30,114 bases of DNA from a virus, in the IMG/VR virus record IMGVR_UViG_3300042914_001458, positions 1 through 30,114 of that record. One strand, written 5' to 3'. Positions 1 to 30,114 of this stretch are shown here, piece by piece. A program made the translations under genes and the position numbers. Position 1 is the first letter of the stretch, and every line of letters starts with the position of its first letter. The notes beneath the pieces are model-generated. The model had not been told where the DNA came from. It ran no database searches and saw only the letters and a program-made list of their open reading frames with translations.

Positions 1-25
1 TTAATCTTAATTCTTTTGCTTTCAT
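1..25 (-). CDS. Start of a small phage protein, cut by window edge (MKAKELRL...)
   Basis: An ATG at 25-23 on the minus strand opens a frame reading MKAKELRL before the window ends, so only eight codons are visible. The start lies two bases beyond the stop of the upstream gene, as expected for the next gene in this tightly packed operon. Small Bacteroidota phage and host proteins often begin with a similar peptide (MKAxELRIGN), which is why I call it, but eight residues cannot establish a family. No function is inferred. Confidence 0.4.
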
Positions 26-26
26 T

Positions 27-233
27 CTATTCTGATTTAAAGGTTTCGTTGTAGTATTGTTCTGGTTGATAACATTGAGAACCATAATCATTGCTCCCTT
101 GATTATAAGCATCCATTATCTGCTCTTTCTCCATTTCTTTGGCTTGTTTAAACCATTCTTGTATTTTATCATAACTACATAAGTCAGGATAATTTAACCA
201 AGTATCCTGTAACCATTCTACTGCTGTTTTCAT
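27..233 (-). CDS. Small acidic phage protein, unknown function
   Basis: This 68-residue protein is acidic and predicted helical. It opens with MKTAVEWLQD, has a central run AKEMEKEQIMDAYNQG (residues 32-47) and ends in a tyrosine- and glutamate-rich tail, EQYYNETFKSE. Proteins with this opening, helical middle and QYYNETF ending recur in flavobacterial phages and in Bacteroidota genomes, but I know of no assigned function. The start abuts the stop of the preceding gene at 234, which places it in the recombination operon driven from the promoter near 1850. There is no signal peptide and no membrane segment. It is called a real gene on context and on the recognisable sequence type. Confidence 0.75.
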   Translation of the reverse strand: MKTAVEWLQDTWLNYPDLCSYDKIQEWFKQAKEMEKEQIMDAYNQGSNDYGSQCYQPEQYYNETFKSE

Positions 234-479
234 TTAGAAATTATTTAAGAAGTCTGACAAATCGTTTTTAGGCTGCGTTTGAGGCTGTTTAACAACGTTT
301 TGATTATCTCTTGGCAGTTGAGCTTGTAAACTTATATAAGCTCCGTTATCGCCTTGTTTTTTCCAACCAGCTAATTCCAACTTTACTCCATTGATTGTTA
401 TGTTACCTTTAAAGTCAGGGTGTGAATCTTGTTTTTTAAATTTGTTAGCGGATAGGCTACCGTAGTTTTTACTTTCCAT
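234..479 (-). CDS. Possible single-strand-DNA-binding-like protein (DUF736-like pattern)
   Basis: This 81-residue protein has the order GSLSANKFKKQDSHPDFKG (8-26), then GVKLELAGWKKQG (31-43) and AYISLQAQ (47-54). That 'HPDFKG...GvxxxxxGWkK...G.yisL' pattern resembles small DUF736-type proteins found beside recombination genes. The C-terminus is a glutamine/proline-rich linker (about 55-71) ending in an acidic, hydrophobic tip, DLSDFLNNF. This is loosely like the partner-binding tip of SSB proteins, though it lacks the canonical DDIPF. The gene sits two bases after a small coiled-coil gene and two genes after an ERF/exonuclease pair, a common location for an ssDNA-binding helper. What is seen is the pattern and the position; the ssDNA-binding role is inference. 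Confidence 0.7.
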   Translation of the reverse strand: MESKNYGSLSANKFKKQDSHPDFKGNITINGVKLELAGWKKQGDNGAYISLQAQLPRDNQNVVKQPQTQPKNDLSDFLNNF

Positions 480-481
480 TT

Positions 482-637
482 TTATTTTATTTTATTTTTT
501 AACATTTTAATTATTAAAGAATCTGCATTTAATATTACTCCTTCGTCAGTTGCTATTGTCAAAGCTTTTATTAATTGCTTTATTTCTTTGAGTTCTTTTT
601 TTAAGTCTTGAATTTCTTGGTTAATCTCCGGGTTCAT
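482..637 (-). CDS. 51-residue predicted coiled-coil protein
   Basis: A short frame beginning MNPEINQEIQDLKKELKEI encodes 51 residues and was found by reading the gap between the nuclease gene and the 81-residue gene. Residues 4-27 have a heptad-like distribution of isoleucine and leucine with lysine and glutamate between, so a coiled coil is likely. A second short helix ends in lysines. Its ATG overlaps the stop of the upstream nuclease in an ATGA arrangement (start at 637, upstream stop ending at 634), and its stop is two bases from the next start, so it fills the gap precisely. It may be an oligomerising accessory factor of the recombination module. The function is unknown. Confidence 0.65.
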   Translation of the reverse strand: MNPEINQEIQDLKKELKEIKQLIKALTIATDEGVILNADSLIIKMLKNKIK

Positions 638-1308
638 ACTAATTCTATTATTTGGTTATAATATTCTCTACATTCTTCAATTCGTGTTTTTATAGACTCG
701 ATTACTTTCTCATCTCGCTTAATTACGTGCGTTTTAACACGCTTTTCCTTAGGTATGTGCATGAAAGTGTGTTTATCCTCTACAAAGGCTCTTATATCGT
801 CGCTTTCGTCTATTACATTTTGTTTCCAGTGTTCCCTTCTAACTTCATCGTCAACAATTTGTTTAGGCGTATCAATCAAACAATAACACAATAAAGCCTC
901 TTGTTTGTCAGTTAGCCACATATAGCCTTGAAGTTGATAGTAATAATCTTTGTTATTTAGTTCGTTTTCTATTACCTTATCAAAAAACGTAAACGCATCC
1001 CAAGAACTTTTAACATCTATTAGTACATCCGTGTTTACATCAGGTTTTCCTGTTACCCAGTCATTAGAAAATTGTTCTTCATTCTTGTAAATAAAACCTA
1101 CGTCTAAAACACTTTCAGTTAATTTAATCGCTTCGGGTTCTACTTCGTTTCCTTTGTCCGTGTATCTACTCCAAAACTCTTTGTGTATTCCGTATTTTTC
1201 TTCAATAGCTAACTCAAGTAAATAACTTTTAGTAGTTTGAGAAAGACTCTCCCCCTTGGTACGGGGGTTTGTCATAATCTTTCCTATTTGTGAACATCTT
1301 ACTTTCAT
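634..1308 (-). CDS. YqaJ/lambda-exonuclease-type PD-(D/E)XK recombination nuclease
   Basis: This 224-residue protein is a predicted 5'-3' dsDNA exonuclease that would make the single strands used by the annealing protein encoded just upstream. The nuclease core is visible in order: KGNEVEPEA (52-60, a candidate acidic metal ligand), GKPD (87-90), the DVK triad member (98-100) and the QLQGYMWL segment (125-132), which matches the glutamine motif of YqaJ/lambda-exo enzymes. The length is normal for the family. Its ATG overlaps the stop of the ERF gene (1305-1308), giving translational coupling between partners that act together. C-terminal residues from about 185 onward are helical and charged. 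Function follows from family knowledge and the neighbouring ERF gene; specificity cannot be read from sequence. Confidence 0.85.
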   Translation of the reverse strand: MKVRCSQIGKIMTNPRTKGESLSQTTKSYLLELAIEEKYGIHKEFWSRYTDKGNEVEPEAIKLTESVLDVGFIYKNEEQFSNDWVTGKPDVNTDVLIDVKSSWDAFTFFDKVIENELNNKDYYYQLQGYMWLTDKQEALLCYCLIDTPKQIVDDEVRREHWKQNVIDESDDIRAFVEDKHTFMHIPKEKRVKTHVIKRDEKVIESIKTRIEECREYYNQIIELV

Positions 1309-1826
1309 ACCTTTCCAAGTATTTCTATTTGCTCATCAGTTAAATCAAAGTTCAACGGTATATCAGCTAATTCATAATTACCAGCCTTAACCGCTGCAAT
1401 AGCTTTCATAAGCCTATCGTTTTCAATCTTTGGTTTTTTTGGTTTAACCTGTTCGCCTGAAGCATCCGTATCTTTGTCAGTTACTAATCCAAGAATTGAA
1501 CTCAAACAGTATCTACGAAAATAAGTAACACCTGATCCAAAAGACTGATAATCATTCATGCCTTTTAATTGTACGTAAGGTATCAATGTTTCAGAATCTA
1601 TCATTTCTCCACTTTCAATATGAAATAAAACAGTTTTAAGATAGTTCAATCCGTCTTTTGAATTGATTAGTTGCGTGAAGCCTAATCCGTGTTTCTGTAA
1701 CAATGGATTAATTTCGCTAAATATTTTAGGGAGATCACTATATGAGTACCCGTAACCTTGAGTTGCTTTGTGAATTACCTTCACTTCTTGCTGGAACGCT
1801 GCCAGACTTTTAAATAAATGTTTCAT
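1305..1826 (-). CDS. erf: ERF-family single-strand annealing recombinase
   Basis: This 173-residue protein belongs to the ERF (essential recombination function) family of phage ssDNA-annealing proteins. The N-terminal core shows GYSYSDLPKIFSEINPLLQK (26-45), a hydrophobic strand GLGFTQLI, and the family signature FGSGVTYFRRYCLSSILGL (96-114), followed by the acidic stretch DKDTDASG. It pairs with the exonuclease immediately downstream, with which it shares an ATGA overlap. Together they would support phage replication by recombination and recircularisation of ends. A good Bacteroidota-type promoter lies 22 bases upstream of the ATG, so this gene heads its own transcript. The C-terminal 50 residues are lysine-rich and then acidic, typical of the variable tail. 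Length and motifs are ordinary for the family. Confidence 0.9.
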   Translation of the reverse strand: MKHLFKSLAAFQQEVKVIHKATQGYGYSYSDLPKIFSEINPLLQKHGLGFTQLINSKDGLNYLKTVLFHIESGEMIDSETLIPYVQLKGMNDYQSFGSGVTYFRRYCLSSILGLVTDKDTDASGEQVKPKKPKIENDRLMKAIAAVKAGNYELADIPLNFDLTDEQIEILGKV

Positions 1827-1847
1827 AATTACTTTGTTTAATTTCTA

Positions 1848-1877
1848 CAAATTTAATAATAATTTTTAATATAACAA
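1848..1877 (-). promoter_or_regulatory. Promoter of the recombination operon (TTG-N19-TAAATTTG)
   Basis: On the minus strand a TTG (1877-1875) is followed after exactly 19 bases by TAAATTTG (1855-1848) and then T. This matches the Bacteroidota housekeeping promoter pattern: TTTG-like at -33, about 19 bases, TAnnTTTGY at -7. The element lies in a 69-base A+T-rich gap, and transcription would start near 1842, giving a leader of about 16 bases before the erf ATG at 1826. It is the only site in the window where both elements and the spacing agree. No terminator is seen between it and the methyltransferase gene upstream, so read-through is also possible. Confidence 0.7.
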
Positions 1878-1895
1878 TACTTCAAAAAAAAATAC

Positions 1896-2513
1896 TTAAA
1901 ATAATTTTAATTGTGCTACGTGGTTATTTATCCTTTGCATTGCTTTATCAAAATACTCTTTGTCAAGTTCACACGCTGTTAAATCAAAGCCGTAATCATG
2001 ACACGCTATTGCAATACTTCCACTACCTAAGTGGGTGTCAAGTATCTTGTCCCCTTGCTTAGCGTATTTATCTAATAGCCATTTGTAAAGTGCTACAGGT
2101 TTTTGTGTTGGGTGGATTTTATTATATTGGTCTTGTTGATAGCTTCTATCAAAATGCTTTGCGTTACCTATACTTGTGTAAGCTAATTCCCATTCAGAGA
2201 AATTACCATTTTGATGTTTAAACCAACAAATAATACCTTTTCCTAAATTAAAATATTCTGTAAAATAATTCGCCCCCCAAATTATTTGATTTTTACTAAC
2301 TCTAAATAACTCATTAAAATATGATTGTGTTGGTGTTTCATTATCCCATTGTTTAGAATTATCATATTTAATTGTTTTTTGTCCATCTCTACCACTATAA
2401 CCTATTCCATAAGGAGGGTCAACAATAGCCAAATCAAAATAGTTATCTGGATAACGTGCCATTAATAACATATTATCTTCGTTTGTTATTTCTATTTTAT
2501 CCGTTACTTTCAT
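1896..2513 (-). CDS. Site-specific DNA methyltransferase, amino-group (N6-adenine/N4-cytosine) type
   Basis: This 205-residue protein is an exocyclic-amino methyltransferase of the beta arrangement. The catalytic motif DPPYGIGYSG is at 32-41, followed by the conserved HPTQKP at 134-139. The S-adenosylmethionine-binding motif comes last, LDTHLGSGSIAIA (158-170), with an acidic CELDKEY after it. It is short, with no obvious separate target-recognition domain beyond residues 42-130, as is usual for phage orphan enzymes. No restriction endonuclease is next to it, so self-protection from host restriction or gene regulation is more likely than a restriction-modification system. DPPY is typical of adenine-N6 enzymes, but N4-cytosine cannot be excluded from motif alone. 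Its ATG overlaps the upstream stop (2510-2513). It is the last gene before the erf promoter. Confidence 0.88.
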   Translation of the reverse strand: MKVTDKIEITNEDNMLLMARYPDNYFDLAIVDPPYGIGYSGRDGQKTIKYDNSKQWDNETPTQSYFNELFRVSKNQIIWGANYFTEYFNLGKGIICWFKHQNGNFSEWELAYTSIGNAKHFDRSYQQDQYNKIHPTQKPVALYKWLLDKYAKQGDKILDTHLGSGSIAIACHDYGFDLTACELDKEYFDKAMQRINNHVAQLKLF

Positions 2514-2869
2514 AAAAATTTCCTAAGTCCATTTGCACATCGTTCAATACTATTAGCTCTTTCCTGAAGGCTTGTTATTTGTTCTTGGATAGTTACCTTG
2601 CAATCAGTTGTAAAATATCCTTGTGAGGTCGCTATCAATGGCATGAGTCCATTTGTGCGAATGTAGTTAACCATTTTGCGTAAACGAGGTTGGCTCATTT
2701 TAATTTTATATCCGTGTTCATGTAGAAATACATTCATTCGAGATACAATCAACTCTGCCTTTATTGGGTTCGTCTTTTTGTAGTGTCTAAATCCATGCAT
2801 CACCAAAGGTAAAATTTCCATTTCTTCATTAGTCAACTCATGTGTGTATGTTTCAAATCCTGTAATCAT
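2510..2869 (-). CDS. Predicted winged-helix/HTH-like phage protein
   Basis: The 119-residue product starts with an acidic 'LTNEEMEILPLVMHGF' helix. A central basic segment SQPRLRKMVNYIRTNGLMPL (59-78) follows, then ATSQGYF and a helical C-terminus. The order helix, 'RLRKMVNYIRTNGLIPLIATSQGYF', helix is typical of a small phage protein common in Bacteroidota phage replication modules. It has the look of a winged helix, with 'MVNYIRTNG' as a possible recognition helix and 'ATSQGYF' as the wing. The gene overlaps both neighbours by ATGA arrangements. DNA binding is inferred from shape and basic content only. Confidence 0.7.
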   Translation of the reverse strand: MITGFETYTHELTNEEMEILPLVMHGFRHYKKTNPIKAELIVSRMNVFLHEHGYKIKMSQPRLRKMVNYIRTNGLMPLIATSQGYFTTDCKVTIQEQITSLQERANSIERCANGLRKFL

Positions 2870-3051
2870 TTTAATAAATTAAATTCGTTAATATTATTTT
2901 CTTTTGCGTATTGGTGTAAATATTCAATAGCATCTTTTTCTTTACGAAAACACTTAAGATATTTTTTAGTCTTAGGTGCTTTTATAATAAAATATGTGTA
3001 CTCCATTTTATGGTGCTTTACATAAATCTTTGAAATGTATTTATAATTCAT
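2866..3051 (-). CDS. Small basic protein, AP2-like appearance
   Basis: This 61-residue lysine- and tyrosine-rich protein has a strand-turn-strand-helix appearance: YTYFIIKAPKTKKYLKCF (18-35), then KEKDAIEYLHQYAKENN (37-53). That pattern, a basic beta sheet followed by an amphipathic helix, is reminiscent of AP2-like or integrase N-terminal DNA-binding domains in phages, but the resemblance is weak. The annotated ATG overlaps the end of the ninG gene by 11 bases. A second in-frame ATG at residue 16 would remove the overlap and is a possible true start. The stop overlaps the next gene by ATGA. No function is assigned. Confidence 0.6.
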   Translation of the reverse strand: MNYKYISKIYVKHHKMEYTYFIIKAPKTKKYLKCFRKEKDAIEYLHQYAKENNINEFNLLK

Positions 3052-3571
3052 GTTGTTTAATCTTTAATTTATAGGTGTTAATTATTTGCTTTAATTCTTC
3101 TATTGTAAACTTTCGTGTTTTATTAGCCTCCAGCTCTAAAAGTGTTAATTGTTCAATTCCTATTTTGTTAATTAATCTACTTCTATACTCGATTAAATTA
3201 CCACTTAAATATTGGTTGCACGTAATGCAACTGCTGTGGACGTTAAATTCATTAAAACGAACACTCCAATGGTTGTTAGCATTAAAGTAATGCGAAGCGT
3301 TTACACGTCCGTTAATTGGCTTATCGCAGCTTATACAAGGTAATCCTTTATCTCGTAGGTTTATCCACTTGTTGAATACTTGCTGAGCAATCTTGATGTA
3401 GTCTTGAATTGTCATTAAGTCTAATTTTAACTTAGCCTTTTTCCTTTTCCAATTCTTATCTTTTGTTTCTTGTACCCATGCTGTTACACAATCAGGTTCA
3501 AAACAGTTCTTTTGTAGTGTTGTGTATGGTTGGAATTGTGCTTTACAGTACTTGCATTTTCGTGTTTTCAT
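3041..3571 (-). CDS. ninG: NinG-family recombination protein (lambda Rap type)
   Basis: This 176-residue protein matches the NinG/Rap family, structure-specific nucleases that act on recombination intermediates in lambda-like phages. A zinc-finger-like N-terminus holds Cys6, Cys9, Cys23 and Cys28. It is followed by a basic helical stretch (KDKNWKRKKAKLKLD) and an HNH-like core: LPCISCDKPINGRVNASHYF (98-117), HSSCITCNQYLSGN and YRSRLINKIG, where paired CxxC motifs and the histidines would hold metal. Length is close to the family norm. It shares ATGA overlap with the upstream C5 methyltransferase. With ERF and the exonuclease it makes a complete phage recombination toolkit in one operon region. 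Confidence 0.85.
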   Translation of the reverse strand: MKTRKCKYCKAQFQPYTTLQKNCFEPDCVTAWVQETKDKNWKRKKAKLKLDLMTIQDYIKIAQQVFNKWINLRDKGLPCISCDKPINGRVNASHYFNANNHWSVRFNEFNVHSSCITCNQYLSGNLIEYRSRLINKIGIEQLTLLELEANKTRKFTIEELKQIINTYKLKIKQHEL

Positions 3572-4233
3572 AGTTCGTCAAGTATTGATAATTGATTTAC
3601 ATCTGACTTTCTAAATATATTCAAAGCCGTTTCAAGTATTGTTTTCCCTGCTTCATAATCTACTAAGTTACGCGACATTTTGTCAATCCTTTGAGTTCCT
3701 TTATATTTTCTAAAATCATAATCGTGAAATTCACACCATTGAGTAACTTCATCTTTTCCTCCCATAATTGAACATTTTCTTTCGTTTATATTATTTGGTA
3801 AATTAAAATTTGTCCAATACAAATGCCTTCCTCTTTTTTGAGCTGGTATTAATGGCTCGTAATACGGATTTACATTTTCAATACAATATTTACCTTCAAA
3901 ATGGTGTTTAAGAAAAATAATTTCTTGATATAACATCATATTTGGATATTCAGGTTTATAAAAATCTTGATTCTTTTGAGTAAATCGAACTTTTGAATGA
4001 GTTGGACACGGTGGCGAACTCCAAATAAAATCAAACTCTTTGTAATGGTCTAATAAATATTGGTGTGCGTCTGCTATAATTACTTTGTCATTCGGAAAAC
4101 GTTCTTTGTATAAACGTGCTGCTTCCGGGTCAAGTTCAACAGCTGTTATTTCTAAGTTGTCTGCAACCTCATCCCACTTATAACGATTACCACCTAAACA
4201 AGCGTATAAATTAAGTATTCTATATTTCTTCAT
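3568..4233 (-). CDS. Short C5-cytosine DNA methyltransferase
   Basis: The 221-residue protein is a compact C5-type methyltransferase. Motif I is NLYACLGGNRYKW (8-20), the acidic motif II is AVELD (31-35), the catalytic motif IV is SSPPCPTHS (72-80) with Cys76, motif VI is IENVNP (118-123), and motif VIII is AQKRGRHLYW (131-140). It differs from the 338-residue methyltransferase at 28893-29909: it is about a third shorter and lacks a recognisable large target-recognition domain, so the two are not simple duplicates. No restriction enzyme is nearby. The gene is coupled on both sides by ATGA overlaps and lies between a coiled-coil gene and ninG. A role in protecting replicating phage DNA is inferred. 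Confidence 0.85.
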   Translation of the reverse strand: MKKYRILNLYACLGGNRYKWDEVADNLEITAVELDPEAARLYKERFPNDKVIIADAHQYLLDHYKEFDFIWSSPPCPTHSKVRFTQKNQDFYKPEYPNMMLYQEIIFLKHHFEGKYCIENVNPYYEPLIPAQKRGRHLYWTNFNLPNNINERKCSIMGGKDEVTQWCEFHDYDFRKYKGTQRIDKMSRNLVDYEAGKTILETALNIFRKSDVNQLSILDEL

Positions 4234-4523
4234 ATCTCACCACTAATTAAGGTTTTTAAATGTTCGCTTAAACTTCTGTTTTCTTGTTTAAGTTGTAAGT
4301 TTTCTAATTCTAATCTGTGGCTTCGTCTTTCCGTAGCTTGATAAACCTTTTCACAATGCGTTAAATATTCAACTACCGCAGCTACTTCTTTCATGCTTTC
4401 TTCCATTGGACCAATTATGTCCAATCGTTCAGGGTGTTTCTCTTGTATTTCGTCAAGGCTATACTTTAATCTCCAATAAAGCGTGTTCATTCCTGACTTT
4501 CTTTTCAACATTTCAAGGCTCAT
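4230..4523 (-). CDS. Predicted coiled-coil protein of the replication module
   Basis: The 97-residue protein is almost wholly helical. Residues 55-91 (HCEKVYQATERRSHRLELEN and on through LQLKQENRSLSEHLKTLI) show leucines at heptad-like spacing with many charged residues, strongly suggesting a coiled coil. The N-terminal half holds SGMNTLYWRLKYSLDEIQEK. It has no cysteine pattern or enzymatic motif. The gene starts one base after the helicase stop and its stop overlaps the next methyltransferase start. A structural or adaptor role beside the helicase is conceivable, but the function is unknown. Confidence 0.65.
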   Translation of the reverse strand: MSLEMLKRKSGMNTLYWRLKYSLDEIQEKHPERLDIIGPMEESMKEVAAVVEYLTHCEKVYQATERRSHRLELENLQLKQENRSLSEHLKTLISGEI

Positions 4524-4524
4524 A

Positions 4525-5550
4525 TTAAAATGGATTTTCGTTTGCTAATCTAATCTTTTCACTTGCTGACATTAAACCACCACCCCAATTTAAAGCTGAT
4601 TGTCCGTCTTTATCTATTATTGGTTCGGGTTGTTTAGGTTTAATTTCTTGTTTTTCTTCACTTGCAAAAACTTTTACAAATCTATTATTTTCTAAACTAT
4701 CAAAATAATAACATAAAGTTGCTTTATCAAATTTTATCTTTAAATTACCTACTTCACCATTTGAACGTGGTTTAATTTTATGAAATATAATATCTGCTTC
4801 ATTATATTCATGATTTTCACGATGTACTGTTATCATGCACTTTCCTGAATTATACCATTCACTACCACCCTTTAAGTCATACGGGCTTGGTGGATTTCTT
4901 TTTCCGTTTTCTTTTTCAGTCAACTTAGGGTGTATAATTGTGTGAAAATGTAAATTGTTTTCTTCTGCTAAATAATTTCTTAAAGGTAAAATATATTCTA
5001 AATATTGTGCATAACCTCCATAGGTTGCATAATCGTGGTTTAAATCTTTCCAGCTATCTATTGAAGCTGTATGTAATTCTTTTTCGTACTTTAATTCAAC
5101 AGCCCATTCCCAAAATTCCTTAGGTGTTATTTTTCCTTTTGTGTTTTTTCGTGTTATGATATTAAAATGATTTAATACCCACTCCATTCCCATTGTAATT
5201 TCTAAATCAGTAATTACATTTTCTGCGTTTGGATCAAAACTTTTACCCGTCTTTTTCTGAATTAAATCCGCTACAATTTCAGTTGTATTACCAACATCAG
5301 GAAAATAAACTAAATGTTTCCAACTATAAAACTTTGAAGTATTAATTAAACATTCCATTAATACCTGTGTCTTACCACTTTGAGGAAATCCAGTCCAATC
5401 AGTACAGTTGCCTAAACTCATTGAATAGTATTTATGAAGTTCAACAAAGCCTAAATATTTTCCTTTGTTATGGTAATTATCTCGGTGTTTATATAGCTTA
5501 CTTACTACATCACCTTGTTCTGTTATTTTAAATCCTTCAATCATTGCCAA
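4525..5550 (-). CDS. RecA/DnaB-fold ATPase, likely replicative helicase
   Basis: This 341-residue protein carries a P-loop GFPQSGKT (54-61) and a Walker B-like strand ending TASIDSW (161-167). A later strand HFHTIIHPKLTE (201-212) is followed by a loop SPYDLKGGSEWYNSGKCMITVHR (222-244). This layout, with a late 'L.GGSEWYNSGKC...V.R' segment and a C-terminal VGNLKIKFDKATLCYYF strand, matches the RecA-like motor domain of SF4/DnaB-type helicases. No large N-terminal primase-binding domain is present, so it is a minimal motor. The C-terminal 60 residues form a proline- and lysine-rich linker and tail. It follows the DUF6291 gene by a 10-base overlap, the usual loader-then-helicase order. Helicase is the best reading; a RecA-like recombination ATPase is the alternative. 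Confidence 0.75.
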   Translation of the reverse strand: MAMIEGFKITEQGDVVSKLYKHRDNYHNKGKYLGFVELHKYYSMSLGNCTDWTGFPQSGKTQVLMECLINTSKFYSWKHLVYFPDVGNTTEIVADLIQKKTGKSFDPNAENVITDLEITMGMEWVLNHFNIITRKNTKGKITPKEFWEWAVELKYEKELHTASIDSWKDLNHDYATYGGYAQYLEYILPLRNYLAEENNLHFHTIIHPKLTEKENGKRNPPSPYDLKGGSEWYNSGKCMITVHRENHEYNEADIIFHKIKPRSNGEVGNLKIKFDKATLCYYFDSLENNRFVKVFASEEKQEIKPKQPEPIIDKDGQSALNWGGGLMSASEKIRLANENPF

Positions 5551-6152
5551 GCGAATTTAAAATTATTTTCTTTTGGTCTATTTTCATTTAGGTATTTTTC
5601 AAAATTAGCAGGTCTTAAAAAATGATCGGGTGTTGCATTTTTATTTTCTATTACCCAAACGTTATTAATCATATTTTCAAAAGCTAAACTCCATTCATCA
5701 GTAGTGTATTTATCCAATAACTTTTTTAAATTATTTTCTGTTTGGTTGTTTAAGGTTCTAAATTTGGTTTGAGGTTTCCCGTGTTTTGTAAATTCAGCAT
5801 TAAACCAATTCAAAAATTTATTTACACGTTCCTGAAAAGGAACTATAATAGATTCTTCTTTCTCTTTCTCTTTCTCTTTTAATTGTACCGTAGGGGCTTT
5901 AATACCCCCTTGCGTACCCCCTTCGGTAGGGTCTTGTAAAGGTTCTTTAGTTTTATTTTCGTAACCTTCAATTTGCCTATCAATAGAATGCTTTTGAGAA
6001 AGATAAGCGAATTTAACCATACCTTCTAAGTCAGTTTCAACACCAGTAAATTGTCGCTTCATTAAAGCATCGTAAAATGCTAAACGGTCTTTGTCGTTTA
6101 ATTCATTTGCTACGTTCCAATAGCTACGATAAAAATTAAATGTTTTTCTCAT
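5541..6152 (-). CDS. DUF6291-type replication initiator / helicase-loader-like protein
   Basis: The 203-residue protein begins with NFYRSYWNVANELNDKDRLA (6-25) and FYDALMKRQFTG (26-37). These are hallmarks of the DUF6291 domain found at the start of many phage replication proteins. A low-complexity linker (about 66-100) carries EGGTQGG and a lysine/glutamate repeat (92-100). The C-terminal part (105-190) is helical, with NWFNAEFTKHGKPQTKFRTL and 'ATPDHFLRPANFEKYL', resembling the C-terminal domain of DnaD/phage replisome organisers. The position directly before the helicase supports a helicase-loading role. The DNA of the linker contains an unusual hexanucleotide repeat and G-rich runs. DUF6291 assignment is recognition; loader function is inference. 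Confidence 0.75.
   Translation of the reverse strand: MRKTFNFYRSYWNVANELNDKDRLAFYDALMKRQFTGVETDLEGMVKFAYLSQKHSIDRQIEGYENKTKEPLQDPTEGGTQGGIKAPTVQLKEKEKEKEESIIVPFQERVNKFLNWFNAEFTKHGKPQTKFRTLNNQTENNLKKLLDKYTTDEWSLAFENMINNVWVIENKNATPDHFLRPANFEKYLNENRPKENNFKFAWQ
5859..5876 (-). repeat. Hexanucleotide microsatellite (TTTCTC x3) in the linker of the replication protein
   Basis: Three perfect copies of TTTCTC on the plus strand (GAGAAA on the coding strand), flanked by partial copies, encode the alternating Lys/Glu run of the replication-initiator linker. Because the unit is six bases, gain or loss of copies would keep the frame and only change linker length. Confidence 0.7.
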
Positions 6153-6348
6153 CTTCTATTAGTGCTATTTGTTTACGTAATTCCTTGCTTAATTTTATAG
6201 CTGTTTCTTTATCTAAACAAATAAAATGCTCGGCATTGAAATGCATATCAATTCCAATATAAATTTCTTGATGAGTATTACAAAAACATCTTAATTCGTG
6301 ATCGGTTGTTTCTGATTTTTCAGAACCATAAAAAATAATTTGTACCAT
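6136..6348 (-). CDS. 70-residue phage protein, unknown function
   Basis: The small protein begins MVQIIFYGSEKSETTDHELRC-type and has a beta-rich first half with two cysteines close together (CFC). It ends in an amphipathic helix, DKETAIKLSKELRKQIALIE, over residues 46-65. A strand 'FICLD' followed by 'xTAIKLxKELRKxI' is a recurrent ending of small Bacteroidota phage proteins. It is the first gene after the terminator/attenuator at 6393-6424 and overlaps the DUF6291 gene by 17 bases, so it would lead the replication transcript. It has no signal peptide or membrane segment. The function is unknown. Confidence 0.7.
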   Translation of the reverse strand: MVQIIFYGSEKSETTDHELRCFCNTHQEIYIGIDMHFNAEHFICLDKETAIKLSKELRKQIALIEDEKNI

Positions 6349-6360
6349 TTTGGTTGTAAA

Positions 6361-6375
6361 GGTTTTCAGAAAACC
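6361..6375. repeat. Perfect inverted repeat GGTTTT-CAG-AAAACC upstream of the replication operon
   Basis: A six-base-pair perfect palindrome with a three-base centre lies 13 bases before the first gene of the replication operon and 17 bases after the terminator T-run. In RNA it would form a small hairpin in the leader; as DNA it could be an operator. The sequence does not show which. Confidence 0.5.
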
Positions 6376-6392
6376 AGTAAACTTTTAAACAT

Positions 6393-6424
6393 AAAAAAAA
6401 CCCCTTAAATCCTTTGGGGCTTCA
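6393..6424 (-). terminator. Rho-independent terminator/attenuator before the replication operon
   Basis: On the minus strand AAGCCCC (6422-6416), an 11-base loop and GGGGTTT (6404-6398) form a seven-pair stem with one G-U pair. The T-run continues to 6393, giving a typical intrinsic terminator. Its 5' arm is also part of a longer-range 9-base inverted repeat with 6472-6480, so the stem has a competing partner. Confidence 0.7.
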
Positions 6425-6486
6425 CATCCAAATTCATTAAGAGGCTTAATAACTTCTTTTCAGTTCTATAGTGTGAAGCCGAACCG
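6393..6486 (-). ncRNA. Candidate structured leader/small RNA with its own promoter and terminator
   Basis: Between a -7 promoter element (6498-6491) and the terminator ending at 6393 is a sequence of about 90 bases with no plausible gene. Its 5' end, GGCTTCACA (6480-6472), is a perfect 9-base complement of TGTGAAGCC (6426-6418). Inside lies a perfect 6-bp hairpin ATTAAG-CCT-CTTAAT (6450-6436). The downstream arm of the 9-bp stem overlaps the 5' arm of the terminator stem, so the two structures exclude each other. This is the arrangement of an attenuator, or of a short stable RNA. Boundaries are inferred from the promoter and terminator and are approximate. Confidence 0.45.
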
Positions 6487-6490
6487 TGTA

Positions 6491-6518
6491 CAAATATACA
6501 AATAATTATTTAATCAAA
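6491..6518 (-). promoter_or_regulatory. Bacteroidota-type promoter in front of the structured RNA (TATATTTG)
   Basis: TATATTTG followed by T (6498-6491) is an exact TAnnTTTGY match. A TTTG (6518-6515) lies 16 bases upstream, shorter than the usual spacing of about 19, so the -33 assignment is weak. The element overlaps the last codons of the 44-residue gene. Confidence 0.5.
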
Positions 6519-6644
6519 CTCGTTGTTTATCCAAATTTTTATTAATTTTCTTTTCCAGTATTTTTCTATTCTTAAATTCCTTACCATTAATGATTGGTGT
6601 CTAAACCTTGTTAGGTTTCTGCGTTTCTTCATTCGTTTTTTCAT
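6510..6644 (-). CDS. 44-residue, extremely basic small protein
   Basis: A short frame beginning MKKRMKKRRNLTRFRHQ encodes 44 residues. About a third are lysine or arginine, mostly at the N-terminus, with a C-terminal WKRKLIKIWINNEFD. It was identified by reading the gap after the 95-residue gene: its ATG overlaps that gene's TGA in an ATGA arrangement, the same coupling used throughout this cluster, which is the main support. The composition suggests nucleic-acid binding or a ribosomal-protein-like peptide, but this is only inference. The last codons overlap the candidate promoter for the structured RNA. It could alternatively be spurious, since A-rich DNA gives lysine-rich frames easily. Confidence 0.55.
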   Translation of the reverse strand: MKKRMKKRRNLTRFRHQSLMVRNLRIEKYWKRKLIKIWINNEFD

Positions 6645-6928
6645 TTTCTTCCGTAATTTAATCCTTCAATAAATTGGTGCCTTACTTTAATATCAAGCCT
6701 TGCTTTAAAGTTAAAATACTCGTATATACTGCCCTCGTAACCGTAGTTGATTTTACGTCCGTGTTCTTTTATAGAATTAAAATATTTGCGTTCGTCATTT
6801 GATAGCTGCCTTGATTGTATTCCAATTCTGCGATAAACGATACTAAAACACGTACCATGAATCTCCTCTGATATTACAACAGCAAAAGGAACTTTTAATA
6901 AATACAATTCTTTAATTAGATTTTCCAT
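6641..6928 (-). CDS. 95-residue protein of the small-gene cluster, unknown function
   Basis: The product starts MENLIKELYLLKVPFAVVIS and continues with EIHGTCFSIVYRRIG. The middle is charged (QLSNDERKYFNSIKEHGRKI), followed by aromatic-rich YGYEGSIYEYFNF and a basic ending. It is predicted soluble with mixed alpha/beta content and shows no catalytic motif I recognise. The start overlaps the end of the 33-residue membrane protein gene by 17 bases, and the stop overlaps the 44-residue gene by ATGA. Location in a cluster of tiny coupled genes suggests an accessory, host-directed or early role; the sequence itself does not say. Confidence 0.65.
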   Translation of the reverse strand: MENLIKELYLLKVPFAVVISEEIHGTCFSIVYRRIGIQSRQLSNDERKYFNSIKEHGRKINYGYEGSIYEYFNFKARLDIKVRHQFIEGLNYGRK

Positions 6929-7013
6929 TAAAGTAATTATATATCAATCCAATACAAATACTTAAAAACCCAACTCCAAAAAGCAATAACGCCATTTTTG
7001 CTTCTTCAATCAT
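6912..7013 (-). CDS. 33-residue single-pass membrane peptide
   Basis: A short frame beginning MIEEAKMALLLFGVGFLSIC encodes 33 residues. Residues 7-25 are almost entirely hydrophobic and make one transmembrane helix, followed by a short polar tail, YNYFNGKSN. The ATG overlaps the upstream gene's TGA as ATGA (7010-7013), and the end overlaps the next gene by 17 bases. The N-terminal acidic EE pair and C-terminal lysine suggest an N-out, C-in topology by charge rule, though weakly. Small single-pass phage peptides often modulate host membrane proteins; no specific role can be read here. Confidence 0.6.
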   Translation of the reverse strand: MIEEAKMALLLFGVGFLSICIGLIYNYFNGKSN

Positions 7014-7291
7014 ACCTTACTTTTTATTACAAGTTTCAATTCTCCGTTTATATCTCTTTCAACTGAACTATAATCTTCAATAGGACGTAACTCATGGTAA
7101 AATTGTGTAAATTCGAATTTATGCCATTTATCTTCATTCTCCGAGCTTTTCCTATCTCCGTGATGTGATTCTATTCCCGAGCTAATTAAGTCCTTTAAAT
7201 CGCCTAATATTAGCGTTAAATCGCTTTTCTCTGTCCACTCTAACTTGATGTGAACTTCCTTTGTTCGTTTTTGCTTAATTTGCCAGTTCAT
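7010..7291 (-). CDS. 93-residue soluble protein, unknown function
   Basis: The protein starts MNWQIKQKRTKEVHIKLEWT and continues as alternating strands and one helix: SDLTLILGDLKDLISSG (23-39), then a polar stretch with SHHGDRKSSENEDKW. It ends with a strand-rich part, HKFEFTQFYHELRP and GELKLVIKSKV. It resembles no enzyme I know. The ATG overlaps the stop of the 54-residue gene in an ATGA arrangement and its own stop overlaps the next start the same way. It is a coherent, real gene by context; the function is unknown. Confidence 0.65.
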   Translation of the reverse strand: MNWQIKQKRTKEVHIKLEWTEKSDLTLILGDLKDLISSGIESHHGDRKSSENEDKWHKFEFTQFYHELRPIEDYSSVERDINGELKLVIKSKV

Positions 7292-7452
7292 TTTGTAGGA
7301 TTTGAGATTGCTTCTAAATAATCAAGGTATAACTTTTCGTTGAATGATCCGCCTTTGTCTTCAGGACAAATTTTAGTTTTCCATTTACGCTTTAAATAAG
7401 TGATGTTAGGACGATGTGGATAATACACATTTTCATGTTTAGTTGATTTCAT
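7288..7452 (-). CDS. 54-residue protein of the small-gene cluster
   Basis: A frame starting MKSTKHENVYYPHRPNITYL gives 54 residues, with a basic centre (KRKWKTKICPEDKGG) and a helical acidic end (NEKLYLDYLEAISNP). It starts inside the last codons of the 47-residue membrane protein gene (14-base overlap) and ends in an ATGA overlap with the 93-residue gene. There is a single cysteine, so a metal site is unlikely without oligomerisation. The tight coupling on both sides is the evidence that it is translated. The function is unknown. Confidence 0.6.
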   Translation of the reverse strand: MKSTKHENVYYPHRPNITYLKRKWKTKICPEDKGGSFNEKLYLDYLEAISNPTK

Positions 7453-7582
7453 GTTTTTTAGATTTAGAGATTAATACTAAAGTTAGACAAAATATACCCA
7501 ACCCCATTAAAAAATAGCTTTCAAAATTATATCCTATCAAAGATACAACCGATGTAATTAAGATTCCTGTTCGTTTTTTCAT
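7439..7582 (-). CDS. 47-residue two-segment membrane peptide
   Basis: The frame starting MKKRTGILITSVVSLIGYNF encodes 47 residues. A basic N-terminus (KKR) precedes a hydrophobic run at about 6-17. A second hydrophobic run at 22-39 (SYFLMGLGIFCLTLVLI) is followed by lysines, so the peptide could be a membrane hairpin or have one longer membrane helix. It is the first gene after the 190-base gap containing the lysis-region terminator, so it would lead the small-gene transcript. Its stop overlaps the next gene by 14 bases. An alternative reading is a signal-peptide-like leader, but no cleavage motif or lipobox is seen. Confidence 0.6.
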   Translation of the reverse strand: MKKRTGILITSVVSLIGYNFESYFLMGLGIFCLTLVLISKSKKHEIN

Positions 7583-7676
7583 AATACTTGTTTAATTATT
7601 TTCTGCTAAATTAATATAAATTATTAATATAATACCAATCTATACGAAATATTTTAAAAAAAGTTTCAAAACCATA

Positions 7677-7692
7677 TTCCTGATATTAGGAA
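7677..7692. repeat. Near-perfect 16-bp palindrome, operator candidate
   Basis: TTCCTGATATTAGGAA is a palindrome with one mismatched pair, lying between the terminator of the lysis region and the first small gene. Symmetric elements of this size in front of an early-type operon are commonly repressor sites. No clean TAnnTTTG element is found in the same gap, so the promoter it might control is not identified. Confidence 0.4.
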
Positions 7693-7704
7693 AAAGGTAT
7701 ATAA

Positions 7705-7736
7705 AAAAAGAAAAAACCCCTGCCGAAACAGAGGTT
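7705..7736 (-). terminator. Rho-independent terminator after the lysis cassette
   Basis: On the minus strand AACCTCTG (7736-7729), loop TTTCGG, and CAGGGGTT (7722-7715) form an eight-pair stem with one G-U pair, followed by a T-run. It lies 37 bases after the stop of the last lysis-region gene and separates late structural/lysis genes from the small-gene cluster. Confidence 0.85.
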
Positions 7737-7772
7737 AATTAAACAAAGCATTATGAAGAAATGCGTACAAAT

Positions 7773-8051
7773 CTACTTAGAAAATCTTTTCAAAACAAAT
7801 TTAACGATTCTTTTTGCTAATAATTTAAAGAAACCCCCTTTAGCATCGACTTTCACCTCCAAACCTTCAGGGGATTTTTTCACGTGAATGTCAATATTCT
7901 TACCGTCAAGGTTAAATTCTTTCGTCAATTCGTCTTTTACTATTTTTACATCCACGTTTTTTGTGTCAATATCTACTTTCAAGTTTACTCCGTCTTTTTC
8001 AAGGTCCATATCGAAGTTATCTGTATCTATTTTAATCTTTTTCTTTGCCAT
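7773..8051 (-). CDS. Beta-repeat protein ending in a cationic amphipathic helix (lysis-region, disruptin-like candidate)
   Basis: The 92-residue protein has two parts. Residues 3-70 alternate charged and hydrophobic residues in short strands (KIKIDTDNFDMDL, VNLKVDIDTKNVDVKI, NIDIHVKK, GLEVKVDAK), giving a repetitive, probably curved beta sheet. Residues 73-92 form an amphipathic helix, FFKLLAKRIVKFVLKRF plus SK, with seven lysines/arginines and no acidic residue, much like a cationic antimicrobial peptide. The gene is the last of the late region, two bases after the endolysin candidate, and is followed by a terminator. Phage-encoded cationic membrane-disrupting proteins (disruptins) are known in lysis cassettes; assigning that role here is inference. 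Similar strand-rich proteins occur as hypotheticals in Bacteroidota, so a structural role remains possible. Confidence 0.8.
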   Translation of the reverse strand: MAKKKIKIDTDNFDMDLEKDGVNLKVDIDTKNVDVKIVKDELTKEFNLDGKNIDIHVKKSPEGLEVKVDAKGGFFKLLAKRIVKFVLKRFSK

Positions 8052-8052
8052 T

Positions 8053-8601
8053 TTAAAACTCGTTAATTAAACATATTGAAACACTTGGGTAATCCTTTGC
8101 CATTTTTACCATTCTTTCATAGTCAGGATTATTATTTAAAACTAAACAACCCTCTGACCAACCGCCAATTTTAGTGGCTACTTGTTGGCTGCCTTTATTG
8201 TAAGTTGCACCATGAATATTCATGTAAATAATATCCGTTTTTATTTCTGTTGTAGGATTCGTTTTACCGTCGTTTGTGAAGTCGCGTCTATATGGAACAC
8301 CTTTACGTTGTCTAAGTGCCTCCATTTTGCCTCTATGAAGCCCGTATGAATAAGCATCGTAATTCCAAAGGTCAGCCTCCATTACGGCAGTTCCTTTATT
8401 GCCTTTGTTTGTAGTGCATGAAGTTACGAACTGAAATTTCTCTCCTATCCAAACGTAACACTTATCGTCAAACTGATCGTTACCATCTTCATTAGAACGA
8501 ACAAATAATAACCATAAACCACTTGGAACACTTTTGTAGTTAGGCATGGATTTTACTCGTGCTAATAATTGATTGTCTGTGTAGCTTTTAACGTTGCTCA
8601 T
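8053..8601 (-). CDS. Predicted endolysin with YkuD (L,D-transpeptidase)-like catalytic motif
   Basis: This 182-residue protein has a conserved-looking segment at 125-156 in which IYMNIHGATYNKG (125-137) is followed by GGWSEGCLVLNN (146-157). His130-Gly131 and Ser149-x-Gly151-Cys152, with a spacing of 22 residues from His to Cys, resemble the HG...(S/H)xGC catalytic motif of YkuD-fold L,D-transpeptidases, which act on peptidoglycan stem peptides. There is no signal peptide, so it would need a holin. Its place between a one-TM protein and the cationic-helix protein supports a lysis role. The normal YkuD pattern ends in arginine after the cysteine; here leucine follows, so a variant activity is likely. 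Hydrolase rather than transpeptidase action is inferred from context. Confidence 0.7.
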   Translation of the reverse strand: MSNVKSYTDNQLLARVKSMPNYKSVPSGLWLLFVRSNEDGNDQFDDKCYVWIGEKFQFVTSCTTNKGNKGTAVMEADLWNYDAYSYGLHRGKMEALRQRKGVPYRRDFTNDGKTNPTTEIKTDIIYMNIHGATYNKGSQQVATKIGGWSEGCLVLNNNPDYERMVKMAKDYPSVSICLINEF

Positions 8602-8610
8602 AACTTAGTT

Positions 8611-8859
8611 TTAAGGTGCGTCGTAATGTAATACTTCTTGCTTTCTTTTTTTAGACTCGTAGCTTATAACGGCTGTGTCTTTTATTGGTGCAATTGGTTG
8701 CTGTTGGTCTTTTGTAACTGATTCTTTTTCTAAACAGTTATAAAGACGGACTTTTAAATCTTGCACCTCAAAGTGTGTATATCCTAACCATAATGCAAGT
8801 ACACCGATTGCTCCGTGTTTTTTTACTACTTCTAAAATTTGATTTGTTAAAGGTATCAT
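8611..8859 (-). CDS. One-TM small membrane protein, holin candidate
   Basis: The 82-residue protein has an N-terminal helix (LTNQILEVVKKHGA), one hydrophobic segment GAIGVLALWLGYTHF (about 16-30), and a charged cytoplasmic-type tail with a coiled-coil-like part (EVQDLKVRLY) and a lysine-rich end. A single N-terminal membrane helix and a charged tail beside an endolysin is the usual layout of small class III or BhlA-type holins. The stop is nine bases from the endolysin start. A spanin-like or other membrane accessory role is an alternative. No lipoprotein motif is present. Confidence 0.6.
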   Translation of the reverse strand: MIPLTNQILEVVKKHGAIGVLALWLGYTHFEVQDLKVRLYNCLEKESVTKDQQQPIAPIKDTAVISYESKKRKQEVLHYDAP

Positions 8860-8866
8860 AGTTTAA

Positions 8867-9109
8867 TTAATTTTCAAAAGGTGGTGGGGTTGTTACTTCA
8901 AATGTTTGAGGCTCTCCTAAAACTACTCGTAAACTTTCATCAAATGTAATATACCAAAATAATGGCGTATCTAAATTTGCTGTTTGATAGTCAACCCAAT
9001 TTTGTGTTACATCGTCAGGTGAAACTGGAATTCCATAATAAGCATCACAAGTTTCTCTTGCATCAATAACGTCTTGTTCATTCGTGTATTTATATCCTAT
9101 TACCTCCAT
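8867..9109 (-). CDS. Small tail-associated protein, flavobacterial phage type
   Basis: The 80-residue acidic protein reads MEVIGYKYTNEQDVIDARET with a following DAYYGIPVSPDDVTQNWVDY, then LFWYITFDESLRVVLGEPQ and a proline-rich end. This type, with 'GYKYxxE', 'YYGIPVSPxDVTQ.WV.Y' and 'FWYI.FDESL.xVLG.P', recurs directly after fibre or receptor-binding genes in Bacteroidota phages, from memory rather than a search. Its ATG shares one base with the stop of the upstream fibre gene. It is likely a fibre-associated accessory such as an assembly chaperone or a tip component. That role is inferred from position only. Confidence 0.75.
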   Translation of the reverse strand: MEVIGYKYTNEQDVIDARETCDAYYGIPVSPDDVTQNWVDYQTANLDTPLFWYITFDESLRVVLGEPQTFEVTTPPPFEN

Positions 9110-10230
9110 TAGTATATTGAATAAAAAGTATTAATATTTGTTTCAATTCCTGTTCTATTTGTACTTTGATCTAAATTATAAAAAACAATTTCCTGTAAAC
9201 CACAAGTTGGTAAAAAACCACTACCACCCAAATAATTTCCAATCGAACCTATTTGATTTGTAATTGAAATTTTTAATTCAGTGGAAGCAATGGAACTACC
9301 ATTTTTATAAATTGATGTTGTTCCAGCCGCATTTAAACCAGTTAATAATAATTGAGCAGTTGTTGTATCAGTAGAATTACTTAACCTGTAATGAGTTGAT
9401 TTAGATTGTAAATAATATTTATTATCAGTCAATAAAGCTAATAAATATTGTTGTCCAAAGCTACCACTTAAAGCATATAATCTATTCCCAGAAACAGTTC
9501 TTTTACCCACAAACGATTGATAGTTTGATGCAGAAACATTTATTGTACTTGTCAAGTTAAAGGAATCATTTGTTCCGTCTAAAACAGCACAGGGTTTATT
9601 GTTTACTTTATCAATAGTTCCTGAATTTACTATTCTTGGTTGATTAGCAGCGGTTGTTTGAACAGCATTATTTGCGTTTCCACTTTGGTCGTACCATGTA
9701 GTTATAAACCCACTACCAGCACCAACAAAAGTAGTTAAAGCAGTTTCGTCTAAAACATTATTTGAATCGTAACCTATATTTAATTCAGTATTATCTGAAC
9801 TTCTACGAACACGAATTAAAGAACCCGTGTAAGACGTGCTTAATCTTCTAAGTGAATAAGCAGCTGATGCACTTGTATAAATGTCAAGTAATCCAGTGAA
9901 TGCTGAAATTGGTGTAATTGTGTTTGAAGTAGCTGAAGAACTGCCACCTGAATTGGTTGCTGTTACTGTACATGTAATTGATTGACCTACATCAAAAACA
10001 CTTAATAAATATGAACTTGTGTTTGCACCAATTATTGAAGATCCATTACGCTTCCATTGATAAGCATAAGTAATTGTAGGTGTTCCGGTCCATGTTCCCG
10101 TTGAACAAGTTACTGTTTGTCCTTCTTGTGCCGTTCCCGTAATTATAGGTGCAACCGTATTAAACGGAGCCACGCCCATTTCAGTATCTAAAATGGTGCT
10201 TAAAAACATGCTATTTCCGTACCCTATCAT
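9109..10230 (-). CDS. Receptor-binding-type tail protein: Ig-like domain plus arabinofuranosidase-B-like domain
   Basis: The 373-residue protein has a short N-terminus and then an Ig/invasin-like beta domain (about 25-108; IITGTAQEGQTVTCSTGTW, YQWKRNG, GQSITCTVTATNSGG). Residues 112-204 resemble the start of the alpha-L-arabinofuranosidase B catalytic domain (AYSLRRLSTSYTGSLIRVRR; ITTWYDQSGNANNAVQ). A LamG/concanavalin-like C-terminal part follows, ending with LQEIVFYNLDQSTNRTG and a terminal helix. Such architecture suits an adhesin or depolymerase at the fibre tip that binds host surface glycans. Catalytic activity cannot be claimed: I cannot verify the acidic residues of the enzyme family. 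It lies in the last part of the tail region, before the lysis genes, as host-range genes often do. Confidence 0.75.
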   Translation of the reverse strand: MIGYGNSMFLSTILDTEMGVAPFNTVAPIITGTAQEGQTVTCSTGTWTGTPTITYAYQWKRNGSSIIGANTSSYLLSVFDVGQSITCTVTATNSGGSSSATSNTITPISAFTGLLDIYTSASAAYSLRRLSTSYTGSLIRVRRSSDNTELNIGYDSNNVLDETALTTFVGAGSGFITTWYDQSGNANNAVQTTAANQPRIVNSGTIDKVNNKPCAVLDGTNDSFNLTSTINVSASNYQSFVGKRTVSGNRLYALSGSFGQQYLLALLTDNKYYLQSKSTHYRLSNSTDTTTAQLLLTGLNAAGTTSIYKNGSSIASTELKISITNQIGSIGNYLGGSGFLPTCGLQEIVFYNLDQSTNRTGIETNINTFYSIY

Positions 10231-10532
10231 CTTACAAGTGCAACAGACCCTGATGTTAATGTAATCTTTTCAAATACTTTTCCTGCTTCTGGAGTTATAA
10301 TTGCACCTGCTTTTACCGCTGTTGCCGGAGCTGCAATATAAACTGATTTTACATCAATAAAAATACCTTTTAATTTAATTGAACTAAATACAGTATCTTG
10401 TAACACTACAATTGCACGACAATCATAAACCTTTTCAGCGGTATTATTTAATATAAATGTTCCATTACCACCAGAGATAACAGACATGCTTCCATTTGAT
10501 GAGCTTAATTCTAAAACAGTTGGTGATGCCAT
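10227..10532 (-). CDS. Small beta-rich tail protein
   Basis: The 101-residue protein is rich in serine, glycine, valine and alanine with alternating hydrophobic strands: TVLELSSSNGSMSVISGGNG, FILNNTAEKVYDCRAIVVLQ, LKGIFIDVKSVYIAAPA and KITLTSGSVALV. It has the look of a compact beta-sandwich such as a fibre cap or decoration protein. The stop overlaps the start of the receptor-binding-type gene by four bases. A -7-like promoter element lies 16 bases before the ATG. There is no signal peptide. The exact role is unknown, but its position between the tail-tip and fibre genes makes it a virion component with fair probability. Confidence 0.7.
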   Translation of the reverse strand: MASPTVLELSSSNGSMSVISGGNGTFILNNTAEKVYDCRAIVVLQDTVFSSIKLKGIFIDVKSVYIAAPATAVKAGAIITPEAGKVFEKITLTSGSVALVR

Positions 10533-10547
10533 AATTATTTTTTTTTA

Positions 10548-10555
10548 CAAAGTTA
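10548..10555 (-). promoter_or_regulatory. Candidate -7 element (TAACTTTG) ahead of the fibre genes
   Basis: TAACTTTG followed by T on the minus strand is an exact TAnnTTTGY match in the 43-base gap before the small beta-rich tail gene. No TTTG is seen at the expected -33 position, so this is a partial promoter at best. Confidence 0.4.
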
Positions 10556-10575
10556 TACGTTATTTTACTTATTTT

Positions 10576-11724
10576 TTAATAGTAGGTTCTTTTGTTTTTA
10601 AATTTATCTGCAACCTTACAACGAACCGAGGCTTTACGACTAAATTCATAATAAGTTATTTCAGGGCTATCACTCACAATTACTGGCAAATCTTTTATGC
10701 AATAATCATGATTATGCGCGTTATAATCTGAAATGTACAAATTGTTTTCACTTAAAAAATACAAATCAACCAAAGGCTCTGTAACGCATTTCAGGGCAGG
10801 GTCCGATATTACTTCATAATCATTTAAGTTTTCACGAATCACTCGCTTCATTTCTCGATTATTGTAAATAATGTTGTCTATTTCCATATTTGGTTGCCTG
10901 TTACCAATATATCCATAAAAACGAAATGTGCTTTCAATTCCGGAACCAGTAAAATTAATTCCCTCTATTTCATGATATCCGCTAAATTCAGCACGTAAAC
11001 GAGCCGTTTTAAGCGCATTTTGTATGGTATAAGGTAATAATCTATATTGACCCCATGTAAAAACGTCAATAATGCCTGAAACATTATATTCAATTTTTAA
11101 TTCATAACACCCAATGCCGTCAGAAGTTAATACATCAATCCAATCTATTGTTGTATAATATGCATTATCCTCTTGAGCAAAAGCAACTGCAGTTGGTGTA
11201 TAAGTTGTTAAAACACCGTCTTTATATAATTTAAAATCAACTGAATCTGTTGGATCGCTTAATTTCATCCATGCGCTTACTTTGTCATTTTGAAAAGAAT
11301 TACCGCTATTATCTGCTAAAACTAATTCTTCACAACAACAATCTGGCAAACCCCTATTTTGATCAATGCATTTTTTTGGAAGTTTAATTGATTTGTATTC
11401 TCGATATGTTCTATCCTCGTTACCAGAACAACTAACACATGGCTCTGTTAATGTATAAAAATTAGGGTCGGTCCATACTGGTGATTCGGCTAATGGGCAG
11501 GGGTCTGTATTTGTTTTAATTGAATTTGCATACGGTGCGCTTCCAAGCGTTTCACTTATATACCAATTTGAACTTGCATCATGCCAAACAAAATAAGTAG
11601 TTCCGTAATAATCAAAACTCCAATAATTATATCCGTTTAAAGTTCCGATAACTTGCATCTCAATTGTTACCGGTGGTAAACTATTTGCTGTATCTTGAAA
11701 AGTTATTTTTAAACAATTACACAT
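10576..11724 (-). CDS. Cysteine-rich tail-tip/baseplate-region protein
   Basis: The 382-residue protein begins MCNCLKITFQD and carries clustered cysteines: EPCVSCSG (about 94-101), KKCIDQNRGLPDCCCEEL (117-134) and several later. This suggests metal sites or disulfides in an otherwise beta-rich protein. The middle reads like immunoglobulin-type strands (SAWMKLSDPTDSVDFKLYKD; TTIDWIDVLTSDGIGCYELK), followed by a mixed domain (LKTARLRAEFSG, FRFYGYIGNRQPNMEIDN). Its position after the baseplate-type genes points to a distal tail component. No enzyme motif is seen. It overlaps the upstream 727-residue gene by eight bases. The family is not recognised with confidence; virion structural role is by context. 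Confidence 0.75.
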   Translation of the reverse strand: MCNCLKITFQDTANSLPPVTIEMQVIGTLNGYNYWSFDYYGTTYFVWHDASSNWYISETLGSAPYANSIKTNTDPCPLAESPVWTDPNFYTLTEPCVSCSGNEDRTYREYKSIKLPKKCIDQNRGLPDCCCEELVLADNSGNSFQNDKVSAWMKLSDPTDSVDFKLYKDGVLTTYTPTAVAFAQEDNAYYTTIDWIDVLTSDGIGCYELKIEYNVSGIIDVFTWGQYRLLPYTIQNALKTARLRAEFSGYHEIEGINFTGSGIESTFRFYGYIGNRQPNMEIDNIIYNNREMKRVIRENLNDYEVISDPALKCVTEPLVDLYFLSENNLYISDYNAHNHDYCIKDLPVIVSDSPEITYYEFSRKASVRCKVADKFKNKRTYY

Positions 11725-13900
11725 GGCATCCTTTTATTTTTGAAGTGAATTTAACACCGTTTGATAAATTAATTTTATTTGGATCAAAGTAACAAGTAAT
11801 TTTTGCCACATTTGGAGTTGGAAAAGTAAGCGTTGCATAAATATTGCCTGGTAAAGGGCTTAATGGATTTGCCAAATCATTGTCAAATGCTACAACAGTT
11901 GAACATATCCAACGTGGTGAACTCTTTGTTGGCTCAACAGTAATCATTCCCCACACTGTAGGTGTGTCCCATACGCCTGAAGTAAGTATGTGCCTACCCT
12001 CTATTTTATGTAATTCACCATCAACAACAACAGTAACCGCACTATTTGTTAATTCTCTATATAAAGTGATTTGATTTGTTAAATTAGGGTCTGAATCATA
12101 GTCTTTTATAGTTACATTTTGAGTAAATTCAGAATTTAAACCATCAATATTTGCAGTTAATCGAGTTCGTACGGTCCAATTTCCTGTTGTGTCATAAGGA
12201 AACCAATTTTTTGTTTGTTCATTAGGGTAAAAATCTGCATTTGCATTTACTTGTGCTATCCATTCCTCCCAATGATAAAAGAACGGGTAATGAATATGTA
12301 AACAATAATCCGTTATAGTGTCTAAACTTGCTTTTCGTGTTAATATAGCTTCACGTTTTACTGATGTTGTTGGTAAAGTAGTTATAACAGTTTGCGAAGT
12401 ATTTACTGGATATATACCTCCAACTAAAGGGATAGAACCAAAATCAAAATTAACACTATCTAAAACAAAACTTTCATTACTTACTGTATTATATGCCTCC
12501 ATTAAACATGTAACATTTGTTACTTCGGATGCATTCGGTATTAAAAAGTCTGCCAAAAATGCTACATCATCTTCAATATTTCCCGAAAAACCACTTTCTG
12601 TTATGCTTAATGAAGTAATATTTTCTGAATGATCATAAAAATTATGATTAATTACAGTCAAAGGCGCACCTTGTGGCGGTGGTATGTTTATTTGATTATT
12701 ATAAAGCAATAAATTTACATTTCCGTATTTAGCCCAAACATAAAATAAACGATCACCATCATCGCGGCCCTCCATAAATGTAGCAAATTGACTATTTGGA
12801 GTAAATGTAAAATCCCATGTTGTAATTGTTCCAACTGTTACCGGGTTATCAAATTCTAAAATATATCCGGCACCGGTTGGATTTGTAGGCGATGTTAATG
12901 TAATTGGAACAACTCCTGTTGTTGTTTCAACGGCCATACACAATTCAGATTGATCCTCAGGTTGATTCTTAAAATAAGCATCATCCAAAGGAACATAAGA
13001 AGCCCCAAAACCAAAATCAGTACTTGCCGAATCTATTTGAATTTGTCCCGTAGTAACTCCCGAGTGATTTAATAATACTATTCCTTGCACTAAACTCGCA
13101 TCAATTACACCCGTGTTGAATGCTTCATCAAAAAAACCTGTATTTGAATCGTCTGAAATAATAAAATTTGTATTATTTGCAGGGTTGCCAAATGATCGCG
13201 CCCATAATGTTCCGAAATATGGCTTAATGCAATTGCTTAAATTAAAACTATCTGGAGTTAATATGCCACATTGAATAAAGCTAATTTCTAAATCATATTG
13301 TCTTACTGTATTTGGATAAATTGTTTTATCCATTATAGTAGCAACCAATTCAAATTGACCAGATTTATTTCCTACTTGCGTACCAATTACAAGTTGATTT
13401 AAAATAGTTCCTGTTAAATCAAATGTAAACACTGTTTTAATGCCGTCTATTTGACTATTTGGAGTTAATGTGCCTCCATTATTAACAAAGTTAAATTCAA
13501 GCGTTAATCCGTTCTTTTTTTGACCTGCTTTATTACTTAAAACAATTACAGTAGTTTTGGAATCATCCCAACTATAACCAGTTACTAAAATAAGAAAATT
13601 ACTCGCTGCCAATAATACATCAGTAGTATGAGTGTGATGAACACTTCCGTTTGAATTATATTCAATTATTTGTATTTCATCCCCTGACTCAAAACCTTCA
13701 GTTAAAAAATTTATTCCTGATACATAAACTGTTTTAGTTCCTGAATTATAAGAAAATAAAACACTACCACTTTCCTCAACACGTACAGTTTCAAATAATC
13801 GACAACTAAATGTTTGTAAATCACCAGCGTTTGATTGATAAAACGTCAATGTATTACCAAACATATCTACATATTCTTTATTGTTTGCTGATATTGGCAT
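11717..13900 (-). CDS. Large beta-rich tail/baseplate protein
   Basis: The 727-residue protein starts MPISANNKEYVDMFGNTLTF and is beta-rich throughout, with many asparagine, threonine and valine residues and no membrane segments. Repeated strand-loop segments (SVLFSYNSGTKTVYVSGINF; TVFTFDLTGTILNQLVIGTQ; TLTFPTPNVAKITCYFDPN) suggest several tandem beta-sandwich domains. It follows the 584-residue tail-tip gene and a 71-residue gene in the order expected for distal tail proteins in Bacteroidota siphophages. It overlaps both neighbours, by 23 bases upstream and 8 downstream. I recognise no catalytic domain. Fibre, tail-tip or baseplate wedge-like roles all fit. Confidence 0.8.
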   Translation of the reverse strand: MPISANNKEYVDMFGNTLTFYQSNAGDLQTFSCRLFETVRVEESGSVLFSYNSGTKTVYVSGINFLTEGFESGDEIQIIEYNSNGSVHHTHTTDVLLAASNFLILVTGYSWDDSKTTVIVLSNKAGQKKNGLTLEFNFVNNGGTLTPNSQIDGIKTVFTFDLTGTILNQLVIGTQVGNKSGQFELVATIMDKTIYPNTVRQYDLEISFIQCGILTPDSFNLSNCIKPYFGTLWARSFGNPANNTNFIISDDSNTGFFDEAFNTGVIDASLVQGIVLLNHSGVTTGQIQIDSASTDFGFGASYVPLDDAYFKNQPEDQSELCMAVETTTGVVPITLTSPTNPTGAGYILEFDNPVTVGTITTWDFTFTPNSQFATFMEGRDDGDRLFYVWAKYGNVNLLLYNNQINIPPPQGAPLTVINHNFYDHSENITSLSITESGFSGNIEDDVAFLADFLIPNASEVTNVTCLMEAYNTVSNESFVLDSVNFDFGSIPLVGGIYPVNTSQTVITTLPTTSVKREAILTRKASLDTITDYCLHIHYPFFYHWEEWIAQVNANADFYPNEQTKNWFPYDTTGNWTVRTRLTANIDGLNSEFTQNVTIKDYDSDPNLTNQITLYRELTNSAVTVVVDGELHKIEGRHILTSGVWDTPTVWGMITVEPTKSSPRWICSTVVAFDNDLANPLSPLPGNIYATLTFPTPNVAKITCYFDPNKINLSNGVKFTSKIKGCHV

Positions 13901-14093
13901 ATTTTGTAATTAAATCGGTTATTTCTTCAGTGCTTTTTGCATTCTTTGCGCGGTTATAATCATTCATTAACCTTTCAGCTAATTTAGGATCCTCTTTTTT
14001 TACTAACTTAAAAGCTTGTGCAGTAATTGTTTCAAAGCTTTTCATCGCAATTTCTAAATTATTTGCAAGTTCTTGATAATTTAATTCACTCAT
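13878..14093 (-). CDS. 71-residue helical protein between tail-tip genes
   Basis: The small, all-helical, mildly acidic protein reads MSELNYQELANNLEIAMKSF and on to KKEDPKLAERLMNDYNRAK. Its ATG shares one base with the stop of the upstream tail-tip gene, and its end runs 23 bases into the next gene. A short helical protein between two large tail genes may be an assembly chaperone or a small structural bridge. No motif allows a firmer statement. There is no signal peptide or membrane segment. Confidence 0.65.
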   Translation of the reverse strand: MSELNYQELANNLEIAMKSFETITAQAFKLVKKEDPKLAERLMNDYNRAKNAKSTEEITDLITKYANISKQ

Positions 14094-15847
14094 TAATCAA
14101 TTTTTAATAGTGTTACTTTTCCATTTGCCCAATCATTAGGTTCTTTGTAGGTAATATTGGCATCGCTTTTTTCATCAATCCATTCAAGGCGCAATATTTC
14201 ACAAAGCTTTCCATCAATCCAAGCATAATTATTTTGAAGCAAAGATACAAAATCACTTTGGTGTATTCTTAATCGAGCATTTTCTCTAATTATATAATCA
14301 TTATTAGCAATAAAATTAATATAGTGGTATTTATTCCAAAGGGCTGTTGCTGAATAATCTGAATCATATTGATTTCTTTTTAAACTTACTCGGTTTGATG
14401 TTCCTGGAATAGGTTTAACAAATAAACTTTTTGTAATTCCAAAATACTCGTTACTTATTTTTAAAGCATTTACACGATCTAAAATTTGAGCAGCATATTG
14501 TGTGCCTCCATTACCAAAAGTTAAGATACGTGTAACAAAATCACATAATAAAGCAAATGGAACTGCAATTGCTTCCAATGCACTTAATTTACCTTTATCG
14601 GCACCCATTGCAAAATTTATACTTACCTCATTTAAACCTTTAATTGTAATTAAATCCTGATTAATTACTGTTAAAGAATTTTCAGTTGAATATTCAGCAT
14701 CATGTATTCCGTACATATAACCATCAACAGTATGGGTATCTGTAAAATCTAATCCATATCTTATGTAATATCTTTTCCAAGTGTCTTCAGTATTGTATGT
14801 GTATTGATCATCACGCGTTGGTTGTAGGTTCAAAGCTGGTGTTAAAGCTAACTGTGTTGATTGTTGTAACCAATCTCTGCGTTCCAGAACTACAGTTTTT
14901 GTAAATGGATCAATTAATATTTTTGCATTAAATTGCTTTTCACATTCGCGTAAAAAATCTCCAAACGTTGGTATTGTGTCCGATGCTGTTGGCCACCCTT
15001 TATTAAAATAATCTGGTAAATCACCACTAATTTTATCAAAAAAACTTTCATTTGATTCTTGTAATGGAATCGGAAGAATAAACCAACCCGGATTATTTGG
15101 AAAAGTAATACTTGACGGAAAAACATTATAACCTAAATATTGACAACCTGCCTTTAATAAATCATGATAATACATTCCTTTTAAGAATTTTCTTCTTGGA
15201 AAAAGAATTTTAAATAATTGCTCCAACATACTTATTAATGCAATCACCAATGTGGCCCAATAAATAATTCTAATAATAACTTTTGCCGCTGCTAATAAAG
15301 CATTTGAAACACTTAATGTTCCTGCAAATATTTCTGCAGATTGTTCAGCTATTTCTTTTGTTGTTTCAATAATTTCTTTTGTAAGCATGAATGTTGCAAT
15401 CGATAAACTGAATACCATTTCTGCATAATTATCACGAATTACATAATATCCAATATCTTTTAATTTAGGGTCTATTAATTCAGGGTTTTTTGAATGTATT
15501 AATTCCCAGCTTGTTCCATTTGCACGTTCCCAAAATGAATCATTCCCATTTCTTTTTTTAATTTTAATTTCAATCTCATGTTGCCTAACCATGGGTTTAT
15601 TGGTTGCATCGCTTAAATCAACATAATAATCCAAAGTAACACCATTTAAGTCAACAGTATAAGGTATTCCAATAAATAAACCATTTTGTTGTATATGCTG
15701 TTTTACAATATCATTTGCCTCGCGTGGTAAAATAATTGTGTCAACATTTAAACTTAAAAAGTCAGGATTGCCAGTAAAATCACTTACCACTCCAATTGAA
15801 TCCCGGTTACGTGGGCTTATTTCAATACCATTCAAAAAGTGCTTCAT
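14093..15847 (-). CDS. Tail-tip/baseplate protein with internal membrane-like segment
   Basis: The 584-residue protein follows the tape measure, where the distal tail or tail-associated protein is expected. Residues 1-100 are beta-rich (FLNGIEISPRNRDSIGVVSD). A hydrophobic stretch at 143-155 precedes a strong hydrophobic segment at about 183-208 (LLAAAKVIIRIIYWATLVIA then LISM), which is followed by a basic FPRRKF. The middle (about 225-340) is a domain with GDFLRECEKQFNAKILIDPF (312-331 region), resembling the 'baseplate hub' style found in tail-associated proteins. The hydrophobic segment is unusual for a virion hub and may touch the host membrane during DNA delivery. A four-base overlap joins it to the tape measure gene. 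Family assignment is by position and overall look. Confidence 0.75.
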   Translation of the reverse strand: MKHFLNGIEISPRNRDSIGVVSDFTGNPDFLSLNVDTIILPREANDIVKQHIQQNGLFIGIPYTVDLNGVTLDYYVDLSDATNKPMVRQHEIEIKIKKRNGNDSFWERANGTSWELIHSKNPELIDPKLKDIGYYVIRDNYAEMVFSLSIATFMLTKEIIETTKEIAEQSAEIFAGTLSVSNALLAAAKVIIRIIYWATLVIALISMLEQLFKILFPRRKFLKGMYYHDLLKAGCQYLGYNVFPSSITFPNNPGWFILPIPLQESNESFFDKISGDLPDYFNKGWPTASDTIPTFGDFLRECEKQFNAKILIDPFTKTVVLERRDWLQQSTQLALTPALNLQPTRDDQYTYNTEDTWKRYYIRYGLDFTDTHTVDGYMYGIHDAEYSTENSLTVINQDLITIKGLNEVSINFAMGADKGKLSALEAIAVPFALLCDFVTRILTFGNGGTQYAAQILDRVNALKISNEYFGITKSLFVKPIPGTSNRVSLKRNQYDSDYSATALWNKYHYINFIANNDYIIRENARLRIHQSDFVSLLQNNYAWIDGKLCEILRLEWIDEKSDANITYKEPNDWANGKVTLLKID

Positions 15848-18800
15848 TTTCTTACTTTAAATCGATTATAAACTATTGTATTTCCTTGACGAGTACTCTT
15901 TACAATTTCCATTGCGCTCTGAGTTATTTCACCTAATTCGATATTAGTTTCAGGTTTGCGCTTAATTACCTCTTTTAAATCTTTCATTTCATTTACTAAA
16001 ACTGCCAACTCTAATGAACTATGCATTACGTCTTGACCTATTAATCTGCCACTTTGATATTGTGTCGCTATACGTGTTAATTCTTCATTTGTAAGCCCTC
16101 CAATTTGATCGTTTAATGATTTCGGTATTACGCGTTCGTTCGGGTGTAATATCGCATGAAAACCACCTTTACCGTCAACACCGCGACCATTTTTTCCAGT
16201 ATCTTCAGTTCCATCATAAAACATAGGCAAACTTTTTATGAAAGTCCATAATACAGTTGCATCACTTATTGTTTTTGTAAGTGCTGTTTTTGGGTCTTCT
16301 GCTGCATAATTAGAATAAGTTTGTAACAATGTGTTTGCCATTTCTAATTGTTGTTGTTTTCTTTGCTCTTGTTCTTTTTTACGGTTGCCTTCTGCAATTA
16401 TTTTTTGTTGCTCTGCTAAACTCTGCTCTGCATCAATATTACCTTGGGCCGCAAGTTCACGATAGAAATCTGCTTGTTTTTCAGCGGCTGCAATCTCTTT
16501 ATCTATTTGCGCAATACGTTGTTCAGATTGTTCTTTAAAATAATCAGTTGTTTTTTGTCCAAATTCTTCTATTGATTCCCACCTTTGTTTGTTTGCTTCT
16601 TTTTCGTCTTCTTTTAATTTATCCTGGTTTTTTTGATTTGCTTCAATTTCAGATTCTTGATATTTTAAATTAATATCATTTCTTCTGTTTAAATATATAA
16701 TTTCAATGTCCTCAAGTGCCTGTTGGTTATCTTTAAACATTACTTTTTTCTCAAAATACCAATCATTCAAATCACGCATTTCTTTTTCTTGATCACTCAT
16801 GAATAACCTTTGACGTTCTTCGGTAAATGCTTCGGCTTCATTTAATAATTCATCCTGACGTTTTTTTTCGTTTTGAATAGCTTGGTTTTTTAAGTCTTCT
16901 AATTTGGCTTGTGCTTCTTTTTCCTTATCATATTCAATTTGACTATATTCATCGGTAATTTGACCGATTTCAATAAGCATGTTTTCTTCAATCAATAATT
17001 TTAATTGTGCTTTCTGTTTAGCATTTGTAACCTCTTTATCTAAATCTTGTTTTCGTCTTTTTGCATTTTCAATTACTTCGGTAATACGGCGTGTTTTTTC
17101 ATCCTCTATTTGTTTAATTTGTTCATCGCGTATTTCACGAGTTAAATCGCGCATTTCTTGTTTAGCCTTTACATTTGTTTTTATTTCTTTTGTGTTTTTT
17201 TGATGAGCCTGCGAATTAACAACTATCTCACTTGTTGCATCTTTTACCTCCTCACCTAAATTAGATAAATCAGCATTATATTCTTTAATGGCCGCATCGC
17301 TACCTTTTATCCCGGCTCTTAATTTAGCATTTTGATCTTTTAAATAATCAACGCGTTTACCGTACTCACCTGCTAATTTTGGTTCCAATTTAATTAATTC
17401 ATTGTAATCTTTTATAGTTTTTTCATTAGCTTTAATTGTTTTATCACTTGTTGTTTTTTTCTTTTTTTCAAGTTCAATTTCAGTAGTTAATGAGCTTTGT
17501 GTTTTTTTCAATAATGCTTCTTTTTGTTTTAAAAATTCAGCTTGTGAAATTTTATTTTCATTTCTTAATCTTTGAATATTATTCAATTCTTTATCTAAAT
17601 TTTGACGGCTTTTGCTATTATATTCTTGTGCTTTTTTTGCTCCATCTGCTTGAGCCTTTGCCGTAAGTTCTTGTTCTTCACGAGCTGCTTTTGCGTTACT
17701 TGCAACATCCCACCATGCCATTGCCAGTTCAATTACACCAGCTATTATTGTAACTATTGCAATGCTTTTAAATGCTTGACCAAAACCACTTACTGCGCTT
17801 CCTGCTTGTGTTGCGGCAACTCCTGTTTGTTGTTGAGCCCTTGCTAATTGTATTTGTTCTAATCTATATGCTCTTGTTTGTGGTATTTGAGCCGCTATCT
17901 GTTGACCTATTTCACGTAATCCTCCAGACATTATAAATTGATATGCTTGAACAGCTTTTAATGCAGCTTGATAGGTTAACCATGCTGTTGCAGCTTTAAT
18001 TGCTAAATTTATAATAGTTCCTAAATTTGCAGCTAAAAAATCTAAAACGGCCCCAAATTTACCGGTAACATTACCGCTTTCATCGATTCCTAAAATGTAT
18101 TTATCTATTGCATTTTTTAATTTATCAGTTTTTGCCTGTAATGTTTCATTCTTTTTTGTAAACTCATCTGTTATTGAAGTTGTACTTTTTAATGCTTTAC
18201 CAGCTTGATCCGTTCTTTTTGTTAATAAATCTGTATTTGTTGATAGTTTTAATAAAACCTCACTTGCGCCAGCTCCATCCAATTTTAATGAATCCAAAGC
18301 CGTTGCCAACCCAACTGCATTACCTTGAAATTGTTTAGTACCCTCGATTACTTTCATAAAGGCACCCATTAAATCTGTATTAACAAGGTTTGCAAATTCA
18401 GCTGCATTCATTCCGGCAATTTTTGAAAATCCCTCCGTATTTTCTGCCATTTTTTTCAAAATACCACTTACTGCCGTCCCACCTCTTTCAGCACTAACAT
18501 TTAATTCTTGTAATGTTGATGATAAACCTAAAATCTGTGAACTTGTTAATCCTAATGGAATACCAACACCTCCAATACGGCCTGCAAAATCTGATATTAT
18601 TGGCGAAGTTGCGGAACCCTCAGCACCTAAAACATTTAAAGCGTTACCAATATTCAATAAATCTTGTGAAACATTTTTTGTTTTTATATCACCTAAAACA
18701 TTTCTTAAACCACCAACAACACTTGTTATTTCTTCAGCACCCCCTTGAAATTCATCACCTAATGCAACATTTAATTTATCTATTGATTGAGTAAATCCGA

Positions 18801-19653
18801 TAATATTTTTTGCATCAATACCTAACTGGCCTCCAATTTTTGCTATTTGCTGCAATCCCGTTATACTTGTTCGCGTGTCAATTTTTAATAATTCCTGACT
18901 TAAATCACGCGCAGCTTGTGTTGAAACATTTAAAGTTTTTGCCATATCAGCGGCATTCTCATCAAAACTCTTTAATGTTTGATCAGCCTTAGTTATTACC
19001 GTGCCAACCCCAAATGCAATACCAAGTTGAGCCAAACCGTCTTGTAAAGTACTTATGGCACCTGTATAATTACCTACATTTCTTTGATGTTGCCCTACAG
19101 TTGCATCAACTTGTTTTAATTTTGTATCTAACTGCGTAATATTTTGAAGTAATAATTTACCCTCTGCTGTATTTTCTTTATTTTGAACCGCTAAATCTTT
19201 ATATCTTTTTCGTAATTCATTTAATTGATTACTCATTTTAGAATATGCACTGGTTTCTCTTTCGGCGTTTTTTGCAGCCTTTTCAGATTCTTTAGCCAAA
19301 CGGGCTCTTTCTTGTGCTTCCGCTTTTTGTGTTTTTATTCTATCCTGAGCTAATTTTTCTTGTTCTCTTTCGCTTTTTATTGCCTGTTGTCTAACTTGTT
19401 CTTTAAGTTTTTCAATTTCAATTGATTGCTTTTGAATTTTATTGGCTTCGGCTGTTGCTTGTGTGAATTTCTTTATTGATTCAGAACTATCAAATTTAGC
19501 ACCGCTCAAAGATTGTTTTAATGTAACGGCAGTTTGTTTAAATTCCTCATTGATTTTATTTAAACTTACTAAAGTTTTTTCAGCACTATCCCTTATTCCT
19601 TTGAATATATCTTCCTGATCGAATAAATCTCTGCTACTTATTTTTTTTGCCAT
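15844..19653 (-). CDS. Phage tail tape measure protein (TP901-type core)
   Basis: This 1269-residue protein sets the tail length in siphoviruses. It opens with a long coiled coil (about 20-190, rich in Lys/Glu/Gln/Ala). A TP901-like core at about 195-480 includes QHQRNVGNYTGAISTLQDGL (189-208 area) and the repeated GGVGIPLGLTSSQILGLSST type segment. Hydrophobic helices lie at about 534-575 and 628-649, followed by a second very long coiled coil. The C-terminus has the glycine-rich, histidine-containing GGFHAILHPNERVIPKSLN, a recurrent ending of Bacteroidota tape measures. The usual rule of about 1.5 angstrom per residue gives roughly 190 nm of tail. The start overlaps the upstream chaperone-position gene by 20 bases. 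Confidence 0.92.
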   Translation of the reverse strand: MAKKISSRDLFDQEDIFKGIRDSAEKTLVSLNKINEEFKQTAVTLKQSLSGAKFDSSESIKKFTQATAEANKIQKQSIEIEKLKEQVRQQAIKSEREQEKLAQDRIKTQKAEAQERARLAKESEKAAKNAERETSAYSKMSNQLNELRKRYKDLAVQNKENTAEGKLLLQNITQLDTKLKQVDATVGQHQRNVGNYTGAISTLQDGLAQLGIAFGVGTVITKADQTLKSFDENAADMAKTLNVSTQAARDLSQELLKIDTRTSITGLQQIAKIGGQLGIDAKNIIGFTQSIDKLNVALGDEFQGGAEEITSVVGGLRNVLGDIKTKNVSQDLLNIGNALNVLGAEGSATSPIISDFAGRIGGVGIPLGLTSSQILGLSSTLQELNVSAERGGTAVSGILKKMAENTEGFSKIAGMNAAEFANLVNTDLMGAFMKVIEGTKQFQGNAVGLATALDSLKLDGAGASEVLLKLSTNTDLLTKRTDQAGKALKSTTSITDEFTKKNETLQAKTDKLKNAIDKYILGIDESGNVTGKFGAVLDFLAANLGTIINLAIKAATAWLTYQAALKAVQAYQFIMSGGLREIGQQIAAQIPQTRAYRLEQIQLARAQQQTGVAATQAGSAVSGFGQAFKSIAIVTIIAGVIELAMAWWDVASNAKAAREEQELTAKAQADGAKKAQEYNSKSRQNLDKELNNIQRLRNENKISQAEFLKQKEALLKKTQSSLTTEIELEKKKKTTSDKTIKANEKTIKDYNELIKLEPKLAGEYGKRVDYLKDQNAKLRAGIKGSDAAIKEYNADLSNLGEEVKDATSEIVVNSQAHQKNTKEIKTNVKAKQEMRDLTREIRDEQIKQIEDEKTRRITEVIENAKRRKQDLDKEVTNAKQKAQLKLLIEENMLIEIGQITDEYSQIEYDKEKEAQAKLEDLKNQAIQNEKKRQDELLNEAEAFTEERQRLFMSDQEKEMRDLNDWYFEKKVMFKDNQQALEDIEIIYLNRRNDINLKYQESEIEANQKNQDKLKEDEKEANKQRWESIEEFGQKTTDYFKEQSEQRIAQIDKEIAAAEKQADFYRELAAQGNIDAEQSLAEQQKIIAEGNRKKEQEQRKQQQLEMANTLLQTYSNYAAEDPKTALTKTISDATVLWTFIKSLPMFYDGTEDTGKNGRGVDGKGGFHAILHPNERVIPKSLNDQIGGLTNEELTRIATQYQSGRLIGQDVMHSSLELAVLVNEMKDLKEVIKRKPETNIELGEITQSAMEIVKSTRQGNTIVYNRFKVRK

Positions 19654-20080
19654 TTTTTATAATATTAGATTCCGTTTTCATTGCTTTTTCAAACTCTTTT
19701 ATCAAATAAAAATATTCTTTTACCGTTATTTCTCGTGGATTTATTCTATATCCTACCCATTTTGAAACATGAATCATAGTTTGTTCAGTTGTTACACCTA
19801 CTTTATTAATTTCAATCATTTGTTTTAACTTACTTTCAGACATTTCAATCAATGTTAATTGAAATTTATTACCAGTTATAACATAATCGCACTCATGTAA
19901 AGCTTTTTCTTTTAACGCATCAAAAAATTTTTTATGCATTTTAGACAAACCAAATTCAGTTAAGTATTGATCATAAATTTTTATCCAATTTTCATTATCA
20001 ATCTTTTCATTTCCTACTTTTCCCTTACGAACATATTTCAATTCACCTACTAAACATTTATCCCAATTGTAAAGAGGCAT
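19634..20080 (-). CDS. Tail-assembly-chaperone-position protein
   Basis: The 148-residue protein is started here at MPLYNWDKCLVGELKYVRKG, five bases past the stop of the preceding gene. The same frame stays open further upstream to about 20233, inside the preceding gene, so a frameshifted fusion cannot be excluded. It is helical and ends with MIHVSKWVGYRINPREITVK and EYFYLIKEFEKAMKTE, the type of 'xxYRINPREITVxEYFYLIKE' segment seen in small tail-assembly proteins that bind the tape measure. It lies directly before the tape measure, where gpG/gpGT-like chaperones are found. The role is inferred from position and general appearance. Its end overlaps the tape measure start by 20 bases. Confidence 0.75.
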   Translation of the reverse strand: MPLYNWDKCLVGELKYVRKGKVGNEKIDNENWIKIYDQYLTEFGLSKMHKKFFDALKEKALHECDYVITGNKFQLTLIEMSESKLKQMIEINKVGVTTEQTMIHVSKWVGYRINPREITVKEYFYLIKEFEKAMKTESNIIKNGKKNK

Positions 20081-20084
20081 TTCA

Positions 20085-20546
20085 TCAATCCCGGAATAAT
20101 AATTCTCGGGCCCTATTGATTGTAAATTCTCTAAGTTTTTCAATGAGTTTTTCTTTGCTCTGGTCAGTAAGCCCAATAATGTCATCGCCATATTTTTCAA
20201 ATAAGTTTGCATCTGTTTTAATTGGATCAGCATCTATTTCAATTTCATTGTTACCCACATTAATAACCATTGAATCATAAAATTCTCCAGTATCTTTTAA
20301 TGTATATGGATCTCCCTCTTGTTTTCTTCCACGTGTTATCCATTCTGTTAAAAATGAATAACTATCATTACCTTCATTATCTGTTATTCGCCCTCCAGTG
20401 CCATCAATACCCTTTTGAAGTTGATCATTTTGTATTAATTCTTCAATAATATACTTTTGATTTTGTTTATTATTGAAAAACTCTCTCCATAATTTATCCT
20501 CATTAAGCGAAATAAAGCGTTTTAACAGCATTTCGAGTGCTTCCAT
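20085..20546 (-). CDS. Tail completion / HK97 gp10-like candidate
   Basis: The 153-residue protein has an N-terminal helical part (MLLKRFISLNEDKLWREFFN), then a polar loop with GIDGTGGRITDNEG. The segment TLKDTGEFYDSMVINVGNNE (82-101) resembles the 'LxDTGxLxxSI' strand-turn of HK97 gp10 and virion-morphogenesis proteins. It is followed by KYGDDIIGLTDQSKEKLIEK and a basic end. It is the first gene after the terminator that follows the tail tube gene, and the first of the pair before the tape measure. A tail-completion role fits the sequence signature. The chaperone role fits the position and is the alternative. Confidence 0.7.
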   Translation of the reverse strand: MEALEMLLKRFISLNEDKLWREFFNNKQNQKYIIEELIQNDQLQKGIDGTGGRITDNEGNDSYSFLTEWITRGRKQEGDPYTLKDTGEFYDSMVINVGNNEIEIDADPIKTDANLFEKYGDDIIGLTDQSKEKLIEKLREFTINRARELLFRD

Positions 20547-20550
20547 AACA

Positions 20551-20558
20551 CAAAGGTA
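20551..20558 (-). promoter_or_regulatory. Candidate -7 element (TACCTTTG) just after the terminator
   Basis: TACCTTTG followed by T ends only four bases before the ATG of the 153-residue gene and lies downstream of the terminator at 20588-20619. It matches TAnnTTTGY exactly, but no TTTG occurs at the -33 position, and initiation here would leave almost no leader. This is weak. Confidence 0.3.
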
Positions 20559-20587
20559 AATTTAATTATTTTCTTTTTTTAAATCGA

Positions 20588-20619
20588 ATAAAAAAAGGGG
20601 TGCAATATACACCCCCTTT
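20588..20619 (-). terminator. Rho-independent terminator after the tail tube gene
   Basis: On the minus strand AAAGGGGGTG (20619-20610), loop TATATTG and CACCCC (20602-20597) pair into a G+C-rich stem of six base pairs, extended by AAA/TTT across a one-base bulge. A run of T follows. It lies 21 bases after the tail tube stop. Because the tail genes continue beyond it, it probably gives partial termination that sets the excess of tube protein over tape measure. Confidence 0.85.
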
Positions 20620-20639
20620 CCTTAGTTTATAGGTTAAAA

Positions 20640-21545
20640 TTATAACGCCGTAAACGTAACTGATCCAGTAAATCCGTTTTTAACTACGCTTAAAATGTAG
20701 TCATCACCTGAATTTAATGCAGCCAATAAAGTATAAACACCCGCAGGTGATTCAGATACACCTGTTGGGTTACCAAATACTGATTGCGCAGCTACATCAT
20801 ATAAAGACCACTCAGTTAATCCTGTTACACCTTGTAATAAGATAGGATTAAGAGCTGTTCCATAATCAAAAGTAGCTTTAACTTGTATTGAAACCCCACT
20901 TGATTGACCTATAATGTCTAAGTTAACATCAATTAAACCACTCAAAGTATTGAAGTCAATACCTGCCTCAGTTGATGTAATCATGTACATTGTTGAATCG
21001 TCAAATAAACGATCAAAATCAAATGTAAGCATGATTTTCTGTACTGTTGCATCAGTAGCAAACATGAATGTTGGATTCCAAGATTGCTCATCAACTGGAA
21101 CTGGATATAAATAGTTACCTACTTTAGACCCAATTAAATTTCCGTTAACATCAATTACATAAACTCCAAATTCAACACAACGACCTGCTTTCAATTTTCC
21201 AAGTAAAGTTGGAGTTGAATCATCACCCCATAATTCACCTGTAAATGATCGTTTACCCTCACGTAAAAATGCCATTCTTCCGCTATTTGCTTCTTCAAAT
21301 TGTGAATCTGCTTTTGGAAGTTCAACATTTTCAAACGCTGGTAAAGGAAACCATCTTTTTGAAGCATCAACCTCATTTATTAAATCTGACCACGTTGGTA
21401 GTGGTGCGGTCAAATCAATTCCATTTAAAGTGCCATCATTAGCCTTTAAAGGAACCATTATCAATTTACTTGTTACGCTCTGTAAAGGAACGCAACCCGG
21501 TCTTCCAGTATTACCTAAACCGGCATTACAATTACATCCTGCCAT
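20640..21545 (-). CDS. Major tail (tube) protein candidate
   Basis: The 301-residue protein begins MAGCNCNAGLGNTGRPGCVP, with Cys4, Cys6 and Cys18 giving an unusual cysteine/glycine N-terminus that I associate with a flavobacterial phage tail family. The rest is beta-rich with a normal tube-protein size, for example RSFTGELWGDDSTPTLLGKL and FVTFDFDRLFDD-type strands. A C-terminal Ig-like part (about 225-300: GVYTLLAALNSGDDYILSVV) looks like the add-on domain often found on tail tubes. Its location between head-tail joining and tape measure genes, and the strong terminator directly after it, fit an abundantly made tube protein. The alternative is a decoration protein. Confidence 0.7.
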   Translation of the reverse strand: MAGCNCNAGLGNTGRPGCVPLQSVTSKLIMVPLKANDGTLNGIDLTAPLPTWSDLINEVDASKRWFPLPAFENVELPKADSQFEEANSGRMAFLREGKRSFTGELWGDDSTPTLLGKLKAGRCVEFGVYVIDVNGNLIGSKVGNYLYPVPVDEQSWNPTFMFATDATVQKIMLTFDFDRLFDDSTMYMITSTEAGIDFNTLSGLIDVNLDIIGQSSGVSIQVKATFDYGTALNPILLQGVTGLTEWSLYDVAAQSVFGNPTGVSESPAGVYTLLAALNSGDDYILSVVKNGFTGSVTFTAL

Positions 21546-21563
21546 TTTTTCTATTTTTTAAAT

Positions 21564-22229
21564 TTAACATTTACAATTATTTTTGTATTTAATCAATGTG
21601 ATTCTTAATTCAACACCACTTAAATTTGCATCTAATATGTTTCGGATATATCCGTTTTCGGTTTCAGTTCCGAACCTCGTAAAGTTTATTATTTCGTAAT
21701 CCTCCAAAGTTTTATAATTTCTATTGGTGTTTATTACTCTAATAAATTCATCAGCAAGTTTGCTCATTGGTACCACTACATTATCGATGTGGTCTTTTGT
21801 GTAATAATTTACGATATCCGTTTCATCTAAAAAGAATATTCTCAAATCACTTTCCCAATCGTAAACACTTTCACGCCCGTATTTACGGTATCTCACATCA
21901 TGCAGTAACCAGATTAAAGGGGTTTTTGTAGTTAAATCATTTGAAACCTTAGTCCATTCCATATTGGCGGCAATCTTTGTGCCCGGCACGAAATAAGGAG
22001 TTGGAAGTATTAAAGTTCCATTTGCATTACCAGCAACTAAATATGTGTCGTAATCAATCTCAGTAATTAGTAAAGGCCCATTTATTGGATCGGTTATGTA
22101 CTTACCAACTCGCGACCATTTTGTATCACATACATCGGTTCGCAAATTAATAGCATCATAAACGCCATTTATCGTTGAATTTATTTGCCCAACTAATTCT
22201 TCAATAGATTGTGAAACATCCTTTGTCAT
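21564..22229 (-). CDS. Head-tail joining / tail terminator candidate
   Basis: The 221-residue protein starts MTKDVSQSIEELVGQINSTI and is mixed alpha/beta, with a beta core (LITEIDYDTYLVAGNANGTL; TPLIWLLHDVRYRKYGRESV) and a C-terminal domain with FIRVINTNRNYKTL and LSGVELRITLIKY. Its position between the connector and the tail tube gene is where tail-terminator or stopper proteins lie. The 'PLIWLLHDVRYR' strand and overall size are compatible with such a joining role, but I know no diagnostic motif. It overlaps the connector gene by four bases (ATGA) and ends in KNNCKC. Confidence 0.65.
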   Translation of the reverse strand: MTKDVSQSIEELVGQINSTINGVYDAINLRTDVCDTKWSRVGKYITDPINGPLLITEIDYDTYLVAGNANGTLILPTPYFVPGTKIAANMEWTKVSNDLTTKTPLIWLLHDVRYRKYGRESVYDWESDLRIFFLDETDIVNYYTKDHIDNVVVPMSKLADEFIRVINTNRNYKTLEDYEIINFTRFGTETENGYIRNILDANLSGVELRITLIKYKNNCKC

Positions 22230-23242
22230 ATCCAGTAAGCTGTTGATTTAGGTACCCCTCTAAACTTTTTGTAATCGCCTATCCCTACGTAATCAATTTG
22301 AAATGTGCAACTGTTATTCAAACCATCAATAACATTAACATAATCACCAATTTGGAAGTTTTTACCAGGATTATCAATAATAATTTCAGTTACTGAGCCA
22401 ACTGTAACGTTATTAACAGTAAAAAAAGCATCATCATTTCCTCCTGGAATTGTAATTATATCTCCAAAAACATAACCTTGCCCCGGATTTTCAATGGTAA
22501 CTGTATTAACTACGCCTGAATTTGTGGTAATTGTAACCTCTGCATTTAATCCAGAACCCGTTGTTATTGTATACGTTCCATCGGTATATCCTGTTCCAAA
22601 ACTTGTTATTGTAAATAAATTAATTCCCCCAATTGAGTTGGCTATAATATTACAAGTTGCTCCAGTTCCGTTTCCATTTACAATCTGTAATCCGTTTGTT
22701 GTTACATATCCTAATCCACCATTTATCAAAGTAAAATTCACTATTTGACCAAGTGGTGGTGTTTTAGTAAATTTAATATAATTCCTAATGGAAGAATAAG
22801 AACGGATTGCTTCATTGTAACGGGTGTACATCATACTAAATAAAGTATTTGCAACTTCGCTATTTTCAGCGGCTTGTTTAACATTGCCGAATGGAGTCAT
22901 TACATTAACAAGGTCTTTAGCATACTCAAAATAAATAAATCCTTTCAACATCTCTTTTATCCCCTCTGAGTCAATTTGATTAACACCCTCATATAAACCA
23001 TTAAAATGATAAAAAGAGTATCCCAAATCCTCTGAAAGTGGGTTAAATACGACTAAGAAATTCGGACTTTGTGGCACGTTATTTAATAAGTCTGAATTAA
23101 ACTCATTGTATAAGTCTATTCCAAATAATTCTTTTAAATAACGTGGCTCGTATCTATTGATGTAATCCTGCAATTTAGCTTGATCGTACATTCCCGTAGA
23201 TAATTGATATTTGCCCGTAAAGTCAGATATTGAAACTATCAT
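22226..23242 (-). CDS. Head-tail connector with inserted beta-repeat domain
   Basis: The 338-residue protein starts with an all-helical domain (1-158; SDFTGKYQLSTGMYDQAKLQ, YINRYEPRYLKELFGIDLYN, GFIYFEYAKDLVNVMTPFGN) of the adaptor/connector type that follows capsid genes in Bacteroidota phages (DUF6712-like). It ends with FRGVPKSTAYWI, the expected terminal 'xxYWI' peptide of that family. Between them, residues 165-318 hold four tandem repeats of about 39 residues centred on GGLGY, FGTGY, PGQGY and PGKNF. These are beta-strand modules with the 'GxGY' turn and are absent from the compact form of the family. The insertion probably projects from the head-tail joint. The start is two bases after the preceding gene. 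Confidence 0.8.
   Translation of the reverse strand: MIVSISDFTGKYQLSTGMYDQAKLQDYINRYEPRYLKELFGIDLYNEFNSDLLNNVPQSPNFLVVFNPLSEDLGYSFYHFNGLYEGVNQIDSEGIKEMLKGFIYFEYAKDLVNVMTPFGNVKQAAENSEVANTLFSMMYTRYNEAIRSYSSIRNYIKFTKTPPLGQIVNFTLINGGLGYVTTNGLQIVNGNGTGATCNIIANSIGGINLFTITSFGTGYTDGTYTITTGSGLNAEVTITTNSGVVNTVTIENPGQGYVFGDIITIPGGNDDAFFTVNNVTVGSVTEIIIDNPGKNFQIGDYVNVIDGLNNSCTFQIDYVGIGDYKKFRGVPKSTAYWI
22289..22750 (-). repeat. Four tandem GxGY-type beta repeats inside the connector gene
   Basis: Repeat centres GGLGY (residues 175-179), FGTGY (215-219), PGQGY (253-257) and PGKNF (292-296) recur every 38-40 residues. Each follows the same order: hydrophobic strand, glycine-rich turn, 'G.GY', strand, polar loop. 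The last copy is diverged (GKNF in place of GxGY). Confidence 0.75.
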
Positions 23243-23244
23243 TT

Positions 23245-23478
23245 TTATTTAAGTTTTCCGTAACCTTTGTTAATTAATATTTCAGCTTTTGAACCAAGCA
23301 TTTTCCAAACTGTTCCTTTTGGTAGCGTGTGGAATTTTCCATTACTTACAAACGTGTATTCTTTGTTTGCTTCCAAAGATACTTGTTCAATTGTAACCTC
23401 ATTTTGAACTTCCGCTGTTTCTATTTTATTTTCCAATTCAACATTGGCTACCTTTTTTTTACGTGGTTTCTTTTCCAT
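23245..23478 (-). CDS. Small lysine-rich protein of the head module
   Basis: The 77-residue protein starts MEKKPRKKKVANVELENKIE, a strongly basic tip followed by an acidic helical or disordered part. The C-terminal part is compact and beta-type (KEYTFVSNGKFHTLPKGTVW, MLGSKAEILINKGYGKL). It resembles the small proteins that follow capsid genes in these phages, in which an unstructured charged N-terminus precedes a short SH3-like domain. The position directly after the major capsid gene and before the connector suggests a capsid-associated or joint protein. No function is proven. The gap to the capsid gene is 16 bases. Confidence 0.65.
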   Translation of the reverse strand: MEKKPRKKKVANVELENKIETAEVQNEVTIEQVSLEANKEYTFVSNGKFHTLPKGTVWKMLGSKAEILINKGYGKLK

Positions 23479-23494
23479 ATTAGATTAAATTTAA

Positions 23495-24712
23495 TTAAGG
23501 AGCTGTAATTGTAGCAATATCAGTTGCAATATCAGATTGAACAAATGCATTTACATCATTTCCTTTTACGTAAGATACTAAACGAGCTTCACAAAGAATT
23601 GTGATCATGTTACGAGTAAAATCGTCATTCTCATAACCAACACTCATGTTCATATCCTCACGGAATTTGATATTGAATTTAGTGAAATCACCGACAATCA
23701 TAGTGCCAGCAGCGATATTGTTTGAAGAAACAACTATCAAACCAGCAACTCTCATGTTTGCATCCCAAAATGCAGGGTAAGTATATGCACCACTTGCATC
23801 TTTAGTCAATTCGATTTTAGCAACATCCTCCGGATTTAATACTACGTGTGTAGGTACAAAATTAGCAGCCTCGATTTGAGCCTTAGCAATTCTAATTAAA
23901 TCTGAAATATTTGCACTTGGAACAGTTCCAGTAAATGAAGGCGCTGAAAACGCAGGCGCATAAGTCAACAATCCATTCAAGTCATTACCACCAGCACCGT
24001 TTACTAATGAATAATCGATATTTTGCTCGATTGCTTCCATTAACTCAGTATTGATTTCAGAACGTACAAACGCTAAATCTGCCAACATTTCTTTTGAAAC
24101 TTTGATGTAAGCAGCAAGTTTTTTAACTTCCTCAGATACTTCTTCGTACTTAACCTCACCGTTAAATTTAGGACCAGCCTCAGCAACCCAAAGTGATTCC
24201 TCAGCACCCGGTGCAACATTTTGCGTTTGTTGGATATAAGTAACGAATTTTGAAGTAGTTGAACCTACATTAGAGATTTCTCTCATTCTTCTAATTGGAC
24301 GTGAAATTCTATTTACTCCTGGCTCAAGAACTGACAACGCAACGTTACCACTATAATCTCCATCGATTGTAGTATCAGTTTTAACGTCTAAGTTAATTCT
24401 TTGACCTTTTTCGATTGAATCTTTAATCTTATCCAAGTTATCTGAATAAGTTTTTACTAATGCCTCGTTCAATGTTTTTGGAGCCTTAGATTTTGGAGCA
24501 TCAACTGCCTTTTCAGACATAGCCTCTAAACGTCCTTCCATTTTCGCGATAGCTTTTTCCATTTCAGAGTTTTTAACTTCGATTGATTTGAAGTTATCTA
24601 ATTCGCTTTTTAATTGCGCTACTTCATCCTTTGTTGGAACTGTAGCCATTTTTTCAGAGAACAAACCGTTGATTTTTTCAACCACTTGCTCAGGTGTCAA
24701 ATTGTTTTCCAT
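23495..24712 (-). CDS. Major capsid protein, HK97 fold
   Basis: The 405-residue protein shows the usual HK97-type layout: an N-terminal coiled-coil delta/scaffold segment (about 1-75; DEVAQLKSELDNFKSIEVKN, MEKAIAKMEGRLEAMSEKA), then the capsid fold from about residue 110. Recognisable parts are the E-loop/P-domain segment with VAPGAEESLWVAEAGPKFNG, the spine helix region KVSKEMLADLAFVRSEINTE, NGLLTY after NGAGGND, and a C-terminal domain with VVLNPEDVAKIELTKD and VGDFTKFNIKFRED. The N-terminal segment would be removed by the protease encoded just upstream. A+T-rich short gaps without terminators place it in the head operon. Identity is well supported by order and length. Confidence 0.9.
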   Translation of the reverse strand: MENNLTPEQVVEKINGLFSEKMATVPTKDEVAQLKSELDNFKSIEVKNSEMEKAIAKMEGRLEAMSEKAVDAPKSKAPKTLNEALVKTYSDNLDKIKDSIEKGQRINLDVKTDTTIDGDYSGNVALSVLEPGVNRISRPIRRMREISNVGSTTSKFVTYIQQTQNVAPGAEESLWVAEAGPKFNGEVKYEEVSEEVKKLAAYIKVSKEMLADLAFVRSEINTELMEAIEQNIDYSLVNGAGGNDLNGLLTYAPAFSAPSFTGTVPSANISDLIRIAKAQIEAANFVPTHVVLNPEDVAKIELTKDASGAYTYPAFWDANMRVAGLIVVSSNNIAAGTMIVGDFTKFNIKFREDMNMSVGYENDDFTRNMITILCEARLVSYVKGNDVNAFVQSDIATDIATITAP

Positions 24713-24727
24713 TTTGTTTTTTTAAAT

Positions 24728-25918
24728 TTATAACTCGTTTAACTCTTTTAATTTGCTTTCGCAATAGCTTAACATGGCTTTACCGCCCCACAATAAATAA
24801 GATATTGTTCCACATGCTTCCGTATCGTTTGCATCATAATAAACCTCCGCACGGCTTAAATAGGAATAAGTACGTTTTAACGTGTCAAGGCTTAAACCCT
24901 CACCTTTTGAAATTTGATTAGCTCGTGTTTTTCCGACCGCTGTTGCGCATTTATTACCTACCGCCTCATTCAACTCTAATCCTTTACGTGCATTCTCTTT
25001 GGCTTGTGTTGGGTAATCTGCAAATGTTTGCTTTGTTTCAAGCGTTTCGAAGACCGCTTTCCAACTAAATTCTTCCGGCTCTGGCTCAAACAATTTAACA
25101 GAATGCGTTTGCGGTTCTGTTTGTGCGAGTATTGTCAGTTGATTAGATAGGAATTTGGCTTTCATTTCTAATTCATACAAACGTTCATCTGAGCCCTTAC
25201 CATTTATTAAAGCACTGATTACGGTTTGTAAGTCGTTTGAAATTTTATCTATGTAATTCTTTTTGTTTTCGCTTTTCATTATTTCGACTACATTAGTCAA
25301 TTCGTTTGCTCCAAATGTTACTGCGGAACCTTCCCAAAGTTTAACCTCCTGAAGTAATGTAAATCCACCTGCAGGGTTTGAAGTGTCTTTAACGAATTTT
25401 GTTTTGTCGCTTATTCTTTGAAATCCGATTGAATGTTCGCGAATAATACCGTCCTGATAATCACGCCAAGCATCCTCACCTTTTGTTGATGTACCTAAAC
25501 GACCAACGGCAAAAAGACCATTATCATCCTCTTGTAACTTTACGAATGTTCCGATTTGATGTTCCCAATCGTGGTGCCTAAGGAATGCAATTTTTCTATT
25601 GCTTTGCGAACTAACTCCGCGTTCCTGTAAACTCTTTTTAAATGCACCCTTTTGAATAACATCATTATCTGAATCAACGTTTCCAAACTTTGCTAAATAA
25701 ACAGCAACTTCCCTTTTTGAAGAATCAAGATCCTTAATTTCTTGAGCTGCCTTTAATTCATATTTACTCATTGTCTTTACATTTTTTTCATTCCACGCTA
25801 CGGAACAGATTGCCATTCTTTGCGCATTATCGTATTCATTTACCATTGTTTCATCACTCATGCAACGGCTTATAAATTCTTGTTCGTTTTCGTTTTCTGT
25901 TGGCTTAGGTATTGGCAT
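24728..25918 (-). CDS. HK97-type prohead protease with extra terminal modules
   Basis: The 396-residue protein is larger than a simple prohead protease because it has three parts. The N-terminus (1-44) holds the motif PKPTENENEQEFISRCM with DNAQRMAICSVAW, a short module seen in many phage head proteins. The protease core (about 65-215) has the His-Ser catalytic pair of the S78-like family: FLRHHDWEH around His115/His116 and REHSIGF with Ser163. The C-terminal module (about 300-392) contains NARKGLELNEAVGNKCATAV, GLSLDTLKRTYSYLSRAEVY and GTISYLLWGGKA, a recurring helical phage add-on. It would mature the capsid. It starts two bases after the portal gene ends. Confidence 0.88.
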   Translation of the reverse strand: MPIPKPTENENEQEFISRCMSDETMVNEYDNAQRMAICSVAWNEKNVKTMSKYELKAAQEIKDLDSSKREVAVYLAKFGNVDSDNDVIQKGAFKKSLQERGVSSQSNRKIAFLRHHDWEHQIGTFVKLQEDDNGLFAVGRLGTSTKGEDAWRDYQDGIIREHSIGFQRISDKTKFVKDTSNPAGGFTLLQEVKLWEGSAVTFGANELTNVVEIMKSENKKNYIDKISNDLQTVISALINGKGSDERLYELEMKAKFLSNQLTILAQTEPQTHSVKLFEPEPEEFSWKAVFETLETKQTFADYPTQAKENARKGLELNEAVGNKCATAVGKTRANQISKGEGLSLDTLKRTYSYLSRAEVYYDANDTEACGTISYLLWGGKAMLSYCESKLKELNEL

Positions 25919-25920
25919 AA

Positions 25921-27120
25921 TTATAAATTTAGTAAACTTCTAATTTCATCCTCATTCATTGTAACACCTAATTCAACTATTGTTTTTATAGTTTCAGCTT
26001 TTGTTTTTTGCGCAGTTGCTTTTTGATTTTCATCCTCTTGTAATACAGGCAAATGATCAAAGTTAGCTTCGAGGTGATAACCTTCTTTATCTAATCCCCA
26101 TTGAGCCATCATTGAATCGTACATTTGTTGCGTTTCAGGAATAATTGTATCAGTATATGCCATACGAATTGAATCCCTCATGTTTGTGAATGTAGCCCCG
26201 GAAGTTGAACTAAACAAATTATAATTCAATCCATAAGCATCAATCAATGCGAGTTTATCCTCTGTTAATTCCTCAAATAACATTAAGTCCCTTGTTGGGT
26301 AACTCATCGGTTGCCAGTTAACATTTGATTCAGTAATGATTAATTCATCCTTTTGACGTTTATACCAATCTCTTTGAATCTTTTGGCGTTCCTCTGGTGT
26401 CATTGGTATTGCACCACCCATATCATTTTGTTGTGCGCTTAATATCCCTATCGCTCCGATATTCTCCAATAAAACATTTCGTTTTTTGTAAGATGCCATT
26501 ATGTTTGAAAGTGGCAATCTCAAAGAGTCAATGCGAGATATTGGGCGCACTATATTCATACCGTCCGCAGTTGTTAAATAAACCGCATCCTCTAAAGTAA
26601 TTGTTTCTGTTGTCCCGTCGTCGTATGTGAACTTGAAATTAGTTATTAAGTCGTTTACTTCCATTTGTTTAAGCTTTTTACCGCTTAAATTGATTTGTAT
26701 TTTATTGTTTGGAAGCGTTATAATTAAGTTTCTAACTCCAAATGAACGTAAAGGACAGTAAGCAATTACATTTGAATATAAAGCATCCTGAACACTCATT
26801 GAATATACTACATCGGACCATGATTGAATCCCATTTGGCTTTTTGATTAAGTCATTTAACCAATGATTTTCAACTACATCACCGTTTTTATCGTGTAATA
26901 TTGGAACATTTGTGGCCATCATTGTGGCTCTTTTATTTATTACGGCCCGTAATTCAGGTATATCAACAAACAATCTCCATGCATCGCCAGTATCTAACCA
27001 AACAGCCTCTTGTTTTCCCCACACTTGATATGCTGGCGGTAAAATATTACGTGTAAGGTTGGAATATCGATCGAATTGAAAGTAATTGTCAACGAATGAA
27101 GTCAAAAATTCAAATGCCAT
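25921..27120 (-). CDS. Portal protein (HK97-like)
   Basis: The protein is the dodecameric head channel through which DNA is packaged. Started at ATG 27120 it has 399 residues; the frame continues six codons upstream to a TTG at 27138, but the ATG (MAFEFLTSF) is the more likely start. Typical portal segments are DIPELRAVINKRATMMATNV near the N-terminus, IKKPNGIQSWSDVVYSM, the strand AVYLTTADGMNIVRPISRI, and a stem region SLRLPLSNIMASYKKRNVLL. The crown-proximal part includes ITESNVNWQPMSYPTRDLML and GATFTNMRDSIRMAYTDTII. The C-terminus is acidic and helical. It sits between terminase and protease as expected. Identity is by order plus these segments. Confidence 0.85.
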   Translation of the reverse strand: MAFEFLTSFVDNYFQFDRYSNLTRNILPPAYQVWGKQEAVWLDTGDAWRLFVDIPELRAVINKRATMMATNVPILHDKNGDVVENHWLNDLIKKPNGIQSWSDVVYSMSVQDALYSNVIAYCPLRSFGVRNLIITLPNNKIQINLSGKKLKQMEVNDLITNFKFTYDDGTTETITLEDAVYLTTADGMNIVRPISRIDSLRLPLSNIMASYKKRNVLLENIGAIGILSAQQNDMGGAIPMTPEERQKIQRDWYKRQKDELIITESNVNWQPMSYPTRDLMLFEELTEDKLALIDAYGLNYNLFSSTSGATFTNMRDSIRMAYTDTIIPETQQMYDSMMAQWGLDKEGYHLEANFDHLPVLQEDENQKATAQKTKAETIKTIVELGVTMNEDEIRSLLNL

Positions 27121-27121
27121 T

Positions 27122-27143
27122 AACTTAAGTTTGTGCAAATGTA
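27122..27143 (-). promoter_or_regulatory. Candidate -7 element plus 10-bp palindrome before the portal gene
   Basis: TACATTTG followed by C (27143-27136) matches TAnnTTTGY. A perfect palindrome AACTTAAGTT (27122-27131) lies between it and the portal ATG at 27120. The only gap of note in the head operon is this 57-base stretch after the large terminase gene. No clear -33 TTTG is present, so promoter activity is uncertain. Confidence 0.35.
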
Positions 27144-27177
27144 ATGATTAAATTTTAATAAAAACGGGGTTTAAATT

Positions 27178-28527
27178 CTAAGCAATGTGTTTAAACATTG
27201 ACTGAGCAAAGATTGAAAGACCTGCGAGGCAATCTGGTGCATCATCATTTTTATTTTTACCTTCCTTACTGAAATGCATTACGTTTTGAATAAATTGTTC
27301 GCATTCAGATGTGTTTGTATTTACAAAGTTTAATTTATGTTGAATCCAAATGGATTGCATAATAATTCGAGTCATTTTATTTGTTGAATTATGAACCGGA
27401 AGTATTTTTGTTCGTGTTTCTTTCTGTAAATACCGTGAAAATATAGCCCCAATACTATTGGATTCTACTCTACAATACGAAACATTCCATTCCTTAAGTT
27501 TATTTGCTATTAAAGGAAGTGTTATATCCGTGTTTGATTTATTAAATACGTAGTCAACAACATACATTTCGGTATTTGTAACGGCTAATATTGCCATTGC
27601 CGTGTAATCTGCGCCTTGATCTGCTACGTCAACATATCCAATACAGCCTTGAATATCCTGTTTAATTTGATTAAAGGCATATAAATCAATTATTTTTAAG
27701 TTATTAAACAAACGCCCTTTAATATCTACTGGCTCCTGCATGTACTCAGCGGCCCAAATACTCGGCTCTGTTCGTTTCTTTTTCTCTAAATATTCTTCGG
27801 TAGTCATTACCGATTCACAAAACGATTCATTATTTACAAGGGCTGGAATAACTATTGAACGATCATAAATACCCTCATTCATTTGCCTTCCTATTACGTC
27901 GTTTAGGCTCCAGCGGGTTCCTATATCAATTCGTTTACATCCACTTTCAAAACGTGAGTCGTGTGTGGCCTCTTTCCATTGTATTATCCTATCATTTTGA
28001 GTATCTGAGAGTGCCTGTTCTAATCCTGTATAAAGGTCATCGGTAACGGCTATATTTGAAGCACCAAATCCAATTATAGTACCCCCAACACCGGCGCCAA
28101 AATATCCAACCTGTTTTGATTTATTTGTGTTCCAACCGTTCAAATTTGCTTTATCATCACTAATTTTAATTGTTGGAAAAACCTTTTGGAATTTATCGCT
28201 TTTCAATATTGCGCGTACATCATAACTAAACTTTAAATAAAGTGTTGCCGTGCATGTGTTTCGCATTACTGATTCGTTTGGGTTGCGGCCTAATGTCCAT
28301 GCACAAAATAATGAAGTAATATAAGATTTACCGGCACGTGGTGGCATTGAAACACTCAGTGATCGTATTTTGTTTTCCTCTAATTCTTGGAATGCTTTTG
28401 CAATTTCACGTAGAAATAAACGGCTTTTAAAGAATGGCTCATCGTAGTATAAACAAAACCGCCAAAACTCCCTACGACACAATTCGAGTAGTAATTCATG
28501 TTTAATTGCTTCCCTTTTATCATTCAT
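27178..28527 (-). CDS. terL: Terminase large subunit
   Basis: The 449-residue protein is the packaging motor ATPase and nuclease. Walker A is MPPRAGKS (61-68), Walker B is IAVTDD (159-164), and a coupling-type motif GTRWSLND lies at 203-210. The RNase H-like nuclease domain has the first acidic strand YVDVADQG (298-305), a second at CRVESNSIG (352-360) and the last NDDAPDCLAG (427-436). All three metal-binding strands are present, so it looks active. Length is at the normal short end for phage TerL. It follows the DUF5681 gene with an eight-base overlap. Confidence 0.92.
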   Translation of the reverse strand: MNDKREAIKHELLLELCRREFWRFCLYYDEPFFKSRLFLREIAKAFQELEENKIRSLSVSMPPRAGKSYITSLFCAWTLGRNPNESVMRNTCTATLYLKFSYDVRAILKSDKFQKVFPTIKISDDKANLNGWNTNKSKQVGYFGAGVGGTIIGFGASNIAVTDDLYTGLEQALSDTQNDRIIQWKEATHDSRFESGCKRIDIGTRWSLNDVIGRQMNEGIYDRSIVIPALVNNESFCESVMTTEEYLEKKKRTEPSIWAAEYMQEPVDIKGRLFNNLKIIDLYAFNQIKQDIQGCIGYVDVADQGADYTAMAILAVTNTEMYVVDYVFNKSNTDITLPLIANKLKEWNVSYCRVESNSIGAIFSRYLQKETRTKILPVHNSTNKMTRIIMQSIWIQHKLNFVNTNTSECEQFIQNVMHFSKEGKNKNDDAPDCLAGLSIFAQSMFKHIA

Positions 28528-28873
28528 CCTCTTTTAATAATTCTTTTATTTCTTCGGTTGTAAGATTAGTTAAATCAATATTTGTTTGTTGTTGCTCTAT
28601 CTGTTGAATTGGAGCACCGTAACCACTATCCATTAAAGCCTTATATGCTGATACATCTCCCTCACGTGCTTTTTTAATTAGTGCCAAAGTCATCAAATCT
28701 TCTTGGCTCATTGTTTCTTCAGCACCCGTTAAAGGGTTCTTTAGTTTTTGATTAACTTCTAACCAATACTTAGCTATTGTGCTTCTATTCTTTGCTCCTT
28801 TAGGTCTGCCGTTAGGGTTTCCGCTTTCGCCTTTTTTGAATTCGTGTTTTTCTATATTTTCTTTATTTGGCAT
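28520..28873 (-). CDS. DUF5681-type protein, small terminase candidate
   Basis: The start chosen is the ATG at 28873 (MPNKENIEKHEFKKGESGNP), because a longer frame to 28927 overlaps the methyltransferase end and adds only unrelated residues. The 117-residue product carries the DUF5681 signature KKGESGNPNGRPKGAKNRST (about 13-32), followed by a helical part (LMTALLIKKAREGDVSAYKA type) and an acidic C-terminus rich in glutamine and threonine. DUF5681 proteins are often found directly before the large terminase. The basic signature would suit DNA binding. It is called a small-terminase candidate from position; no HTH was proven. It overlaps terL by eight bases. Confidence 0.75.
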   Translation of the reverse strand: MPNKENIEKHEFKKGESGNPNGRPKGAKNRSTIAKYWLEVNQKLKNPLTGAEETMSQEDLMTLALIKKAREGDVSAYKALMDSGYGAPIQQIEQQQTNIDLTNLTTEEIKELLKEDE

Positions 28874-28892
28874 TTCGCTGTAATTTCGCTGT

Positions 28893-29909
28893 TTATTTAA
28901 ACCATTGATTATAAATTTCAGTTGCAACCTGTGCAGTCATTACTGGGGGAACTGACATACCTATTAAATATTTTGGCTCAATCTTTTTAAAGTTGTAATC
29001 GAGTGGATAAGTTCCTATTTGACAAATATTATTATCCGATAAATAATGCGGTTTTTTATTATGCAATAAAGGACTTGAAGTGCTTGCTATTATTGTATTA
29101 CAAACTTGATTATCTGAAACTTTAATACTACCAAAATAATTTCCTTTAGGATGCACTTTTGAAAGTGCGTTACCTTCCGGGCAAAGTTCCCAATATTTAC
29201 GCATTTCCCCTGTTATTTCTTTTCCTATTGTATTATTTTCAATTAAATTAAACGGAATTACGTCCTCATTAAACTTTAATTCTAATTTAGGAAAGTTTAA
29301 ATCATTTCTTTGGCAAATAAAAAATACCCGTTCTCTTTTTTGAGGTACGCCCATTGATGCAGCATTAAGTAAAAATAATTGAACTTTGTATCCTGCTTTT
29401 TCAAATTCGTCTTTTACTCGTTTTACATAAGTCTTTGCATTGCCTTGTAACATTCCTTTGACGTTTTCAGCAATAACAACTTTCGGCTGTAATTTCTTTG
29501 CAAGTTTTATGTAATCAAAAAACAAGTCGTCTAATCTTTGCTTTGCTTGTCCCTCACGAAATACTTTTTCTTTTCCCCAATCTTTTTCCCTGTTACCGGC
29601 CATTGAAAAACTTGAACAAGGTGGTGAACCGTCTAAAATATCAAGGTCGTATAAATCTTTAGGAAATTCAGTTCTATTTGCAAATTCTCTAATATCCTCA
29701 ACAAATAAATATTTCGGATCGTGGTTTGTTTTATATACATCAGCAACTTGAGGGTCTATCTCAACACCGCCTAAATGTTCAAATCCTGCTAACTTATATC
29801 CCATTGTAGAACCGCCGCCACAAATAAAAGTGCCAAATACTTTTAATCCGTTTTTTTGTGGATACCCGTCTTTTAAATACCACTTATAATTAAATCTGTG
29901 CTTACTCAT
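28893..29909 (-). CDS. C5-cytosine DNA methyltransferase (338 residues)
   Basis: All main C5-methyltransferase motifs are present: motif I FGTFICGGGSTMGYKLAGF (25-43), motif II GGVEID (47-52), catalytic motif IV DGSPPCSSFS (93-102) with Cys98, motif VI VIAENVKG (145-152), motif VIII QKRERVFFI (190-198), and the late motif IX/X SVPPVMTAQVATEIYNQW (319-336). Residues 200-310 form a variable target-recognition region. Size matches an ordinary orphan or phage enzyme. Its ATG overlaps the stop of the ParB-like gene upstream by eight bases, suggesting joint expression. No restriction enzyme is next to it within view, but the upstream side is cut by the window edge. Target sequence cannot be read. 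Confidence 0.92.
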   Translation of the reverse strand: MSKHRFNYKWYLKDGYPQKNGLKVFGTFICGGGSTMGYKLAGFEHLGGVEIDPQVADVYKTNHDPKYLFVEDIREFANRTEFPKDLYDLDILDGSPPCSSFSMAGNREKDWGKEKVFREGQAKQRLDDLFFDYIKLAKKLQPKVVIAENVKGMLQGNAKTYVKRVKDEFEKAGYKVQLFLLNAASMGVPQKRERVFFICQRNDLNFPKLELKFNEDVIPFNLIENNTIGKEITGEMRKYWELCPEGNALSKVHPKGNYFGSIKVSDNQVCNTIIASTSSPLLHNKKPHYLSDNNICQIGTYPLDYNFKKIEPKYLIGMSVPPVMTAQVATEIYNQWFK

Positions 29910-30114
29910 TGCCTAATAATTTCCATATTGCTTGTTCTGGAGTTGCTGCTATTTCAGATAATTGTTGTTTAACAGTCCAATATTCAGTTTCAGTAAAATT
30001 TAATTTAATAGTCATTGTTTCATCTAAACTATCAATATCAATTTCTTCGTTTTTTTCTGAATAATCTACATTGTTAAAGTTAGGAATATCTAAACCCCAA
30101 TCGTCTAACTTTTC
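29902..30114 (-). CDS. C-terminus of a ParB-like protein (partial)
   Basis: Seventy residues of a frame open to the window edge end at a TAA overlapping the methyltransferase start. The visible part begins EKLDDWGLDIPNFNN, the 'xxWGLDIPxF' peptide typical of the end of ParB-nuclease-domain proteins found with methyltransferases just before terminase genes. It continues as an acidic linker and a compact ending, IKLNFTETEYWTVKQQLSEI to KLLGNE. The N-terminal ParB/nuclease domain itself lies outside the window, so the identification rests on this C-terminal signature and on gene order. The alternative is a ParB-methyltransferase fusion of the kind known from phages. Confidence 0.55.
   Translation of the reverse strand, partial: EKLDDWGLDIPNFNNVDYSEKNEEIDIDSLDETMTIKLNFTETEYWTVKQQLSEIAATPEQAIWKLLGNE

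Follow-up and report, generated by a model that had tools for sequence, protein, structure and literature searches.

A compact structured RNA, in which the loop of a 5'-terminal hairpin is complementary to the apical loop of a predicted intrinsic terminator, was found between a promoter and the replication operon of a 30-kb virus record (IMG/VR IMGVR_UViG_3300042914_001458, analysed over its whole stretch of 30,114 nt and referred to here as the window). Four helices of the element covary among relatives, no second TAnnTTTG box lies between it and the downstream gene, and it probably acts in cis as a transcription attenuator, in the form of a promoter-proximal kissing-loop terminator. The genes of the window include NinG, Erf, an exonuclease, and a methyltransferase, and its closest similarity is to Flavobacterium phages. 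The element occupies the minus-strand gap between a 95-aa gene (6928-6641) and a 70-aa gene (6348-6136), and its features are collected in the table.

Table. Features of the element and of the operon that follows it, in window coordinates.
Feature	Position	Strand	Basis or remark
TTTG, candidate -33 element	6515..6518	-	16 nt 5' of the -7 box; from sequence
TATATTTG, sigma-A -7 box	6491..6498	-	from sequence
Predicted RNA, ~94 nt, predicted +1 to end of U run	6393..6486	-	sequence, fold, covariation, PMC9723704
P1, 5'-terminal hairpin CGGUUC[GGCUUCACACUAUA]GAACUG (arms 6486-6481 and 6466-6461)	6461..6486	-	covariation
Kissing strand 1, GGCUUCAC(A), inside P1 loop	6472..6480	-	complementary to strand 2; 19 versions in relatives
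Linker, A/U-rich, conserved, between P1 and terminator	6448..6460	-	alignments of relatives
Terminator hairpin, P2 + P3	6398..6447	-	minimum-energy fold; compensatory changes in P2 and P3
Kissing strand 2, (U)GUGAAGCC, inside terminator apical loop	6418..6426	-	19-version loop comparison
U run (T8) of intrinsic terminator, directly after P2	6393..6400	-	sequence
First downstream gene, 70 aa, ATG 44 nt past U run	6136..6348	-	no TAnnTTTG between
Second gene, 203 aa, DUF6291 N-terminus, replication-protein position	5541..6152	-	Pfam PF19808, E=1.5e-9
Third gene, RecA/DnaB-like ATPase, resembles helicase part of primase/helicases	4525..5550	-	phrog_239, phrog_18375

An earlier, sequence-only reading of this interval had described a promoter element, a 9-bp perfect inverted repeat, a 6-bp internal hairpin, and a terminator sharing bases with the long repeat. 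The promoter box (6498-6491) and the perfect repeat (6480-6472 with 6426-6418) are both present on the minus strand as claimed. The sigma-A -7 box TAnnTTTG of F. psychrophilum is located at -12 to -5 (PMC9723704), and the start site is accordingly predicted at 6486, which is the first base of P1. In nearly all members a TAnnTTTG lies 16-21 nt upstream of the kissing strand. The TTTG at 6518-6515 is a candidate -33 element, in line with the usual layout of Bacteroidota promoters.

The element is larger than first described, P1 (CGGUUC/GAACUG, 6486-6481 with 6466-6461) having been absent from that account. The terminator hairpin consists of P2 (AAGCCUCUUAA/UUAAGGGGUUU, 6447-6437 with 6408-6398) and a P3 cap (UUUGG/CCAAA, 6432-6428 with 6417-6413), which are separated by a purine-rich internal loop (UGAA/GGAU). 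The minimum-energy fold comprises P1 and P2/P3 at -21.7 kcal/mol, a folding energy that by itself is unremarkable (z = -1.25). The 9-bp repeat (GGCUUCACA/UGUGAAGCC; duplex -13.9 kcal/mol) corresponds to pairing of the P1 loop with the P3 loop over 8-9 bp. The predicted P2/P3 structure, a stable hairpin with the U run right after it, has the form of an intrinsic terminator, and the two loops have that of a kissing interaction, being complementary and covarying (19 versions) with their pairing outside stems that themselves covary.

Of the terminator proposed earlier, the U run (T8, 6400-6393) was retained, but the stem named for it (AAGCCCC/GGGGUUU, 6422-6416 with 6404-6398; -9.0 kcal/mol) was not: it shares its 3' arm with P2 but has the weaker partner, and it showed zero covariation and 85% pairing in relatives, P2 covarying instead. 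Covariation, which had been suggested as a check on both stems, was found for the 9-bp loop pairing but not for the named terminator stem. The 6-bp hairpin (6450-6445 with 6441-6436) exists in the sequence, but its conservation (85% paired among relatives) was not above that of shuffles on most measures. When the growing RNA was folded without pseudoknots, P1 formed first, the long pairing dominated at 72-88 nt, and P1 together with the terminator did so from 92 nt.

Relatives were drawn from IMG/VR by sequence patterns and protein neighbours. Dozens of Bacteroidota phage contigs contain one, as do the isolated phages FL-1, FCL-2, FCV-3, and Cellulophaga phi19:1. The close-member alignment contained 24 distinct sequences, in which 99.3% of cells were paired in the full structure, kiss included, and two-sided (compensatory) changes occurred at 9 pairs (30 cells). 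The observed covariation was reached by 0 of 500 shuffles, and slid controls collapsed. Pair types in P1 among relatives were G-C, G-U, A-U, U-A and C-G, U-A, and both P2 and P3 showed compensatory changes. The kissing sequence GGCUUCAC/GUGAAGCC was invariant across the 24 close members, partly because it had been fixed by the search patterns. Two pattern matches in genome contigs were rejected as GC-rich alphaproteobacterial sequence without the remainder of the RNA, and BLAST similarity to Cellulophaga phi38:1, Calle, Campylobacter, and crAss-like phages was confined to a promoter-like stretch.

A covariance model from which the kissing pairs had been left out was applied to loci obtained only through protein homology. 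Loci retrieved solely in this way have the element at the same place, divergent members being detected just 5' of the gene. The resulting alignment (43 members) was fitted without the loop-loop pairing. New loop pairs in divergent members included CATCTCAC/GTGAGATG, GATTCGAC/GTCGAATC, CGTCTCAC/GTGAGACG, CATCCTAC/GTAGGATG, and GATACCAC/GTGGTATC, and short-loop forms included GTGCAG/CTGCAC, GGGCAG/CTGCCC, and CGGTCAA/TTGACCG. Among the 43 members there were 19 distinct loop versions, a few of which are length variants of one sequence; each version paired with its own partner over a mean of 7.5 bp versus 3.9 bp with swapped partners, and the own-partner sum was reached by 0 of 2000 permutations. 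For two of the 19 versions (L044 and L155) the model alignment was wrong, and their actual pairing is 8-9 bp. In relatives, whose loops measure 6 to 14 nt, the loop-loop pairing comes close to the ends of P1 and P3 but does not extend past the edges of the loops. The AUUAUA-type residues of the P1 loop (6467-6471) and the A/U linker (6448-6460) stay constant while the kissing bases change, a constancy for which base pairing gives no explanation.

Phage DNA was also scanned using a descriptor composed of a P1 of at least 4 bp, loop-loop pairing of at least 6, and a capped terminator with a U run. The window element scores 32, and scores of at least 32 are so rare in shuffled phage DNA (14 matches in 102 Mb) that the element is not attributed to chance. 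Shuffled phage genomes gave 3.1 matches per Mb at a score of at least 28 and 0.9 at a score of at least 30; because of this background, isolated matches near 28 need positional support. Matches in FL-1 (at 18940, score 30), FCL-2 (at 37494, score 28), and Cellulophaga phi19:1 (at 10373, score 31) are each located shortly 3' of a TAnnTTTG and 5' of a replication-type operon, and FL-1 has an extra match of lower score at 3714. Zero matches were obtained in lambda and T7, and no convincing element was seen on examination of Riemerella CRP19, phage 1/32, and lillamy9-1. A match was present in 37 of 48 loci chosen by the 70-aa gene; the match listed for one of these (L024) is another site, its true element having been identified separately. 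Among the loci without a match, the sequence 5' of the gene is too short in one, and several have looser versions recognised by eye and left uncounted (for example, GTAAGAC/GTCTTAC in L031 and AAGTAGAGAG/CTCTCTACTT in L028). In L031, L026, L027/L028, L039/L043, and L045/L046, the region 5' of the 70-aa gene shows larger terminator loops or weaker U runs, with complementary loop segments.

A same-strand gene, usually the first replication gene, starts 0-44 nt after the U run in 38 loci (median 20), and up to 49 nt after it in a separate comparison of members. The earlier proposal of a compact structured RNA between promoter and terminator ahead of the replication operon is supported, as is its attenuator-like placement. 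No TAnnTTTG was found between the RNA and the start codon in any member examined, the lone 'inner' TAnnTTTG of L055 falling beyond the ATG. The downstream families are unrelated and include DUF6291, a DnaD-like loader, a replisome organizer-like protein, a Prim-Pol primase, a helicase-like ATPase, Phg_2220_C, NUMOD4-HNH, and, in one case, a DNA methyltransferase. Because the RNA is kept before unrelated genes and is not followed by a TAnnTTTG, regulation of the next gene in cis is its most plausible function. It is possible that promoters of other types exist between the RNA and the ATG, and a leader prone to recombination could persist beside a variety of modules while regulating none of them. 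Copies of another kind are located 4-5 nt 5' of NUMOD4-HNH homing endonuclease genes (L112:5348-5935, minus strand; L076:3245-3510, judged from its sequence only; and L150, FCV-3, near 2477, minus strand), with the loop pairs GTTACGG/CCGTAAC and GTAGTGC/GCACTAC. The copy in L112 is additional to that before its replication operon.

According to the proposed mechanism, host RNA polymerase would start at ~6486 and make P1 first, after which 8 bases of the emerging terminator loop would pair with the P1 loop. P3/P2 would then close around the loop-loop contact and transcription would stop in the U run, the product being a stable and compact transcript of ~94 nt. The replication operon, which begins 44 nt downstream without a visible promoter of its own, would depend entirely on read-through for its transcription. 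Control would therefore probably be exerted at the loop-loop contact, with the extent of read-through determined by a factor, a ligand, or a change in transcription speed that abolishes or modifies the kiss. Because the pairing stays within both loops, the kiss most likely coexists with the terminator rather than excluding it. Since pairing up to the loop borders fits such a coexisting complex, the favoured view is that the kiss supports the terminator by default and that a signal or factor permits read-through. The opposite sign is possible: the kiss might oppose termination, given that nested folds predict the long pairing just before the terminator closes.

The transcript might instead be a free-standing stable small RNA, its ends locked and protected by the contact between P1 and the terminator, that acts in trans through the A/U linker or by protein binding, the operon being expressed from elsewhere or by leak. 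This would agree with its own promoter and terminator, with a P1 predicted to begin at +1, and with the conserved linker and P1-loop AUUAUA, but it is an unlikely account of an RNA that always lies directly 5' of a same-strand gene (median 20 nt to the ATG), with too little space downstream for a standard promoter, and that in some phages has a second copy with a different kissing sequence before an HNH gene. Moreover, the loops have no surplus targets in the phage contigs: other sites for the kissing 7-8-mers numbered 3 in the same contigs versus 6.7 expected, and loop-mediated targeting in trans is therefore not indicated.

The sequence-only reading had held the 9-bp stem and the terminator to be mutually exclusive. 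In a switch of that kind the long-range pairing would form first and block the terminator, so that anti-termination is the default and breaking the pairing permits termination. The two do cross in pseudoknot-free folds, and the order of the nested folds is in its favour, the long pairing prevailing at 72-88 nt and the terminator not before 92 nt. An anti-terminator would, however, be expected to invade the terminator stem, whereas the pairing is confined to loops, even those of 6 nt, and P2/P3 are kept by compensatory changes, which for P3 would be pointless if it never formed alongside the kiss. A conserved anti-terminator helix invading the terminator stem was sought and rejected, as the 6-bp hairpin lacks clear covariation and the loop pairing lies outside P2/P3; a switch of this kind is accordingly considered improbable, more so than a small RNA. 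Least credible, and scarcely to be expected, is that the replication module opens with an origin of replication or a primer RNA in place of a gene regulator. The location before replication genes would suit it, and the kissing hairpins resemble ColE1 RNA I/II, but a like architecture is found before HNH endonuclease genes away from the operon start and before a methyltransferase gene, and the RNA ends in a predicted intrinsic terminator.

The earlier statement that no known RNA family is recognisable was borne out by Rfam 15 (4227 families), which gave 0 matches in the window at gathering and permissive thresholds. Over 18 divergent loci the sole Rfam match was an unrelated tRNA elsewhere, and neither riboswitch families nor c4 antisense RNA (RF01695) matched in the window or in those loci. 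No description of such an element was found in the open-access literature searched. Terminators, kissing loops, and attenuators are each known; the combination in which a terminator apical loop is held by a 5'-terminal hairpin, recurrently before phage replication operons, is not known from that literature. As in leader intrinsic terminators and attenuators, a promoter-proximal hairpin and U run stand right before the controlled genes, but here the terminator apical loop pairs with the 5'-terminal hairpin, and neither a leader peptide nor an anti-terminator helix is conserved. Short leader peptides were rejected, frames starting within the RNA not being conserved across members. Purine (guanine) and other kissing-loop riboswitches likewise combine a terminator with a leader RNA in which two loops of the same molecule touch, whereas here the kiss involves the terminator loop itself, without an enclosing three-way junction and without an Rfam match.

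In phages P1 and P7, the complementary loops of c4 antisense RNA, inside one transcription unit, control downstream genes; c4 is processed into a distinct antisense RNA that targets the ant leader, whereas both loops of the present element are in one 94-nt RNA. The HK022 put RNA and lambda nutR/tR1 are elements at the start of early operons that decide whether polymerase reaches the replication genes, but put and nut alter polymerase to pass later terminators, whereas here the terminator belongs to the element, and the sequence is unrelated. Kissing loops and attenuation also control replication genes in plasmid copy-number attenuators (pT181, pIP501) and ColE1 RNA I/II, which use a separate antisense RNA where the present pairing partner is in cis. 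The element may, tentatively, represent a previously undescribed class of regulated terminators that is spread through the phages of Bacteroidota. Members of that class would share an architecture in which the hairpin at the 5' end controls termination through a kiss with the apical loop, their pairing sequences would drift freely, and they would stand before replication genes and homing endonucleases as an RNA-based gate, in a role analogous to that of lambda N/tR1.

The element provides a concrete candidate regulatory RNA for Bacteroidota phages, in which early gene control is little known, and is testable in the isolated phages FCL-2, FL-1, and phi19:1. Control of termination through a terminator loop engaged by a remote hairpin is uncommon and offers a clean system for co-transcriptional folding, and the drifting yet matched loop pairs amount to many natural compensatory mutants. 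Two further features were noted beside the RNA. A conserved GGTTTTCTGAAAACC hairpin (window 6361-6375, minus strand), located between the terminator and the 70-aa gene, recurs in L015, L005, and L013, has modified counterparts 5' of other 70-aa genes, and is possibly a translational control element. A very basic 44-aa frame beginning MKKRMKKRRNLTRFRHQ (window 6510-6644, minus strand) ends within the promoter and had no PHROG match; comparable frames lie 5' of the RNA in several relatives, and it is a candidate for an RNA-binding or anti-termination peptide.
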